This document shows, in pieces, positions 1 through 64,000 of a stretch of DNA of 64,000 bases (the stretch's first letter is position 1; each line of letters opens with the position of its first letter). Origin of the DNA: Chryseobacterium polytrichastri. Lineage in GTDB: Bacteria; Bacteroidota; Bacteroidia; Flavobacteriales; Weeksellaceae. Below the pieces are notes generated by a model, which was given only the letters and a program-made list of their open reading frames with translations, was not told the DNA's origin and ran no database searches. The stretch is taken from positions 1 to 64,000 of the forward strand of contig NZ_FRAV01000002.1 of NCBI RefSeq assembly GCF_900142445.1, in the 5' to 3' direction. The position numbers were made by a program, and so were the translations under genes.

Positions 1-114
1 ATCCTTCACATCAACTACAAAATTTTTCTTTGTAAAGCTATGAGAAATTTCAAATTGGAGAGAAGAAATAATATCATTCACACTTTTTCTCCTCGATTTA
101 ACTGATTGATTCAC
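1..114 (-). CDS. Possible 5' end of a minus-strand gene cut by the window edge
   Basis: On the minus strand an open frame runs from a GTG at 114 (or an in-frame GTG at 81) to the window edge without a stop. The predicted residues read as a plausible soluble N-terminus (from the second GTG: MNDIISSLQFEISHSF). No ATG is available in this frame, and no perfect TAnnTTTG box precedes it. I cannot name a product. It could also be chance, since only 38 codons are visible. Confidence 0.3.
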   Translation of the reverse strand, partial: MNQSVKSRRKSVNDIISSLQFEISHSFTKKNFVVDVKD

Positions 115-197
115 TGTTAAATATACAAAAAAACAACCAGTAAAACAAACTAAATTAACTGAAAATCAATATATTAAAGCCTTAACTTAATGACATT

Positions 198-217
198 GGG
201 CTTTAGCCCGTTTTTTT
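198..217 (+). terminator. Short GGGC/GCCC hairpin with T-tract
   Basis: GGGCT TT AGCCC is followed by G and seven T residues. It looks like an intrinsic terminator on the plus strand, but no plus-strand gene is visible upstream. It may instead be a stray GGGCTTTAGCCC element or part of a transcript entering from outside the window. Confidence 0.4.
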
Positions 218-263
218 ATGACAAAAAATCAATTGGTTTTAACCAAAACCTAATCACATTAAT

Positions 264-271
264 TATATTTG
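264..271 (+). promoter_or_regulatory. TAnnTTTG -7 box for the deformylase-like gene
   Basis: TATATTTG ends 17 bases before the ATG at 289, the usual Bacteroidota distance. This supports the ATG at 289 as the start rather than the in-frame ATG at 190, which lies upstream of the promoter. Confidence 0.55.
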
Positions 272-288
272 TAAAACATCCATCAAAA

Positions 289-918
289 ATGAAAAAATTA
301 TCCTTTCTATTCATACTTTTCATCGGTTTAATTAATGCTCAGAAATTAACTTCCAACGAAATTTCCATTATTAATCAGGGTGATAAAAATTCGGCGTTAC
401 CGATTTATCAAACGACTGATGAAAATCAGCATAAAACTTTGTTAAGCCTTTCGACAGAAATTGATGCTAAAGATCCGAACACGGCAACTTTGGTTAAAAG
501 AATGAAAGAATCTTTGCTTTCAACGGATGGTGGAGTAGGAATTGCAGCACCACAAGTTGGAATCAATAGAAAAATCATCTGGGTTCAGCGCTTTGATAAA
601 CAAAATGAACCTTTGGAGTATTTTATTAATCCTGTAATTGTTTGGAGATCAGAATTACAAAATCTGGGTCCGGAAGGAGATTTATCCATCCCTGAATTCA
701 GAGACCAATTTTATAGAAGTAAAGTAATTCAATTAGAATATGTTGATTTAAAAGGTCAAAAATATTCAGAAATTGTAGAAGGATTTACGGCAGTTATTTT
801 CCAGCATGAAATCGACCATCTTTTTGGAATTTTAATTTCAGATAAAAAAGAGAAAGAGAAAAATGATGCTTATAAATCAGTTGATGCTTTTAAAAAGAGT
901 GATTCTAAGACGAGGTAA
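289..918 (+). CDS. Exported peptide deformylase-like protein with Cys-to-Asp change at a metal ligand
   Basis: The protein is 209 residues with a signal peptide (residues 1-17, cut before QKLTS). Deformylase motif 1 (GVGIAAPQVG, 82-91) and motif 3 (HEIDH, 173-177) are intact. In motif 2 the usual EGCLS reads EGDLS, so the Cys that helps bind the metal is Asp131. Classical deformylases act in the cytoplasm on nascent formyl-Met; this one should be periplasmic or outer-membrane facing, so its substrate is probably different. The start at 289 is chosen because of the signal peptide and the -7 box at 264-271. The gene converges on the next one with a gap of three bases. It may still bind metal through Asp or may be a binding protein only. 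Confidence 0.8.
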   Translation: MKKLSFLFILFIGLINAQKLTSNEISIINQGDKNSALPIYQTTDENQHKTLLSLSTEIDAKDPNTATLVKRMKESLLSTDGGVGIAAPQVGINRKIIWVQRFDKQNEPLEYFINPVIVWRSELQNLGPEGDLSIPEFRDQFYRSKVIQLEYVDLKGQKYSEIVEGFTAVIFQHEIDHLFGILISDKKEKEKNDAYKSVDAFKKSDSKTR

Positions 919-921
919 TAC

Positions 922-1548
922 CTATTTTTTTCTACAATCATTAACCTTTACTGTTGTTAACGAATCAAGCTTTGGATTGCTTCCAAAAAAATTATATTGA
1001 ACAGAATTTCCATGATTAATATAAAGATCAATATATTTTGTATTGTTTTTTTCAATGAATCCAATCAATGAAACGCTAGGGGTCGGTTTTTTATTCTCAG
1101 TAATGTCAACTTGGGGAATTTCAACTTTTTCACCATTTTTATTCATGTAAAAATAATGATGATTAATTCCTCCGTCTTCTTTTGCAAAGAGAATTAAAAT
1201 TCCATCCTGTGGAAATTGATACGTTTTATTTTTCTCATTGAATTTTTCGCCGCAGTTTTCTTCGTAAATAATTCTTAGCGGACCTGAGTAATTTGTAGGA
1301 ACTATAAATTCTTTTCTTTTGAGGTATTTATAAATTTCTAATTGAAGAGAATTTACGGGTACATATAAAACTAACGGTAGTATTATACTCAATATCTTAT
1401 ATATAATTTTTATAGGAGAAATAATAACAAAAATACTTCCAATACAATACATTGGGATGGTAAAGAAAAATAAATAAAAATTATATGTACTGAGAATAAA
1501 ACTTATTATAATTAAAATTATTCCAATGTAAAATTTATTGAATTTCAT
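922..1548 (-). CDS. Hypothetical membrane-anchored protein, possibly DUF6843-like
   Basis: The protein is 208 residues. Residues 1-70 hold two or three hydrophobic segments (IILIIISFIL and IFVIISPIKIIYKILSIILPLVL regions). The rest is a soluble domain with a core around residues 82-125 (FIVPTNYSGPLRIIYE, then a GILILF strand). The pattern 'P..Y.GP..I.Y' resembles the Bacteroidota DUF6843 family, but this is from memory only. A likely topology is a membrane anchor with an exported beta-rich domain. No function can be given. Confidence 0.65.
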   Translation of the reverse strand: MKFNKFYIGIILIIISFILSTYNFYLFFFTIPMYCIGSIFVIISPIKIIYKILSIILPLVLYVPVNSLQLEIYKYLKRKEFIVPTNYSGPLRIIYEENCGEKFNEKNKTYQFPQDGILILFAKEDGGINHHYFYMNKNGEKVEIPQVDITENKKPTPSVSLIGFIEKNNTKYIDLYINHGNSVQYNFFGSNPKLDSLTTVKVNDCRKK

Positions 1549-1627
1549 TCTTTGTTTATGATTTATAGTGTTTAGTTTAAAGTAAGAAATAAATTGAAGA
1601 GTTGAGTTTTTGTATTTTGGTTTAGCT

Positions 1628-2038
1628 TTAGTTTCGGATGATCTTCTTTATTTTAAATTTTTTGTAATCGGGAAATTTATTTTTATTCAATACAAAATCA
1701 ACCATAATACCTGCTACTCCAAACCTTCTTTCACAATCAGGATCTTTTTTACTCAAACCAAAATTGAAGATAATCGTATCATTTACGATTTTAATATTCA
1801 TTTTTTCAGCATTAGGAATGTCACATGCCGCACCTTTGAAATAAGTTGTATAAATTAATGTGTCATTTTTTAATTCCCGCCATTTACCGTTGACATCATT
1901 TAAACTTTTAAAGTTGTGATAAGATTACTTTCTCACAAAATAGTCAAAATGGTCTGTCTTAGTTTGTGAATATAGTTTATTATAACCTATTAGAATTATA
2001 GTATACATTAGTATTGATAAAATGGGTGTACTTCTCAT
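1628..2038 (-). pseudogene. Small secreted-protein gene interrupted by a single in-frame TAA
   Basis: Read on the minus strand from the ATG at 2038, one frame of 137 codons runs to a TAA at 1628-1630. It is interrupted only by a TAA at codon 38 (1925-1927). Before the stop is a signal-peptide-like segment (residues 1-25, ending YSQTK). After it the frame continues with protein-like sequence (NDVNGKWRELKND, then GAACDIPNAEKM and KKDPDCERRFGVAG), including two Cys that could pair. No shift is needed to join the halves, so a point mutation or sequencing error explains it best. The downstream half has no good start of its own. The family resembles small exported proteins of unknown role. Confidence 0.6.
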
Positions 2039-2064
2039 TCTTTAAACATTAAATAAATTTTCAA

Positions 2065-3186
2065 CTAATACTCTTTAATCTGTACACAAGAAACACTTTT
2101 AATGTTAATCTTTTTATCCACTTTTTTTAATAATCCGGTTTCAGGGTTTCTTTTAAATACAACCACATCGCCACTTCCTGCATTGGTGGCAATCAGAAAT
2201 TTTCCTGTGGGATCAAGGCCAAATACTCTCGGGTGTTTTCCTTTGGTAGATTGATAACCAACGGTTTTTAGTTTTCCATCTTGTTGAATAGAAAATATAG
2301 CAATATTATTCTCAGATCCACGATTCGAAGCATATAAAAATTTTCCATCAGGGGAAATATGAACATCCGAACTTTCAAAATCATCTTTATATTTTTCAGA
2401 ATGGGTATTGATTCTTTGCAGATTATTCAGTTTTCCATTTTCGTAAGAATAGGCACTTACTGCTCCGCCCATTTCTTCAATGCAATACGCAAATTTTCCG
2501 TTGGGATGAAAAGTAAAATGTCTTGGTCCGCTTCCTAATGTTGTTTTTGTAAAAGGAGTTTCAGCCTCTTGTAACGGTTGATTTTTTTCATTTTCAAATC
2601 GATACGTTCTGATTTTATCAGCACCTAAATCTGGTAAAAAGAGGTAATCAAAATTAGGTGAGAAAACGGTGGAGTGGATATGAGAACGATCTTGTCTTCC
2701 CTGATCTATACTCCCTTCTGTATATTGAAAGTTTTGAACATAGGGCTGTATCTTTCCGTTTTCTAAAATTGGGTATACGGAAACGCTTCCTTCGGTATAA
2801 TTTCCATTAACCAGCCATTTGCTATTTTTATGAACGGCTAGATAAACCGGGTTTTCACCACCACTTTTTTGCTTGTTGATAAAGGTGAGTGATTTATTTT
2901 CAGGATTAAACTCAAAACTACTGACACTTCCTCCATTCGTGGTTTTACTTTCTGTACAGGCAAAAACATATTTCCCATCTGGCGATAATGTAAGGAAAGA
3001 CGGATTTAAAATACCTGTAAAAGTGGTTACTTTTGATAAGTTTCCACTCATCATATCTAATTGATAAACATAGATTCCTTCGGTATTTTTATCTCGATTA
3101 AATGAACCAAAAAAGGCATAGGTGTTTTGTGAATATAAATGAATGAAAGTACAAATGGTAATAGTGAAAGCAATGAGTTTTTTCAA
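2065..3186 (-). CDS. Secreted lactonase-family beta-propeller (6-phosphogluconolactonase-like)
   Basis: The protein is 373 residues with a signal peptide (1-19, ending LYSQ). Repeated propeller blades of the form 'SPDGKYVFA', 'HPNGKFAYCIEE', 'SPDGKFLYASNR' and 'DPTGKFLIATN' mark the seven-bladed lactonase family (PF10282). The conserved RSHIHS and GPRHFTFHP segments match the presumed active-site side. Cytoplasmic relatives hydrolyse 6-phosphogluconolactone. Export suggests an extracytoplasmic sugar lactone, or a non-enzymatic role. It stands alone on the minus strand, 43 bases after the stop of the preceding minus-strand gene, so it could be weakly co-transcribed. Confidence 0.85.
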   Translation of the reverse strand: MKKLIAFTITICTFIHLYSQNTYAFFGSFNRDKNTEGIYVYQLDMMSGNLSKVTTFTGILNPSFLTLSPDGKYVFACTESKTTNGGSVSSFEFNPENKSLTFINKQKSGGENPVYLAVHKNSKWLVNGNYTEGSVSVYPILENGKIQPYVQNFQYTEGSIDQGRQDRSHIHSTVFSPNFDYLFLPDLGADKIRTYRFENEKNQPLQEAETPFTKTTLGSGPRHFTFHPNGKFAYCIEEMGGAVSAYSYENGKLNNLQRINTHSEKYKDDFESSDVHISPDGKFLYASNRGSENNIAIFSIQQDGKLKTVGYQSTKGKHPRVFGLDPTGKFLIATNAGSGDVVVFKRNPETGLLKKVDKKINIKSVSCVQIKEY

Positions 3187-3228
3187 TTTTTTAAGGTTTA
3201 GTAATTTTATATTGAGGTGATTAAGGTC

Positions 3229-3855
3229 TTATTTTTCAATTCTATTTTTTACAATTTCGATCAGTTCTTCTTTGGTGATAAATGTATTCAGGAAATCTTC
3301 AAGATTTCCTTCGTTGGTAACTTCTCTAAAATATTCTTCATGATCAGTTCCAAACAAAGTCGGATTTTCAGGATTTGGGTCAGATAAGCAGATATAGTAA
3401 TGATCCGGGAAGCCATAACTGTAAAATATTTCAATAAAATCGGGTGTTTTATCATGAGTTACTTTTATAATTTCACTCAAATCAATATCTTCATCTATAA
3501 ATTCTGAATTCCATTCTTCGAAATCTTCAGTTCCATCTTTAAACGGCGTGAAAAGTTTGGGTTGCCAAAATACTTGCCCATAACCTTCATCTTCCAATCG
3601 AAAATATGTATCGATTATTTTATCATAGAATGCTTGTTTATCGGTTTTGAAAAGCTCTTCGTTTTCGTTTAAAAATTCTCCAATTCCATAAATGGGTTCT
3701 GCATCTTCTGCTGTTTGCCAAGGCGTATCTTCTGTTCTTGGGTAAAGTACCGTATTAAAACGAATAGAAAGGATATCGTCTGATAATGAATTCCCTTTTA
3801 CGTGGTCTATATTTCCTCCAAGTTGTTTAATTTTTTCTAAAATGTCCTTTTTCAT
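3229..3855 (-). CDS. Hypothetical acidic cytoplasmic protein
   Basis: From the ATG at 3855 the protein is 208 residues, acidic, without a signal peptide or membrane segment. It is rich in aromatic residues around 'YGQVFWQPKLF' and 'YSYGFPDHYYICLSDPNPENP', and ends with a helical 'LEDFLNTFITKEELIEIVKNRIEK'. I rejected the longer in-frame start at 3993 because its extra 46 residues are low-quality and span intergenic sequence. The two-part layout with a helical tail faintly recalls SUKH-type immunity proteins, but I see no diagnostic motif and no adjacent toxin. Confidence 0.6.
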   Translation of the reverse strand: MKKDILEKIKQLGGNIDHVKGNSLSDDILSIRFNTVLYPRTEDTPWQTAEDAEPIYGIGEFLNENEELFKTDKQAFYDKIIDTYFRLEDEGYGQVFWQPKLFTPFKDGTEDFEEWNSEFIDEDIDLSEIIKVTHDKTPDFIEIFYSYGFPDHYYICLSDPNPENPTLFGTDHEEYFREVTNEGNLEDFLNTFITKEELIEIVKNRIEK

Positions 3856-4040
3856 ATCATTTTGTAGTAGTAGTTTAATGAAAATATATGGTATTAATTT
3901 GAGTGAAAATTCTGTTGAAATCAACGATACATCATGTTTTTTACTGAATCCCAAATTACTGAAAAAAGTAGAATTGGAAAATAGCCATAGCAAAAAAAGT
4001 AGAGTAGAAGGAAACTTAAAATTCTCTGAAAAGCTCTTTA

Positions 4041-5264
4041 TTAATGACTTTTATTTATTGATAATGATTTCCATATTTCCTCTATTTCGGGCCATACTTT
4101 ATCTGAAAAATCGGTATCTGTGTTTGCCAATACTATTTTTCCAATTTTAGTGTGTGGGTTAAAATACATTGCTGTAAAAACTCCTGGATCAGAACCATTA
4201 TGACCAATTAAATCTTCTTTACTGTTTAAAAATCCATCACGAAATTCAATGAAAATTCCATATTCTTCACTTTTTTTGTCATTTAAAAAGGTATTTTTTT
4301 CAAAAAGTTTCTGATAGCTTTCTTTGTTTAATAAGGTTCCATTTCCTCGATAACCTTTGATGAGCTCAGATAAAAATAACCCTAAATCATGGCTTGACGT
4401 TAGGAATCCACCATCTGCATAGGTTATGAGAGAATATTCAGCGATCATTTTTTCTTTGTTAGCAAACAATCTGGACCGTTTGGTAAAATCAATTTCTTTT
4501 AATGACCAACCGGAGCTATTCATCCGTAATGGTTTTATGATGTTTTCTTTAGTAAAAGAGCGATAATCTTGTCCGGTTGCAGACTCTATAACCAATGCAC
4601 AGAGCGCAGCAGCTATATTTGAATATTCTCTTTTCTCTCCGGGTTTTACGTCTGAAAATGATTTTTTAGTGTACCATTTTCCATTTTGGGTAAGACTGTT
4701 TTGTATAAAATTAGCTAATGAAATATTGGTTTCAGGTTTATTGAAGTAATCATAAACACCTTCGTTATCGGCGTGTTCATTTTTTGTGAGAATATATGAT
4801 TTTGCATAAATTTCATCAAGGTCAGTAATGGAAGACGTATGATACGCCAAATGTTTGATTAAGATGGGAGTGTTAGGGTAATTTGGATTAACGATTGTAA
4901 AAGGCAGATATTTATTGATAGGACCATCTAAATTTAATTTTCCCAATTCTTGAGCTTTAAGCAATGATATTCCTATTAAAGTCTTGGATATTGATGCTAT
5001 ATTCTGAACAGTATGTGAGGTGTAGGGTTGATGATGGTCAATGTCTGCAAATCCAAATCCTTTATCATAAATCAATCCATTTTCATTAACTACAGAAACT
5101 GAAAACCCAGTAATTGCATCTTTTTCGTAAGCTAATTTTAAGTTGTTAGTTAGCGTATCATTGATTGTAGTGTTTGTTTTTTTGTTTGTTGTATGAAGTT
5201 CTGTTTTCTGTTTGAAAGACAATAAAACTATTGAAAGGATAATAATGGGAAATAGATTTTTCAT
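4041..5264 (-). CDS. Serine hydrolase, class C beta-lactamase / penicillin-binding family
   Basis: The protein is 407 residues with an N-terminal hydrophobic signal (1-17). The catalytic SxxK motif is SISK (91-94), YxN is YSN (214-216), and an HNG near residue 360 stands in for the KTG-like third motif. This is the PF00144 fold, used for D-Ala-D-Ala peptidases, esterases and class C lactamases. The absence of close family landmarks means the substrate is open. It is a single gene, with 130 bases to the next minus-strand gene upstream. A second paralogue lies at 12935-13969. Confidence 0.85.
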   Translation of the reverse strand: MKNLFPIIILSIVLLSFKQKTELHTTNKKTNTTINDTLTNNLKLAYEKDAITGFSVSVVNENGLIYDKGFGFADIDHHQPYTSHTVQNIASISKTLIGISLLKAQELGKLNLDGPINKYLPFTIVNPNYPNTPILIKHLAYHTSSITDLDEIYAKSYILTKNEHADNEGVYDYFNKPETNISLANFIQNSLTQNGKWYTKKSFSDVKPGEKREYSNIAAALCALVIESATGQDYRSFTKENIIKPLRMNSSGWSLKEIDFTKRSRLFANKEKMIAEYSLITYADGGFLTSSHDLGLFLSELIKGYRGNGTLLNKESYQKLFEKNTFLNDKKSEEYGIFIEFRDGFLNSKEDLIGHNGSDPGVFTAMYFNPHTKIGKIVLANTDTDFSDKVWPEIEEIWKSLSINKSH

Positions 5265-5393
5265 GTTTTTTTAGTTTGAAAAAAGGCAACTAATTTATTT
5301 TGTGGTGGTTGAGTTTAAAATTAAATGAGAAAAAGTTTTAAAAACTAAATGTTTTAAAAGTTTCTCCACGTAATTTTTTAATATTTTGAAATA

Positions 5394-5687
5394 CTATGAT
5401 TTGATGTTACGGTTTCTTGTTATTTTGTTCAACTTATCAGCTGTAATTATTCTGTTTGTGTTAGAATTAATGGTAAGTTTTATATTTCTTTCAAGGTTTG
5501 TTATGTAAATGTTTTTTCCTTTTTTTTCGTATCCGGTTTCGTTTGTTTCAGCTAAAATGGTTAAAATCATTTCTTCAATTTTGTCATTTGAAAGATCGAT
5601 ATTAAGTTTCTTATTTATTCGCCCATAAACGAGGTCAGTATAACAAATCTTATCTGAAATTTCTTTTTTATAATTATTCATATTCAT
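5394..5687 (-). CDS. DUF3781 family protein
   Basis: The 97-residue protein matches the DUF3781 pattern: 'KICYTDLVYGRINKKL' near the N-terminus, then 'EKKGKNIYITN' and 'LTINSNTNRIITADKL'. There is no signal peptide, so it is probably cytoplasmic. The family is of unknown function and occurs in Bacteroidota and Firmicutes. Two ATGs at 5687 and 5681 are equally possible starts. It is followed on the same strand, upstream, by the small membrane protein gene ending at 5713, only 25 bases away, so the two may form an operon. Confidence 0.75.
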   Translation of the reverse strand: MNMNNYKKEISDKICYTDLVYGRINKKLNIDLSNDKIEEMILTILAETNETGYEKKGKNIYITNLERNIKLTINSNTNRIITADKLNKITRNRNIKS

Positions 5688-5712
5688 TCATTTTCCGAAT
5701 TGGATAAGATTT

Positions 5713-5973
5713 TCAGCTTAAATTTCTAGATTGTAACTCTTTTTGAATGGCCTTTTCCAGGAGTTTATTATTTGCTGAATTTCTAACGATGAAAAATGGT
5801 AATACCAAAGGAAAGAAAGTGAAAAATCCAAAACCATGTTTTATGGCACCATACACTACAGCTCCCAGAGTAAATCCAATAATTGTAGCATCAATTATTT
5901 TGTTGTTTTTTAATTTTTTTGCTTTCTGTAAAAGTTCTTGATCATTTAATTCTGTAAAGTTTTCAGGGTTCAT
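5713..5973 (-). CDS. Small two-helix membrane protein
   Basis: The 86-residue protein has a soluble N-terminal helix (NDQELLQKAKKLKNNK), two hydrophobic segments (residues about 28-45 and 50-64) separated by a short loop, and a charged C-terminal helix ending 'IQKELQSRNLS'. Similar small proteins are common next to unrelated genes in flavobacteria. I do not know a function. It is the likely first gene of a two-gene unit with the DUF3781 gene. Confidence 0.65.
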   Translation of the reverse strand: MNPENFTELNDQELLQKAKKLKNNKIIDATIIGFTLGAVVYGAIKHGFGFFTFFPLVLPFFIVRNSANNKLLEKAIQKELQSRNLS

Positions 5974-6093
5974 AGGTTAGCTTTTTTATTAGTTTTCCAG
6001 ATTTAAAATATTCTATCAACGTGAAAGATATTTCCCTTAAAAATAAATAATTTCATGTAAAAGAGAAAGGAAATACAATATAAATCTTCAACT

Positions 6094-6327
6094 TGTTTAA
6101 ACTTTTATTTTAACCGCAAAAGTGACAAAAGATTAACAAATTAGTCACTTTAAGTTGAGCATTAGGCTACAAATAAGAGCACATAAGTTTTTAAAAATCT
6201 TTGCCTATTGAGCGGAGTCGAAATATTATTCTTTTGTAGACTTTTGCTTTCTCAATAACCAATCCTTAATAAATCAACGATAGCTTTTGATTCTTTTGCG
6301 GTTAAATTTTTAATTAGTTTAAACAGG
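6094..6327. repeat. Dispersed GTTTAAAC-bounded palindromic element, copy A
   Basis: This element of about 234 bp is bounded on each side by GTTTAAAC. Just inside are inverted copies of TTAACCGCAAAAG / CTTTTGCGGTTAA, so the ends can pair. Its middle carries 'TTGCCTATTGAGCGGAGTCG'. The same element is present in the opposite orientation at 8618-8848 and 11937-12162. It has no coding capacity. It fills most of the 504-base gap between the membrane-protein gene and the MutS-like gene; I see nothing else in that gap. Confidence 0.75.
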
Positions 6328-6477
6328 TTCCTTATTTAAAATGAGTTAGAAAAATAAAAGATTGATTGAGCTTTAATGGATTTGTAGAATTTACGGGATA
6401 ATTTTAAGATTTATTTAAAACAACCTTTAGATTTAAATAAATAGTTTTACAAACGCAAATATCAACATCAATGAATC

Positions 6478-7725
6478 ATGGAAAATATTTCTGAAATAGT
6501 TGCTCATTTTAATTTCACTCAAACGAGAAAATCAAAGCAATATTTACTATCATTTTTCAACCAAAAATCCTTCAACAAGAATCAGACATTGTATGTTCAG
6601 CAAAAATTAAAACTATTCTTGGAGAATTTTCAGATTATTGATCCTTTCCAGATTAAAGAAAACAGAGTTTCTGCAATTCAAAGGTTTTTGGATGAAATTG
6701 ATGTTAGCCAATATAATTACTTAACGAGCCTTACATATCGCGAATATTTTAAAGAAATCAATACTAATATTTCGCTGTTAATCGACTTCTTTTATCATTT
6801 TGAATTGCTGTTGAAAAATTTACAAAAGAAAGAGATCTGTTTAGAATATTCTTATGAAATTGAAAAGATGATTACATTCATCAACTCATTATCCATCATT
6901 GATTTTTATAATAAAGAACTTGATTTCAAGCAAAGAAAAAATATTCTTCTCAAGATTACACCCAAAATTGAGGCGGGAAGTTTTGACGTATTTTGGGATT
7001 TCTTTTACATGTTTGATGTATATTTTAGCATTGCAAAAGGAATTAAGCTGAACAATTTGGTATTTCCTCAATTTAATGTTGAAAATACTTTTACGATTGA
7101 GAACTTTTATCATTTAGACTTGAAGAATGCTGTTAAAAATACTTTAGATGTAAAGGATAAAAATACAATTGTTTTTACGGGAGCCAATATGTCGGGAAAA
7201 TCTACGACTATGAAATCGATCAGTATCATTGTTTTGCTTGCTCATTTAGGAATTGCGGTTCCGGCTGATTACTGTAATATTCCTTTTTATGACAGTATTT
7301 TCCTTTATTTTTCTGTTAATGATAACCTGAAAGAAGGGTATAGCCATTTTGCTCAGGAAATCATGAATGTAAAAAGTGTTTTACTAGAATTAAAATCTAA
7401 AAATTGTTTCGTAGTATTTGATGAAATATTTAGTGGAACTAACATCAATGATGCAGCGCAAATTACCGTTACTACAGTGAATGGTTTATCTAAATTTAAA
7501 AACTCTCTTTTTATTTTTTCCACACATTTAAATCTCATCGAAAATCATTTGACTGAAAATAAAAATGTATTACTGCTGAATTTAGAATGCTTTTTAGAAA
7601 ATAATGAACTCACATTTACGTATAAGCTGAAAGAAGGCTGGTCGAAACTTGAAATAGGAAAGTTATTATTCGATCAATATGGGCTCAATGAACTTTTAAA
7701 TACATCAATCGATCCATTAGAATAA
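6478..7725 (+). CDS. Short MutS-family ATPase
   Basis: The protein is 415 residues. The C-terminal half is the MutS ATPase domain (PF00488): Walker A GANMSGKST (235-243), Walker B FVVFDEIFSGTN (311-322), and a conserved histidine segment 'FIFSTHLN' further on. The N-terminal half is helical and looks like a reduced MutS core. The mismatch-recognition and connector domains of true MutS (about 850 residues) are missing, so it should not act in canonical mismatch repair. Short MutS-like proteins of unknown role are frequent in Bacteroidota. No partner gene is adjacent. Confidence 0.8.
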   Translation: MENISEIVAHFNFTQTRKSKQYLLSFFNQKSFNKNQTLYVQQKLKLFLENFQIIDPFQIKENRVSAIQRFLDEIDVSQYNYLTSLTYREYFKEINTNISLLIDFFYHFELLLKNLQKKEICLEYSYEIEKMITFINSLSIIDFYNKELDFKQRKNILLKITPKIEAGSFDVFWDFFYMFDVYFSIAKGIKLNNLVFPQFNVENTFTIENFYHLDLKNAVKNTLDVKDKNTIVFTGANMSGKSTTMKSISIIVLLAHLGIAVPADYCNIPFYDSIFLYFSVNDNLKEGYSHFAQEIMNVKSVLLELKSKNCFVVFDEIFSGTNINDAAQITVTTVNGLSKFKNSLFIFSTHLNLIENHLTENKNVLLLNLECFLENNELTFTYKLKEGWSKLEIGKLLFDQYGLNELLNTSIDPLE

Positions 7726-7744
7726 TGAATTTTTTGTGAACTTT

Positions 7745-7830
7745 GCTGAGTAGAACGCCTTTGCGAGCTTAAAAATTATCAGAATTATTGGCAGAAAAAC
7801 TTTGCAAGCCTTTGCGTTTAAAATAAAGAT
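7745..7830. repeat. Copy of an AACGCAAAGGC-type intergenic repeat
   Basis: The text contains GAACGCCTTTGCGAGC and then AAGCCTTTGCGTTT about 60 bases later, a form of the 'AACGCAAAGGC...GCAAAG' sequences scattered in flavobacterial spacers. It sits just after the MutS-like gene. A related fragment with CACAAAGGCGCAA occurs near 58218. No protein is encoded. Confidence 0.5.
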
Positions 7831-7905
7831 AAATCTTTAAGTAGGTATAACTAAACCTAGTTATAAGCTAAAACAAAGCTGATATAACAAACCATAACTC
7901 AATTT

Positions 7906-8535
7906 TTAATATAAGTTTTTATCAGAAAATTTGACATCCTGAATTTTTGGTAAAGGTTTAATGAAAACTGTTTTTTTTCTTTTATCTAAGGGTTTCTTTG
8001 AACCATATACTTCATCAGTTTCTATTTTCAGCCCTGTAATTAAGTTAAATTTAGTTTCTGTAAATACTGTATTTTCGTCAATATACCCTTTGGTTGCATT
8101 ATTGATTAACTTATTGACATTAATTAATTCAAAATTTCCTTTGTTATATTTGAAATCATACGATATATTTCCTCCTTTAATTTCGGTCCACATGGTTAGA
8201 ATTCCTTTTTCAATAAAGAAATTGGAAATTTGATATCCATTAAATTTCCCGTGGTTTTCAATAGGATATTGGGGTTCAATTATTTGGGTTGAAGAGACGA
8301 CTAACGCTAATTTTCCATTGGGTTGAGATAAGAATATTTGTAAACGTAAGGGTCTTGTTTCGTTTATAGTATCCATTTCTACTATGATCTTGTCCATTTT
8401 ACCATCATTATTTAAGTCGCCATGTTCTTCTCTTATTTGATAATTATAAGAGTCTTTATTTTTAACTTTTTGAGCAGATACATTCATTTGAAATAAGATC
8501 AAAATGAATGTAAAGTATAGATAACTATTTTTCAT
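7906..8535 (-). CDS. Secreted protein with a calcium-binding-like DxNxDG motif
   Basis: The protein is 209 residues with a signal peptide (1-21, ending VSAQ). Close after it is 'GDLNNDGKMDKIIVEMD', the D-x-N-x-D-G loop found in FG-GAP/VCBS and dockerin-like repeats, here present once. The rest is beta-rich without a recognised domain. The product is probably periplasmic or lipid-free extracellular. Function unknown. It stands alone, with repeat-filled spacer upstream. Confidence 0.65.
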   Translation of the reverse strand: MKNSYLYFTFILILFQMNVSAQKVKNKDSYNYQIREEHGDLNNDGKMDKIIVEMDTINETRPLRLQIFLSQPNGKLALVVSSTQIIEPQYPIENHGKFNGYQISNFFIEKGILTMWTEIKGGNISYDFKYNKGNFELINVNKLINNATKGYIDENTVFTETKFNLITGLKIETDEVYGSKKPLDKRKKTVFIKPLPKIQDVKFSDKNLY

Positions 8536-8617
8536 GATTTTAAGTTTTGCTATTTTAAACTAATAATTACTATTTGGAAGAATAGATTACATCAATTCCA
8601 ATTCTATTTTCAATCCT

Positions 8618-8848
8618 GTTTAAACTAATTAAAGCATTAAACCACAAAAGGTACAAAAGCTATTATTGAATCATTTAAAGTTCGGTTATTTTTAAAACAA
8701 AGCTTGCAAAAGATTAATATTTCGACTCCGCTCAATAGGCAAAGATTTTTAAAAACTGATGTGTTCTTATTTCCAGTTTAATGATCAACTTTAAATATTA
8801 ATGTATTAATCTTTTGCCTCTTTTGTGGTTAAAATAAAAAGTTTAAAA
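8618..8848. repeat. Dispersed GTTTAAAC-bounded palindromic element, copy B
   Basis: It starts GTTTAAACTAATTAAA and ends with TTTTGTGGTTAA then GTTTAAAA. It has the inverted-end pair AACCACAAAAG / CTTTTGTGGTT and the core TTTCGACTCCGCTCAATAGG, matching copies A and C. It takes up half of the 447-base gap before the ohr terminator; the rest holds no recognisable gene. Confidence 0.75.
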
Positions 8849-8929
8849 AAGTTCATCCTTAAAATTAGATAATTTCAATGAAAAGTGAGAAAAAGATAAA
8901 TAAGTTTATACGAATGTGCAGTAAACAAA

Positions 8930-8958
8930 AAAATCTGCTTCCAAAGGAAACAGATTTT
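8930..8958 (-). terminator. Terminator of the nitroreductase-ohrR-ohr operon
   Basis: An imperfect hairpin AAAATCTG c TTCC aaa GGAA a CAGATTTT lies 24 bases beyond the ohr stop. On the minus strand it is followed by a T-rich stretch. Confidence 0.7.
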
Positions 8959-8982
8959 GAGATATGTGTAAAAGAAATGAAT

Positions 8983-9405
8983 TTAGTTATTGGTAACTGA
9001 AAGTTTCACTTCAATATTATTTCTTGTTGCATTAGAATAAGGACAAATTTGATGAGCCTGATCCGTTAATGCCTGAGCTTCTTCAATAGATACTCCCGGA
9101 ATATTCACATCCAATTCCACGGCTAATCCAAATCCTCCGTTTTCAATTTGTCCGATACTTACCTGAGCCGTTACCGTAGTTTCACCCGTTGTTGCTTTAC
9201 TTAAACTGATCACTCTGTTCAATGCACTGTCAAAACACGCTGAATATCCGGCTGCAAAAAGCATTTCAGGATTGGCAAAATCATCATTGCCACCTCCTAA
9301 GGCTTTGGGCATTCTTACTTCAATATCCAAAACTCCATTTTCACTTTTTACTTGTCCGTTTCTTCCACCTTTAGCGGTAACGCTGGTTGTATATAATGTT
9401 TTCAT
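8983..9405 (-). CDS. ohr: Organic hydroperoxide resistance protein Ohr
   Basis: The protein is 140 residues, the normal length for Ohr of the OsmC/Ohr superfamily. Both redox cysteines are present: C57 in 'AAGYSACFDSAL' and C121 in 'CPYSNATR'. Ohr reduces organic and fatty-acid hydroperoxides, using lipoylated proteins as electron donor. Three bases separate it from ohrR upstream, so they are one transcript. The resulting autoregulated ohrR-ohr arrangement is classical. The lipoyl-ligase gene lipB also lies in this window, but not near. Confidence 0.95.
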   Translation of the reverse strand: MKTLYTTSVTAKGGRNGQVKSENGVLDIEVRMPKALGGGNDDFANPEMLFAAGYSACFDSALNRVISLSKATTGETTVTAQVSIGQIENGGFGLAVELDVNIPGVSIEEAQALTDQAHQICPYSNATRNNIEVKLSVTNN

Positions 9406-9408
9406 ATT

Positions 9409-9843
9409 TTATTTTTCTATTTTGTTTAATATTCTTTGGATGCTTTCTTTTAGCTGTATCAAATCTTCAGGTTGAACATCAATCTTGCGCTGAATTTTAC
9501 CCGGGATTTCACATGCTTTTTGCTGCAGTTGTCTTCCAACATCTGTTAGAAAAGCTTCTACAACTCTTTCATCTTCTTTTTTTCTTTTTCTTGTGATAAA
9601 GCCTTTTCCTTCCAGTCTTTTAAGAAGTGGGGTAAGGGTACCGCTGTCAAGAAACAGTTTATCTCCGATGTGGCTTACAGTAAGTCCATCATTTTCCCAA
9701 AGTACCATCATCACTAGATATTGAGGATAGGTGATGTCGAGTTCATCAAGGAAAGGACGATACAATCCTGTAATCTCTTTTGCAATCACATAGAGCGGAA
9801 AGCAAATTTGATTTTCTAATATTGGCGTTTTTGGGGTTTCCAT
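9409..9843 (-). CDS. ohrR: OhrR, MarR-family peroxide-sensing repressor
   Basis: The 144-residue protein has the winged-helix MarR fold. The peroxide-sensing Cys is at residue 14 (NQICFPLYV), in the same context as Bacillus OhrR C15. Tyr residues of 'DITYPQYLVMMVLWE' and the recognition region 'LDSGTLTPLLKRLE' are conserved. Only one additional Cys is visible (near residue 110), so it may belong to the one-Cys class that uses a small thiol, or form an intersubunit disulfide. It is expected to bind the palindrome at 10548-10567. Confidence 0.93.
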   Translation of the reverse strand: METPKTPILENQICFPLYVIAKEITGLYRPFLDELDITYPQYLVMMVLWENDGLTVSHIGDKLFLDSGTLTPLLKRLEGKGFITRKRKKEDERVVEAFLTDVGRQLQQKACEIPGKIQRKIDVQPEDLIQLKESIQRILNKIEK

Positions 9844-9875
9844 AATAAGATTGAATGAGAAAGCGTTATTAATAA

Positions 9876-10508
9876 TTATTTTTTAATGATGAATTCCTCC
9901 ATAGGAACACGTACTTTTTTCATGGTAGACAACCAGTCTTTTTCCGCATCTCGGTATCCAAGATATAAAAGGCTTACGCTTTTTAAACCTAATTCTTTAA
10001 GGTTAAGAATTTCATCCACTACATCATTACTGAAACCTTCTGCAGGTGTACTGTCGATTTTCAATTCAGCAGCCTGAGCCATTGCTAATCCTAAAGAAAT
10101 ATAAGTTTGGCGAGCGGTGTGTGCAAAATGCTCTGCAGGAGTCTGTGCACCGTAGATTTTTTTCAACATATCAGTGTAACTGTTGAAACGTCCTTGTGGT
10201 AAGTCTCTCACATCTGTATGATGATCGTATACTTTATCAATTTTTTCGTTAGAATAACTATCCCAAGCAGCAAATACCAAAACGTGTGAACTGTCTCTCA
10301 TTACTTCAGGGTTTAATGCACCTTGCACCATTTTTTCTTTCAATTCCTGATTTTCTACGACAACGATACGGAAGGGTTGAAGTCCCGATGAAGTAGGAGC
10401 CAATCTAGCAGCTTCTAAAATGGTATATAAATCTTCTTGTGATACTTTTTTTGATGGATCATATGCTTTTACTGCATGTCTCCAGTTTAAATCTTCTATT
10501 AATGACAT
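9876..10508 (-). CDS. NAD(P)H-dependent nitroreductase-family flavoprotein
   Basis: The protein is 210 residues of the nitroreductase family (PF00881): N-terminal 'RHAVKAYDPSKKVS' with the FMN-binding Arg, 'RLAPTSSGLQPF', and C-terminal 'ELGLKSVSLLYLGYRD'. The family reduces nitro compounds, quinones or flavins with FMN bound. It is the first gene of the operon, 32 bases upstream of ohrR, and the operator is directly in front of it. The context suggests a role in oxidative or electrophile stress. Confidence 0.88.
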   Translation of the reverse strand: MSLIEDLNWRHAVKAYDPSKKVSQEDLYTILEAARLAPTSSGLQPFRIVVVENQELKEKMVQGALNPEVMRDSSHVLVFAAWDSYSNEKIDKVYDHHTDVRDLPQGRFNSYTDMLKKIYGAQTPAEHFAHTARQTYISLGLAMAQAAELKIDSTPAEGFSNDVVDEILNLKELGLKSVSLLYLGYRDAEKDWLSTMKKVRVPMEEFIIKK

Positions 10509-10531
10509 TCTTGTTGTTTTAAATTATGGGA

Positions 10532-10550
10532 CAAATATACGGCAAAATTA
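10532..10550 (-). promoter_or_regulatory. Promoter boxes of the ohr operon
   Basis: On the minus strand two TAnnTTTG boxes are seen: TAATTTTG (10543-10550) and TATATTTG (10532-10539). The first overlaps the left arm of the OhrR-type palindrome, so a bound repressor would block it. Confidence 0.6.
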
Positions 10551-10567
10551 AATTGTACGCAATTTAA
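10548..10567. promoter_or_regulatory. Probable OhrR operator
   Basis: A perfect inverted repeat, TTAAATTG TACG CAATTTAA, lies 40 bases before the nitroreductase start. It closely resembles the AT-rich OhrR operators of Bacillus ohrA (TACAATTAAATTGTA-type). Autoregulation of the three-gene operon is inferred from its position. Confidence 0.7.
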
Positions 10568-10614
10568 TTACGAGAAATAACATTGTTTAACTTTTTTAAC
10601 ATTTAATTTCATAT

Positions 10615-10636
10615 AAAACAACTAAATTGTTGTTTT
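10615..10636. promoter_or_regulatory. Operator-like palindrome in front of the MFS transporter
   Basis: AAAACAAC TAAATT GTTGTTTT is a perfect 8-bp inverted repeat. It covers the -33 TTG (10630-10632) of the transporter promoter. The half-site GTTGTTTTAT (10629-10638) recurs at 12841-12850 in front of the SufR-like regulator, which suggests that regulator controls both. Confidence 0.6.
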
Positions 10637-10652
10637 ATTATTTCGTTTCTTA

Positions 10653-10660
10653 TATCTTTG
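10653..10660 (+). promoter_or_regulatory. TAnnTTTG -7 box of the MFS transporter
   Basis: TATCTTTG, with TTG 20 bases upstream, fits the Bacteroidota promoter. The gene start at 10689 is 28 bases downstream. Confidence 0.6.
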
Positions 10661-10688
10661 CCTACGTAAAATATGTTAAGTGTTGAAT

Positions 10689-11909
10689 ATGGAAAATAAT
10701 TGGAGAAAAAAGTTCGCTATTTTATGGACAGGTCAATTTTTCTCATTGATAAGCAGTTCGGCAGTAGGATTCGCCATTATTATCTGGTTGAGTTTAGAAA
10801 CAGGATCCGCAGAGGTTCTTGCGTATGCTGCGATTGCAGGATTATTGCCTCAAGCTTTGATCGGACCATTTGCCGGAGTATATGTTGATCGCTGGGATAA
10901 GAAAAAAACAATGATTGTAGCGGATGGTTTTGTTGCTGTATGTACATTGGTGATGTCTCTCGGTTTTTATTTTGGATATCAAAACTTAGAATTTATTTAT
11001 ATTATACTAGGTCTCCGGTCTGTAGGATCGGCTTTTCATATGCCGGCAATGCAGGCTACGGTTCCTTTATTGGCGCCAAGATCAGAATTGTTTCGGATTG
11101 CAGGTATCAACCAGATCATTAAATCTGTTTCTAATATTGCGGGACCGGCGCTAGGAGCATTGGCGATAGGAATGTTATCTATAGGAAATGTATTGCTTCT
11201 GGATATTGCAGGAGCGATAATGGCTATCGTTTCTTTGCTCTTTATTCATATTCCATCTCCCGTGAAAGAAACTAAAAACCAGACAAACTTAGTATTGGTT
11301 TGGGAAGATATGAAGAAAGGGCTGTATGAAGTGCTTAAAAATAAAGGATTGTCGTTTCTGTTTTTGTATTCTATAATCGCAGGATTTTGTTTGATGCCTA
11401 TTGGCGTATTATTTCCTTTAATGACGATTGAGCATTTTAAAGGAGGAAAATTTGAAATGAGTATTATCGAAACCGTGTGGGGTGGTGGAATGCTAGTAGG
11501 CGGAGCCATATTAGGTATCTGGAAACCCAATATTCATAAGGTAATTATCATTAATATATCTCATGTATTAATTGGAATCGCTTTTGCGTGGGTAGGCTGG
11601 CTATCTGCTCAAAGTTTTATATTTTACACCTTACTCACGGGAATTGCAGGTATTGCAGCTTCTTTTTACAGTGCAGGATTTACAGCTTTGGTACAGGAGG
11701 AAATACACGAAAGCCTTTTGGGGCGTGTATTTGCCATGTACTTTAGCATAGAGGTATTGCCCACTGTTTTTGGACTCATCTGCACAGGATATTTGGCGGA
11801 TGCAATAGGCGTAAATGTTACTTTTATCGTGTTAGGATTGGTTATTTTCCTTGTGGGAATTGCTTCTTTTTTAACGCCTTCTTTAATGAATTTAAGAAAA
11901 AAGGTTTAA
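10689..11909 (+). CDS. MFS transporter, drug-efflux type
   Basis: From the ATG at 10689 the protein is 406 residues with about 12 hydrophobic helices. Motif A-like 'GVYVDRWDKKKTMIVAD' follows helix 2. The layout matches the MefA/Tet(V)/enterobactin-exporter branch of the major facilitator superfamily. A GTG at 10680 is an alternative start, three codons earlier. The ATG is preferred since it starts the usual 'MENNWRKKFAILWTGQF'. A regulator with a shared operator half-site lies convergently downstream. The substrate is not predictable. Confidence 0.88.
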   Translation: MENNWRKKFAILWTGQFFSLISSSAVGFAIIIWLSLETGSAEVLAYAAIAGLLPQALIGPFAGVYVDRWDKKKTMIVADGFVAVCTLVMSLGFYFGYQNLEFIYIILGLRSVGSAFHMPAMQATVPLLAPRSELFRIAGINQIIKSVSNIAGPALGALAIGMLSIGNVLLLDIAGAIMAIVSLLFIHIPSPVKETKNQTNLVLVWEDMKKGLYEVLKNKGLSFLFLYSIIAGFCLMPIGVLFPLMTIEHFKGGKFEMSIIETVWGGGMLVGGAILGIWKPNIHKVIIINISHVLIGIAFAWVGWLSAQSFIFYTLLTGIAGIAASFYSAGFTALVQEEIHESLLGRVFAMYFSIEVLPTVFGLICTGYLADAIGVNVTFIVLGLVIFLVGIASFLTPSLMNLRKKV

Positions 11910-11936
11910 AAAGATGGTGGGATTAAATAAAATTCT

Positions 11937-12162
11937 GTTTAAACTAATTAAAAATTTAACCGCAAAAGAATCAAAAGCTATCGTTGATTTATTAAGGATT
12001 GGTTATTGAGAAAGCAAAAGTGTACAAAAGAATACTATTTCGACTCCGCTCAATATGCAAAGATTTTTTAAAACTTATGTGTTCTTGTTTACAGTTCAAA
12101 ATTAGCTTCAATAATGTGCAATTCTTTTGACTCTTTTGTGGTTAAAAATAAAAAGTTTAAAC
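11937..12162. repeat. Dispersed GTTTAAAC-bounded palindromic element, copy C
   Basis: It begins GTTTAAACTAATTAAA, ends AAAGTTTAAAC, and has the inverted pair AACCGCAAAAG / CTTTTGTGGTT. Same orientation as copy B; the core TTTCGACTCCGCTCAATA is shared. It lies between convergent genes, just where a bidirectional terminator might be expected, so its long inverted ends could serve as one. Confidence 0.75.
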
Positions 12163-12185
12163 AAGTTTTAAGATAATGAGCAATA

Positions 12186-12827
12186 CTAAGATGTAGCAGA
12201 CTGCATTATTTGATCAATTTTATACATACAGCGTTTTCCGCCTTCAATAATATATTCTACTCTTTTTATATCAAAGTCTGACCCTATAAGTTGTTTGAAA
12301 TTATTAAGCTCTGAACGACAAAATCCTTGGCATTCTGTTGCAGCAGCACATATAGGACAGTGGTTTTCAATAAGGAAATAAGAGTCGTTTTCTTTTTTCC
12401 ATTCGGCCATATAACCTTCTTCCGTTCGCTTTTGTACAAGAATATCAAGCTTTTCTTCAAAGGTTGTGGCGAGGTCCATAACCTGTGCATATTTGGTATA
12501 CAGCTCATTTTCCCGATCGTTAATTAAAAGATCCAATGCGTTTTCTCCCAAGAGTTTTTTTACTGATTTGATGAGTTGTACACTCACCTCCGCATGCGTA
12601 TCTGGAAATTTAGAGAATCCCTTTTCTGTAAGAGCATAATAAGTGGATGGGCGGCCTACACCTTCACTTTTTACTTCTGCTTTTACCAATCCTTCTGAAG
12701 CGAAATTTAACAAACGTTTTCTAACACCTTCTTTAGTGATGCCCAATTCTTCAGCAATGAGTTGTGAGGTAACTTCACCTCTCATTTTTAATAACATTAA
12801 TATTTTATCTGACGGATTTTTTTTCAT
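12186..12827 (-). CDS. Winged-helix regulator with a C-terminal Cys cluster (SufR-like)
   Basis: The protein is 213 residues. The N-terminal winged helix (about 5-70) has 'VTSQLIAEELGITKEGVRKRL' as HTH and a wing ending 'GVGRPSTYYALTEKG'. The C-terminal part has five Cys: C157, C160, C166, C170 and C200, in 'ENHCPICAAATECQGFC' and 'GGKRCMYKI'. The layout follows the cyanobacterial SufR family, whose Cys bind an Fe-S cluster. It is therefore probably redox or iron sensing. It carries an inverted repeat at its own promoter similar to the one in front of the MFS gene, so it likely represses itself and the pump. Confidence 0.82.
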   Translation of the reverse strand: MKKNPSDKILMLLKMRGEVTSQLIAEELGITKEGVRKRLLNFASEGLVKAEVKSEGVGRPSTYYALTEKGFSKFPDTHAEVSVQLIKSVKKLLGENALDLLINDRENELYTKYAQVMDLATTFEEKLDILVQKRTEEGYMAEWKKENDSYFLIENHCPICAAATECQGFCRSELNNFKQLIGSDFDIKRVEYIIEGGKRCMYKIDQIMQSATS

Positions 12828-12831
12828 TTAG

Positions 12832-12859
12832 CAACTACAAGTTGTTTTATATAAGTTGT
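12832..12859. promoter_or_regulatory. Operator-like sites before the SufR-like regulator
   Basis: CAACTACAAGTTG begins five bases before the regulator's start codon, and the right arm continues as GTTGTTTTAT (12841-12850), identical to the half-site before the MFS gene. Another half-site, AAGTTGT, follows at 12853-12859. Autoregulation is inferred. Confidence 0.55.
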
Positions 12860-12934
12860 AAAAGTACTAATTCTTTATCATATCTTAAAATCAACCTTTT
12901 TAGAATGTTTCATTACCATTCAATATGATGATTT

Positions 12935-13969
12935 TTACTTTTTATGAAGAGACTGTAAAACAATATTTTTAATTAAAGTTTCAAAATAATAGTATAAATT
13001 ACTCTCTTCACTCATCTGATTTTCCAGAACAATAACGCTCATATCATAGGCTGGGATGTAAATGTTTAAAGAAGCAAAACCGTCTCCTAATCCTGTATGA
13101 CCCAAATATTCAATTCCGTTGTCTTTTACAATTCTGATATTATACCCATAGCCCATTTTTTCTTTCCCGAAAACATCATGTTGTGACATGGCCGAAGCAC
13201 TGGTCATTAATGCATAGGTTTTGGGGTTCAATATTTTACCATTATGAAGGAGGCTGTCCCAGATGGATAGATCTTTAGCAGTCGTAATAACGCCATCTGC
13301 AGGTAGGTTTTCATCATTTATGAAAGGATCCTGTACAACGGTAAGTACATTGTCTTTATTGATATGGCCAGATACAAGATTTCTTCTGTTGGTTTTTGAA
13401 TAGCAAAATGTATTTTTCATTTTAAGTTGCTTGAATAATGCATTGGCCAACTGAGTGTAAGATTTCTTAGAGGTATTTTCGATGATTTTTCCTAGAAGAA
13501 TATTAGATAAATTTCCATATTTAAAATCAGAACCGGGTTTGAAGAGTAAAGGTTTTTCAGTGTCTACAATTCCATGCGTATGATTCAACAACTGATGAAC
13601 AGTAACCGAATCTGCCCAAGGCTGAGTTAAATTGGGAAGGTACTTTTTAATAGGTGAATGCAGATTTATCTTGCCTTTTTCAACTTCTTTTAAAACCAAA
13701 ACGGATGTGATTTGCTTGGTGTTTGACATGATCTCAAATTGGTCATCCATTTGTAAAGGATGTCTCGTTTTTATATTTTCAAAACCATAAGCTTTAGAAT
13801 ATTTATCCTGACCATGTTGAGTGATTAATACAACACCATTGAACGGGCGAGGACTTTTATTTCTTATTAAACTATCTATTCTATTTGCATAGTCAGGTTT
13901 ATTTTGCCCATAAAGAGCTGTGAAAGATAAAAATGAAAGTGCAAGACACAACAGGTTGATAAGCTTCAT
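12935..13969 (-). CDS. Secreted serine hydrolase, beta-lactamase family
   Basis: The 344-residue protein has a signal peptide (1-21, ending LYGQ), SxxK SNTK (82-85), YxN YGN (151-153), and an HTG motif near residue 294. It belongs to PF00144. It is shorter than the 407-residue paralogue at 4041-5264 and not closely similar to it. It could be a D-alanyl-D-alanine carboxypeptidase, an esterase or a lactamase. No partner genes are close. Confidence 0.85.
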   Translation of the reverse strand: MKLINLLCLALSFLSFTALYGQNKPDYANRIDSLIRNKSPRPFNGVVLITQHGQDKYSKAYGFENIKTRHPLQMDDQFEIMSNTKQITSVLVLKEVEKGKINLHSPIKKYLPNLTQPWADSVTVHQLLNHTHGIVDTEKPLLFKPGSDFKYGNLSNILLGKIIENTSKKSYTQLANALFKQLKMKNTFCYSKTNRRNLVSGHINKDNVLTVVQDPFINDENLPADGVITTAKDLSIWDSLLHNGKILNPKTYALMTSASAMSQHDVFGKEKMGYGYNIRIVKDNGIEYLGHTGLGDGFASLNIYIPAYDMSVIVLENQMSEESNLYYYFETLIKNIVLQSLHKK

Positions 13970-14142
13970 GGGGTTGAAAAGTTTTTGGTTTGAAAAATTG
14001 TTTTAAAAGAATAAGAGATTACCCAAAGATAAAATTAAAAATCATTTTGAGCTTTCAAAATCTAAGGTTTATTTGTAATTAGCCTAAAGTTTTAGAAATA
14101 CGAATGTAAATTGATTGTTTGTTTCTGAAATGATAAAACAAG

Positions 14143-14167
14143 AAACCATCATAAAAAATGATGGTTT
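14143..14167 (-). terminator. Terminator of the lipB-lipoprotein unit
   Basis: AAACCATCAT AAAAA ATGATGGTTT is a perfect 10-bp stem. It overlaps the stop codon of the lipoprotein gene at 14166, and a T-rich run follows on the minus strand. Confidence 0.75.
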
Positions 14168-14645
14168 ACTTTTTCTTTATAAATTTAATTTTTGTTTCTT
14201 TTCCAGAAAAATCATTAAATCCTATTGTTATGGTATCTAGATTTTTTCTTTTGGAAATATCATCATAAGTAATACTAAGTTGAGAATCGTGAATTCCACC
14301 TTGCTCAGAATAAAAATTAATATACTTAGGATAATCAATAAAATCTTCTGTTGAAAGTTCTTGCTTACCCGTTTTTATATTTTTTAGCTTAATAATAAAA
14401 GCGAAAAAATTCTTATTAATTCTTAAGTCATTTTTTGAATTGAACTTAAATGAAGTATAAGCATTTTCTAAATAATATTCAGTTTTGTTTATTTTCACTG
14501 TTCTTAAAGAAGGTTCGAATATGTTAATTAGTAAACCTTCCTTCTTTGCCTGATCTAGAGTATCAGGTAAAAAAGTTGTATCTGAACCTACACATGATTG
14601 CAGAAGTATGAGGAATAGGCATAAAAATAATTTCTGTAGATGCAA
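14166..14645 (-). CDS. Small lipoprotein of unknown function
   Basis: The 159-residue protein has a hydrophobic signal and a lipobox 'LLQSC', so Cys18 would be the lipidated residue. The mature part is beta-rich and charged, with 'TEDFIDYPKYINFYSEQGG' in the middle. It starts six bases after lipB and both genes share the terminator at 14143-14167, so it is probably co-transcribed with lipB. No domain is recognised. Confidence 0.65.
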   Translation of the reverse strand: MHLQKLFLCLFLILLQSCVGSDTTFLPDTLDQAKKEGLLINIFEPSLRTVKINKTEYYLENAYTSFKFNSKNDLRINKNFFAFIIKLKNIKTGKQELSTEDFIDYPKYINFYSEQGGIHDSQLSITYDDISKRKNLDTITIGFNDFSGKETKIKFIKKK

Positions 14646-14651
14646 TTTTGA

Positions 14652-15380
14652 TTATTTAGAAATTAATTCCGCTTCAAAAACACCTGCAAAATGTTTTCTG
14701 ATCTTCGCTTTAATATCAATCATTTCTTCTGGTGTTAATTCTCTTTCCAATTCTCTTTTTAAAGAAGTCACTTGTTTGTCTTTGATTCCACAAGGAACAA
14801 TATATTCGAAATAGCGCATATCGGTATTAATATTCAGGGCAAAACCGTGTAGGGTAACCCAACGTGAAGCTTTTACACCCATTGCACAGATCTTTCTTGC
14901 GTAAGGCTTTCCAACATCTAGCCAAACACCGGTTTCGCCAGGAGAACGCTCACCTTTCAAACCATATTCATTGATGGTACGGATGATTACTTCTTCAAGA
15001 TTTCGCATGTATTTATGAATATCCGTAAAGAAATTTTCAAGGTCTAAAATAGGGTAGCCAACAATTTGTCCGTACCCGTGATAGGTAATATCTCCGCCAC
15101 GATTCACTTTCACGAAAGTAGCGTCAATTTCTTTTAATTGATCTATTCCCGCCAGCATATTTTCTTCATGTCCACTTTTTCCTAAAGTATACACGTGAGG
15201 ATGTTCTACCAAAAGAAAATGGTTGGAAGTGGTCGTATGTTGCTCAGCAGGTAAATCGCGGTTTTTTATTTTGGTATCAATAATAGCTTTCATCAGCTTT
15301 TCCTGATAGTCCCAAGAAGGTTGATATTCTTTTACGCCAAGATCTTCAAATTCTACTACTTTATTTTGATTTGTATTCAT
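14652..15380 (-). CDS. lipB: Octanoyl-[acyl-carrier-protein]:protein N-octanoyltransferase LipB
   Basis: The 242-residue enzyme moves octanoate from ACP to lipoyl domains of 2-oxoacid dehydrogenases and GcvH. The signature 'RGGDITYHGYGQIVGYP' spans residues 94-110, and the catalytic Cys is C197 in 'YIVPCGIKDK', preceded by 'TLHGFALNINTD'. It is in the cytoplasm. It begins 79 bases downstream of trpA, so it may be read through from the trp operon or have its own promoter. A small lipoprotein gene follows by six bases. Confidence 0.95.
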   Translation of the reverse strand: MNTNQNKVVEFEDLGVKEYQPSWDYQEKLMKAIIDTKIKNRDLPAEQHTTTSNHFLLVEHPHVYTLGKSGHEENMLAGIDQLKEIDATFVKVNRGGDITYHGYGQIVGYPILDLENFFTDIHKYMRNLEEVIIRTINEYGLKGERSPGETGVWLDVGKPYARKICAMGVKASRWVTLHGFALNINTDMRYFEYIVPCGIKDKQVTSLKRELERELTPEEMIDIKAKIRKHFAGVFEAELISK

Positions 15381-15459
15381 GTGTGGATGTCGATTTTCTT
15401 GTAATGATATAGAATCACGATTTCATACCATTTTTATTGACATACAAATTTAGTGAATT

Positions 15460-16194
15460 TTAATTTTTTACGGAATTAATAAAATCTATGGCTTTTATCT
15501 TCCAATCTTTATTTTGTAAAAGAATATTTACAAAGGCAGTTCCGATAATTCCGCCATCAGCTTTTTCCGTAACGTTTTCAAAATCTTGCTTTGATTTTAT
15601 TCCAAACCCAATCATAACAGGATTTTTCAATGGAAGAGAAGCTAATCTGGAAAGATAATCTTCATTTTTTAATACTGCATTTTCTTTTCCTGTTGTAGAA
15701 GACGAACTTACGGCGTATAAAAATCCTGAACTTAATGAATCCAGATATAATATTCTTTCGTCAGAAGTTTCCGGAGTTACCAAAAATGTGAAATTCAGAT
15801 TGTATTTTTCTAAAATTTTCTGATAATTTTTTTCGAATTCAATAGGCGGAAGATCGGGAATAATTAATCCTGAAACCCCACTTTCTGAACATTCTTTACA
15901 GAAGTTTTCAAAACCAAAACTTAAAACCGGATTGATGTATCCCATTAAAATAATAGGAATTCTGATTTCATTTTTAATCGATTTTAACTGTGATAGAAGC
16001 TTTTCGATGGTCATTCCATTTTTCAAAGCCATCTCATGAGCTTGCTGAATAACGGGCCCGTCTGCAACAGGATCAGAATAAGGCATCCCGATTTCCATCA
16101 TATCTGCTCCGGAATCCTGGATGAGTTGTATAATATCTGCAGTATCTTCCAATTGTGGAATTCCTGCGGTAAAGTATATGTTTAGTTTTTTCAT
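15460..16194 (-). CDS. trpA: Tryptophan synthase alpha chain
   Basis: The 244-residue TIM-barrel enzyme cleaves indole-3-glycerol phosphate and hands indole to TrpB. The catalytic acids are E34 and D45 in 'MEIGMPYSDPVADGP', equal to E49 and D60 of E. coli. The N-terminus is about 15 residues shorter than the enterobacterial protein. Its ATG overlaps the stop of the DoxX-like gene by four bases, so translation is likely coupled. It is the last gene of the trp operon. Confidence 0.96.
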   Translation of the reverse strand: MKKLNIYFTAGIPQLEDTADIIQLIQDSGADMMEIGMPYSDPVADGPVIQQAHEMALKNGMTIEKLLSQLKSIKNEIRIPIILMGYINPVLSFGFENFCKECSESGVSGLIIPDLPPIEFEKNYQKILEKYNLNFTFLVTPETSDERILYLDSLSSGFLYAVSSSSTTGKENAVLKNEDYLSRLASLPLKNPVMIGFGIKSKQDFENVTEKADGGIIGTAFVNILLQNKDWKIKAIDFINSVKN

Positions 16195-16733
16195 ATTTTT
16201 AAAATGTTTAATAATAATCCCACTCCCTCTTGTGCCAGCATCAATACAAATAAAAGGACAAGAATCAGGAGTATTCGTAAGACTATTTTTTTTCTCTGAA
16301 AACTGAAGTTGATTGAAGAACTTTTAATCATAGCAATCAGTTTTTCTTTATTCATAAAAAAGACTATGATGATAAGAATCTGATAGGTTATAGCATTGGC
16401 CATAGCTCCTCTGTGAACGTCATAAAAATAGTTTTGTAAAATGATATTGATCAAAATAGTTGATAATACCAGCCCACCAATAATTCTCGTTTTTGGAATC
16501 AAAAAAAGTAATGAACCGAGTATTTCAAATAGTCCTAAAATGACAGCATACGTTTTTGAATACGAATAAAATGCCCACATGATATCCATTCCCTGATAAG
16601 AAAAAAGAGGTCTTGAATATTCTGAAATTTCTCCAAATTGTGTAAATTTTGCGGCTCCGTAAGTAATCATATAAAATGATACGAAAATCACAAAAGACCA
16701 TTGTAAAGTATTGAGGAAGTCCTTTTTGATCAT
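16191..16733 (-). CDS. DoxX-like membrane protein inserted between trpB and trpA
   Basis: The 180-residue protein has four to five hydrophobic segments and the DoxX-type start 'YGAAKFTQFGEISEYSRPL', followed by 'ILGLFEILGSLLFLIPKTR'. DoxX-like proteins are inner-membrane proteins of poorly defined role, sometimes tied to thiol or quinone reactions. It overlaps trpB by one base and trpA by four bases, so it is translated with them. I know of no established role of DoxX in tryptophan synthesis. Confidence 0.8.
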   Translation of the reverse strand: MIKKDFLNTLQWSFVIFVSFYMITYGAAKFTQFGEISEYSRPLFSYQGMDIMWAFYSYSKTYAVILGLFEILGSLLFLIPKTRIIGGLVLSTILINIILQNYFYDVHRGAMANAITYQILIIIVFFMNKEKLIAMIKSSSINFSFQRKKIVLRILLILVLLFVLMLAQEGVGLLLNILKI

Positions 16734-17914
16734 TATTTTAAATTCTTCAGATAGGTTTCCATATCCTTATCACCACGACCGCTCAGGCAGATAACAACAA
16801 TATCATTTTCATTGAATTTCTTTTTGTCTAAAACTGCTAAAGCGTGCGAACTTTCTAAAGCAGGAATGATGCCTTCTAATTTGGTCAGTTCAAAAGCACA
16901 TTTTAAAGCTTCATCATCATTAATACTGAAAAATTCAGCACGTTTTTCTTTGAATAGATGTGCATGAAAAGGTCCGATTCCCGGATAATCTAATCCAGCA
17001 GAAATAGAGTGTGGTTCGATGACCTGTCCGTCTTCCGTTTGCATGACTAAACTTTTGCTTCCATGCAAAACGCCTAAAGTTCCAAGAAATGTTGTTGCTG
17101 CTGATTTTCCTGAATCAACTCCTAAACCTCCGGCCTCTGCGGCAATAATTTGTACGTCTTTTTCATTCACAAAGTGATAAAAAGTTCCTGCTGCATTGCT
17201 TCCACCACCAACACATGCAATGACGTAATCGGGATTTTGTCTTCCGATTTGTTCGTTAAGTTGCTCTCTGATTTCTTTTGAAATAATACTTTGAAATCTC
17301 GCTACCAAATCCGGGAAAGGATGCGGACCGACCACACTTCCAATAACATAATGAGTGGTTACTGAATTGTTGATCCAATCTCTTAATGCTTCGTTTACAG
17401 CATCTTTTAATGTTTTTGATCCTGAAGTGGCAGGAATAACTTCTGCACCCAGCATTTTCATTCTGGCAACATTGGGAGCCTGTCTTTGAATATCAACTTC
17501 ACCCATGTAAACAATACATTCCAAGCCCAATAAAGCACAAGCGGTAGCGGTGGCAACACCATGTTGGCCGGCTCCTGTTTCCGCAATAATTCTGGTTTTA
17601 CCCAAACGTTTTGCCAATAAAACCTGCCCCAAAGCATTGTTTATTTTATGCGCTCCTGTATGATTAAGATCTTCTCTTTTAAGATAGATCTTTGTATTGT
17701 ATTTTTTACTTAAATTCTTGGCAAAATAAAGTGGAGTAGCCCGTCCAACATAGTTTTTTAACAGATCTTGATATTCAGTTTGAAAATCTTCTGATTCTAT
17801 GATTTCGAGGTAATTTTTTTGTAATTCTTCTACATTTGGGTAGAGCATTTCCGGAATAAAAGCACCTCCAAATTCTCCATAATATCCGTGTTCATCGGGG
17901 TTTTTATAATTCAT
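16733..17914 (-). CDS. trpB: Tryptophan synthase beta chain
   Basis: The 393-residue PLP enzyme condenses indole with serine. The PLP lysine is K90 in '[17 protein letters not shown]', the phosphate loop is '[10 protein letters not shown]', and '[13 protein letters not shown]' is conserved. The length is typical. It forms the alpha2beta2 complex with TrpA, although the genes are split by the DoxX-like gene. Upstream is the GNAT gene, 15 bases away. Confidence 0.97.
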
Positions 17915-17929
17915 TTCTTTCTTCTTTTT

Positions 17930-18469
17930 TTATTGTAATAAATAAGCGTTGTTTTCAGAACTTAACTGATATAAAAGTTGCTTTTTCTCTTCTGATAGAT
18001 TAAAAATTAAAATATCATCATCATCGGATGGTATCCATTCGGAGCCACTTTTCTCTTGAATAGATTTAGCTTTGTTATGTAAAATACTGATCTCACATTT
18101 ATCATAGAAAGGTCTTAACTCTGTCGCACAAAAACCAATACTTTCAAGATTTCTTTCGGTAATATTATCGATACAATACTTGATCAATTTTTTACCATAT
18201 CCTTTTTTCTTGTGTGCAGAAACCAATCCTACTACTTCTGCAAAATGATAGTGTTGGTTAGCAATTTCTAAAACGAAATCAAAATTAAGGCGCATAAGAG
18301 TTAATATTTCTCCTTCTGAATCAAAAAGAATATGAAATTCAGAGTCTTTAAAGAAAGAGCGGAAATAGGTAGAGTCCATAGAGTCCCATTCTGTAACCTC
18401 CCAAAGATTCAATATAATTTTTATTTCGTTTTCTGTTAGCTCATTCGGCTTTTTAATTTGATACTTCAT
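17930..18469 (-). CDS. GNAT-type acetyltransferase in the trp operon
   Basis: The 179-residue protein has a GNAT core, with 'VVGLVSAHKKKGYGKKLIKYCID' giving the acetyl-CoA loop (Q/R-x-x-G-x-G/A variant KKKGYGK) and 'NLESIGFCATELRPFYDKCE' as the later part. The substrate is unknown. It overlaps the preceding 174-residue ORF by 17 bases and lies 15 bases before trpB, so it is inside the trp transcript. It may act on an unrelated small molecule. Confidence 0.75.
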   Translation of the reverse strand: MKYQIKKPNELTENEIKIILNLWEVTEWDSMDSTYFRSFFKDSEFHILFDSEGEILTLMRLNFDFVLEIANQHYHFAEVVGLVSAHKKKGYGKKLIKYCIDNITERNLESIGFCATELRPFYDKCEISILHNKAKSIQEKSGSEWIPSDDDDILIFNLSEEKKQLLYQLSSENNAYLLQ

Positions 18470-18977
18470 CTTTTAAGCGATTAATAAAAGCAATGTTATA
18501 ATTGTGTTGTTGCTTGGTTATTAGTTTTTTATGGTGTAGTAAATTTATTTTACTAATCAAATCAATTAAAGTGGTTAATTCTAATTTTGAGTTGTACATT
18601 GTAATGGCAATCTCCAGATTGTCAATTAAAAAGTAGGAATCAAAATTTTCATATGATAAAAAAATCTTTGCATAAATGTTTCCAAAATCATAAGTAACAT
18701 TTGATTTTACTCTATTATCTAAAAATTTATCAGAAATAATAACAAGATAATAGCTGTTCCATAAATTGATTTTATCAAAAAAATCTTGTGTATCTTTTTC
18801 ATCATAAATTTTAATGATGTTGATAAAATCAGTTAATAGTCCACCAAGCTCCCAATGCTCAAAATTATTGTCATTTTTAGATATAAAATTATACAAAGTT
18901 TGAACTCTTTTATTTCCAAATTTGGGTGGAAATAGTCTTTTATAGAAATTTTTTCTTATCAAATGTATGTTTATCAT
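18453..18977 (-). CDS. Hypothetical protein in the trp operon
   Basis: The 174-residue protein is highly AT-biased, helical, and rich in Asn, Lys, Asp and Tyr, without a signal peptide. Examples are 'FEHWELGGLLTDFINIIKIYDE' (shortened: HWELGGLLTDFIN) and a basic C-terminus with 'ITKQQHNYNIAFINRL'. I recognise no family. It overlaps the GNAT gene by 17 bases and comes 93 bases after trpF. The pair looks like a small cargo module inserted between trpF and trpB; a toxin-antitoxin or immunity role cannot be supported. Confidence 0.6.
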   Translation of the reverse strand: MINIHLIRKNFYKRLFPPKFGNKRVQTLYNFISKNDNNFEHWELGGLLTDFINIIKIYDEKDTQDFFDKINLWNSYYLVIISDKFLDNRVKSNVTYDFGNIYAKIFLSYENFDSYFLIDNLEIAITMYNSKLELTTLIDLISKINLLHHKKLITKQQHNYNIAFINRLKDEVSN

Positions 18978-19070
18978 CCCGTTTTTTATCTATTTACTTT
19001 AAATGATTCTTTTGTGTTTTAATTTTAATATAAAGTTATTAATTTATTTTAAATGAGTCCCTTGGGGGTT

Positions 19071-19709
19071 TTATTGGTACAAAGCTTTAAATTTTTTAAT
19101 TTTCTCAACATCTTTAATTCCGGCTTCTAATTCAAATTTTGAATTAATATCTAAAGCAAAGGGTTTTTGATTTAAAATCTCCATATTATGGATGTTCTCT
19201 TCTGAAATTCCGCCACTTAAAAAATAAGGAAGGGGGATTTTAAATTTATTCAACAGAGTCCAGTCAAATTGTTTTCCTGTTCCTCCAAATGCATTACTGT
19301 CTGTATCGAAAAGCAGATAATTGATTTTAGATTTTAGATTATCAATTTTAAATGCTAAATCTTCGTTTTGGTCTCCGATTCTGAATACTTTAATAATTCC
19401 AGTTTCAGGATCCAGTTTTTCTTTTAATTCTGAAATAAAATCTTCACTTTCATCACCGTGAAGCTGTATAAAATTCAGATTTGCTTTTTGGGTTATTTCT
19501 AGTATTGTATTAACCTCTTCATTCACAAAAACGCCTACTTTTCCTTGATGGTTAATTTTTGAAATATCTTCTAAACTCAAGTGATTCAGAACATATCTCG
19601 GTGATTTTTCATAAAATATAAAACCAAGAAAATCTGTGTTCATGGAAATTAATTCCTGAATTTGATCAAGCTTTGTTAATCCGCAGACTTTTAATAGGGG
19701 AGTGTTCAT
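19071..19709 (-). CDS. trpF: Phosphoribosylanthranilate isomerase
   Basis: The 212-residue TIM-barrel enzyme performs the Amadori rearrangement in tryptophan synthesis. The catalytic Cys is C9 in 'LLKVCGLTKLDQI', and the catalytic Asp lies in 'LLFDTDSNAFGGTGKQFDW'. The phosphate loop is 'LSGGISEENIH'. It follows trpC by 26 bases, and is a separate protein, not fused to TrpC as in enterobacteria. Confidence 0.95.
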   Translation of the reverse strand: MNTPLLKVCGLTKLDQIQELISMNTDFLGFIFYEKSPRYVLNHLSLEDISKINHQGKVGVFVNEEVNTILEITQKANLNFIQLHGDESEDFISELKEKLDPETGIIKVFRIGDQNEDLAFKIDNLKSKINYLLFDTDSNAFGGTGKQFDWTLLNKFKIPLPYFLSGGISEENIHNMEILNQKPFALDINSKFELEAGIKDVEKIKKFKALYQ

Positions 19710-19735
19710 TATTTTATTTACTTGAAATTTTACTA

Positions 19736-20515
19736 CTAAGCAGTTATATTCGATATAAATTCTTCAAACGTATTTGCAGGGTTTTTATTTTTCATAAAAT
19801 ATTCACCCATTAAAAATCCGTCAAATCCTTTTTCTTTTAAATAGTTAAAATCTTCAATACTATAAATTCCACTTTCTGCAACAGATAAAACGTCTCTTGG
19901 AAGTAGATTTTTTAAATTGACAGAATGCTGAAGATCCACTTTAAAATCTTTTAAATTTCTATTGTTGATGCCAACCAAATCAATTTTTGAGTTGAAATGA
20001 TTCAATTCTTCTTCCGTATGAATTTCCAATAAAACTTCCAATCCTAATTCATGAGATAATTCGGTGAATTCCTGAACCTGATTGGGAGAAAGGCAAGAGG
20101 CTATCAATAAAATAACATCAGCACCCATGCTTTTTGCTTCATAAAACTGATATTCATCTACCATAAAATCTTTTCGTAAAATAGGAATGTTGATGTGATT
20201 TCTTACCTGTAAAATGTCTTCAAAACTTCCGCCAAAAAAATCTTTATCCGTCAAAATTGAAATTCCACTTGCTCCGAATTTTTCATACGCTGAAGTAACC
20301 TCTAAAGGGGAAGCCTGATCATTAATGATTCCTTTTGATGGAGATTGTCTTTTAAACTCGGCGATAATTCCGCTTTTATTTTTTACAGATTCTTTTAATG
20401 AAAAAGTTTTTCTTCCAAAAAATGGTGAATCTTTCAATTTTTCAATAGAATTTTTTGATTTTGAAACCTTAATCTCTTCTTTTTTTCTTTCTATGATTGT
20501 ATCTAATATTGTCAT
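19736..20515 (-). CDS. trpC: Indole-3-glycerol phosphate synthase
   Basis: The 259-residue enzyme closes the indole ring. Landmarks are 'FAEFKRQSPSKG' (here IIAEFKRQSPSKG) near residue 50, 'PILRKDFMVDEYQ', 'LEVLLEIHTEEEL', 'GINNRNL' and 'VAESGIYS'. The start at 20515 gives the usual 'MTILDTIIERKKEE'; an ATG three codons upstream (20524) is also possible. It sits between trpD and trpF in the operon. Confidence 0.95.
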   Translation of the reverse strand: MTILDTIIERKKEEIKVSKSKNSIEKLKDSPFFGRKTFSLKESVKNKSGIIAEFKRQSPSKGIINDQASPLEVTSAYEKFGASGISILTDKDFFGGSFEDILQVRNHINIPILRKDFMVDEYQFYEAKSMGADVILLIASCLSPNQVQEFTELSHELGLEVLLEIHTEEELNHFNSKIDLVGINNRNLKDFKVDLQHSVNLKNLLPRDVLSVAESGIYSIEDFNYLKEKGFDGFLMGEYFMKNKNPANTFEEFISNITA

Positions 20516-20581
20516 TGTATGCATGTTAAAAATAGATTCTTCATTACGCCTTGCTTCGTTCTGAATGATACTGTTAAAAAA

Positions 20582-21568
20582 CTATCCCAATAATAATTCC
20601 AAACTTTTCAATGCTTTTCCACTTTCTAAGCTTTCTTTTGCCAATAAAAGACAGTCGTCATAACTTCCGAATTTATGAGTATGATGTAAGGCAACCGAAG
20701 CATTAGCCAGAACTACAGAGTTTTGCTGCTTTGTACCTCTTCCTTCCAAAATATCTCTGAAAATTTTAGCAGATTCATGAGTCGTTTCTCCTGCTTTTAT
20801 GCTTTCATGAGAAATGGAATCAAAGCCTAAGTCTTCAGCAGAATAAATTTCTTCACCTTTTTTGGTGATAATTTTACTGTCGTGAGTCAAACTTATTTCA
20901 TCGTATCCGTCTAAACTATGAACCAAAATGAAATCTCGCTCATCTTTTTGTAGTAGATATTGATAAATTCTGGCAATTTCAAGATTATAAACGCCAATCA
21001 TTGAAAATTTTGGCTTTGCAGGATTCACCAAAGGTCCTAAAAGATTAAAGAAGGTTCTTAATCCCAGTGATTTTCTTAGGAGTCCTACAGATTGAAGTGC
21101 AGGATGAAAATAAGGAGCATGTAAAAAACAGATGTTGGCTTTCTCCAGATCTTCATTCAATTTATCAGAATTATTTTTAAATTCATACCCTAATTCCTCT
21201 AATACATTGGAAGAACCGGTGGTGGTAGAAGCCCCATAGTTTCCATGTTTCGTTACTTTTTGTCCGGCTCCTGCAACTACAAAGCTGGTTAATGTTGATA
21301 TATTGATGGTATTTTTTCCATCACCTCCTGTGCCTACGATATCTATAGCATCATCAGAATCTATATGTATAGGAACTGCCATTTGTAGAAGAGCTTCTCT
21401 AAAGCCTTCCAATTCTTTCAGGGTAATATTTCGCATAAGAAAAATAGTAATGAAAGCAGTAACTTCTGCAGCATTAAATTTATTCTGAGCAATCTCAATC
21501 ATAATTGCCTTAGCTTCAGATTTGGATAAGGTGTGATGATTAAATAAGTATTCAAGGATTTCTTTCAT
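20582..21568 (-). CDS. trpD: Anthranilate phosphoribosyltransferase
   Basis: The 328-residue protein has the glycine-rich 'DIVGTGGDGKNTINIST', 'VTKHGNYGASTTTGSSN', and 'RTFFNLLGPLVNPAKP', all typical of TrpD. I chose the ATG at 21568, which gives 'MKEILEYLFNHHTLS', as in relatives. The longer frame begins with TTG at 21610, overlapping the trpG stop as TTGA, so translational coupling to trpG from that TTG is possible. Confidence 0.95.
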   Translation of the reverse strand: MKEILEYLFNHHTLSKSEAKAIMIEIAQNKFNAAEVTAFITIFLMRNITLKELEGFREALLQMAVPIHIDSDDAIDIVGTGGDGKNTINISTLTSFVVAGAGQKVTKHGNYGASTTTGSSNVLEELGYEFKNNSDKLNEDLEKANICFLHAPYFHPALQSVGLLRKSLGLRTFFNLLGPLVNPAKPKFSMIGVYNLEIARIYQYLLQKDERDFILVHSLDGYDEISLTHDSKIITKKGEEIYSAEDLGFDSISHESIKAGETTHESAKIFRDILEGRGTKQQNSVVLANASVALHHTHKFGSYDDCLLLAKESLESGKALKSLELLLG

Positions 21569-21606
21569 TTGTGGAGTTTTTATCGTTGAGGGAGATTCTA
21601 GTGTTT

Positions 21607-22200
21607 TCAATGTAAAAGGAAATTTTTAATGATGGCTTCTCCATCGGGGGTTAAAATACTTTCTGGATGGAACTGAACACCGTGTACATCATACGTTTTA
21701 TGCTGTAGTGCCATGATCATTCCGTCTTTGTCTACTGCGGTAATTTCAAGGTCTTGAGGGAAATTATCCGGATCTACAGCCCAACTGTGATATCTTCCCA
21801 CTTCTAAACCACTTTCTATATTTCTAAAAAGTTTAGTATCAGTTTTTACTAATTCTGCCGAAGTTGCTACTCCGTGAAAGATTTCGGAAAGGTTAATTAA
21901 ACTTCCTCCAAAAGCTTCGGCAATGGCTTGCTGACCAAGGCAAACCCCCAGAATACTTTTTGTAGGAGCATATTTTTTAATGACATCTAATAAAATACCT
22001 GCTTCCTCAGGAATTCCTGGTCCTGGCGAAAGAATTATTTTATCATATTTATTGATCTCTTCCAAAGTGATTTGGTCATTTCTCACTACATCAACTTCCT
22101 GATTCATTACTCTTTCGATGATTTGAACAAGATTGTAGGTAAAGCTATCGTAATTATCAAAAACTAGTATTTTAGTTTGTTCTTCTTTATTGTTATCCAT
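21607..22200 (-). CDS. trpG: Anthranilate synthase glutamine amidotransferase subunit
   Basis: The 197-residue class I glutaminase has the nucleophile elbow 'GVCLGQQAIAEAFGG' and 'GVQFHPES' with the catalytic His and Glu. It supplies ammonia to TrpE. N-terminal 'VFDNYDSFTYNLVQ' is standard for TrpG/PabA. It is 26 bases downstream of trpE. Because no pabA was seen here, it could serve p-aminobenzoate synthesis as well. Confidence 0.96.
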   Translation of the reverse strand: MDNNKEEQTKILVFDNYDSFTYNLVQIIERVMNQEVDVVRNDQITLEEINKYDKIILSPGPGIPEEAGILLDVIKKYAPTKSILGVCLGQQAIAEAFGGSLINLSEIFHGVATSAELVKTDTKLFRNIESGLEVGRYHSWAVDPDNFPQDLEITAVDKDGMIMALQHKTYDVHGVQFHPESILTPDGEAIIKNFLLH

Positions 22201-22226
22201 TTTTGGTTTCTTGTGTTGGGGGTTAA

Positions 22227-23654
22227 TTAGAAATTATCAACTAATTTTTCTGCTTTTTCAACTGCTTTTTTCAAGGCGTTCAACTTATTGTTGACCTCTT
22301 CCAATTCACTTTGAGGATTCGATTTTGCAACCAATCCGGCACCTGCCTGATAATATAAGGTGTTGTTTTTGCTTAAGAAAGTTCTGATCATAATGGCTTG
22401 ATTACAATCTCCATTTAATCCGATCATTCCGATGCAACCTCCATAATAACCACGTGAATCTTTTTCATATTGATTGATTAATTGAAGCGCTCTGTGTTTG
22501 GGCGCCCCGCTTAATGTTCCTTGTGGGAAGGTGGTAGCCACCATTTCAAATGGATTTGTATTTTCACGCAAATCTGCAGTCACTTCACTTACCATATGGA
22601 TAACATGAGAGAAAAGCTGAATTTCTTTTAATTTGGTAACCGTTACATTTTTTCCCAATTTTCCAAGATCATTTCTTGCTAAATCTACCAACATGGTATG
22701 TTCTGCATTTTCTTTGGCATCTGCTTTTAATTCTTCAATCGACTGAAGATCAGTTTCAAAATGCCCTGTTCTTTTAAATGTACCGGCAATTGGGTGAATG
22801 ATGGCTTTGTTATTTTTGATAATTAATTGACTTTCAGGGCTTGATCCGAATAATTTATAATTTCCATAATCGAAGAAGAATAAATAAGGAGAAGGGTTGA
22901 TGTTTCTCAACGCACGATATACATTGAATTCATCACCTTGAAATTTCTGTTCGAATCTTCTGCTCAACACCAATTGGAAAACATCTCCTCTCATGCAGTG
23001 TTTCTGCGCTGTGTTTACGAGATCAAGATATTCTTCATTTGTAATATTAGAGGTCTCCTGCCCGTTTTTCTTGAAAGGGTAGACTACCGAATTTTGATTT
23101 TTAAGAATGTTTTCTAGTAAATAAAGTTCAGATTTTAGTCCTTCAATTTGATTTTCAATAATGTGCATTTCATCATTATAATGATTAATAGCAATCACAT
23201 ATTGATACAATCTGTAACGAAGAATCGGGATCTCAACTTCTGGGCTTTGCGGCTTAAAACTTACATTTTCAAAAAACTGAACAGCTTCAAAACTTGTGTA
23301 TCCAAAAAGACTTTGAGCAGTTTGCTCAATAGAATCATTTGTTTCTTCGCATTCAAAACTTTTAGTGAAATCTTCAAAAATATCGGCTACTTTATGATCT
23401 ATAATAAATTGTTTTATAGGGTCTTCTCCCGGAAGTTTTATTTCAAACTCATTCAGGTTTTTAATTTCAATTCCTGCGACAGCGTTGATGGCTATAAAGG
23501 AGAAATTATTATCAATATTTTTAGAATCTGAACTTTCCAAAAGAATCGTATCTCTGAACTTATCACGGATCTGTAGGTAGATATTCATCGGAGTTTGTAG
23601 ATCTCCCAATGTTTTTTTAGAAACGGTTTTTATTTTTATTTTTTTGCTAAACAT
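22227..23654 (-). CDS. trpE: Anthranilate synthase component I
   Basis: The 475-residue chorismate-utilising enzyme has the C-terminal signatures 'SPYLFFFDYG', 'GSSPESQLI', 'PIAGTFKRTG', 'ARNDLGKLG' and 'PQGTLSGAPKHRALQ'. The ATG at 23654 gives 'MFSKKIKIKTVSKKTLGD'. The in-frame ATG at 23717 lies inside the attenuator hairpin and is rejected. It is the first structural gene of the operon and its expression is controlled by the attenuator upstream. Confidence 0.96.
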   Translation of the reverse strand: MFSKKIKIKTVSKKTLGDLQTPMNIYLQIRDKFRDTILLESSDSKNIDNNFSFIAINAVAGIEIKNLNEFEIKLPGEDPIKQFIIDHKVADIFEDFTKSFECEETNDSIEQTAQSLFGYTSFEAVQFFENVSFKPQSPEVEIPILRYRLYQYVIAINHYNDEMHIIENQIEGLKSELYLLENILKNQNSVVYPFKKNGQETSNITNEEYLDLVNTAQKHCMRGDVFQLVLSRRFEQKFQGDEFNVYRALRNINPSPYLFFFDYGNYKLFGSSPESQLIIKNNKAIIHPIAGTFKRTGHFETDLQSIEELKADAKENAEHTMLVDLARNDLGKLGKNVTVTKLKEIQLFSHVIHMVSEVTADLRENTNPFEMVATTFPQGTLSGAPKHRALQLINQYEKDSRGYYGGCIGMIGLNGDCNQAIMIRTFLSKNNTLYYQAGAGLVAKSNPQSELEEVNNKLNALKKAVEKAEKLVDNF

Positions 23655-23689
23655 TTGCAGTTTTATTTTTTTTTGAATTGATTGTAAAT

Positions 23690-23721
23690 AAAAAAAGACT
23701 TCAACGAAAATCGTCAAAGTC
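23690..23721 (-). terminator. trp attenuator terminator hairpin
   Basis: On the minus strand, GACTTTGACG ATTTT CGTTGAAGTC forms a 10-bp stem (two G-U pairs) followed by seven T residues. It lies between the leader peptide and trpE. The left arm can alternatively pair with 23777-23787 (TCGTCGGGTCT) as an antiterminator with one bulge. Confidence 0.85.
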
Positions 23722-23754
23722 TATATATTGTTGTATATTATTTCTGCTGTTGAT

Positions 23755-23823
23755 CTAGCAACATGATAATAACTTCAGACCCGACGAAGAGTTTGAAAGC
23801 CACCACCAAATATTGTTGCTCAT
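23755..23823 (-). CDS. trpL: trp leader peptide with three consecutive Trp codons
   Basis: An ATG at 23823 opens a 22-codon frame ending in TAG at 23755-23757. Codons 6-8 (23800-23808) are TGG TGG TGG. The peptide starts MSNNIWWW and ends LLSCC. Ribosome stalling at these codons when charged tRNA-Trp is scarce would free the segment at 23777-23787 to pair with the terminator's left arm, so trpE is transcribed. With enough Trp the ribosome moves on and the terminator forms. This is leader-peptide attenuation as known from enteric bacteria, in a flavobacterial setting. Confidence 0.9.
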   Translation of the reverse strand: MSNNIWWWLSNSSSGLKLLSCC

Positions 23824-23836
23824 ATTAAACATGTGA

Positions 23837-23844
23837 CAAATTTA
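23837..23844 (-). promoter_or_regulatory. TAnnTTTG -7 box of the trp operon
   Basis: TAAATTTG on the minus strand ends 13 bases before the leader ATG at 23823, giving a very short 5' leader of roughly 5 to 8 bases. No strong -33 TTTG is visible upstream. Confidence 0.65.
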
Positions 23845-24155
23845 GATAATTTTTTTAATATAAAAATGAAAAAAAAGAGAAAATAAAAAAACTTAAAATT
23901 GTTAGAGTTATTTCAGCTGGTTTAATTATTTCTTTAATTCTTCCGTTTTGATTCTGTGATTTTTGCTATTATTAGGTTTTGTATGATTTTATGAAGATAA
24001 AATATATTCATTGATGAATTCTTTATTTGTTTTTATCTGCTTCATATTTAATCTTTGCTTTTAATTTTTCTGTGATATTTTCCATTTAAAGAAAGCTTCC
24101 TTAAGAAATATCTTTAAAGTAGAGATTTGTCATGAGTTTAAAAGTTTATTTTTTA
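23845..24155. other. AT-rich spacer with no gene
   Basis: The stretch between the divergent trp promoter and the lipoprotein promoter is very AT-rich with stop codons in all frames. I see no RNA gene or repeat in it. Confidence 0.5.
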
Positions 24156-24163
24156 TATTTTTG
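24156..24163 (+). promoter_or_regulatory. TAnnTTTG -7 box of the lipoprotein-cytochrome c unit
   Basis: TATTTTTG ends 17 bases before the ATG at 24181, the usual distance in this window. Confidence 0.55.
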
Positions 24164-24180
24164 CTTCAAATTAGAAAACA

Positions 24181-24405
24181 ATGAAAAAAGTATTAGCAAT
24201 TGCATTTATCGGAGGTTTATTGGTTGTAAACTGTTCAAAAAAAGCAGACCATTCTTTACAAGACAGTAACACGATGTTAGAAGAGCCAACAGCAACAACT
24301 GTAGCTGCTGATTCTACAGCGAAACCGGCTGCTGCACCAGCTGCAACTCCTACAGCAACACCTGCTCCTGAAGCTGCTAAAACAGATTCTACAGCGAAGA
24401 AATAA
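24181..24405 (+). CDS. Small Ala/Thr/Pro-rich lipoprotein
   Basis: The 74-residue protein has a signal peptide and a lipobox 'LLVVNC' (lipidated Cys18). The mature part is low complexity, rich in Ala, Thr and Pro, with no domain. Such tails behave as flexible spacers. Its stop overlaps the start of the cytochrome c gene by one base (TAATG), so both are translated together; it may help place or protect the cytochrome. Confidence 0.75.
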   Translation: MKKVLAIAFIGGLLVVNCSKKADHSLQDSNTMLEEPTATTVAADSTAKPAAAPAATPTATPAPEAAKTDSTAKK

Positions 24406-24776
24406 TGAAGAAACTATTTTTAACAGGATGTGTAAGTTTACTTATTCTTTCCTGCTCTAAAAAAGAAACTCCAGTGGATGCCACGTCTTCTGAGACAACT
24501 GCTGTTTCGGAGCCTGCAAAAACTAATCTTTCTGGTGATCAAATCATAGAAACATTAGATTGCTCTGGGTGCCACAGTGTTAATGAAAGAATGATAGGAC
24601 CTTCTTATAAGGAAATAGCAGATAAATATTCTGAAAAAGATATTGAGTTGCTTGCTTCAAAAATTATAGAAGGCGGAAGTGGAGTTTGGGGAGGCGTTCC
24701 AATGTCGCCCCATCCTCAGGTATCTAAAGAAGATGCCAAGAAAATGGTAGAATATATTTTAAGTCAGAAAAAATAA
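24405..24776 (+). CDS. Lipid-anchored c-type cytochrome
   Basis: The 123-residue protein has a lipobox 'LLILSC' (Cys17), a short linker, and a class I cytochrome c domain: heme motif CSGCH (53-57) and Met100 in 'GGVPMSPHPQVS' as the sixth ligand. It is thus a periplasm-facing electron carrier, similar to cytochrome c-551/552. It follows the small lipoprotein directly and rlmF starts two bases after it. Confidence 0.88.
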   Translation: MKKLFLTGCVSLLILSCSKKETPVDATSSETTAVSEPAKTNLSGDQIIETLDCSGCHSVNERMIGPSYKEIADKYSEKDIELLASKIIEGGSGVWGGVPMSPHPQVSKEDAKKMVEYILSQKK

Positions 24777-24778
24777 AT

Positions 24779-25705
24779 ATGACTACTGAAAAACTCAGTC
24801 TGCACGCAAGAAATCTACATCGTAATCCCTATGATTTTGATCAACTTATTTCTTGCGTGCCGGAACTGAAGCAGTATGTTTTCCTTAATGCTTATCAAAC
24901 GGTAACCATTAATTTCAGCCTTCCAAAGGCGGTTAAACTACTCAATAAAGCTTTATTGTTGCATTTTTATAAGGTTCAGAATTGGGATATTCCTGATTCT
25001 AATCTTTGTCCGCCAATTCCTGGAAGGGCAGATTATGTACATTATATTGCCGATTTATTATCTGAAGAAAAAAAAGAGATCCCTACAGGAGTTTCTGTAA
25101 ACGGTTTAGATATTGGGACTGGTGCCAATCTTGTATATCCTCTCATTGCCCACAGTTCTTATGGATGGAAAATGTTGGGAACGGATATCAACAAAGATTC
25201 TTTGGAAAATGCCCAGAGGGTTTTAAATAGTAATCCCGATTTATCATCTGTTATTCAATTAAAACAACAGCCTGACACACAATTTATCTTCAAAAATATT
25301 CTAGGTTCAAAAGATAAATTTATGTTTTCCATGTGCAATCCGCCATTTCATGATTCCGAGGAATCTGCAATGAAAGGAAATCTTAGGAAAACAAAAAACC
25401 TTAATAAATCGAAGGGTAAGAAACCTTTACTTAATTTTGGTGGGCAACAATCTGAATTATGGTGTGAAGGCGGTGAACTCGCTTTTATCTCAAAAATGAT
25501 TGCGGAAAGTGCGTTGTATTCTCAACAAATTCTCTGGTTTACCTGCTTGGTTTCTAAAAAAGAAAATCTACATAAGCTAACGATGTTTTTAAAGAAGGCT
25601 AAAGTTGTAGATTTTAAAACCATTGATATGGCCCAAGGGCAAAAAATAAGCAGAATGCTGGCTTGGACATTTATTCCTAAGCAGAATCGGAAAGACTGGT
25701 TTTAA
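24779..25705 (+). CDS. rlmF: 23S rRNA (adenine1618-N6)-methyltransferase RlmF
   Basis: The 308-residue enzyme methylates A1618 of 23S rRNA. It matches YbiN of E. coli along its length: 'LHARNLHRNPYDF', 'FYKVQNWDIPDSNLCPPIPG', 'LDIGTGANLVYPL' for SAM binding, the catalytic 'CNPPFHDSEES' near residue 185, 'NFGGQQSELWCEGGE' and 'MAQGQKISR'. It begins two bases after the cytochrome gene, so it shares that transcript. Confidence 0.95.
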   Translation: MTTEKLSLHARNLHRNPYDFDQLISCVPELKQYVFLNAYQTVTINFSLPKAVKLLNKALLLHFYKVQNWDIPDSNLCPPIPGRADYVHYIADLLSEEKKEIPTGVSVNGLDIGTGANLVYPLIAHSSYGWKMLGTDINKDSLENAQRVLNSNPDLSSVIQLKQQPDTQFIFKNILGSKDKFMFSMCNPPFHDSEESAMKGNLRKTKNLNKSKGKKPLLNFGGQQSELWCEGGELAFISKMIAESALYSQQILWFTCLVSKKENLHKLTMFLKKAKVVDFKTIDMAQGQKISRMLAWTFIPKQNRKDWF

Positions 25706-25848
25706 GGCTGGTAATTATTCAATTTTACTACGTAAGTAGATGATAGTCTTTGCTAATAATTTCGCTGCGCAGCAAATTCACAATTCATAATTGACCATTA
25801 TGTTTATAATTTTCTAAAAAATTCATTGACCATCAATTCAAAAATCAC

Positions 25849-25856
25849 TAATTTTG
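25849..25856 (+). promoter_or_regulatory. Promoter of lysS
   Basis: TAATTTTG, with TTG at 25826-25828 spaced by 20 bases, is a good match to the Bacteroidota consensus. The lysS ATG is 22 bases downstream. Confidence 0.65.
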
Positions 25857-25878
25857 CACGTTATTTTAAATAGATACA

Positions 25879-27579
25879 ATGCAATTATCAGAACAAGAAA
25901 TCATTAGACGAGAAAAGCTTACGAAGCTTGGTGAAATGGGGATTAATGCTTTCCCTGCGGATGAATATACAATCACAGACACTACTGAGTCTATAAAACA
26001 GGATTTCTCTGAGAATAAACAGGTGAAGATTGCTGGTAGATTGATGTCCCGTAGGATTCAAGGGAAGGCTTCTTTTGCTGAATTGCAGGATTCTACAGGT
26101 AAAATTCAGGTATATTTCAACAGAGACGAAATCTGTACAGGAGAAGATAAAACTTTATATAACGAAGTCTACAAACACCTTTTAGATATCGGTGATATTA
26201 TCGGTATTGAAGGAGATTTGTTTACGACACAAGTTGGAGAGAAGACAATTTTGGTGAAGAACTTTACCCTTCTTACCAAAGCGCTACGTCCACTTCCTCA
26301 GGCTAAAACTGATGAAAATGGAGTAGTGCACGATGCATTCAATGATGCTGAATTAAGATACAGACAACGTTATGTAGATTTAATAGTGAATCCTAGCGTA
26401 AAGGAAACTTTCGTGAAGAGAACCAAAATGTACACAGCAATGCGTCAGTTTTTCAATGATGCAGGTTATATGGAAGTTGAAACTCCGGTTTTACAAGCTA
26501 TTCCCGGTGGTGCAGCGGCAAGACCTTTCATTACACATCACAATGCGTTAGATATTCCTTTATATATGAGAATTGCGAATGAATTATATCTGAAAAGATT
26601 AATCGTTGGTGGTTTTGATGGAGTGTATGAATTCTCTAAAAACTTCAGAAATGAAGGAATGGACAGAACACACAATCCAGAATTTACGGTAATGGAAATC
26701 TATGTAGCCTATAAAGACTATTATTGGATGATGGACTTCACCGAAAGAATGATAGAACATTGCGCAATAGCTGTGAATGGAACTACAAAAGCAAAATTTG
26801 GTGATCAGGAAATTGATTTCAAAGCACCTTATGCAAGAGTTTCAATGACGGAAGCTATTCAAAGATATACAGGTTTTGATATTACAGGAAAGACGGAGCA
26901 GGAATTGTTCGACTTTGCAAAATCTATCGGAATTGAGGTAAACGAGACAATGGGTAAAGGGAAATTAATTGATGAGATCTTTGGTGAGAAATGCGAAGGA
27001 AACTTCATTCAGCCAACTTTCATTACAGATTACCCTGTAGAGATGTCACCTTTAACCAAAAAACATAGAAGCCAGGAAGGATTAACCGAGCGTTTTGAAT
27101 TAATGGTTTGTGGTAAAGAAATTGCCAACGCATATTCAGAATTAAATGACCCGATTGACCAAAGAGAGCGTTTTGAAGAGCAATTGAAATTGGCAGCAAA
27201 AGGAGATGATGAAGCAGGTCAGTTTATCGACGAAGACTTCTTAAGAGCGTTAGAATATGGTATGCCGCCAACTTCAGGAATGGGAATTGGAATGGATAGA
27301 TTAATTATGTTCTTAACCAATAATGCATCTATTCAGGAAGTATTATTCTTCCCTCAAATGAAACCTGAAAAAGCAGTAGTTCAAATTGAATTAGGAGAAG
27401 ATGAAAATGCTATCCTAGACATTTTAAAAACTCAGGAAGAGCCGTTTTCTTTAGCTGAAGTGAAAGAAAAAAGCAAGCTTTCCGGTAAAAAATGGGACAA
27501 AGCTTCAAAGACTTTAACTAAAAATAATTTGGTGAAAGTAGAAAAGATTGACGAAAATGTTTTCATGAAACTAGTTTAA
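25879..27579 (+). CDS. lysS: Lysyl-tRNA synthetase, class II
   Basis: The 566-residue enzyme charges tRNA-Lys. It has the OB-fold anticodon domain (about 55-140), class II motif 2 'FRNEGMDRTHNPEFT' and motif 3 'GMGIGMDRLIMFL' (about 465-478). After the catalytic domain there is an extra tail (about 494-566), 'EPFSLAEVKEKSKLSGKKWD', which looks like a small winged-helix domain seen in Bacteroidota LysS. A rho-independent terminator follows 21 bases later. Confidence 0.97.
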   Translation: MQLSEQEIIRREKLTKLGEMGINAFPADEYTITDTTESIKQDFSENKQVKIAGRLMSRRIQGKASFAELQDSTGKIQVYFNRDEICTGEDKTLYNEVYKHLLDIGDIIGIEGDLFTTQVGEKTILVKNFTLLTKALRPLPQAKTDENGVVHDAFNDAELRYRQRYVDLIVNPSVKETFVKRTKMYTAMRQFFNDAGYMEVETPVLQAIPGGAAARPFITHHNALDIPLYMRIANELYLKRLIVGGFDGVYEFSKNFRNEGMDRTHNPEFTVMEIYVAYKDYYWMMDFTERMIEHCAIAVNGTTKAKFGDQEIDFKAPYARVSMTEAIQRYTGFDITGKTEQELFDFAKSIGIEVNETMGKGKLIDEIFGEKCEGNFIQPTFITDYPVEMSPLTKKHRSQEGLTERFELMVCGKEIANAYSELNDPIDQRERFEEQLKLAAKGDDEAGQFIDEDFLRALEYGMPPTSGMGIGMDRLIMFLTNNASIQEVLFFPQMKPEKAVVQIELGEDENAILDILKTQEEPFSLAEVKEKSKLSGKKWDKASKTLTKNNLVKVEKIDENVFMKLV

Positions 27580-27600
27580 GTTTTAAACTTATAAATACTA

Positions 27601-27628
27601 AAAAGCGAACTGTAAAAAGTTCGCTTTT
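27601..27628 (+). terminator. Terminator after lysS
   Basis: AAAAGCGAACT GTAAAA AGTTCGCTTTT followed by GTTTTTT is a perfect 11-bp stem; it can serve the convergent gene at 27645 as well. Confidence 0.85.
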
Positions 27629-27644
27629 GTTTTTTGAGAATATT

Positions 27645-28733
27645 TTATTTTATTGAAGAAAAGCAAGGAACAACATCGCGTATAAAATAAGGTTCCTGAT
27701 TGACCCAAAACATATACTTAACTTTCAGAAAATCTTTTGCAAATGCACTAAGCATCGGGACAATATTTTTATTTTTCTGCACAATTTTAGTATTTCCAGT
27801 TTCCCCGATATAGTTTCCATCTTGAACAGCAATACCCAGCGGAACCGTAAATTTTCCTTCATGCATTAGCTTTAATGCATGATTCAGTTGCGCTTTTTTT
27901 TGAACCATTAAATCGGGACCGCCAAGCCCAACACCAATTTCTTGTCCGTATTTATAAATGGATCGAAGGTATCCTTTGTCTTCCCAAGGAAGCCACTCTC
28001 CTGAAATAAAATTGGCATATTGCATTGTGGTAGATTTTGGGAAAGCTTTTTTCATGGAAAGCATATTTGCTTTTATTGATTTTACATATACTTCTGGAGT
28101 AAGATTTTTAACAGTTCCTATTGCTGTTTCCTGAAGATTAATACCTTCAATTTTACCATCAAACTCTTTTCCTAATGCTTCAAGAAATGCAGCGTAACGT
28201 TCCTGAACTTTAGGGTTCCAACGTTTTGCTACCCATCCTACAGCTTTGCCTTCTTCGAAAAACTCTGCAGCCCCACCGTCATATTCATCAGTTAAAAGAT
28301 ATTTGGGGGTAGCATTGTAATTTGGATCAAATGTGGCATCTTGAAGTTGGATAAAAAGTTTTTTTCCCTTTGAACGGAGGTACTCGTAGTCTTCTTTCAC
28401 TTCGGAAAAGTCGTATTTACCTTTTTCGGGCTCAAGTTGTCTCCATGAGTACATAATTTGGGCACCTTTGAATTGAGGCATTTTTAAAAAAGGATGATCT
28501 TTTATCAGCTCTCTATCTCTCGAAAAATAAACGAAATTTTGTATTCCGTTATCTTTTACAGGACAAGTCGCATTTTCGTATTTTTTATAAGCATTAGCAT
28601 ATTTTTTAGCTGGGTTTTCATATTGAGAATATAAATTTGAAGTCGAAAAAATGGTAATGACAATGAAATACAGCATACTTAAAGATTTGTTTAAAGCCTT
28701 AAGTCTTGAAAATTGGAGCAAATAATGTTTCAT
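27645..28733 (-). CDS. Secreted glycoside hydrolase-like TIM-barrel protein
   Basis: The protein is up to 362 residues with an N-terminal hydrophobic stretch (about 20-37, ending LYSQ). 'IMYSWRQLEPEKGKYDF' near residue 95 is the entry strand typical of clan GH-A enzymes (GH5, GH42 and relatives). 'NLQETAIG' near residue 200 could hold the acid/base Glu and 'MFWVNQEPYF' near residue 340 closes the barrel. The family and sugar cannot be fixed. A start at the in-frame ATG at 28676 is an alternative. Confidence 0.65.
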   Translation of the reverse strand: MKHYLLQFSRLKALNKSLSMLYFIVITIFSTSNLYSQYENPAKKYANAYKKYENATCPVKDNGIQNFVYFSRDRELIKDHPFLKMPQFKGAQIMYSWRQLEPEKGKYDFSEVKEDYEYLRSKGKKLFIQLQDATFDPNYNATPKYLLTDEYDGGAAEFFEEGKAVGWVAKRWNPKVQERYAAFLEALGKEFDGKIEGINLQETAIGTVKNLTPEVYVKSIKANMLSMKKAFPKSTTMQYANFISGEWLPWEDKGYLRSIYKYGQEIGVGLGGPDLMVQKKAQLNHALKLMHEGKFTVPLGIAVQDGNYIGETGNTKIVQKNKNIVPMLSAFAKDFLKVKYMFWVNQEPYFIRDVVPCFSSIK

Positions 28734-28909
28734 ATAAATTTTAGTTTAGTTGTTAAAAAATTTAATAAAAATAAAAGTTTAGCTAGGGATTTAAAATAAA
28801 GAAACGGAACTAATGTAAATTTTATTTTTAAAGTAGAGGGTTTTAACGTCTGTTAACTTTATTTATATGTTATTAATAATAAACATAAGTTGAAATTACT
28901 TTAAATGAA

Positions 28910-28935
28910 AAACCTCATCAATATGGATGAGGTTT
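28910..28935 (-). terminator. Terminator of cydAB
   Basis: AAACCTCATC AATATG GATGAGGTTT, 11 bases after the cydB stop on the minus strand, continues into a T-run. Confidence 0.8.
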
Positions 28936-28946
28936 GCTTATGATAT

Positions 28947-29951
28947 TTATTTTCTCAATTTACTGAATGAATACATCAGATAAAATAAAAACGGCAATAT
29001 AAACAATGAGCCCAGCATCAATGCCCAGCCCAAGGCTGAGATGGTTTTAGGTGCAGCTACATGATATAATAAAGAAAGATGATGTCCGTTTCCTAATAGG
29101 ATAATATTCGGATTATGCTGATAGGTTGCCGCAACCAAAATCATAATAATTTGAAACCCAGCTAACGCTCTTACAGGAAGTAGTTTTCTGCTGTTCATAG
29201 CACGTAAGATCAATCCTAAAGCAACGGTTGCAAAAAAGATGGCCATAATTCCTAAAGGTTTTGAGAAAACCCAAGTTACCAACGGAATGTCTGAAAGGTA
29301 GGCGGTTAAGAATACCAGTGCTCCGGTAATAACTACAAAGATCATCGTCTGTTTTGATTTTTTGATCATTAAGCCTAACTCCAATCTATCTGTGGTTTCT
29401 CTTAATGCGAAAACGGAAGCCAGATATGCGCATAATGAAATGGTAAAAAAGCCTACTGCCACTCCAAACCAATTAAGCCAGCTGAAGATATATAAATCTA
29501 AAAATGTTGTAGCATCAGGATTAATAGATCCGGAAACTGTTGCCGCAGCAATTAATCCCAAGAAGAAAGGGGTTAAAAAGCTCGCATAATAAAAAATATG
29601 AGTATATAAAACCTGCCATTTATCCTGTACCGCATCATAATGTCTGAAAGTAAAAGCTGTTCCTCTTGCAATAATTCCTAAAAGAAGTAACACTAAAGGA
29701 ATATGAAGGTAGGTAGAAAGGGTAGTGTAAATTTCAGGAAAGCCAACGAAAAGAATTACAATAGCAATGATCAACCACATATGATTGGCTTCCCAAACAG
29801 GTGCAATAGATTCATACATGATTTCTTTTGTTTTATGACGGGCTCTTTTTTTGGTGAAAAGTTCAACAATTCCTGCTCCGAAATCAGCACCACCTAAAAT
29901 TACATACAGGCAAATGGATAGCCAAAGAAAGCCGATTACAACGTAGATCAT
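28947..29951 (-). CDS. cydB: Cytochrome bd ubiquinol/menaquinol oxidase subunit II
   Basis: The 334-residue membrane protein has eight to nine helices and the start 'GFLWLSICLYVILGGADFGAGIVEL', hallmark of CydB. It supports heme binding by CydA and acts in a terminal oxidase with high oxygen affinity. It overlaps cydA by four bases (ATGA). With menaquinone as the only quinone suggested here (menG nearby), the donor is probably menaquinol. Confidence 0.95.
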   Translation of the reverse strand: MIYVVIGFLWLSICLYVILGGADFGAGIVELFTKKRARHKTKEIMYESIAPVWEANHMWLIIAIVILFVGFPEIYTTLSTYLHIPLVLLLLGIIARGTAFTFRHYDAVQDKWQVLYTHIFYYASFLTPFFLGLIAAATVSGSINPDATTFLDLYIFSWLNWFGVAVGFFTISLCAYLASVFALRETTDRLELGLMIKKSKQTMIFVVITGALVFLTAYLSDIPLVTWVFSKPLGIMAIFFATVALGLILRAMNSRKLLPVRALAGFQIIMILVAATYQHNPNIILLGNGHHLSLLYHVAAPKTISALGWALMLGSLFILPFLFYLMYSFSKLRK

Positions 29952-31291
29952 GATTTGTTATTTTTATCGTTAAACTTAGCATCGGTAGGGTCATACAATT
30001 TCGGAACCATGTGAATCTGTCTTCTCAACAGGAAGATGATAATTAATGATAAAGATACAAAGATGGCTGTAAAGAAGTAAAATGAATACTGAATTCCAGG
30101 CATTGGGGTTACTGCATCAACCGTTCTCATGATTCCGTAAATGATCCAGGGCTGCCTTCCTACCTCCGTGACTGTCCAGCCTGCTTCCAATGCAATGTAT
30201 CCGAATGGAGTTGCAAAGAAAAAGGTTTTTAATAACCAGTTTTTAGTCAGCCATTCTTTTTTGAAGAATACGGCATATAAATAAACCATACCAATACAAA
30301 TCATCACGACTCCGAAAAAGATCATGATCTGAAAAGCATAATGAACAACAGCAACTGGAGGCCATTCATCTCTTGGGAAATCTTTCAGACCTTTTACTTC
30401 CGAATTAAAATCATTGCTTACCAAAAAGCTCAATACTTTTGGGATTTTTAACGCATACTTTACTTCACCCTTTTCTTCATCAGGAATTCCTCCTAACACA
30501 AATGCTGCGCCTTTTTCAGTTTCAAAATGCGCTTCCATGGCGGCTAATTTAATAGGCTGTCTTTCTGCAACAGATTTCGCAGCAACATCACCTGTTAAAG
30601 GAGCACCAAAAGCACCGATCAATGCAAAACCTGCTGCAATTTTAAAAGCTTTGGTATGAAATTCTACATTTTTCTTTTGCATGATTAAATAAGCATGCAC
30701 TCCTGCTACAACAAAGCCTGTTGCACAAAATGCTGCAACCGTCATGTGGAGCGCTTGCGGAAACCAGGCATCATTAAACATCGCTTTTATAGGATCTATG
30801 TTTACATATTGCCCATTGATGTAATCGAATCCTGAAGGAGAATTCATCCAGGCGTTGGCGGCAACCACAAGAATTCCTGAAGCCAAGCCACTCAAGCCTA
30901 CTAAAAATCCGCAAAACCAGTGAAACCATTTGTTGAATTTATCCCAGCCATACAGGAAAAACCCGATAGCAATGGCTTCGATAAAAAAGGCAGTTCCTTC
31001 TAGAGAAAAAGGCATTCCGAAAATGGGTCCCGCATGCTTCATAAATCCGGGCCATAGAAGTCCTAACTCAAAAGAAAGCATTGTTCCTGAAACAGCTCCG
31101 GTAGCAAATAAGATAGCAACCCCTTTGCTCCATGCTTTTGTGAGCCCTTTATAGACTTCATTATTGGTTTTTAAATATTTCCAGTGGGCAAAAGCCATTA
31201 AAAAAGGCATTACCATACCTACACAGGCAAAAATAATGTGGAAGCCAAGAGATATGGCCATTTGGGCACGAGCTGCAAGGAAGTCGTCCAT
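29948..31291 (-). CDS. cydA: Cytochrome bd oxidase subunit I
   Basis: The 447-residue protein starts with 'MDDFLAARAQMAISLGFHIIFACVGM', where the His ligates heme b595, and has 'GPIFGMPFSLEGTAFFIEA' and 'GWTVTEVGRQPWIIYG'. The Q loop is short, as in the cyanide-insensitive-type subfamily. The ATG at 31291 is preferred over the upstream TTG at 31300. It heads the cydAB unit. Confidence 0.96.
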   Translation of the reverse strand: MDDFLAARAQMAISLGFHIIFACVGMVMPFLMAFAHWKYLKTNNEVYKGLTKAWSKGVAILFATGAVSGTMLSFELGLLWPGFMKHAGPIFGMPFSLEGTAFFIEAIAIGFFLYGWDKFNKWFHWFCGFLVGLSGLASGILVVAANAWMNSPSGFDYINGQYVNIDPIKAMFNDAWFPQALHMTVAAFCATGFVVAGVHAYLIMQKKNVEFHTKAFKIAAGFALIGAFGAPLTGDVAAKSVAERQPIKLAAMEAHFETEKGAAFVLGGIPDEEKGEVKYALKIPKVLSFLVSNDFNSEVKGLKDFPRDEWPPVAVVHYAFQIMIFFGVVMICIGMVYLYAVFFKKEWLTKNWLLKTFFFATPFGYIALEAGWTVTEVGRQPWIIYGIMRTVDAVTPMPGIQYSFYFFTAIFVSLSLIIIFLLRRQIHMVPKLYDPTDAKFNDKNNKS

Positions 31292-31476
31292 AAGTATCAA
31301 TTTTTGAGTAAATAAATTTACGTATAAATTATTGATGTTTGATATGATTTAAAACAGTTGAGGTTAAGGAAATACATTATAACTTTGATTTTTTAAATTA
31401 AAATTTCGCGAAATAAACGCTTTAAAATTCAATGTTTTTTGACACTTTTTAACTTTGATAAATCGAAAAAAATCAC

Positions 31477-31484
31477 GATATTTG
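31477..31484 (+). promoter_or_regulatory. Promoter of gyrB
   Basis: GATATTTG with TTTG at 31454-31457, spaced 19 bases, is a near-consensus promoter; the gyrB start is 36 bases downstream. Confidence 0.45.
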
Positions 31485-31487
31485 TAG

Positions 31488-33455
<1,968 letters not shown>

Positions 33456-33479
33456 AATATAATACATAAAATGTAAAAA

Positions 33480-33507
33480 GAAAGCTCCGTAAGGAGCTTT
33501 CTTTTTT
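33480..33507 (+). terminator. Terminator after gyrB
   Basis: GAAAGCTCC GTAA GGAGCTTTC followed by seven T residues. Confidence 0.85.
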
Positions 33508-33600
33508 GTTAAAATATCTATAAAAGTGTTAAAATGATGAAGATATATGCGTTGAATGAAAAAAAAACTTAATTTTATCGGCTAGTAAATACACATACAA

Positions 33601-34476
33601 ATGAGAAAAATTTTTATTCTCGCGTACATCGCGGGGTTATCTACTTGGGCGAACGCCCAGATTGGTATCAACACCTCAACCCCACAAGCATCATTAGATG
33701 TTACTGGTAAACCTACCACTACTTCAAGTTTAGACGGTATTATTCCTCCAAGGATGACGGGTGCTCAATTGAGAGCAAAGACTTATACTGCGGCTCAAAC
33801 AGGTGCCCATGTATATGTTACTGCGGCAGATACTGCTCCTGCAGGGCAAACTGTAAATGTGCAAAGTGCAGGTAATTATTATTTTGACGGAACGGTGTGG
33901 AAGTATTTAGCAGGTACTGCTAATACATTACCTAATGGTACAGGAACTGTTATTATGATTAACGGAGTATTACAGGTTGCTCAGGAGATGTCTTTGAGAA
34001 TGCAACAAGACTGGACGGTACCTATTGTTGCATCATCTGGTACTCCAACGGCAATAGGAAATATAACGAATAAATTGATAGATAATTATAATGGCTTTAC
34101 AGGAACCACAACCACCAATTCATTTAAGGTAACGAATGATGGTACTTATTTGGTAGGAATGAATTTTCCATTGCAAAACCAAAATGGTAATGTATTATCG
34201 GGCAATTTTTATTATGGCGTATATAATGTAACAGATGCTAGATGGGCTGCTTTTACTATTTATACTGTGGATGCTATGAATAATGGAGATGTAAAGGATA
34301 TTAGTTACAATGCTGCTGTCGATTTATTGGCATCTAAAACATATGCCTTCTATGTTTATCAGAATCAAAATAATTATAATGGTAGTAATGGTGCACTCTT
34401 AAAAATAAGAGGATTGGCAGCATCAGGAGGAAGTAATTTGGAGATTGGGTATTATTCTGTGAAGCGTTTGAAATAA
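33601..34476 (+). CDS. Secreted repeat-family protein, tandem copy 1
   Basis: The 291-residue protein has a signal peptide (1-19, ending ANAQ). It continues 'IGINTSTPQASLDVTGKP', 'SSLDGIIPPRMTGAQLRAKT' and 'YYFDGTVWKYLAG', a module repeated in many flavobacterial exported proteins. The C-terminal half is beta-rich with 'NQNGNVLSGNFYYG' and ends 'EIGYYSVKRLK'. The next gene is a paralogue of about 85 per cent identity. The family is possibly a surface or filament component; no enzyme motif is seen. Confidence 0.75.
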   Translation: MRKIFILAYIAGLSTWANAQIGINTSTPQASLDVTGKPTTTSSLDGIIPPRMTGAQLRAKTYTAAQTGAHVYVTAADTAPAGQTVNVQSAGNYYFDGTVWKYLAGTANTLPNGTGTVIMINGVLQVAQEMSLRMQQDWTVPIVASSGTPTAIGNITNKLIDNYNGFTGTTTTNSFKVTNDGTYLVGMNFPLQNQNGNVLSGNFYYGVYNVTDARWAAFTIYTVDAMNNGDVKDISYNAAVDLLASKTYAFYVYQNQNNYNGSNGALLKIRGLAASGGSNLEIGYYSVKRLK

Positions 34477-34502
34477 AATTCATCAAAATATACATGTAAA
34501 GA

Positions 34503-34525
34503 CTTCAGTAATGAGGTCTTTTTTT
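34503..34525 (+). terminator. Terminator after tandem copy 1
   Basis: AGACTTCAGTAATGAGGTCT is an imperfect hairpin followed by T residues. The same layout recurs after copy 2, so it was duplicated together with the gene. Confidence 0.65.
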
Positions 34526-34608
34526 TATTCATAATTTAATAGAAAAGTTGAATTTATTTTACATATATGTTAAAAATTAATATATTTACATAGTTAAAAT
34601 ACTATAGA

Positions 34609-35481
34609 ATGAAAAAAATATTTATACTCGCGCATATCGCGGGGATGTTCTCCTTAGCGGGTGCACAGATTGGTATTAACACCTCTGTACCACAAGCTTC
34701 ATTAGATGTTACAGGTAAGCCTGCTACTACTTCAAGTTTAGATGGTATTATCCCTCCAAGAATTACAGGAGCTCAGTTGAGAGCAAAAACCTATACGGCT
34801 GCTCAAACCGGAGCGCATGTATATGTTACAGCAGCTGACACTGCCCCGGCAGGACAAACTGTGAATGTTCAAAGTGCCGGAAATTACTATTTTGACGGAA
34901 CAGTATGGAAGTTTATAGCAGGAACAAGCAATACATTACCCAATGGTACAGGAACGGTTATTATGATTAACGGGGTGCTACAGGTTGCTCAGGAAATGTC
35001 TTTAAGAATGCAACAAGATTGGATTGTACCTATAGCCAGTCCGGCACCCATTGCAGCCATTGGAAATATTACCAATAAATTAATTGATAATTATAATGGC
35101 TATACGGGAACGGCAACAGCAAATTCGTTTAAAGTAACGAGCGATGGTACGTATCTTATTGGGATGAACTTTCCTATACAAAATCAAAATGGCAATGTAT
35201 TAAGTGGAAATTTTTATTATGGTTTATATAATGATACGGATAGTGCTTGGGCAGCCTTCACGATCTATACCGTGGATAATATGAATAATGGAGATGTAAA
35301 AGATATTAGTTACAGTGCTGCCATAGATTTATTGGCATCTAAAACATATTCATTTCGCGTGCAACAAAACCAAAATGGATTTAATGGGAGTAATGGTGCC
35401 CTCTTAAAAATAAGAGGATTAGCAACATCAGGAGGGAGTAATTTAGAAATTGGGTATTATTCTGTAAAACGGTTGAAATAA
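34609..35481 (+). CDS. Secreted repeat-family protein, tandem copy 2
   Basis: The 290-residue protein matches copy 1 along its length, including the signal peptide (ending AGAQ). The central 'GAQLRAKTYTAAQTGAHVYV' region is identical. Differences cluster in the signal peptide, around residues 140-150, and in scattered positions of the C-terminal half (for example YVYQNQNNYN versus RVQQNQNGFN). This indicates a duplication that has begun to diverge. It has its own spacer of 130 bases and is probably transcribed separately. Confidence 0.75.
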   Translation: MKKIFILAHIAGMFSLAGAQIGINTSVPQASLDVTGKPATTSSLDGIIPPRITGAQLRAKTYTAAQTGAHVYVTAADTAPAGQTVNVQSAGNYYFDGTVWKFIAGTSNTLPNGTGTVIMINGVLQVAQEMSLRMQQDWIVPIASPAPIAAIGNITNKLIDNYNGYTGTATANSFKVTSDGTYLIGMNFPIQNQNGNVLSGNFYYGLYNDTDSAWAAFTIYTVDNMNNGDVKDISYSAAIDLLASKTYSFRVQQNQNGFNGSNGALLKIRGLATSGGSNLEIGYYSVKRLK

Positions 35482-35501
35482 AATTAATCAAAATACACAT
35501 A

Positions 35502-35528
35502 TCAAGGCCTCAGTAATGAGGTCTTTTT
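35502..35528 (+). terminator. Terminator after tandem copy 2
   Basis: AAGGCCTCA GTAA TGAGGTCTT with a T-tract after it. A one-base mismatch lies in the stem. Confidence 0.7.
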
Positions 35529-35569
35529 TTATGACTATAAATTAATTTTAACACTTATTAAGATTTCAT

Positions 35570-35577
35570 TACTTTTG
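35570..35577 (+). promoter_or_regulatory. TAnnTTTG box for the DUF3857 pair
   Basis: TACTTTTG ends 16 bases before the ATG at 35594. Confidence 0.55.
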
Positions 35578-35593
35578 CATAATTTTAGTAACC

Positions 35594-37486
35594 ATGATGA
35601 AAATCTTCTGTATTGGAGCTTGTTCAATAGCTTCTTTATATTATGCGCAAATATATCCGGCTTCGGCAATACCGGAAAACTTAAAGAAAAATGCCAATGT
35701 TGTGATCAGAAAAGATATTACAACAATCCAGATTAATAAAATTGATGATATAAAATATCAGTATAGCAAAGTGGCAACGGTTCTTTCTAAAGATGGGGAT
35801 GAGAAAGCGGTTGCCTTTATTCCTTATGAAAAGGGTGATCAGATTTCGGATGTGAAAGTTATTATTTATGATGGATCCGGAAAGAAAATTAAATCCTATT
35901 CAAAGTCTGATTTTGGTGATTTTGCGAATAATTCTCAAGGTGTTTTTTATTCCAATAGTCGATTTTTAAGTTTAGCATATACTCCAGTTCAATATCCATA
36001 TACCGTTGAGTTTTCTTATCAGATTTCAGATGAGAATACCGTTTTTATTCCGGACTTTATGCCTTTTTCAACAATCAATACTTCGGTTGAAGAAAAAGAG
36101 GTTAAGATCATTAATAAATCGGGTATCGATCTTAGAACAAAGATTTACCCTTCAAAATATAATTATACATCAGTAATAGAAAACAATAACGGAACAGAGA
36201 AAACATATACCTATAAAAATGTTTCAGCAATTGATGAGATTAATTTGCTGCCTCAGCCTGAAAAAATACTTCCGAAAGTAAGTTTTGCATTGTCAAAGTT
36301 TAATCTGGAAGGAAAACAAGGGAATCTTACCACTTGGTCAGATTTCGGTTCCTGGTATTACAACAGTATTCTACAACCTGTTTCTGTATCTACACCAACC
36401 ATAAAAGCTGAAGTGGCAAGCCTTAACCTGCAAGGTTCTACAGAAGAGAAAGTGAAAAAGCTCTATCAGTATATGCAGGCAAAAACAAGGTATATATTTG
36501 TAGCATTGGGTATTGGAGGTTGGCAGCCCATGCTTCCCGATGAGGTACATAAAAAAGGATATGGAGATTGTAAAGGTTTAACGAATTATATGAAAACTCT
36601 TCTTGATGAGGCGGGTATTCCGTCATATTATTCCGTCATTAATTCTAGTTCTTCTGATATTTCTTTCGATCCTGATTTTCCTAAAATGGGTGGTAATCAT
36701 GCAATTTTAATGGTTCCTACAGAAAAAGGAAATATCTGGCTTGAAAATACATCTCAACAGACTGCATTTAATCATTTAAGTTATAGTACAACAGACAGAA
36801 ATGTACTTTCCATCAAAAAGAATGGAATAGAGCTGATTAATACTCCGGCATCTTCGGCTGATAAAAACAGAGAAAAGCAGATGTTGAAAGTAAAGGTTAA
36901 TGAAGACAATAGCCTAACGGGAGAAGGGGATTTTGCTTATACAGGAAGTCAGTATGACTTTACTTTGGGCTTTGCCAATTTATCTCCAAAAGAAAAGAAT
37001 GAAGCGGTAAAGACCCGATTAAGCGCATTGAATTTCGAGAAAATTGAAATGAAAAATTTCGTGAATGATCGTGACAATGGTGTTGCAACCTATAATCTGG
37101 ATTTTAAAGCAAATAATTATTCTAAAAATGCAGGAAGCAGTATGATATTCAGGGCAGTACCAATATTTTCTAATGCTGTTTATAAAACAGAAGAAAACAG
37201 AGAGCTTCCTTTTGAGATAGGACAGTCTTTTGAAGATGAATATGAAATTAATTTTACGATTCCTGTTAATTTCAAAATAGATGAGATTCCTAATGATGCA
37301 ATTATTAATTCTGAGTTTGGAACGTATACATTAAGTTTTGTAAAAAATGGGACGCAACTGAAGGTGAATAGAAAGATTCGTGTCAACAAAGGTATTTATC
37401 CAAAAGAAAAGTACAACGACTATATCAGCTTCAGAAAAAAAACAATAAACAACGATAACTCAAAAATTCTAATTACTAAGATCTAA
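35594..37486 (+). CDS. DUF3857/transglutaminase-like secreted protein
   Basis: The 630-residue protein has a signal peptide (1-18), an N-terminal DUF3857 domain (about 30-270), and a transglutaminase-like core with C326 in 'KGYGDCKGLTNYM' and H369 in 'GGNHAILMV'. The fold resembles papain-like proteases and transglutaminases, so it may process a peptide or glycan outside the cytoplasm. The second ATG three bases on is an alternative start. It is followed after two bases by a relative, suggesting a two-gene operon and perhaps a complex. Confidence 0.83.
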   Translation: MMKIFCIGACSIASLYYAQIYPASAIPENLKKNANVVIRKDITTIQINKIDDIKYQYSKVATVLSKDGDEKAVAFIPYEKGDQISDVKVIIYDGSGKKIKSYSKSDFGDFANNSQGVFYSNSRFLSLAYTPVQYPYTVEFSYQISDENTVFIPDFMPFSTINTSVEEKEVKIINKSGIDLRTKIYPSKYNYTSVIENNNGTEKTYTYKNVSAIDEINLLPQPEKILPKVSFALSKFNLEGKQGNLTTWSDFGSWYYNSILQPVSVSTPTIKAEVASLNLQGSTEEKVKKLYQYMQAKTRYIFVALGIGGWQPMLPDEVHKKGYGDCKGLTNYMKTLLDEAGIPSYYSVINSSSSDISFDPDFPKMGGNHAILMVPTEKGNIWLENTSQQTAFNHLSYSTTDRNVLSIKKNGIELINTPASSADKNREKQMLKVKVNEDNSLTGEGDFAYTGSQYDFTLGFANLSPKEKNEAVKTRLSALNFEKIEMKNFVNDRDNGVATYNLDFKANNYSKNAGSSMIFRAVPIFSNAVYKTEENRELPFEIGQSFEDEYEINFTIPVNFKIDEIPNDAIINSEFGTYTLSFVKNGTQLKVNRKIRVNKGIYPKEKYNDYISFRKKTINNDNSKILITKI

Positions 37487-37488
37487 GC

Positions 37489-39420
37489 ATGAAAAAAATA
37501 GTGTTAATGGCTTTTTGTACAATAAATTTAATTTTTATTGATGCTCAAAAGCATGAATTTCTAAATCCCCCAAAGTTTAATGATACAGATTTATCTAAAC
37601 AAAAATCTGCTTTGGATGAAAATGCTCCCGCTGAAATTTTATATAAATCTCAACATTTTATGGTTGATACTTATACGGGGCTTCTTACTAAGAAGGCTTT
37701 TTACAGGGTAAAGATCTATGATAAAGATAAGGCAGAAGATTGGCTGAACCTTGAAATTCCTCTTTATAAAAACGGAAGCAGTGAGGAAAAACTCAATAAA
37801 ATAAAAGCGTTTACTTATAATTTAGAGAATGGAGTGGTAGTTCCCACTAAAGTTGAAAAAAGTTCAAAGTATAAAAGCAAGGAAAGCAAATATCTTTCCA
37901 TAACCAAATTTGCATTCCCAAATGTGAAAAATGGATCTGTTATTGAGTATCAGTATGAGGTTTCCTCCCCGTTCTTATTTGCCATTCCTGAAATAATTAT
38001 AGAAGGAGATACGCCTTCATTATATACAGAATATGTTTTGGAGAATCCTCTGAATATTGCTTATAACATTAATTATACAGGTTCATTGAATCCTACGTAT
38101 AGAGTGGTAGAGGAACAAAGTATGTATGGAACACAATATAAAACCTATAGATTTGGATATGAGAAGCTCAAAGGTTTTAAAACTGAAAAGTTTGTTAAAA
38201 ACGATAGAAACTACAGAACGAAGGTTAGTGCAGAATTAAATTCTACAAATTTTAAAGAGCTAAAACTCTATTCATCTTCTTGGGAGCAGATAAAAGACAG
38301 ATTGTACGAGAATGAAGATTTTGGAGGAGAATTAAAAAAATCAAAGCTGGCAAAAGAAAATATGCCGGCAGGAATTGCAGACTTTAAAACGGATGTAGAA
38401 AAAGCAGATGCTATTTTTAAACACATACAAAAGACTTTCACATGGAATAATGATAGAGGAATTTATACAGAAGATGGGATAAAAAAGCTGTTGGAAACCA
38501 AAACAGGAAATGCTGCTGAGATTAACCTTTTCTTGGTCATGATGCTTCGTGAAGCTGGCCTTAAGGCAGATCCTGTTCTTATTTCGACGGTAAATAAAGG
38601 GTTAATCAATTTGATTTCTCCTAATGTTTCTAATATGAATTTCGTAATAGTGGCTATTGAAACAAAAGATGGTTTACACATTTATGATGCTACTTCCAAG
38701 CAGTCTTCTATGGATCAGTTGCCGCCAAGAGATTGGAATCAGTATGGAATTTTATTATCTAAAGATAAGGTAAAGCAGATGCAAATGGTGAATGCGAAGC
38801 CTAGTTTCACTTACCTTACAGTCAATGCCAAAATTAATGAAGATGGAAGTATTTCAGGAACATATTCTGATAAAGATACTGGAACCTTCGCCATGTTTGT
38901 AAAAGAAAATTACGATGATAATAATGAAAAATACAAAAAGCAGTACAAAGAAAATTATGCGATAGATTTTACAGGTATTGATTCTAAAGTATTGGAAAAT
39001 GGAGATTTTGAAAGTACGATGAAGTTCTCTTCGGATAATTTAATAGACAGGGTAGGAAAGAAGATGATTATTAATCCGATGTTGTTTTTAAATAAAAATT
39101 CAAATGAGTTTGACCAAACAGAACAAAGAAAATATACAATTGATTTTATCTCGCCTTACACAAAAGTGAAAAAGATTGTGTTAGAGATTCCTGAAGGATA
39201 TACGATTGAAGAGCTTCCAAAAAGTAAAAAAATTGTAACGGATGATAAAGAAATTTCCTATAATTATGCAGTTGAGCAAAAAGGAAATACACTTGAAATT
39301 ACCTCAACAACAACAGTAGGAAGTGCAGATTATCCTAAAGAATATTATCCTGCATTTAAGCAAATTTGGGGAGTGGCCTCAAAAAGTGAAAATCAGGTAA
39401 TAAGTCTAATAAAAAAATAA
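37489..39420 (+). CDS. DUF3857/transglutaminase-like protein without the catalytic Cys
   Basis: The 643-residue protein has a signal peptide (1-19) and the same architecture as its upstream neighbour. At the usual Cys it reads 'KTGNAAEINLFLVMML', with Ala342-Ala343. 'NFVIVAIET' follows where the His would be, so the active site is not conserved. A structural or binding role is more likely than catalysis. The stop is followed by a terminator at 39537-39564. Confidence 0.82.
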   Translation: MKKIVLMAFCTINLIFIDAQKHEFLNPPKFNDTDLSKQKSALDENAPAEILYKSQHFMVDTYTGLLTKKAFYRVKIYDKDKAEDWLNLEIPLYKNGSSEEKLNKIKAFTYNLENGVVVPTKVEKSSKYKSKESKYLSITKFAFPNVKNGSVIEYQYEVSSPFLFAIPEIIIEGDTPSLYTEYVLENPLNIAYNINYTGSLNPTYRVVEEQSMYGTQYKTYRFGYEKLKGFKTEKFVKNDRNYRTKVSAELNSTNFKELKLYSSSWEQIKDRLYENEDFGGELKKSKLAKENMPAGIADFKTDVEKADAIFKHIQKTFTWNNDRGIYTEDGIKKLLETKTGNAAEINLFLVMMLREAGLKADPVLISTVNKGLINLISPNVSNMNFVIVAIETKDGLHIYDATSKQSSMDQLPPRDWNQYGILLSKDKVKQMQMVNAKPSFTYLTVNAKINEDGSISGTYSDKDTGTFAMFVKENYDDNNEKYKKQYKENYAIDFTGIDSKVLENGDFESTMKFSSDNLIDRVGKKMIINPMLFLNKNSNEFDQTEQRKYTIDFISPYTKVKKIVLEIPEGYTIEELPKSKKIVTDDKEISYNYAVEQKGNTLEITSTTTVGSADYPKEYYPAFKQIWGVASKSENQVISLIKK

Positions 39421-39536
39421 GATTTTTAAATAATTGCATAGCTATTTATAAAATGAATGGTTTTTGTGATGAATAGAGAAATGATCAATATATCATACCT
39501 GTTAAGGTAGAAAAATCTACTAAAATGAAATAACCT

Positions 39537-39564
39537 AAAAAGCTTCCTGTCTTGGAAGCTTTTT
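39537..39564 (+). terminator. Terminator after the DUF3857 pair
   Basis: AAAAAGCTTCC TGTCTT GGAAGCTTTTT forms an 11-bp stem with a T-tract and lies about 117 bases after the stop. Confidence 0.8.
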
Positions 39565-39608
39565 TGTTTTTGGAACATTTTTTGACCTACGTATATAAAC
39601 ACATTAAT

Positions 39609-40421
39609 ATGAAAAAAGCAGTCATTATGTTGGCTGTCTCCTTTTTTATCATGTTATATACATGCAGGGAAGTCGGCATAAAAAACAAACACTTACAGTC
39701 TGATATTCCTGTGAACTTCATCACCGATTCAGTAATAGAAGAAGATTTAGCAAATATTTTTGACTCGCTAACGGTAAAATATTCTTCACAATTATTGGTG
39801 TTCCCAAGCATAAAAGATAAAACCCTCCTTCAAAATATATATGATAAGAAAAATATTACAGATTTTACAAAAGAAGGGCTGGCAAAATATTTAGAAGCTC
39901 AAAAAAGAGAATTGTATTCAAAGCTTAAAAAAACAACTAAACTCACTCATTTAAAACATCTTCAGAAATGGGAAAAAACTTCTCAGATGAATATTAAATT
40001 TAATGAGAATCAATATCTACATATTCAATATTATGAAAGTATGTTTATAGGAGGAGTATATAATTATTACAACTATACTGAAAGAGTTTTTGATTTAAAT
40101 GGTAATAAAGAATTAAAATTACAGGATATTACCTCTATGTCAAAAGACAGACTTTCGGAAATACTTAATAAGAACATTGATAAAACAACAATGATGCAGC
40201 AGATGAAAAAATATGATGTGTTGGAATATAATACGTTATTAACAAAAAAAGTTCCTATGACCACTAATTTTTATTTTGATGAAAACAATCTTTATTTCCA
40301 TTATAATACAGATGAAATTGCAGAGGGATATTCTATTGGTGATATCATTATTCCTATTTCATGGAATGAGTTGGGGAGCACGCTAAATCTTAAATTTAAG
40401 AAAAGAATGAAAATTAAATAA
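39609..40421 (+). CDS. DUF3298-type lipoprotein
   Basis: From the ATG at 39609 the protein is 270 residues with a hydrophobic signal and Cys18 ('IMLYTCREVG'), a possible lipobox although the Tyr and Thr before Cys are unusual. The C-terminal half has 'NFYFDENNLYFHYNTDEIAEGYSIGDIIIPI', shortened here to NFYFDENNLYFHYN, typical of DUF3298 as in RsiV. Relatives bind peptidoglycan or lysozyme-like ligands in some cases. No function is assigned. Confidence 0.7.
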   Translation: MKKAVIMLAVSFFIMLYTCREVGIKNKHLQSDIPVNFITDSVIEEDLANIFDSLTVKYSSQLLVFPSIKDKTLLQNIYDKKNITDFTKEGLAKYLEAQKRELYSKLKKTTKLTHLKHLQKWEKTSQMNIKFNENQYLHIQYYESMFIGGVYNYYNYTERVFDLNGNKELKLQDITSMSKDRLSEILNKNIDKTTMMQQMKKYDVLEYNTLLTKKVPMTTNFYFDENNLYFHYNTDEIAEGYSIGDIIIPISWNELGSTLNLKFKKRMKIK

Positions 40422-40504
40422 TCTGGCAAAATAGTTAAGATTCATTAAATTTCTAATTCAAATTAAATACTCTTAAAATACTTTAGAATAACAAAGCAAT
40501 TTTT

Positions 40505-40512
40505 TACTTTTG
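40505..40512 (+). promoter_or_regulatory. -7 box nearly touching the lipid kinase start
   Basis: TACTTTTG ends five bases before the ATG at 40518, so the transcript may be leaderless. Confidence 0.45.
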
Positions 40513-40517
40513 TAGCA

Positions 40518-41369
40518 ATGGAAAAAGTAGCTTTTATCATCAATCCTTTCTCGGCCAAAAAAAACTATCAGCCATTTCTTAATGAACTGATAAAAAAGGT
40601 TGGAACCCCGTTGTACTATATTTCAGAATCTATTCAGGGAACAGATGATTTTATCCGTGACCATTTTGATAATGTGGATATATTTGTAGCGATAGGAGGT
40701 GACGGAACAATTTCTACGGTAGCAAAAAATCTCATCAGTACAGAAAAAATTTTAGCAATTTTCCCTGCAGGTTCTGGAAATGGATTTTCTAATGAAACAA
40801 AGTTCAGTAAAAACTTAGATGAACTTCTAGCAAAAATCAACGCTAAAAAATCCAGAAAAATAGATACATTTACGGTAAATGATAGGCTTTCTATTAATGT
40901 TTCAGGAACAGGATTTGACGGAAAAGTAGTGAAAGAGTTTGAAAAAACAGATCGTGGATTCAAAAACTATATCAAAGTTTCCCTTAAAACGTTCTTTAAT
41001 TATAAGCCAATTAAGGTAAAATTCACGGATGAAAAATATCAACAATATAACGGGAGATATTTAATGTTGAATATTGCCAATACACGCCAATTTGGTAACA
41101 ACGCTTATATTGCTCCAAACGCAAGTAAAAGTGATGGTTTGGTAGATATGGTGTTGGTAAAAAAGTTTCCATTGACTTATTCTGCACTCTTTGCCTACCG
41201 AATGTTCACCAAGAAACTGAAAGATGATGATTATGTAACTTATCTTCCAGTTTCCGAAATAGAATTTAAAGTAAATACCAAGAACTGGCATTTGGATGGC
41301 GAATTCAACAAAATAAAATCACCTATTCACGTTAAAGTTCAGCCTTCTAGCTTGAATATTTTGGTATAA
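40518..41369 (+). CDS. Diacylglycerol/lipid kinase family protein
   Basis: The 283-residue protein has the DAGK catalytic core: 'IINPFSAKKN' at the start, GGDGT (60-64) for nucleotide binding, and 'PAGSGNGFS' (about 82-90). It is similar to YegS and DgkB. It probably phosphorylates a membrane lipid such as diacylglycerol or an undecaprenyl-type lipid, on the cytoplasmic face. Last segment 'GEFNKIKSPIHVKVQP' fits the family. It stands alone. Confidence 0.88.
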   Translation: MEKVAFIINPFSAKKNYQPFLNELIKKVGTPLYYISESIQGTDDFIRDHFDNVDIFVAIGGDGTISTVAKNLISTEKILAIFPAGSGNGFSNETKFSKNLDELLAKINAKKSRKIDTFTVNDRLSINVSGTGFDGKVVKEFEKTDRGFKNYIKVSLKTFFNYKPIKVKFTDEKYQQYNGRYLMLNIANTRQFGNNAYIAPNASKSDGLVDMVLVKKFPLTYSALFAYRMFTKKLKDDDYVTYLPVSEIEFKVNTKNWHLDGEFNKIKSPIHVKVQPSSLNILV

Positions 41370-41660
41370 GTCATTGCGAGAAGCGAAGCGACGAAGCAAT
41401 CTCAAATACGATTTTTAATATAAAGTTTGTCATCCCGTAGGAATCTACACACGAATCTTTCCAGACTATTTTCTAAAACTATGCTTAGATCCTTTTAGGA
41501 AGACAAAGTATGTGTTGAGTTTTTATGACGATAATTTAAATCCAGACAAACACTCTAGCCCCGATTGCAACGACATCCTTTTTCTGAATTGGCCTTGAAA
41601 AAAGCGTTGGCGAAAAAGATATAGTGGAAAGCGGGATTAAGCTCCTAAAAAATTTAAAAA
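41370..41660. repeat. Composite of dispersed spacer repeats
   Basis: The gap holds three sequence pieces that look like scattered flavobacterial spacer repeats: CATTGCGAGAAGCGAAGCGA, then TCATCCCGTAGGAATCTACA (a close relative is at about 58328), and from about 41558 a block with TAGCCCCGATTGCAACGACA and GAAAGCGGGATTAAGCTCC. The last piece is imperfectly palindromic. No gene is seen. Confidence 0.55.
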
Positions 41661-42941
41661 TCAAACCTCTAATTTTTTCTCAATCTCATTCGGATGATCC
41701 AAACAGTATTGTAGCTGGTCTTTATCTAATTGTTTTTCCCAATTGGCAACAACTACTGTAGCAACTGAATTTCCAATTACATTCGTCAAAGCGCGGCACT
41801 CACTCATGAATTTATCAATTCCAAGAATCAAAGTCATTCCCGCAATCGGAATTTCCGGAACCACGGCCAATGTTGCTGCTAACGTTACAAATCCGGCTCC
41901 AGTAACTCCGGCCGCTCCTTTTGAGCTTAGCATAGCAACCAGAAGTAACATCAATTGTTTCTCAATTGAAAGATCAATATTTAAAGCTTGTGCGATGAAT
42001 AAGGAAGCCAATGTCATATAAATGTTGGTTCCGTCAAGATTAAAAGAATAACCGGTGGGAACTACCAACCCTACAATAGCTCTTGAACATCCTGCCTTTT
42101 CAAGCTTTTCCATAATTCCAGGAAGTGCAGATTCTGAAGAGCTTGTTCCTAGAACCAAAAGAAGTTCTTCTTTCAGGTAATACATCAATTTAAAAATACT
42201 GAAACCATTATACCAAGCTACAGCACCTAAAATCAAAACAACGAAAAGGGCAGAAGTAATATAAAAGGTTCCGACTAAGAATATTAAGTTTAAAACAGAA
42301 TGAAGTCCATATTTTCCAATCGTAAAAGCCATTGCTCCAAAAGCTCCGATTGGGGCTAATTTCATGAGCATGTGCACAATTTTAAAGATGGGAGTGGAAA
42401 GATCCTGTAAAAAATCTGTGATTCTCTGACTCTTGTCTTTAGTTAACACCAACGCAATTCCCATTAAAACGGCAACTAGAAGAACTTGCAAAATGTTTTC
42501 CCCAACTAACGGACTAAATAAAGTTTCAGGAATAATATTCATGATAAAACCTGTTAAGGTCGTTTCATGGGCTTTCTGTTGATATTGTGAAACGTCACCG
42601 GATAGAGTAGCCGGATCAATATTTAAACCATGCCCCGGTTGTAAAATATTTCCTACAATTAAACCAATAATTAATGCTAATGTGGAAAAAGTAAAGAAAT
42701 AGAGCATTGCTTTTACTGCAATTCTTCCTACTTTTTTTAAGTCGGTCATGTGGGCAATTCCCAAAGTAAGTGTGATGAAAATTACTGGAGCAATGATCAT
42801 CTTTACTAATTTGATGAAACCATCTCCTAATGGCTTCATTTTTTCTCCCAATTCGGGGTAAAATCTGCCTAAAAGAATACCTGCGATTATTGCAATAATT
42901 ACTTGAAAATAAAGTTGTTGATAGATTTTTTTTGCTTTCAA
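41661..42941 (-). CDS. Dicarboxylate/amino acid:cation symporter
   Basis: The 426-residue protein is of the DAACS family (GltP/DctA). The reentrant loop '[21 protein letters not shown]' (serine-rich, shortened: [11 protein letters not shown]) and '[21 protein letters not shown]' ([14 protein letters not shown]) with the conserved Asn-x-x-x-Asp are clear. It takes up C4-dicarboxylates, glutamate or aspartate with sodium or protons. The frame opens at TTG (42941); no in-frame ATG occurs upstream before a stop, and the next one is far inside helix 1-2. Confidence 0.92.
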
Positions 42942-43010
42942 AAGGAAATGTTTATGATTTTAAAGGTGGAAAATTAAGAAAATTAAATTTTAGATATGAC
43001 AAAAGTCATA

Positions 43011-43049
43011 AAAAGTTTCGGCGGGGCTGTAAGCCCCGCCGAAACTTTT
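43011..43049 (-). terminator. Strong bidirectional terminator after ggt
   Basis: AAAAGTTTCGGCGGGGCT pairs perfectly with AGCCCCGCCGAAACTTTT over 18 bp with a GTA loop. It lies 51 bases past the ggt stop and is GC-rich unlike its surroundings. Confidence 0.9.
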
Positions 43050-43100
43050 TTATCGTACAAATGATATTTTTAGATAAACATCAATGTAAGAAATAGGTAA

Positions 43101-44786
43101 TTATTCCACTGCAACAGAATCGTCGCCACGCCCATCGGCAACAGCATGAATGGTATTAGTATCATCAATGACGATCATTTCTGTTTTTCCGATATATTTT
43201 ACTTTTTCAAAAACGTAATTTTTTGCTTTTAGTTCTGAAATCGTTGATTCAGGGAAATTATTTTCTACTGAAACAGTCTCAGGAAGCCATTGATGGTGGA
43301 ATTTGGGTGCGTTGACAGAAATATTGGCATCCAATTTAAAATCCACAACATCTACGATTGATTGATAAACAGATGTAGGAATTGTAGTTCCTCCCGGAGT
43401 TCCAACCACCATATATGGTTTTCCGTTTTTCAGAATAATCGTTGGCGTCATGGAAGAAAGCATCCTTTTATTGGGCTGGATAGAATTGGCTTCTCCACCT
43501 ACAGCTCCAAACATATTCGGAACTCCTGGTTTTACGGAGAAATCATCCATTTCATTATTTAAAAAGAAGCCAGCTCCTGTTACCAATACCTTACTTCCAT
43601 AATAACCGTTAAGAGTGGTGGTTACTGATGCAGCATTTCCGTCTTTATCAATAACTGAGATATGAGTGGTTTCTGTTGATTCTTTGGGCTGTTTAATGAT
43701 TTTCCCAACTTCGGAACTTGGAGTAGCTTTATCGAAACTGAAACTTTTCCATCTGCTTTTTAAATACTCATCAGAGATCAAATAAGACGTTTTATCCTGA
43801 ATGAAATCCGGATCACCCATGTATTCTGCTCTGTCGGCATAAGCTCTTCTTTCTGCTTCTACCATGATCTGTACAGCAGGAGTAGAGTTCTGTTGATATT
43901 TTTCTAAGTTCTCAAAAGCAGCCATTCTTAACATTTGGGCTAAAAGCAGACCACCACTTGAAGGCAATGGCATGGTAACAACATTACTTCCTTTATAATC
44001 GAATTCTAATGCTTTTCTTTCTGCAACTTTATAATTTTTTAAATCTTCTAACGTGATAATCCCGTTTCCTTTTTTCATTTCAGCAACCAAAAGATCGGCT
44101 GTTTTTCCTTCATAGAATCCTTTTGCCCCTAATTTCTGAATGAGCTTTAAAGTTTCTGCCAATTCTTTCTGAATCAAAAGATCTCCTGCTTTCCAAGGAG
44201 TGTTTTTTACGAAAAGGATGCTTGATTTATTATGTTTTTGAAAGTGTTCTCTTTGTGAGTTCAACATATCTGCTTCCTTGTTTGTAATTGCAAAACCTTT
44301 TTCAGCCAAATCAATAGCAGGTTGGATGATTTTGTCCATAGGAAGTTTACAGTATTTTAAAGTGGCAAAAAATCCGGCGATACTTCCCGGGATGCCTACT
44401 GCCAGTCTTCCATTTTGAGATAGATCTGTGTTGGCCTTACCGTTTTTATCAAGATACATATCTCTTGAAGCTTTTTTGGGAGCGGTTTCACGATAGTCAA
44501 TAGTGAATTTTTCACCATTATTTTTTACGCCTACTAAGAACCCGCCGCCGCCAATATTTCCGGCTTGAGGGTAAACCACAGCTAAAGCATATTGAGTTGC
44601 TGTGACAGCATCATAAGCATTTCCTCCCATTTTGAGAACTTGTGCTCCTGCTTCACTTGCGAGAGGATGTGCTGAAACTACAACACCTTTATTTTTTACT
44701 TTAACTTCTTTTACAATATTGAAATTGGTGTATTGTGCTGAAATCGAATGAGAAAACAGGATAATCGAAATAATAAGCTTTTTCAT
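43101..44786 (-). CDS. ggt: Gamma-glutamyltransferase
   Basis: The 561-residue proenzyme has a signal peptide (1-18), glutamate-binding 'IDYRETAP' (97-103), and the autocleavage site before T374 in 'STETTHISVIDKDGNAAS', which becomes the nucleophile of the small subunit. 'VGTPGGTTIPTS' is the oxyanion loop. It hydrolyses glutathione and transfers the gamma-glutamyl group in the periplasm. Start and length match the family. A strong terminator follows. Confidence 0.95.
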   Translation of the reverse strand: MKKLIISIILFSHSISAQYTNFNIVKEVKVKNKGVVVSAHPLASEAGAQVLKMGGNAYDAVTATQYALAVVYPQAGNIGGGGFLVGVKNNGEKFTIDYRETAPKKASRDMYLDKNGKANTDLSQNGRLAVGIPGSIAGFFATLKYCKLPMDKIIQPAIDLAEKGFAITNKEADMLNSQREHFQKHNKSSILFVKNTPWKAGDLLIQKELAETLKLIQKLGAKGFYEGKTADLLVAEMKKGNGIITLEDLKNYKVAERKALEFDYKGSNVVTMPLPSSGGLLLAQMLRMAAFENLEKYQQNSTPAVQIMVEAERRAYADRAEYMGDPDFIQDKTSYLISDEYLKSRWKSFSFDKATPSSEVGKIIKQPKESTETTHISVIDKDGNAASVTTTLNGYYGSKVLVTGAGFFLNNEMDDFSVKPGVPNMFGAVGGEANSIQPNKRMLSSMTPTIILKNGKPYMVVGTPGGTTIPTSVYQSIVDVVDFKLDANISVNAPKFHHQWLPETVSVENNFPESTISELKAKNYVFEKVKYIGKTEMIVIDDTNTIHAVADGRGDDSVAVE

Positions 44787-44842
44787 TTTTAAAAATTATA
44801 ATCGAATTTACAATTTTGTTTTATAATAGGGTCTAAAATTTC

Positions 44843-44850
44843 TATTTTTG
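44843..44850 (+). promoter_or_regulatory. -7 box of the threonine dehydrogenase-like gene
   Basis: TATTTTTG ends 28 bases before the ATG at 44879; TTTTG at 44814-44818 could be the -33 element, at a slightly long spacing. Confidence 0.5.
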
Positions 44851-44878
44851 CTTCTGATCCTCATAATAAAAAAGAAAA

Positions 44879-45844
44879 ATGGAATCGTATACGGAAAGAA
44901 TACTAATTACGGGTGCTTTAGGACAGATCGGCACCGAACTTACGAATAGACTTGTCGAGATTCACGGTGCAGAAAATGTAGTAGCTTCTGGACTAGACAG
45001 ATGGCAAAAAGGCATTACTGCTGCAGGTCATTATGAAAGAATGGACGTTACCAATACCCAACTGGTAAAGCAGGTTATCAAAGATTATGATATTACAACA
45101 GTTTATCATTTGGCTTCACTTTTATCGGGAACTTCTGAGAAACAGCCGATTTTTGCTTGGAAATTAAATCTTGAACCCCTTCTTCAGTTTTGTGAAATGG
45201 CAAAAGAAGGTCTTCTTAAAAAGATATTCTGGCCAAGTTCTATTGCTGTTTTTGGGAAAGGGATTCCTAAAGAAAACGTAGCACAAGATGTTGTTTTGAA
45301 TCCAACTACAGTATATGGGATTTCTAAAATGGCAGGTGAAAAATGGTGTGAATATTATTTCGATAAATATGGAGTAGACGTAAGAAGTATTAGATATCCG
45401 GGATTAATCTCATGGAAAACTCCTGCAGGTGGAGGGACTACAGATTACGCTGTTGAGATTTTTTATGAAGCGATTGAGGAAGGAAAATATACAAGTTTTA
45501 TTTCTGAAAATACAGGAATGCCGATGTTGTATATGGACGATGCAATTAATGCAACATTGAAATTAATGGAAGCTCCAAAAGAAAGTTTAACGATTCGTTC
45601 ATCTTATAATTTGGGTGGAATGTCTTTTACTCCAAAAGAATTGGCAGAAGAAATTAAGAAAGAAATCCCAAGTTTTGAGATCGATTATAAACCGGATTTC
45701 AGACAAGCAATTGCAGATTCTTGGCCGGCATCAATTGATGATTCTATTGCTAAAAAAGACTGGGGATTAACCTATGATTTTGGAATTTCTGAAATGTCTA
45801 AAGATATGATCAAGAATCTTAAGGTGAAATTAGGTAAAGATTAA
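44879..45844 (+). CDS. NAD-dependent epimerase-type L-threonine 3-dehydrogenase
   Basis: The 321-residue short-chain dehydrogenase has the Rossmann loop 'ILITGALGQIGTEL' (8-21) and the catalytic Tyr/Lys in 'TVYGISKMAGEKW'. 'HLASLLSGTSEKQP' and 'PGLISWKTPAGGGTTDYAVE' (RYPGLISWKTPAGGG) match the GalE-like threonine dehydrogenases known from Flavobacterium and Cytophaga. It oxidises threonine to 2-amino-3-ketobutyrate. No kbl gene is adjacent. Confidence 0.88.
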   Translation: MESYTERILITGALGQIGTELTNRLVEIHGAENVVASGLDRWQKGITAAGHYERMDVTNTQLVKQVIKDYDITTVYHLASLLSGTSEKQPIFAWKLNLEPLLQFCEMAKEGLLKKIFWPSSIAVFGKGIPKENVAQDVVLNPTTVYGISKMAGEKWCEYYFDKYGVDVRSIRYPGLISWKTPAGGGTTDYAVEIFYEAIEEGKYTSFISENTGMPMLYMDDAINATLKLMEAPKESLTIRSSYNLGGMSFTPKELAEEIKKEIPSFEIDYKPDFRQAIADSWPASIDDSIAKKDWGLTYDFGISEMSKDMIKNLKVKLGKD

Positions 45845-45928
45845 TTATCTAAAGTTAAACTTTAATTAAAATATATTTTAACATCTGATTATTAATTAAA
45901 TATAATTGTTATCTAAAATTTAGTTTAC

Positions 45929-46681
45929 ATGGTATTGTTCACTTTTAATATTGTAAATATTGAAGCTAAGACCAAAAATGATCTTCAGATTACAGATGAA
46001 GAGCGATTAGGAATTACAGAAAATAATACAAAAGCTATTCTTAGAATTTTAGATATTCATGATGTAAAAGCTAGTTTTTTTGTGGAAATTTCCATTGCTG
46101 AAAAACTTAAAAATCTAATAAAAGCAATTTCATCCCACGGGCATGAAATTGCTTTTTATAATAAAAACTCTACTCTTCAGGAAATTGAGGAAGCTAAAAA
46201 AAATACGCAAGATCTTCTCGAAAAACAGATCCGTGGAATTCGTCAAAAAGATTGTAAGCTCCCTCGGGAGAATTTAAAATTGTTGGAATTTAATTATGTT
46301 TCCAATATTGACAATGCTAATATTCTTTTTCCTTTTAAACGGTTAAAAAGAAATACAGAGATTACAGAAGAGGATGGGTTAAGTATTATTCCGGAAAGTA
46401 TTTCACCTTACTTTCAGTTGCCGTATAATGATTTTATGTTTCAGATCTTACCCATGAAGTATTACAAGAATATGGTTTTTGAAACATTGAAAAATGATGA
46501 CTTTGTTTTGATCTATCTTAACTCTTGGCAGTTCACCGATTTCAAAAAATATCAGTTTAATATTCCTTTCTACAGAAGTCTATTTTCGGGCAGAAAAATG
46601 GAGGACAAATTAGACGCCCTCCTTACTTGGATCAACGAGAATGACATGGCCACTTCCCGTATGAAAGATTATATTTTTTAA
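45929..46681 (+). CDS. Degenerate NodB-like polysaccharide deacetylase
   Basis: The 250-residue protein has the beta/alpha-barrel pattern of PF01522: 'LDIHDVKASFFVEISIAEKL' (short: DVKASFFVE) and 'ISSHGHEIAFYNKNSTL'. The metal-binding 'TFDDG' is replaced by 'TFNIVNIEAKT', and the H-x3-H pair is reduced to SHGHEI. Thus catalysis is doubtful. There is no signal peptide. The N-terminus at 45929 is short and the first strand may be missing. Downstream is the tandem array. Confidence 0.6.
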   Translation: MVLFTFNIVNIEAKTKNDLQITDEERLGITENNTKAILRILDIHDVKASFFVEISIAEKLKNLIKAISSHGHEIAFYNKNSTLQEIEEAKKNTQDLLEKQIRGIRQKDCKLPRENLKLLEFNYVSNIDNANILFPFKRLKRNTEITEEDGLSIIPESISPYFQLPYNDFMFQILPMKYYKNMVFETLKNDDFVLIYLNSWQFTDFKKYQFNIPFYRSLFSGRKMEDKLDALLTWINENDMATSRMKDYIF

Positions 46682-46750
46682 ACCTTTTTCTTTTCCCACT
46701 GATTTCACTGATTTGCACAGATAGTTGTGTTTTGATTTGTGAAAATTGTT

Positions 46751-47276
46751 TTAAAATTTACCTCTCGCAGATTTTGTAGATAACGCAGATATTAGTGTTA
46801 TTCGTGTTTAAAAATTAAGCCAATTCAAAAAGCGTAATTTCCGGTAAAACTCTAACTCTTCCGAGGTAGCCTAATACTCCAAAGTCTCTGTTTACGTAAA
46901 ATGTTTTTCTTTGCGTTTAAAATTTCCCTCTCGCAGATTTTGCAGATAACGCAGATGTTGGTGTTATTCGTGCAAAAAATTAGTGTTATTAGTGTTTAAA
47001 AATTAAGCCAATTCAAAAAGCTTAATTTCCGGTAAAACCCCAACTCTTCCAGAGTAACCTAATACTCCAAAGCCTCTGTTTATGTAAAATGTTTTTCTTT
47101 GCGTTTAAAATTTACCTCTCGCAGATTTTGCAGATAACGCAGATACTTGTGTTATTCGTGCAAAAAATTAGTGTTATTCGTGTTTAAAAATTAAGCCAAT
47201 TCAAAAAGCGTAATTTCCGGTAAAACCCCAACTCTTCCAGGGTAACCTAATACTCCAAATCCTCTGTTTACGTAAA
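46751..47276. repeat. 188-bp tandem repeat carrying copies of the metallophosphoesterase gene end
   Basis: Three copies with a period of 188 bp (anchor TTAAGCCAATTC at 46815, 47003, 47191) each contain the last 28 codons of the neighbouring gene plus downstream sequence with GCAGATTTTGCAGATAACG. The third copy belongs to the gene itself. In copies 1 and 2 the reverse frame remains open to the same TAA, and differs only by substitutions (G to D, P to L, G to R; or V to I, P to S, T to K). Homology stops exactly after the codons for VN at 47276. Unit 1 has a 22-base deletion. Confidence 0.9.
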
Positions 47277-48396
47277 GCATTTTTCCTTCACTTTCGTATA
47301 GATCAGCCCATTTTGGGTAACGGTACTGAACAGGCGACCATTTTATATTCTTTAAATCCAAACCGAACTGCATTCCGTGTGTGTGACCAGAAAGGGTCAA
47401 ATGAACATCTATCGGATGCTTTTTAACCACGTAGTCAAAATGAGTAGGGTCATGGCTCATTAATATTTTTGTCGCTGATTCTGGAACTCCTTTTAGGGCG
47501 TCATCTAGCTTTCCAAATTGTGGGAAAGGTTTTAAGCCCCAGTTATCAACGCCCAGAATATAAATTTTCTCACCGTTTTTCTCGATTACTCTATGTTCGT
47601 TTCTAAGCATATCGAAACCGGCTTGTTTTTCATAATCAATTAAAGTGTCAAGATTCTTTTTCTTAGCATCTAATGAAGTCCATGTTACGTAATCTGCGTA
47701 ATCGTGATTTCCAAGTACGGCAAACTTTCCATCCTTTGCTTTAATCTTTGAAAATAAGGGAATAAATGGCTTGAACTCATCTGCAATATTATTCACCATA
47801 TCTCCTGTGAATAAAACTAAATCTGGATTTTGCTCATTGATTAAATCAATAGCGTGTTCCAATTTACTTGGGTCAGAAAAGCTTCCACTATGAACATCAG
47901 AGATTTGTACGATCTTATAGCCTTTAAAGCTTTTCGGAAGATTAGTAAAATTTATTCTCACTCTTCTTACTTTGTGACGGTATTTCCCGAATGTAATTCC
48001 ATCAATAAACAATGCCGAGAGTATGCCTCCCAAGCCAAGTCCCATGATGCTTAAAAACTTTCTTCTTTCAGGGAAAAAGTTTTCCGTCGGTCGGGTCAAC
48101 CCAATTAAATAACCTCCTGTTCTAAAAATATCATCAATTAATAAAAATAGAACGATGAAAATTTTAGGCAGAATAAAGATTAAAAATAGCGAGATCATTA
48201 TTTGAGCCCTCACCGTACTTCTGTCTGATCTTTGAAAGTGAGAGACTTCGTAAGCGAAGAATCCGTAAACAGCCAAAGATACAACCCAATATCCTGTTTT
48301 TATCCAGGAATTGTCTGTTAATGTTCTTATTGCCTGATAGATGTATACTTCTAAAAACAAAAAGATAGCAGCGATGAATAAAAAATTTTTTTGCAT
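47191..48396 (-). CDS. Membrane-anchored metallophosphoesterase
   Basis: The 401-residue protein begins with several hydrophobic helices (about 1-130), then a calcineurin-like domain: 'VQISDVHSGSF', 'LFTGDMVNN', 'VLGNHDYADYV', 'MSHDPTHF' and 'SGHTHGMQFG'. The two-metal centre is therefore complete. It resembles YkuE/YaeI-type phosphoesterases. The start at 48396 gives 'MQKNFLFIAAIFLF'; an ATG seven codons upstream is an alternative. Its last 28 codons are the template of the tandem repeat downstream. Confidence 0.9.
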   Translation of the reverse strand: MQKNFLFIAAIFLFLEVYIYQAIRTLTDNSWIKTGYWVVSLAVYGFFAYEVSHFQRSDRSTVRAQIMISLFLIFILPKIFIVLFLLIDDIFRTGGYLIGLTRPTENFFPERRKFLSIMGLGLGGILSALFIDGITFGKYRHKVRRVRINFTNLPKSFKGYKIVQISDVHSGSFSDPSKLEHAIDLINEQNPDLVLFTGDMVNNIADEFKPFIPLFSKIKAKDGKFAVLGNHDYADYVTWTSLDAKKKNLDTLIDYEKQAGFDMLRNEHRVIEKNGEKIYILGVDNWGLKPFPQFGKLDDALKGVPESATKILMSHDPTHFDYVVKKHPIDVHLTLSGHTHGMQFGLDLKNIKWSPVQYRYPKWADLYESEGKMLYVNRGFGVLGYPGRVGVLPEITLFELA

Positions 48397-48408
48397 AATA
48401 ATGTTTAA

Positions 48409-48442
48409 AAAAAGCACAAAGAATACCTTCCCTGTGCTTTTT
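48409..48442 (-). terminator. Terminator of the FabH-like gene
   Basis: AAAAAGCACA and TGTGCTTTTT form a 10-bp stem with a 14-base loop, 22 bases after the stop of the FabH-like gene. Confidence 0.7.
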
Positions 48443-48463
48443 ATATTTTAAAATTAAATATTT

Positions 48464-49531
48464 TTAAGGAAATCTATACACGATAGCATTGATGTTCATT
48501 CCGGCACCAACCGAAGCCATAACAATGTTACCTTTATCTTTAAACGATTGACCCTCCATTTTTCCTTTAATTATTAAATCAAATAATGTAGGAATTGTTG
48601 CAACAGAAGAATTTCCTAACTTCTGAATAGTCATAGGAGAGATTGCATGATTGTACTCTTTCACATTATAAAGCCTGTGAATTCTTTCAATCATTGCGTA
48701 ATCCATTTTAGCATTTGCCTGGTGAATTAATATTTTATCTACATCTTCAATAGAAAGTCCGGCATCATCAATTGTTTCTTTTACAGCAACAGGAACGTTT
48801 TTAAGAGCGTACTCATAAATTTTTCTTCCCAGCATTCTGATATAAAATTTATCTTGATCTGCTTCTTTATTAAGAGAGCATCCACTTACCAAATATTCCA
48901 GTTCAGGACCATTATCACAAATTGTATTGTGGGCAATGATTCCTACATTTTCTTCCTCAGTAGCTGTAACTACAACTGCTCCGGCTCCGTCTGCAAAAAT
49001 CATCTTATTTCTGTCGTAATCATCTGTGACACGACTTAAGATTTCACTACCAACTACAAGGATTGTTTTGGCAACGTTAGCTTTAATTAAATTATTAGCT
49101 AGGATCATTGCTTCAACCCATCCAGGGCATCCAAAGATCATGTCATAGGTAATGCACTTTCTGTTTTTGATACCTAAATGATTTTTAACTCTTGCCGCCA
49201 TCGTGGGCATAAAGTTGACAAGGCCAGCCGTGCTTACCTCACCAAAATTACTTGCGTAAATGATATAATCTATTTCTTCAGGATTTACTTTCGCATCTTC
49301 AATTGCAATTTTAGATGCTTCATAGCCAATTCGAGAGTTAGAATTGTCATCTTCAATATATCTGCGTTCCTCAATCTCTGTAATTTCTACAAATTTTGAG
49401 ATAATTTCTTCTGTAGGCTTTTCTATTTTTTCACCTTCATCTGTATAAAACTCAGAATCCATAAAATAGTCGCTAGTAATAACTCTATTAGGAATATAAG
49501 ATCCAGAACCAATAATGATCGTATTCGGCAT
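48464..49531 (-). CDS. 3-oxoacyl-ACP synthase III-like enzyme (FabH family)
   Basis: The 355-residue thiolase-fold protein has the triad C135 ('MIFGCPGWVEA'), H270 ('ILIHQANAKMD') and N307 ('KLGNSSVATIP'). It joins an acyl-CoA with malonyl-ACP or a similar extender. It differs from housekeeping FabH by a charged insertion near residues 25-45 ('FYTDEGEKIEKPTEE'), so it may make a special fatty acid or lipid. A plausible link to flexirubin or branched fatty acid synthesis is speculative. Confidence 0.85.
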   Translation of the reverse strand: MPNTIIIGSGSYIPNRVITSDYFMDSEFYTDEGEKIEKPTEEIISKFVEITEIEERRYIEDDNSNSRIGYEASKIAIEDAKVNPEEIDYIIYASNFGEVSTAGLVNFMPTMAARVKNHLGIKNRKCITYDMIFGCPGWVEAMILANNLIKANVAKTILVVGSEILSRVTDDYDRNKMIFADGAGAVVVTATEEENVGIIAHNTICDNGPELEYLVSGCSLNKEADQDKFYIRMLGRKIYEYALKNVPVAVKETIDDAGLSIEDVDKILIHQANAKMDYAMIERIHRLYNVKEYNHAISPMTIQKLGNSSVATIPTLFDLIIKGKMEGQSFKDKGNIVMASVGAGMNINAIVYRFP

Positions 49532-49603
49532 TCGTTTAAATGATTTTTTTTAAAGATGCAAAGTTAATAATTAATATTAATAAGAAAGAATTAAAAATAT
49601 TAT

Positions 49604-49611
49604 TAAATTTG
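49604..49611 (+). promoter_or_regulatory. -7 box of the menG-porT unit
   Basis: TAAATTTG ends 22 bases before the ATG at 49634. Confidence 0.55.
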
Positions 49612-49633
49612 CAAAAATTGTACTTTACAATCT

Positions 49634-50203
49634 ATGAAAAATAATCCATCTTTAAAAGGTTTAGCTATTGCTGTTGTGGTGTTTATGATGGCCTTTGGGA
49701 TTTACTTCTTCTTTTTAGCTAAGAAAAATTATTACTTAGTAGATAACCCTACGCCCAATACTTATTATTATAAGATCAATAACGGTTCTGAAGGAATTAT
49801 TTCTGCAGGGCAGTTTGTGCATGTAGATCTGAAACAGGGTAAAAATGCTATTAAAGTTTTTGACCAGAATAAGAAATTACTCTATGATTCTGCGTTTGAA
49901 GTAAATAAAATCCGTGGGCTTTTGAATATTGCTCATGAAGATTATTATATTAATCGTCAATATTATGGATACAATCTTAAAAAAGATTCATTACTTTTGG
50001 CGCTTGATAAGACCGTTATAGACGGGAAGCAGTATTTTGGAGCGCCCAAACGCTTCAATAAGCTTTATACAGAAGATTTTTACTACAATGTAGATGAAGA
50101 TTATGATAAAATGATCAAAAACATCCAACAAGTAGAATCAAGATCAAAGATCTTCAGAAAACAAGATTTCCTTAATTATTATAAAGAATATTACAAGTTT
50201 TGA
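49634..50203 (+). CDS. Single-pass membrane protein upstream of menG
   Basis: The 189-residue protein has one N-terminal helix (about 8-29) and a soluble domain rich in Tyr and Lys with 'EDYYINRQYYGYNLKKDSLLL'-like aromatic runs (short: NRQYYGYNLKK). It is probably anchored in the inner membrane and faces the periplasm. No domain is known to me. The stop overlaps the TTG start of menG, so the two are coupled; it is conserved in the context menG-porT of flavobacteria only as far as I recall. Confidence 0.6.
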   Translation: MKNNPSLKGLAIAVVVFMMAFGIYFFFLAKKNYYLVDNPTPNTYYYKINNGSEGIISAGQFVHVDLKQGKNAIKVFDQNKKLLYDSAFEVNKIRGLLNIAHEDYYINRQYYGYNLKKDSLLLALDKTVIDGKQYFGAPKRFNKLYTEDFYYNVDEDYDKMIKNIQQVESRSKIFRKQDFLNYYKEYYKF

Positions 50204-50931
50204 CAAACGATATCAACAAAGTGACGCCCTACAATTCTGAGGCTACAAAGAAGAGCCAGGTAGAGGATATGTTCGACAATATTGCACCAAAATATGACCT
50301 TTTAAATCATGTTTTGTCCATGAAAATTGATGTTTTGTGGAGAAATACATTGGTGAATATGATGAAAAAAGATAACCCGCAAGAAGTGCTGGATGTGGCT
50401 ACTGGAACGGGAGATCTGGCTATTACAATTGAAAAAGGAACCAATGCAAAAATAATTGGTTTGGATTTATCGCAACAAATGTTAAATGTTGGCGTTAATA
50501 AAATAAAAAAACTTAATTTAGACGGCAAAATTTCCATGCAAAAGGGAGATGCAGAAAATTTACCTTTCGAGGACAATAGATTCGATGCTGTTTCCGTTGC
50601 ATTTGGAGTAAGGAATTTTGAAAACCTAACCAAAGGGTTAGCAGAGTTAAGAAGGGTAGTTAAGGATAACAAGAGTGTTTATATACTGGAGTTTTCAAAG
50701 GTTGAGGGTTTTTTAGCACCATTTTATATGTTTTATTTCAAAAATGTATTGCCTGCCATCGGCAGATTGGTTTCTAAAGATAATAGGGCATACACATACC
50801 TTCCGGATTCTGTGAATGCTTTTCCTTTCGGGGAAAAGATGAGACAAATTCTTTTAGATACAGGATTTAAAAAAGTTGAATATAAAAAACTAAGTTTAGG
50901 TATAGCCACAATTTATAAAGCAACAAAGTAA
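50200..50931 (+). CDS. menG: Demethylmenaquinone methyltransferase
   Basis: The 243-residue SAM-dependent enzyme (UbiE/MenG) makes menaquinone from demethylmenaquinone. SAM motif I is 'LDVATGTGDLAI' (64-75), and 'PDSVNAFPFGEKM' is family-specific near the C-terminus. The frame begins at TTG (50200-50202), overlapping the TGA of the upstream gene, and the next ATG would cut 23 residues including conserved 'FDNIAPKYDLLNHVLS' partners, so TTG is used. Confidence 0.93.
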   Translation: MTNDINKVTPYNSEATKKSQVEDMFDNIAPKYDLLNHVLSMKIDVLWRNTLVNMMKKDNPQEVLDVATGTGDLAITIEKGTNAKIIGLDLSQQMLNVGVNKIKKLNLDGKISMQKGDAENLPFEDNRFDAVSVAFGVRNFENLTKGLAELRRVVKDNKSVYILEFSKVEGFLAPFYMFYFKNVLPAIGRLVSKDNRAYTYLPDSVNAFPFGEKMRQILLDTGFKKVEYKKLSLGIATIYKATK

Positions 50932-50934
50932 CCT

Positions 50935-51717
50935 ATGAATAAATTTCTATTAAAAGCACTGGTTTTAGCCTCAGTAAATATTGCCGTTTTTGCAGACGCG
51001 CAATTTAGAACCCGAAACAGAATGGATAAGCTGGAAGATTTTGACCAGCAAACATTTAGTTGGGGTTTTTATTTGAATGGCAATAAGCTGGATTACCGTA
51101 TTGTCTTGAATCCAAGATATGGTATGGAAGGTAATCAGAATCTTGTTACATCTAAAGAAAGTTATAGTTTCGGTGCCGGTCTTATCGGGAAATGGAGACT
51201 TAATGATTATTTGGATCTAAGAATGGAACCAGGCTTACAATTTGCTCAGAGGCAATTAACTTTCAACACCCAGTCAAATGACCAATATGCTGCGGGAACT
51301 TTGACAAATGCTCCTTTTATTCCAGTTCCTTTGAATGAAAAAGATAAAGTAAGGGATATCAAGTCTACCTTGGTAGATATTCCAGTGATGTTAGAGTTTC
51401 ACGGACAAAGATGGTATAACTCGAGACCTTATATTGCTGGTGGGGTGAATTATATTGTGAACTTACAGTCTAATTCTAGTTCTACGGATGACAATATGCA
51501 ACAGATATTCAGATCTACAACACATAATTTTGCTTGGTCTGTAGAAATGGGTATTCAACTTTACTTCAATAAATTTAAATTGACACCAGGAATCAGAGGT
51601 ACATTTATCATGAACAACGAAATTGTTGCGGATAATGCGACTACACCTCCTTATTGGACGGCAGCAATGTCTACTCTACAATCAAGAGCTGTGTTTTTTG
51701 TATTGAAATTTGAATAA
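50935..51717 (+). CDS. porT: PorT/SprT-like outer-membrane protein
   Basis: The 260-residue protein has a signal peptide (1-23, ending ADAQ) and an outer-membrane beta-barrel with alternating strands and aromatic girdles, such as 'SYSFGAGLIGKWRLNDYLDLR' (short: GLIGKWRLNDYLD) and a C-terminal Phe ('FFVLKFE'). PorT is needed for type IX secretion and gliding in Bacteroidota, and the menG-porT neighbourhood supports the name. The gene follows menG by three bases. Confidence 0.75.
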   Translation: MNKFLLKALVLASVNIAVFADAQFRTRNRMDKLEDFDQQTFSWGFYLNGNKLDYRIVLNPRYGMEGNQNLVTSKESYSFGAGLIGKWRLNDYLDLRMEPGLQFAQRQLTFNTQSNDQYAAGTLTNAPFIPVPLNEKDKVRDIKSTLVDIPVMLEFHGQRWYNSRPYIAGGVNYIVNLQSNSSSTDDNMQQIFRSTTHNFAWSVEMGIQLYFNKFKLTPGIRGTFIMNNEIVADNATTPPYWTAAMSTLQSRAVFFVLKFE

Positions 51718-51736
51718 GAAATAAGCTTTAAAATAT

Positions 51737-51761
51737 AAAGGAGGTGTATTACACCTCCTTT
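51737..51761 (+). terminator. Terminator after porT
   Basis: AAAGGAGGTGT ATT ACACCTCCTTT with TTT after it forms a perfect 11-bp stem. Confidence 0.85.
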
Positions 51762-51827
51762 TTTGTTGGAAAATCAAAATATAGAGAGTTTTATTTTTGT
51801 TACTGTTATTATTTTTTTATTTTTGCT

Positions 51828-51835
51828 AATAGTTA
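51828..51835 (+). promoter_or_regulatory. -7 box of the zapB-like/zapA unit
   Basis: TATTTTTG ends 17 bases before the ATG at 51853. Confidence 0.55.
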
Positions 51836-51852
51836 GAATATAGAAACCTGAA

Positions 51853-52155
51853 ATGCTTCAAGATTTAGAAAACAATTTTTCAGAATTAGAGAAAAAGATT
51901 TTGAATTTACAAAAGAATCAACAAAGTCTTAATGAAAAGTTATTAGAATTAAATAAAGAGCATGAAGAACTGAAGAAGAAATACGACGAGGAAAGAAAGA
52001 AAAATCAGGTATTAGCAGAAGAACAAAAAAATATAAAACTTTATTCAGCAATATCAGGAAACCCTGAACACAATAGGTTGATGAAAAATCATATCAACAG
52101 ATTGGTAAAAGAAGTGGATTTCTGTATTGCTCAGCTTCAAAATAGTGGATTATAA
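51853..52155 (+). CDS. Coiled-coil protein, ZapB-like
   Basis: The 100-residue protein is almost all heptad-rich coiled coil (about 5-65, 'LEKKILNLQKNQQSLNEKLL'), then a short C-terminal segment 'NHINRLVKEVDFCIAQLQ'. Its stop overlaps zapA by one base. ZapB-like proteins stabilise the FtsZ ring, and this context supports a division role, although the sequence similarity itself is only coiled coil. Confidence 0.75.
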   Translation: MLQDLENNFSELEKKILNLQKNQQSLNEKLLELNKEHEELKKKYDEERKKNQVLAEEQKNIKLYSAISGNPEHNRLMKNHINRLVKEVDFCIAQLQNSGL

Positions 52156-52442
52156 TGGATGTAAGAAGAATTACCATCAATATTGCTGGAAGAGTATATC
52201 CACTAAATGTGCCCGCAGCAGAGGAAGAGACTTTGCGTAAAGTTGGGAAGCAAATTGAGAATATGATTAAAGATTTTGAACAAAACTTCGATGTAAGAGA
52301 TAAACAAGATGCTTTGGCCATGTGTGCCCTTAAACTGGGAACAAATGCAGAAGTGGTATCTCTGAACTACGAAAAAAATATAAATTCTACCAATGAAAGA
52401 TTAGTTAAGATTAATCAATCGTTGGATGAAATTGGGAAATAG
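52155..52442 (+). CDS. zapA: Cell division protein ZapA
   Basis: The 95-residue protein has the ZapA pattern 'ITINIAGRVYPLNVPAAEEE' at the N-terminus and a helical tail 'DKQDALAMCALKLGTNAEVV'. ZapA bundles FtsZ filaments. It is linked with a coiled-coil ZapB-like partner before and a 6S-type RNA after it, the layout known for zapA-ssrS in other phyla. Confidence 0.9.
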   Translation: MDVRRITINIAGRVYPLNVPAAEEETLRKVGKQIENMIKDFEQNFDVRDKQDALAMCALKLGTNAEVVSLNYEKNINSTNERLVKINQSLDEIGK

Positions 52443-52460
52443 ATTTTTTTTTCCAGAAAA

Positions 52461-52632
52461 CCTGCCTACAATAATTCTAACACATTAAAGGTAAACTCAA
52501 CGCTAAAAAATTACCGAACAAACATCCATTGAATGGCGTGCCGGTTATCCGGATTACAGACAGTGGAGATCAGTTCAAATCGTGTTGATTAGGAGTTTAC
52601 TCTATATCATTGAATTATTGTAGGCTTTTTAT
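52461..52632 (+). ncRNA. ssrS: 6S-type RNA (6S-Flavo)
   Basis: The sequence folds into one long hairpin. The outer stem is GCCTACAATAATTC (52464-52477) with GAATTATTGTAGGC (52612-52625), a perfect 14 bp. An inner stem GTAAACTC (52491-52498) pairs with GAGTTTAC (52593-52600). Between is an unpaired bubble that mimics an open promoter, as in 6S RNA. A T-rich run after 52625 ends it. The position between zapA and rny is the usual place. 6S RNA sequesters RNA polymerase with the main sigma factor. Confidence 0.82.
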
Positions 52633-52668
52633 TTTAATATTATTATAGACAATTAAAACTCAATATAT

Positions 52669-54237
52669 ATGACAACAGCCATTATAGTCGGCGTTATTTG
52701 TTTAGTAATCGGTGCAGTTCTGGGGATGCTTTCCTCTAAGAGCTCATTGAATACTAAAGCAAAATTTATTATAGATGATGCACAGAAAAATGCTGAAAAC
52801 CTTATAGAAAAAGCTAATGTACAAGCTGAATCCATAAAAAAAGAAAAGAATCTTCAAGCTAAAGAAAAATTCCTTGAATTAAAATCTCAACATGATGCAG
52901 ATATCCAATCGAGAGAGAAGAAAATGCAGGATTCTGAAAAGAGAGTTAAAGACAAAGAAAATAAGCTGAATGACGAGCTTAGCAAAGCGGGAAAACTTGA
53001 AAAAGATTTGGACAGACAAATTGCTGATTATGCTAAGAAAACAGAAAATTTAGATAGAAAACAACAGGAATTAGACATCGTAACTTCTAAGAAAGTTGAA
53101 ACTCTTGAAAAAATATCTAATTATACGGCAGAAGAAGCTAAAGCTGAATTGGTAGAATCAATGAAAGCTGAAGCTAAAACAAGAGCTCAGGCTCATGTTC
53201 AGAGCATCATGGAAGAAGCTCAGTTGAATGCTAAAGGGGAAGCTAGAAAAATCGTTATTCAAACGATCCAAAGAATCGGAACAGAGCAGGCTATCGAAAA
53301 TTCAGTATCGGTATTTAATATTGAATCTGATGAAGTAAAAGGTAGAATTATCGGTAGAGAAGGTAGAAATATCCGTGCTTTAGAAGCGGTAACGGGTGTT
53401 GAGATCATCGTTGATGATACTCCTGAAGCTATTCTTCTTTCATGTTTTGACCCGGTAAGAAGAGAAATCGCAAGATTATCACTTCACAGATTGGTAACAG
53501 ATGGAAGAATCCACCCTGCAAGAATTGAAGAGGTAGTTGAAAAAACGAGAAAACAAATTGAAGAGGAGATCATTGAAGTTGGTAAAAGAACAATCATTGA
53601 TTTGGGAATTCACGGTTTACACCCAGAATTGATTAAAATCGTTGGTAGAATGAAATACCGTTCTTCTTACGGACAAAACTTATTACAGCACTCAAGAGAG
53701 GTAGCAAATATCGCTGCAACAATGGCGGCTGAATTAGGATTAAATGTAAAATTAGCTAAAAGAGCAGGTCTATTACACGATATCGGTAAAGTTCCTGAGC
53801 AGGAGTCTGAACTTCCTCATGCTTTACTAGGTATGCAATGGGCTGAAAAATATGGTGAAAATGCAGAGGTTATCAATGCTATTGGTGCTCACCACGACGA
53901 GGTAGAAATGACTTCATTGTTATCTCCGATCATTCAGGTTGCGGATGCAATTTCAGGAGCAAGACCGGGAGCTAGAAGACAGGTGTTAGAATCTTATATC
54001 CAAAGATTAAAAGACCTTGAAGCTGCTGCATTAAGCTTTGAAGGAGTATCTAGTGCATACGCAATTCAGGCAGGTAGAGAGTTGAGAGTAATGGTAGAAA
54101 GTGGTAGAGTAAATGACGAAACTGCTTCTCAGTTATCTTACGATATTTCTGAAAAAATCCAGAATGAATTGACGTATCCAGGACAAGTAAAAGTAACAGT
54201 AATCAGAGAAACGAGAGCTGTAAATATTGCAAGATAA
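52669..54237 (+). CDS. rny: Ribonuclease Y
   Basis: The 522-residue endoribonuclease has an N-terminal membrane helix (about 3-21), a long coiled coil (about 30-180), a KH domain with '[20 protein letters not shown]' (about 222-241), and the HD domain '[10 protein letters not shown]' (368-377). It initiates mRNA decay at the membrane. A terminator at 54261-54288 follows. Confidence 0.97.
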
Positions 54238-54260
54238 TAATCAATCAAAGATATTTTATA

Positions 54261-54288
54261 AAAACCTTTCAAGAAATTGAAAGGTTTT
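54261..54288 (+). terminator. Terminator after rny
   Basis: AAAACCTTTCAA GAAA TTGAAAGGTTTT forms a perfect 12-bp stem with GAAA loop and a T-run. Confidence 0.9.
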
Positions 54289-54310
54289 TTATTTTTATCA
54301 AAATTTAAAA

Positions 54311-55552
54311 ATGCAAGAACTGTCATTATCTTCAAAACTGAAGTACATTTTTTCTATTCCCGTGATCATTGCCGCCCTTGGGTATTTCGTAGACATTTAT
54401 GATCTGCTTTTATTTGGGATTGTAAGAATTCCCAGCTTAAAAGCATTAGGTCTGAATCCTGATGTAGACGGCACTTTTATTCTCAACTGTCAAATGATAG
54501 GATTGTTGATAGGAGGAATTTTCTGGGGTATTTTTGGTGATAAAAAAGGGAGGCTTTCTGTATTGTTTGGATCTATTTTGGTATATTCTTTAGCCAATAT
54601 TGCCTGTGGGTTTTTACCCCATTTTCCAAAAGAGCATTTAGTCTATTCTTATGCAGGATTAAGATTTATTGCAGGAATTGGGCTAGCCGGAGAACTAGGA
54701 GCAGGAATTACACTGGTTTCTGAAAGTTTACCAAAGAATTTAAGAGCAATAGGAACTTCTGTTGTGGCAGGTTTTGGGTTAATGGGAGCTGTGGTGGCTC
54801 AATTAACAGTAGAATTAGCAGGAGGTTGGAATATTTCTTATATCATTGGAGGTGTTTTGGGAATCATGTTGCTATTTTTAAGAATAAGTGTTTCGGAATC
54901 TGGTATTTATAAAAATATTGAAACGAAATCGCTTTCCAAGGGAAACTTCTTATCCTTCTTTACCAATAAAGACCGTCTCATAAGATATTTAAAATGTATT
55001 GCGGTGGGATTGCCCACTTGGTATTGCATTGGAATTTTGGCGGTATTAGCAAACCAATTTGCCCCTGAATTTGGAATTAAAGACCTAAATCCCGGAAAAG
55101 CAATAATGTGGGCGTATGTAGGTATTTCTGTCGGTGACTTAATGAGCGGGTTTATCTCCCACGCATTAAAATCCCGGAAAATGGCTATTTTCTATATGCT
55201 TATGTTTACGTTGGTTGGAGTAGTAATCATGCTTTTCGGAAATACAAATACAGAAACGAAATATTATATGTTCTGCGTGTGGCTCGGATTAGGAACAGGA
55301 TATTGGGCAATGTTTGTAACGTTAGCGGCTGAACAATTCGGTACTAACATCCGAAATACGGCAACAACTACCGTTCCCAATATGGTAAGAGGTTTGGTTC
55401 CGGTAATGATCTTGGCTTTTGATCTTCTAAAAAACAATTTTTCCGTAATTATGAGTGCTGCAGTGGTTGGAGTGGTGGTATTTGGGCTTGCCTTTTATTC
55501 TTCTTACACCATTTCTGAAACCCATGATAAAGATTTAGACTTTACAGAATAA
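54311..55552 (+). CDS. MFS transporter, sugar/organic-acid type
   Basis: The 413-residue protein has 12 hydrophobic helices. After helix 2 the motif 'GIFGDKKGRLSVLFGS' and after helix 4 'FIAGIGLAGELGAGITLVSE' match the metabolite:H+ symporter branch that includes ShiA- and NanT-like proteins. Asp/Arg residues for proton coupling are present in loops. The substrate is open. The gene follows rny by 73 bases including a terminator and may have its own promoter. Confidence 0.88.
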   Translation: MQELSLSSKLKYIFSIPVIIAALGYFVDIYDLLLFGIVRIPSLKALGLNPDVDGTFILNCQMIGLLIGGIFWGIFGDKKGRLSVLFGSILVYSLANIACGFLPHFPKEHLVYSYAGLRFIAGIGLAGELGAGITLVSESLPKNLRAIGTSVVAGFGLMGAVVAQLTVELAGGWNISYIIGGVLGIMLLFLRISVSESGIYKNIETKSLSKGNFLSFFTNKDRLIRYLKCIAVGLPTWYCIGILAVLANQFAPEFGIKDLNPGKAIMWAYVGISVGDLMSGFISHALKSRKMAIFYMLMFTLVGVVIMLFGNTNTETKYYMFCVWLGLGTGYWAMFVTLAAEQFGTNIRNTATTTVPNMVRGLVPVMILAFDLLKNNFSVIMSAAVVGVVVFGLAFYSSYTISETHDKDLDFTE

Positions 55553-55669
55553 GAGTTAATGTGAATGAATACGCAATGTATGTTTGATTTCATTGTGTTA
55601 CTTGTATTATAAATACTGAATTATCTTGCAATTAAATAATAATTATGTTGTGGATACTATTTATTTGTT

Positions 55670-55677
55670 TAACTTTG
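55670..55677 (+). promoter_or_regulatory. Promoter of the Cys-rich peptide gene
   Basis: TAACTTTG with TTG at 55648-55650 and 19 bases between is a good consensus match. The ATG is 46 bases further on. Confidence 0.6.
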
Positions 55678-55723
55678 GAATCGTTCAATTAAAAAATACT
55701 TTAAACTAAAAATCAGAAATCAC

Positions 55724-55915
55724 ATGTTAAACCAAGTTTTAAAAAATGCTAAAAAGCTACAAAAAGGAGATCTTAAAAACATCGTAGGAGGTATTAGTAA
55801 ACCTAATTTATCTCTATGCGGATGCAGCTGCTCTGGAGCAGTAACAGGTCCTGAGTATTGTTCTCAGTATTTTGGATGCCCTCAAGTTTACACTTGCGGA
55901 CAAGATCTAACATAG
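55724..55915 (+). CDS. Double-Gly leader, Cys-rich bacteriocin-like peptide
   Basis: The 63-residue precursor has an amphipathic leader (1-23) ending 'GDLKNIVGG', the usual cleavage site of peptidase-C39 transporters. The predicted core (24-63) has six Cys at 32, 34, 36, 46, 52 and 58, with 'CGCSCSG' at its start and 'GCPQVYTCG' near its end. It agrees with the leader family found in Chryseobacterium. A peptidase/ABC transporter or modification enzyme is not in the window. A dedicated promoter and terminator make it a single-gene unit. Confidence 0.8.
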   Translation: MLNQVLKNAKKLQKGDLKNIVGGISKPNLSLCGCSCSGAVTGPEYCSQYFGCPQVYTCGQDLT

Positions 55916-55940
55916 AAACATTTCCACATTTAATATGCAG

Positions 55941-55967
55941 AACCCTTTTGGTATATCCAAAAGGGTT
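55941..55967 (+). terminator. Terminator of the Cys-rich peptide gene
   Basis: AACCCTTTTGG TATAT CCAAAAGGGTT followed by TTGTTCTTTTT is a perfect 11-bp stem. Confidence 0.85.
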
Positions 55968-56035
55968 TTGTTCTTTTTAACTTCTTTTCCTTCATGAAAG
56001 AGAAAGAAATAATGTCGCTAATAGCTGAACTATAC

Positions 56036-56977
56036 TTAAAATTCTTCAAGTAGAATATTATATTTTTTATATCTTGGAATATCAATGATAGACCAATCTA
56101 AATGTCCGCGTATGAGTTTGCTTATTGCTGTAATATATTTTTTCACCATTATTGCATCCTCTTTCTCAAAATGTAAGTAAGCATTTTCATACTCAATAAA
56201 TTTCTTTAATTGTTCATTATGAAAATCTAAGACCTTATACATTGCTTCTTTTACTGTTATATTTTCATGTTTATTGTAGACAATTACCAAATTATGAAAA
56301 TCTTGTAATTGTAATTCTCTTTCTGCAGAAAAGAAATCATTTATAGAGTACATAATCTGAGATGCTGTATGTTCTATTTCCTTTATCATTACATTATTTC
56401 TAATAGAATCTGGTAAAAAGTATTCATCACTAAACTCCATAAGATTTAATGTCCAATAAACTCCTGCAGAATGGTTACGCATCTTAATGTATTCATCAAT
56501 ATTGGGAACGTTATTTGCCTCTCTGTTTTTTGCTTCCCATAAAAGGGCATGTAAATAATCATGCATGTTTTTTTTAAAATGCTGTTGCCATGATAAAGGA
56601 CTTGATTTTTTTAAATCAAGCCATATATTTTGAAAAGGTAAAATTATTGATGAAAGCTCATTATTGTCATTATTTATAGTTTGATCTTCTAAAATATTTG
56701 TAAAGACGGATATAATTTGTTTAACAGTTTTAACTCCATTTTTTTCACAATAATCATCAATAATATAGATGCAAATTGCAAGTTGACAACAAATCGTAAC
56801 TAATTCTACTTTAGCATTTGGAAGAGCTCTTCCTAAAAGATGTCCAACTTTAATAACATTAAGATATTCAGCTTTTGCCAATCCATGTGAAATTGCCCAT
56901 TGTTGAGAGTTAATCTCTATTTTTTCAACTTGGGGATGAATAATTGAAGGGTAAGGGTAAATGTTTTTTAATTCCAT
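56036..56977 (-). CDS. Class I terpene synthase
   Basis: From the ATG at 56977 the protein is 313 residues, normal for bacterial sesqui- or diterpene cyclases. The Asp-rich motif is DDYCE (74-78). The NSE triad is 'NDFFSAERE' (213-221; N213, S217, E221). R167 lies exactly 46 residues before N213, as expected of the pyrophosphate sensor. The C-terminal pair RY is at 302-303. The enzyme is probably cytoplasmic and ionises farnesyl or geranylgeranyl diphosphate. No prenyltransferase or P450 gene is adjacent; idi is 5.7 kb away. The product cannot be predicted. Confidence 0.85.
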   Translation of the reverse strand: MELKNIYPYPSIIHPQVEKIEINSQQWAISHGLAKAEYLNVIKVGHLLGRALPNAKVELVTICCQLAICIYIIDDYCEKNGVKTVKQIISVFTNILEDQTINNDNNELSSIILPFQNIWLDLKKSSPLSWQQHFKKNMHDYLHALLWEAKNREANNVPNIDEYIKMRNHSAGVYWTLNLMEFSDEYFLPDSIRNNVMIKEIEHTASQIMYSINDFFSAERELQLQDFHNLVIVYNKHENITVKEAMYKVLDFHNEQLKKFIEYENAYLHFEKEDAIMVKKYITAISKLIRGHLDWSIIDIPRYKKYNILLEEF

Positions 56978-57155
56978 GATTTTTAGTTTTGTATTATAAA
57001 AATAATAAAAAAAAATAATCATTATGTTGTGATTTTTTATGATGTAACTCGATGATATTGATACTTAAATCGAGTAGGAGAATGTAAATTTTGAATTTAG
57101 GATAAACCAAAATTCAAAATTTCATCAATTAACAAGACAAGACTCTTTTGGATAT

Positions 57156-58091
57156 TTAATTCATGATATATAATAAACTTCCAATACTTATGGTGATCCA
57201 TAGAATCAATGCGACAGCTAAAGGTTTTAAACCAATTGTTTTCAGGGTCTGTAAAGAAAGGGTAGAACCGATTAAAAATAAAGTTACATTTAATCCGGAT
57301 TTCGCAGCAACAGTAACTACAGAACTGAAATTATCGAAGAAAGGGAAATAGGTATTCAGAAGTATAGCAAAAATAAACCATCCAATAAACCATGGAATTT
57401 TAATTTTTGAACCTTTACTTTTAAAAATAAACATTGTAATGATGGATACAGGTATGATCCATAATGCTCGGGCTAGCTTTACCGTAGTTGCTATTTTTAA
57501 TGCCTCATCTCCATATTTACTTGCTGCCCCTACAACAGAGCTGGTGTCATGGATTCCGACCGCGCACCATAATCCAAATTGCTCTTGGGTAAGGTGCAAA
57601 ATATGTCCAATAAAAGGATAAACAAACAGGGCAACTGAATTCAGTGTAAACACAATCGCAAGAGCCAGCGATATTTGTTTTGTAGTGGGTTTTATAATAG
57701 GAGAGGTTGCTGCAATGGCACTTCCTCCACAGATTGCAGTTCCTACAGAAAGCAGATAAGAAAGTTGCTTATCAAGTTTGAATACTTTTCCTAAAAAGTA
57801 ACCTAAAGTCATCACTGTGAAAATACTGATGACCGTTAAAGTAAATCCTGTTTTTCCGGCTTGTAGAGCTTCATTTAATTTTAAACCAAAACCTAATCCT
57901 ACAATAGAAATTTGTAATAAGAGGTGGATGTATTGATGGACTTTTTTTTCAAAAGGATTGCCTATAAAAATGACTAAAAGAATTCCTAATGCCAATGCAA
58001 TGGGAGAAGAAACAAATGGAGTAAGACATAGAATGATTATTCCTATAAAAATTATTTTCTGTGAAGTTTCATTTTGGATGAAAGTTTTCAT
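57156..58091 (-). CDS. YeiH-family putative sulfate exporter
   Basis: The 311-residue protein has about 10 hydrophobic helices and the family signature 'GFTLTVISIFTVMTLGYFLG' with 'LLSVGTAICGGSAIAATSP' (GTAICGGSAIAATSP), and 'VGIHDTSSVVGAASKYG'. This is PF03601 (YeiH). A start at ATG 58091 is preferred; ATG at 58112 is seven codons longer. The LysR gene upstream on the same strand matches the YeiE-YeiH pairing. Confidence 0.88.
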   Translation of the reverse strand: MKTFIQNETSQKIIFIGIIILCLTPFVSSPIALALGILLVIFIGNPFEKKVHQYIHLLLQISIVGLGFGLKLNEALQAGKTGFTLTVISIFTVMTLGYFLGKVFKLDKQLSYLLSVGTAICGGSAIAATSPIIKPTTKQISLALAIVFTLNSVALFVYPFIGHILHLTQEQFGLWCAVGIHDTSSVVGAASKYGDEALKIATTVKLARALWIIPVSIITMFIFKSKGSKIKIPWFIGWFIFAILLNTYFPFFDNFSSVVTVAAKSGLNVTLFLIGSTLSLQTLKTIGLKPLAVALILWITISIGSLLYIMN

Positions 58092-58199
58092 ATTGTAAAG
58101 CGTTGAAATCATAGTTCAAAATTCTACAATTTATTATTACGATATGCATTGTATTTTGTTATGATGAATAACTTTTAGTTATAATTAATTAAAACTTTT

Positions 58200-58350
58200 T
58201 AATGTTTCGAAGTTGGTTAATCACAAAGGCGCAATTTCTTTTTATAACAATGTGTTTTAAGGCGCAAGGATTTTATCTACGATAAAATTGATTGGCTTAT
58301 ATCATATAACCCAGCATACGCTTTGTCATCCGGAGGAATCTATATATCGC
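58200..58350. repeat. Spacer repeats between the LysR gene and yeiH
   Basis: In this gap of about 337 bases lie TCACAAAGGCGCAATTTC and GGCGCAAGGATTTTATC (an AACGCAAAGGC-like element) and then GTCATCCGGAGGAATCTATA, a relative of the copy near 41430. The rest is AT-rich with no gene. Confidence 0.5.
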
Positions 58351-58428
58351 TATTGGAGTCTCTGTGATTTTCCAATAAAATATTCTTTTCTAATTTCCTA
58401 TTTTACTCGAAAACTTTTTTACATAAAT

Positions 58429-59316
58429 TCAAACAGGTTCATAACTCATGAATTTTAAAAACAATTGAATCAATTCAGATTGTTCCCCTTTGGGAAGAAT
58501 GTAATGAAAGTTTCTTTCAATACTGAAATTTTTGATATCAATGATTGTTAAGATATTGTTTTTAAGCTCGTTTAAAACAGTGCTGATTGATAAAAAGGCC
58601 ATGCAATCGGAATGTAAAAGATAATTTTTGATGCTTTCGCTGCTTCCCAATTGCATTACGATATTCAATTCATCAATATGGATTCCTTTTTCTTTTAACC
58701 GATTCTGAATAAACTCCTGAGTTCCAGAACCTTGTTCGCGGAAAATTAAACCTAAATTGTAAAGGTCTTTTAGATTCAGTGTTTTGTTAGCTAAAGGATG
58801 ATGGACTTTAGTAACCAATACAATTTCATCGGCTTTAAAGGTGGTATATTCGAAAAAAGAAGACTGAGATTCTCCTTCAATGATGCCCAGATCTATTTTA
58901 CCCTCTTTTAAAAGAGAAGAAATTATTTCAGTATTTTGAGTGAGCAACTCTATTTTGATATCTTTATAATAAGAATTGAATTTTGCCAAAATTTCAGGTA
59001 AAATATATTGAGCGATCGTTGTGCTGGCTCCAATAATCAGTTTTCCTTTATGTTCTTGATTCACTTGGCTGATCTCAAATTCAAGATCACGATAAAGATT
59101 TCTTATTTTTTCAGCATATTCATACAATATTTTTCCACTTTGAGTAAGCTGAATAGTCGTTCCTTTTCGGTCGAATAATTTCGTGTTGAGTTGATTTTCT
59201 GTTTCTTTGATATGTTTGGTAACCGCAGGTTGGGAAATGTTAAGTTCCTCCGAAGCTCTTGTGAAACTAAGCCTGGAAGCGACGGTATGAAAAACTTTTA
59301 ATCGATAATCGAACAT
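58429..59316 (-). CDS. LysR-family regulator, YeiE/CysB-like
   Basis: The 295-residue protein has an N-terminal HTH (about 5-60, 'RASEELNISQPAVTKHIKE') and a periplasmic-binding-like effector domain. 'QGSGTQEFIQNRL' near residue 195 is the ligand loop of CbbR/YeiE-like members. It is transcribed toward yeiH and likely activates it, perhaps responding to a sulfur compound. The gap between the genes holds repeats rather than a clear promoter. Confidence 0.85.
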   Translation of the reverse strand: MFDYRLKVFHTVASRLSFTRASEELNISQPAVTKHIKETENQLNTKLFDRKGTTIQLTQSGKILYEYAEKIRNLYRDLEFEISQVNQEHKGKLIIGASTTIAQYILPEILAKFNSYYKDIKIELLTQNTEIISSLLKEGKIDLGIIEGESQSSFFEYTTFKADEIVLVTKVHHPLANKTLNLKDLYNLGLIFREQGSGTQEFIQNRLKEKGIHIDELNIVMQLGSSESIKNYLLHSDCMAFLSISTVLNELKNNILTIIDIKNFSIERNFHYILPKGEQSELIQLFLKFMSYEPV

Positions 59317-59443
59317 ATTGGGTATTTAAGAAAAGAAAAATAAGTTTCTGGAGTAAGATTAATTTTTAATTCTCTTATTTCCTTTGTTTTTACAGATATT
59401 ACAAAGGAAATAGGAGAGTGTGAGGCTTAAAATTATGATGAAA

Positions 59444-59911
59444 TTATAAAAATGGTTTCATTTCATCTTCTATCTGAGTTCTCAGATCCATCAGACGTTT
59501 TGCGTATTGTTCTTGTTGTTTTTCAGCTTCGGTACTAGGGATCCATTTAGGAACAGGAAGTTTTTTACCATTTTCATCTACCGCCACAAAAACAATGATG
59601 CAGTGGGTTTTTTTATCAAAAGTAGGCTGTTTCAGATTTCTTGAAAACACATTAATTGAAATATGCATACTCGAAGAACCTGTATAAATAACCTGTGCTT
59701 CTACTTTTACAATTTCTCCAATTTTAATAGGTTCATAGAAACGGATTCCGCCTACATACACCGTTACGGAATAATTTCCACTCCAGGTAGTTGCGCACGC
59801 ATATCCTGCTTGATCAATCCATTTCATAACACTTCCTCCATGAACATTTCCTCCATAATTAACATCTGAAGGTTCAGAAATAAACTGAAAAGTAATCGGT
59901 TTGTTCTCCAT
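59444..59911 (-). CDS. Acyl-CoA thioesterase, hotdog fold (YciA/BACH-like)
   Basis: The 155-residue protein has the hotdog signature 'NVHGGSVMKWIDQAGYACA' where the Asp is catalytic, followed by the beta sheet and a C-terminal helix 'QEQYAKRLMDLRTQIED'. It hydrolyses acyl-CoA; length and motif fit the YciA family. It stands alone in a spacer of 120 bases. Confidence 0.88.
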   Translation of the reverse strand: MENKPITFQFISEPSDVNYGGNVHGGSVMKWIDQAGYACATTWSGNYSVTVYVGGIRFYEPIKIGEIVKVEAQVIYTGSSSMHISINVFSRNLKQPTFDKKTHCIIVFVAVDENGKKLPVPKWIPSTEAEKQQEQYAKRLMDLRTQIEDEMKPFL

Positions 59912-60030
59912 TCTTATAAAATTTTCATAAAGGTATTTAATAATTCTTAGAATGGCGGATTAAATCATACTTTTGGAGGTTAGAACTTTGATGAAGGTTT
60001 TATGTAATTAAAAATAACTTAAAAAAATAA

Positions 60031-60384
60031 ATGAAAAAAGTATTTTATCTTAATACGTGCGACACTTGCAGAAAAATATTGGCCCAATTTAATCTTAAAG
60101 AGTGGGAGCTTCGTGAAATAAAAAAAGAGCCTATTACAAAAGAAGAATTGGAAGCAATGGCGAAGTTGGCGGGTTCATACGAAGAGTTATTCAGTAAAAA
60201 ATCTACTCAGATCAAATTGAGAGAATTAGATTTAAAAACTTTGGGTGAAGATGATTTTAAAGAACTTCTGCTTGATCATTATACGTTTTTGAGACGCCCC
60301 GTTTTTCTTACTGACAACAAAATTTTTATTGGAAATGATAAAAAGAATATAGGGGAATTGAGAGATTTCTTTAATTCAAATTAG
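60031..60384 (+). CDS. ArsC/Spx-family protein
   Basis: The 117-residue thioredoxin-fold protein has 'LNTCDTCRKILAQF' with C10 and C13, 'TFLRRPVFLTDNKIFIGN' (short: FLRRPVFLTDNK) and the helix 'IGELRDFFN'. It is related to arsenate reductase ArsC, but the usual companions of an ars operon are absent. It may act in thiol redox control instead, as Spx-type proteins do. Confidence 0.85.
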   Translation: MKKVFYLNTCDTCRKILAQFNLKEWELREIKKEPITKEELEAMAKLAGSYEELFSKKSTQIKLRELDLKTLGEDDFKELLLDHYTFLRRPVFLTDNKIFIGNDKKNIGELRDFFNSN

Positions 60385-60515
60385 AAATAGAAACAGATTT
60401 TCCAAAATATCGTTGTAGAATGATAGAATTTCCGACAGTTTGAGTCTTAAGAAAAAGTAGATTTTTTAAATTCAAATGAACGATATATATTAAAATCTGT
60501 TACAGGAGTATAAAA

Positions 60516-60547
60516 ACAAAAACCGCAGAATTTTCTGCGGTTTTTGT
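60516..60547. terminator. Bidirectional terminator between arsC-like and gcvT
   Basis: ACAAAAACCGCAGAA TT TTCTGCGGTTTTTGT is a perfect 15-bp stem. It serves the minus-strand gcvT and the plus-strand ArsC-like gene. Confidence 0.88.
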
Positions 60548-60568
60548 TTTAAGTATATCTTTTAAAAA

Positions 60569-61645
60569 TTATACAAAAGGAGCTTTCACCACTTTTGCAG
60601 GGATATTTTTATTTCTTACCTGAATAAAGATCTCAGAACCTAGTTTGAAATGAGGTTTATCAACATAAGCTAATCCTAAACCAATTTTTTTCATTGGAGA
60701 CTGAGTCCCTGAAGTTACTTTTCCAATCACATTTCCTTCAGCATCTACAACAGGATAGTCATGTCTTGGAACTCCTTTATCCTGAAGTTCAAAAGCAACT
60801 AATTTTCTTGTAACACCTTCTTCTTTCTGTTTTGCGAAAATATCTTTAGAAACAAAATCTTTATCGAATTTTGTAATCCATCCTAATCCAGCTTCAATTG
60901 GAGAAGTAGTATCATCGATATCCATTCCGTAAAGACAGAATCCTTTTTCTAGTCTTAAGGTATCTCTGGCAGCTAATCCACAAGGAATAATTCCTTCAGG
61001 TTGTCCTGCTTTAATGATCTCATCCCACAATTTTTCTGCATTGTCATTTTGGAAATAAATCTCAAAACCTCCGCTTCCAGTATATCCTGTGTTAGAAATA
61101 ATAACATCGTTTACTCCTGCAACAGAACCAACTGTGAAATTATAATAAGGAATGTCAGAAAGATTTGCATCAGTCAGTTTTTGAAGGATTTCAGTAGCTT
61201 TTGGTCCTTGAACTGCCAACAAAGACATATCATCAGAAGCATTTGTTAATACAGCATCAAATTTGTTGTATTTTACAATGTGATTCCAGTCTTTTTCAAT
61301 GTTTGAAGCATTTACAACCACGAAATACTTTTCATCCTCCATCTTGTAAACAATAAGGTCGTCTACAATTCCTCCAGTTTCGTTAGGAAGACAAGTGTAT
61401 TGAGCTTTTCCGTTTTCCAAAGCATCTACATTATTGGTGGTAACCAATTGTAAAAGATCTTTAGCGCCTGGACCTTCAACGAAAAATTGTCCCATGTGAG
61501 ATACGTCGAATAATCCTGCTTTTTCTCTTACTGCAAAATGCTCTTCTGTAACTCCGGAATATTGTACAGGCATTTCAAAACCTGCGAAAGGTACTATTTT
61601 CGCTCCTAAAGAAGCGTGTTTATCGTACAAGGCTGTTTTCTTCAT
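60569..61645 (-). CDS. gcvT: Glycine cleavage T-protein (aminomethyltransferase)
   Basis: The 358-residue enzyme passes the methylene group from the lipoyl-bound intermediate on GcvH to tetrahydrofolate. Signatures are '[21 protein letters not shown]', split by position as FDVSHMG (near 47) and 'ILVVQGP'-like [10 protein letters not shown] (near 150), '[12 protein letters not shown]' and '[13 protein letters not shown]'. The other gcv genes are not here. LipB in this window supplies the octanoyl for lipoyl GcvH. Confidence 0.96.
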
Positions 61646-61653
61646 ATTTATTT

Positions 61654-62124
61654 CTATTTCTTTATTTTAAAGCTATTAAAAGTTTCATTGAAAAGGGTCA
61701 TATAATTTCCATTCCAGTATTTTTGACCGCAGTTGATGGAAATAAGATAAAGATCTTTATCTTTTTGGAATACTTTGGTGATCCAGAATAATTTATCTTT
61801 CTCATCAAAATATTCGTATAAATATTCTGTATATCCCTTTTTCCCGTTTTTGCTTTTTATCGTGTTTTCTTCGCCACTTGATTTGTAAAGAGCAAGGATG
61901 AATTTTTTTGTTTCTGTTTTTGGAAGGTTTAAATCATGATATTCTGAGATGGTGATTGCACCAATTTCATTGGTAGGAAAAATATTAACAATATCACTTT
62001 CATTCATCGCTTTCCAACCATCGGGATAAGTGATGGAATAGTTGGAGTTCTCATACATTTGTTGTTTTTGAGCAAACGAAAGAAACCCCAACAAAAATGT
62101 TGTTATGAGTATTGCTTTTTTCAT
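61654..62124 (-). CDS. Small secreted protein of the PsbP/DUF1795-like type
   Basis: The 156-residue protein has a signal peptide (1-18, ending SFAQ). '[21 protein letters not shown]' near residue 28 is the opening strand of the PsbP/MOG1-like fold, and '[12 protein letters not shown]' closes it. Probably periplasmic or outer-membrane associated. It lies eight bases before gcvT and four bases after idi, so the three may be one transcript. Confidence 0.7.
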
Positions 62125-62127
62125 CTC

Positions 62128-62637
62128 TTAAAAATGGTATTGGTATTCTTTCAGAATGATTTTGAACCACTCGGTAAAGTTTTCAGGATGGTTGGCTATT
62201 TCCTTATTGAGATCTGATATAGAAATATATCTTACTTCTTCCACCTCATTTTTGTTTAGATCAAAATCGGCTTCATAATTTCCCACGAAAACATGGTCTA
62301 ATTCATGTTCCCAAAGTCCGCCGCCAACATCAGCCCTATAAATAAAATTGAATTTTTCTGAAAGTTCAGTGTCTATTCCAAGTTCTTCTTTAACTCTTCT
62401 TTTGGCCCCATCGAGGTAGGTTTCCCCATTTCTGGGATGTGAACAAACAGCATTGGTCCATTGGTTAGGAGAGTGGTATTTTTCTGATGCTCTTTTCTGT
62501 AAAAGCATTTCCCCTTTAGTATTGAATAAAAAAACGGAAAATGCACGATGTAGCAAGCCATTAATATGAGCCTGCTGCTTTTCCATTAAGCCTAAAACTT
62601 CATCCGCCGGATTAACTAAAACTACGAATTCTTCCAT
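62128..62637 (-). CDS. idi: Isopentenyl-diphosphate delta-isomerase, type I
   Basis: The 169-residue Nudix-fold enzyme interconverts isopentenyl and dimethylallyl diphosphate. C65 ('TNAVCSHPRNG') and E112 ('WEHELDHVF') are the catalytic pair. The Nudix-like segment 'GAKRRVKEELGI' is present. It supplies the C5 units for menaquinone side chain and, in principle, for the orphan terpene synthase. A -7 box TACATTTG lies at 62643-62650 on the minus strand. Confidence 0.95.
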   Translation of the reverse strand: MEEFVVLVNPADEVLGLMEKQQAHINGLLHRAFSVFLFNTKGEMLLQKRASEKYHSPNQWTNAVCSHPRNGETYLDGAKRRVKEELGIDTELSEKFNFIYRADVGGGLWEHELDHVFVGNYEADFDLNKNEVEEVRYISISDLNKEIANHPENFTEWFKIILKEYQYHF

Positions 62638-62642
62638 TGATA

Positions 62643-62650
62643 CAAATGTA
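62643..62650 (-). promoter_or_regulatory. -7 box of the idi unit
   Basis: TACATTTG on the minus strand ends five bases before the idi ATG (62637), so the transcript has very little 5' leader. Confidence 0.5.
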
Positions 62651-62770
62651 AGTTTAATAAATGTATTTTGGAAATTTTTGGTAAAACATCATATCACTTT
62701 TTGGTGATGATATGATCATTATTTTTGATTGGCGCTCACCGATAATATAGATTTGACTAATGGTGAACAA

Positions 62771-63373
62771 TTATTTTTTTAAGGCTTTTCCAATCCTGAT
62801 GTATAAAACTGAAATAGTGAAAAAGAATATTGTGACAAACAAAGAGTTAATCAAAACCTTTGGTAAACCTAAAGTACTAACATCTACAAATGGATAAGGA
62901 TAGAACCCTGAAAAAGTTCCTCTCGCCAGTATGACAACCAGATATAGTATAGGAAATAGAGCCCATTTCGGAATCTGACTGTATTTTACACTTTTTTTAT
63001 TTTCAAATAGATACCAGAAAATAATCGTAAGTATAGGCATTACGCTGTGTAGCAATTCATCAACAACTCTTTGTAAGCCGGTGGGTTGCCAGGTTCCTCG
63101 CAGAATGACTTGATAAATGAAGCCTACAATGGTAATATAGACTGTGAGAGCCGTCAGGATACCTGGTTTTTCATCTTTACTTTTTTGTTTTTTGAAAACG
63201 ATACTAGTAAAATATAGGGTAATAATGAAATTGACAAGTATAGTGAAATACGTGAAAAACCTGAGATTAGCTTCAATTAAAGAAGTTGTTCTATTTTCTA
63301 TATGCAAATAATACTGTGCTATTAAAGCAAACCAACCAATAAGAGCAAAAATAAGAGCAATATTTTTTTTCAT
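62771..63373 (-). CDS. Pr6Pr family membrane protein
   Basis: The 200-residue protein has six predicted hydrophobic helices and the landmarks 'LRFFTYFTILVNFIITLYF' (short: LRFFTYFTILVN), 'WQPTGLQRVVDELLHSVMP' (WQPTGLQRVVDELLH) and 'FSGFYPYPFVD', which match the Pr6Pr/FAR-17a-like family. A catalytic role is not established. It is in the inner membrane and stands alone. Confidence 0.85.
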   Translation of the reverse strand: MKKNIALIFALIGWFALIAQYYLHIENRTTSLIEANLRFFTYFTILVNFIITLYFTSIVFKKQKSKDEKPGILTALTVYITIVGFIYQVILRGTWQPTGLQRVVDELLHSVMPILTIIFWYLFENKKSVKYSQIPKWALFPILYLVVILARGTFSGFYPYPFVDVSTLGLPKVLINSLFVTIFFFTISVLYIRIGKALKK

Positions 63374-63705
63374 GATTTGTAATTAGTGATATAAATATAA
63401 AATAAAAAAGTCAATTTGCAAGCTTTGTAAAATGACTGTTATGCAGTTGAGATGTTCTTATTAAGTATCTTTTAAAAATAATTTCTATTATATTTCTTGT
63501 AGCATCATCTATAAACTAATGATGTGTTTAATATGAAATTTTAACGTATTGTGAGGCAGAATACTTTGATACTCATTATAAAAATAACAATATAAATGTT
63601 TGTTTTATTTCGTTAATAACGATATAAATAGCTTAAATTTAATATAAACCAAGTTTAATGCTCCTGTTTGATGTAAAAGTCGTAACTTCGCGATTCAAAT
63701 TTTTA
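63374..63705. other. AT-rich spacer without a gene
   Basis: This 332-base gap separates divergent genes. It is AT-rich with many stop codons, and I see no repeat or RNA. A near-consensus TAACTTCG at 63683-63690 may be the -7 box for the gene at 63706. Confidence 0.5.
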
Positions 63706-64000
63706 ATGATGGAATTAGACTATATTGAGCACCTAAGTCCTATACTTAAGGACGGCGTAAAGAACTATTTAATAGACATTGACGGAACAATTACGGACGA
63801 TGTACCTAATGAAGAACCTGAAAGAATGGTTACCTGTGAACCATATCCTGATGCCTTAGCGACAGTGAATAAATGGTACGACGAAGGTCACCAGATCTGC
63901 TTCTTCACTTCAAGAACAGAAAATCTAAAGCAAATTACGATTGATTGGTTGGATAAACATGGATTTAAATATCACAGTGTTTTATGTGGAAAACCAAGAG
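63706..64000 (+). CDS. HAD-like phosphatase, 3' end cut by the window
   Basis: The frame starts at ATG 63706 (or the next ATG at 63709) and runs off the window after 98 codons. 'NYLIDIDGTITDDVPNEEPE' holds the HAD nucleophile motif (DxDGT), and 'FFTSRTENLKQITIDWL' carries motif II (the S/T of FTSR). HAD proteins are hydrolases of phosphorylated metabolites. The missing end prevents assignment to a family, though proteins with this start are conserved in flavobacteria. Confidence 0.85.
   Translation, partial: MMELDYIEHLSPILKDGVKNYLIDIDGTITDDVPNEEPERMVTCEPYPDALATVNKWYDEGHQICFFTSRTENLKQITIDWLDKHGFKYHSVLCGKPR

Follow-up and report, generated by a model that had tools for sequence, protein, structure and literature searches.

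A probable Trp-peptide attenuator with an apparently leaderless start upstream of trpE in Chryseobacterium and other Weeksellaceae

Organization of the trp operon and its leader

The window analysed in this study is a stretch of 64,000 nucleotides from Chryseobacterium polytrichastri (contig NZ_FRAV01000002.1 of assembly GCF_900142445.1, positions 1 to 64,000), and it carries a trp operon on its minus strand, with trpE as the first controlled gene (Table 1). The operon genes were named from their Pfam domains and gene order, and three genes within the operon have no Pfam match at E 1e-5, two of them between trpF and trpB (17930-18977) and one between trpB and trpA (16191-16733). The TrpE protein shares 98% identity with its counterpart in Chryseobacterium sp. 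ERMR1:04 (Weeksellaceae, Flavobacteriales), and as regards its start, the alignments to most relatives among the best 80 of 119 TrpE loci begin at residue 1-5. Elsewhere in the window, a Flavo-1 RNA (RF01705) was recorded at 41553-41642 on the plus strand with 62.1 bits.

Table 1. Features of the trp operon and its leader, in positions of the window
Feature	Positions	Strand	Basis or remark
trpE, first controlled gene	22227-23651	-	Pfam Anth_synt_I_N and Chorismate_bind; start ATG 23651
Downstream operon: trpG, trpD, trpC, trpF, two genes without Pfam match, trpB, one gene without, trpA	15460-22200	-	Pfam
Promoter -7 box TAAATTTG, Bacteroidota form TAnnTTTG	23839-23846	-	Read in the sequence
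Predicted transcription start, A of the leader ATG	23832	-	Box position in F. psychrophilum
Leader peptide frame trpL, 25 codons and TAG (stop 23757-23755)	23755-23832	-	Peptide MFNMSNNIWWWLSNSSSGLKLLSCC
Regulatory Trp codons TGG TGG TGG	23800-23808	-	80 of 80 leaders
1:2 hairpin, 5' side (basal 23820-23814, outer 23808-23797, inner 23795-23789)	23789-23820	-	Fold and pair counts
1:2 hairpin, 3' side (inner 23782-23776, outer 23775-23764, basal 23763-23757)	23757-23782	-	Fold and pair counts
Strand 2, 5' arm of the antiterminator, within the leader frame	23777-23787	-	Near-invariant codons; family covariation with strand 3
Strand 3, common to antiterminator and terminator	23711-23722	-	Fold and pair counts
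Strand 4, 3' arm of the terminator	23696-23707	-	Fold and pair counts
Seven-T run of the intrinsic terminator, first T also paired	23690-23696	-	Sequence

The leader in front of trpE contains a frame with cognate codons, an intrinsic terminator, an antiterminator that is mutually exclusive with it, and a 1:2 hairpin that holds the Trp codons, which are structural elements of the attenuator class. A preliminary description of this DNA had reported three consecutive TGG codons, an antiterminator pairing of 23777-23787 with 23711-23722 and a promoter box closely upstream of the frame, and all of these were recovered on the minus strand, the antiterminator folding with one bulged base. Its terminator followed by seven T was likewise found, but the stem comprises 12 bp with a 3-nt loop (23722-23696) and not 10 bp at 23697-23721, and the Trp-coding frame that it described is real, though the conserved frame has 25 codons from the ATG at 23832 rather than 22 codons from 23823. 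The enteric-type parts that it named stand in the order given, yet it had passed over the 1:2 hairpin (23820-23757) that the enteric scheme requires.

Conservation of the leader within Chryseobacterium

The genus was represented by the best 80 of 119 TrpE loci, the titles of which are all Chryseobacterium except for L037, a MAG titled Weeksellaceae bacterium. One locus (L077) was excluded from the genus counts because its upstream DNA is cut off, and the window together with the remaining 79 loci forms the set of 80 leaders used here. A WWW leader was observed in all 79 of the 79 loci with upstream DNA, so that the Trp codons, whose conservation among relatives had been proposed as a check, are conserved in 80 of 80. 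In these 80 leaders from the best 80 of 119 loci, the start codon is ATG in 79 and GTG in one, the distance from the start of the box to the start codon is 12 nt in every case, and the distance from the box to the TGG codons is 36 nt in 76, 33 nt in two and 39 nt in two. Since the former distance is constant while the latter takes values of 33, 36 or 39 nt, the frame varies by whole codons only.

These spacings bear on the idea that the terminator is controlled by a small molecule or a protein, with the Trp frame being incidental. Ligand-controlled terminators are common, which lends this idea some plausibility; however, the three TGG codons are in frame with the start codon in all 80 leaders and shift by whole codons only, Rfam gives no riboswitch or T-box match in the leader stretch, and no TrpR match was detected in the genome by a search that matched 4 of 14 control genomes, two of them above the cut-off. 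We consider such control extremely improbable.

The codons that follow the Trp codons are almost without variation. Within the same set (best 80 of 119 loci), TCA, TCG, TCG, GGT and CTG are identical in 80 of 80 leaders, TCT is kept in 79 and AAC in 77, and the C-terminal half of the peptide, SNSSSGLxxLSCC, is near-constant across the genus. The trpE genes of these loci contain 223 columns with an invariant residue (at least 78 rows; M and W excluded) and none with an invariant codon among them, and all four bases were seen in 63 of the 66 fourfold columns. As the leader codons are frozen whereas those of trpE are not, the leader is maintained at the nucleotide level.

With regard to the pairings, the 1:2 and 3:4 hairpins are paired in 95.4% of the cells of the genus alignment (A1), as against 28-53% when slid, and they show 79 two-sided changes, counted as cells, compared with 22.4 in shuffled alignments, a number which none of the 500 shuffles reached. 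The number of pairs with a two-sided change was 5, with a mean of 4.3 in the shuffles and 167 of 500 reaching it, and is thus not in excess. The antiterminator 2:3 is paired in 98.6% of the cells of A1, with no two-sided changes, as its pairing hardly varies within the genus. The match list of a covariance model built from the leader (R1) includes 99 genus genomes, and 98 of these match at E <= 2.7e-25; the exception, G273, gave E 0.0017 and is a genome without trpC.

Predicted leaderless start

In Flavobacterium psychrophilum, the promoter box is described as lying at -12 to -5 of the start sites (PMC9723704). When this rule is applied to the box found here, exactly 12 nt from the start codon, transcription is predicted to begin on the A of the ATG, and the leader peptide is most likely leaderless. 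The same source describes the group as lacking Shine-Dalgarno sequences and puts leaderless messages at 5.5% of those mapped in F. psychrophilum. The leader provides a clear example, in such a group, of a regulatory frame that is conserved and apparently leaderless.

Translation of the same attenuator might instead begin at the second ATG (23823), behind a short 5' untranslated stretch, and yield the 22-codon peptide. This ATG is indeed in frame in the window, but the codon at its place is ATG in only 32 of the 80 leaders (best 80 of 119 loci), whereas the first start codon is found in all 80 at its fixed distance from the box, and we regard a start at 23823 as unlikely.

Outside the genus, the distance from the box to the start codon was determined in 55 other family loci, with values of 12 nt in 5, 13 nt in 34 and 14 nt in one, and no box so near the start codon in 15. 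Inspected by eye, 14 of these 15 show a more distant upstream box and additional sequence ahead of the ATG, and one (L208) shows no box. Extra sequence between the box and the leader ATG was noticed at L151, L155, L157, L190, L194, L205, L209, L213 and L216; some of these insertions contain a small stem, e.g. GACAG...CTGTC, and at L151 a short upstream frame seems to terminate on the leader ATG.

Distribution and covariation across the family

R1 matched 194 of the 246 family genomes at E <= 0.01, distributed across 22 of the 33 genera. The best hits were retrieved from 60 family genomes, and 59 of them are Trp-rich leaders situated upstream of trpE; at the remaining hit (L169, E 1e-4) both trpE and such a leader are absent. 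Of four family genomes examined that gave no match to R1, two have no trpC and two, with trpC, carry WWW leaders that R1 missed. One of these leaders, MKNLVSNNNWWWTSQLRK, precedes trpE, and the other, MKTILNISWWWCFQFQKL (L245 in G074), stands about 1.36 kb upstream of it. At the latter locus the genes are rearranged, with a trpB-like end directly upstream of trpE, between the WWW leader and trpE.

Beyond the family, the matches to R1 became weak, with 101 of 296 genomes at E <= 0.1 at the level of the order and 25 of 296 at E <= 0.001 at that of the phylum, both counts including the family. We examined 18 places of weak match (L171-L187 and L189), which were hand-picked and not random, five of them being second matches in genomes of the window's family; trpE and a WWW leader were found together in 8 of the 18 and were not in the other 10. 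Both were also present at L188, which was fetched as an RF01692 site and not as a match to R1, and among three phylum-level loci (L231-L233) only L233 displayed them.

For the study of covariation across the family, an alignment (A2) of 56 leaders, including that of the window, was made with 1:2 and 3:4 as guides and without regard to 2:3. It leaves out L226-L229, which belong to the same genus, and L169, and L170, a 100-base filler region, was not used. In A2 the antiterminator 2:3 is paired in 92.3% of cells, compared with 34-53% when slid, and shows 40 two-sided changes as against 13.7 shuffled (none of 500 shuffles reaching this number), with 5 such pairs as against 3.8 (13 of 500). The terminator 3:4 is paired in 95.7% of cells and shows 47 two-sided changes as against 17.0 (0 of 500), in 6 pairs as against 2.2 (0 of 500); for both pairings the changes are counted as cells and not as independent events, the rows being related. 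At one position of strand 3, strands 2, 3 and 4 vary together, as T-A-T in 27 of the 56 leaders and C-G-C in 12. In genus g30, strand 2 reads CGCTGA opposite TCAGCG in strand 3, where the window has CGTCGG and TTGACG. The covarying stems that the preliminary description had asked for in relatives are thus seen, for 1:2 and 3:4 in the genus and for 2:3 and 3:4 in the family.

Across 59 family loci, all three reading frames are used over the strand 2 motif GTCT (or ATCT), in 47, 11 and 1 of the loci respectively, and the leader peptides of other genera differ, e.g. WWWHSNSFRV and WWWLQTLCWV. Because strand 2 is frozen in its nucleotides within the genus and is read in differing frames elsewhere, it is the RNA rather than the peptide that is conserved, and selection at the level of the peptide was rejected as the reason for the constancy of SNSSSGLxxLSCC. 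This also concerns the view that the peptide or the terminated leader RNA acts chiefly in trans, in the manner of peTrpL and rnTrpL of Sinorhizobium meliloti, with the control of trpE being secondary. The near-constant half of the peptide and the precedent of S. meliloti, the trp leader frame of which is likewise described as leaderless (PMC7298713), would agree with it, but the constancy sits at the nucleotide level and other genera obtain other peptides from the same RNA. A chiefly trans function is quite unlikely, though the leader RNA itself may have some action in trans.

Folding and the position of the ribosome

The 1:2 region (23838-23755) folds with z = -4.2, 2 of 200 shuffles being equally stable, and the terminator region with z = -3.7, a stability that none of 200 shuffles equalled. 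The antiterminator region alone shows no unusual stability (z -1.4 and -1.6, with 19 and 15 of 200 shuffles as stable), and as its own fold z is unremarkable, the support for this pairing comes from comparison.

A simple partition-function model was used in which the ribosome masks the RNA from 12 nt before to 15 nt after the first base of the P-site codon; the zeros that it gives with the ribosome over strand 2 are a product of the masking itself and carry no evidence. When the ribosome sits on any of the three Trp codons and strand 4 is still absent, the modelled probability of 2:3 has a mean of 0.83 and a minimum of 0.70 over the 80 genus leaders (best 80 of 119 loci); the ribosome-free value for the window is 0.00, and the mean for the 80 leaders is 0.55. 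For the family leaders with the ribosome on a Trp codon, the probability is at least 0.5 in 46 of 56, and with the ribosome on Trp codon 1 it is below 0.5 in 10 of 56. With the ribosome on the stop codon, strand 2 stays free (0.87 in the window; mean 0.77 across the 80 leaders), since the frame extends past strand 2 and places the stop about 20 nt further on; the stop codon is found in or at strand 2 in 11 of the 56 family leaders.

Once strand 4 is present, 3:4 prevails in the model at equilibrium at every ribosome position (means 0.94-0.95), so that the choice between the two folds must be kinetic. The equilibrium fold was rejected as a proof of switching, because no switch is visible in it when strand 4 is there. 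The published model for Escherichia coli is described as also resting on timing, yet it calls both conformations similarly stable (PMC1183508).

Proposed mechanism

With reference to the parts observed, their conservation and the covariation of both alternative pairings, the leader very probably controls the trp operon by ribosome-mediated attenuation of transcription; the interpretation offered in the preliminary description is strongly backed by comparison of the leaders of relatives. We infer that translation would be coupled to transcription and that the attenuator would respond to tryptophan in the following manner. A ribosome would load at the 5'-terminal AUG, with no untranslated leader before it. 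When charged tRNA-Trp is scarce, it would stall at the three TGG codons and cover the 5' arm of the 1:2 hairpin, so that strand 2 could pair with strand 3 while strand 4 is still unmade, and RNA polymerase would continue into trpE. When tryptophan is plentiful, the ribosome would move past the Trp codons, strand 2 would be covered by it or held in 1:2, and the 3:4 terminator would form and end transcription about 38 nt ahead of the trpE start codon.

A leader of this kind could alternatively govern the translation of trpE and not its transcription. Leaders that control translation exist in other systems; against such action here, the 3:4 hairpin ends in seven T about 38 nt short of the trpE start codon and hence does not cover the start, and we judge control of translation to be very unlikely.

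Tandem leaders, a His leader and variation in the stop position

Two genomes of the same order (G036 and G051, of family f2) carry two Trp leaders in tandem before trpE, at L011 (1-394) and L012 (about 1286-1612, minus strand). The two leaders at L011 read MQKINTIWWWQSKL and MLNNKINNWWWPVLTQYAGQSCYNII; a terminator-like hairpin with a T run follows each, and both are sub-threshold matches to RF01692. The third sampled genome of family f2, G283 (68% complete), shows a single leader at L240, and further weak matches were noticed on other contigs of G036 and G283.

In the window's own genome, a His-rich leader, MKPNFLTLHHYYHHLC, was observed upstream of hisG (L239, on G000:C63), with a TACATTTG box upstream and a AACCGTCTGAGTAATAGACGGTTTTTTT terminator downstream. 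Judged from these motifs, it is likely to be a second leader-peptide attenuator of this genome, and on account of an untranslated stretch of about 13 nt it is not leaderless.

On a more tentative note, the Weeksellaceae may time the trp attenuator by leaderless initiation, in which the ribosome would bind the 5'-terminal AUG as it emerges from RNA polymerase, and may tune the basal level by the position of the stop codon, which lies in strand 2 and would mask it in some genera and lies seven codons beyond in Chryseobacterium, while the related family would, in two of its three sampled genomes, add a second complete attenuator in series. We hold this wider scheme to be possible but doubtful. 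Because the stop position varies naturally, the contribution of ribosome release to the setting of basal expression can be tested.

Comparison with known systems

Nearly all sampled Chryseobacterium genomes carry a Trp-peptide leader of attenuator design, and such leaders are widespread in the family. Attenuation at a trp leader is not a first for flavobacteria, as the RNA family RF01692 and statements on F. psychrophilum precede this study. RF01692, named Bacteroid-trp, originates from Weinberg 2010 (PMC2864571), and its Rfam entry bears the title 'Bacteroidete tryptophan peptide leader RNA'. In F. psychrophilum, of the same order but another genus, Bacteroid-trp is placed upstream of the trp operon and likened to the E. 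coli leader (PMC6414381), and strong clues for attenuation by upstream leader peptides are described at its amino-acid operons (PMC9723704). For leader-peptide attenuation in Chryseobacterium itself, the open-licence literature of PubMed Central yielded nothing beyond a broad review.

RF01692 resembles the present leader in being a cis-regulatory leader with a Trp-rich peptide upstream of trpE in Bacteroidota, and the two members examined (L187/L010 and L188/L009) have three TGG codons within one long hairpin, followed by a terminator. They differ from the window in the sequences of strand 2 and the terminator, and the start-site rule applied above gives them a 5' untranslated leader of 14 nt. 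RF01692 gave no match in the leader stretch of the window up to E 10, and its cut-off (49 bits) was passed by none of 36 genus genomes and by 2 of 59 relatives overall; membership in RF01692 was rejected as an explanation on the ground of the absent match and the 36 genus genomes. This form of leader has thus been missed by the public RNA library. Below the threshold, RF01692 touches the trp leader in at least 2 of the 36 genus genomes (G002 and G028, at 23-26 bits), and a weak R1 match (E 0.004) falls on an RF01692 site in G037, of the same order. A distant common origin of the two leader types is likely.

The leader of E. coli, trpL (RF00513, Trp_leader), which gave no match in the leader stretch of the window up to E 10, shares with it the competing strands, the Trp codons in frame and a terminator with a U-run before trpE. 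It differs from the leader of the window, which has a predicted leaderless start and a strand 2 placed within the frame, the stop codon following about 20 nt downstream, and whose genome gave no TrpR match. In Corynebacterium glutamicum, the trp operon is described as preceded by a leader peptide with three Trp (PMC4046766). The trpL (rnTrpL) of S. meliloti is comparable in its frame starting from the 5' end of the transcript, as predicted here, in its position before trpE and in its attenuation, but it belongs to another phylum and functions in trans are described for it (PMC7298713). The Chryseobacterium leader leaves the known mechanism of attenuation unchanged and is a new case, with an apparently leaderless start, of a known type of switch.
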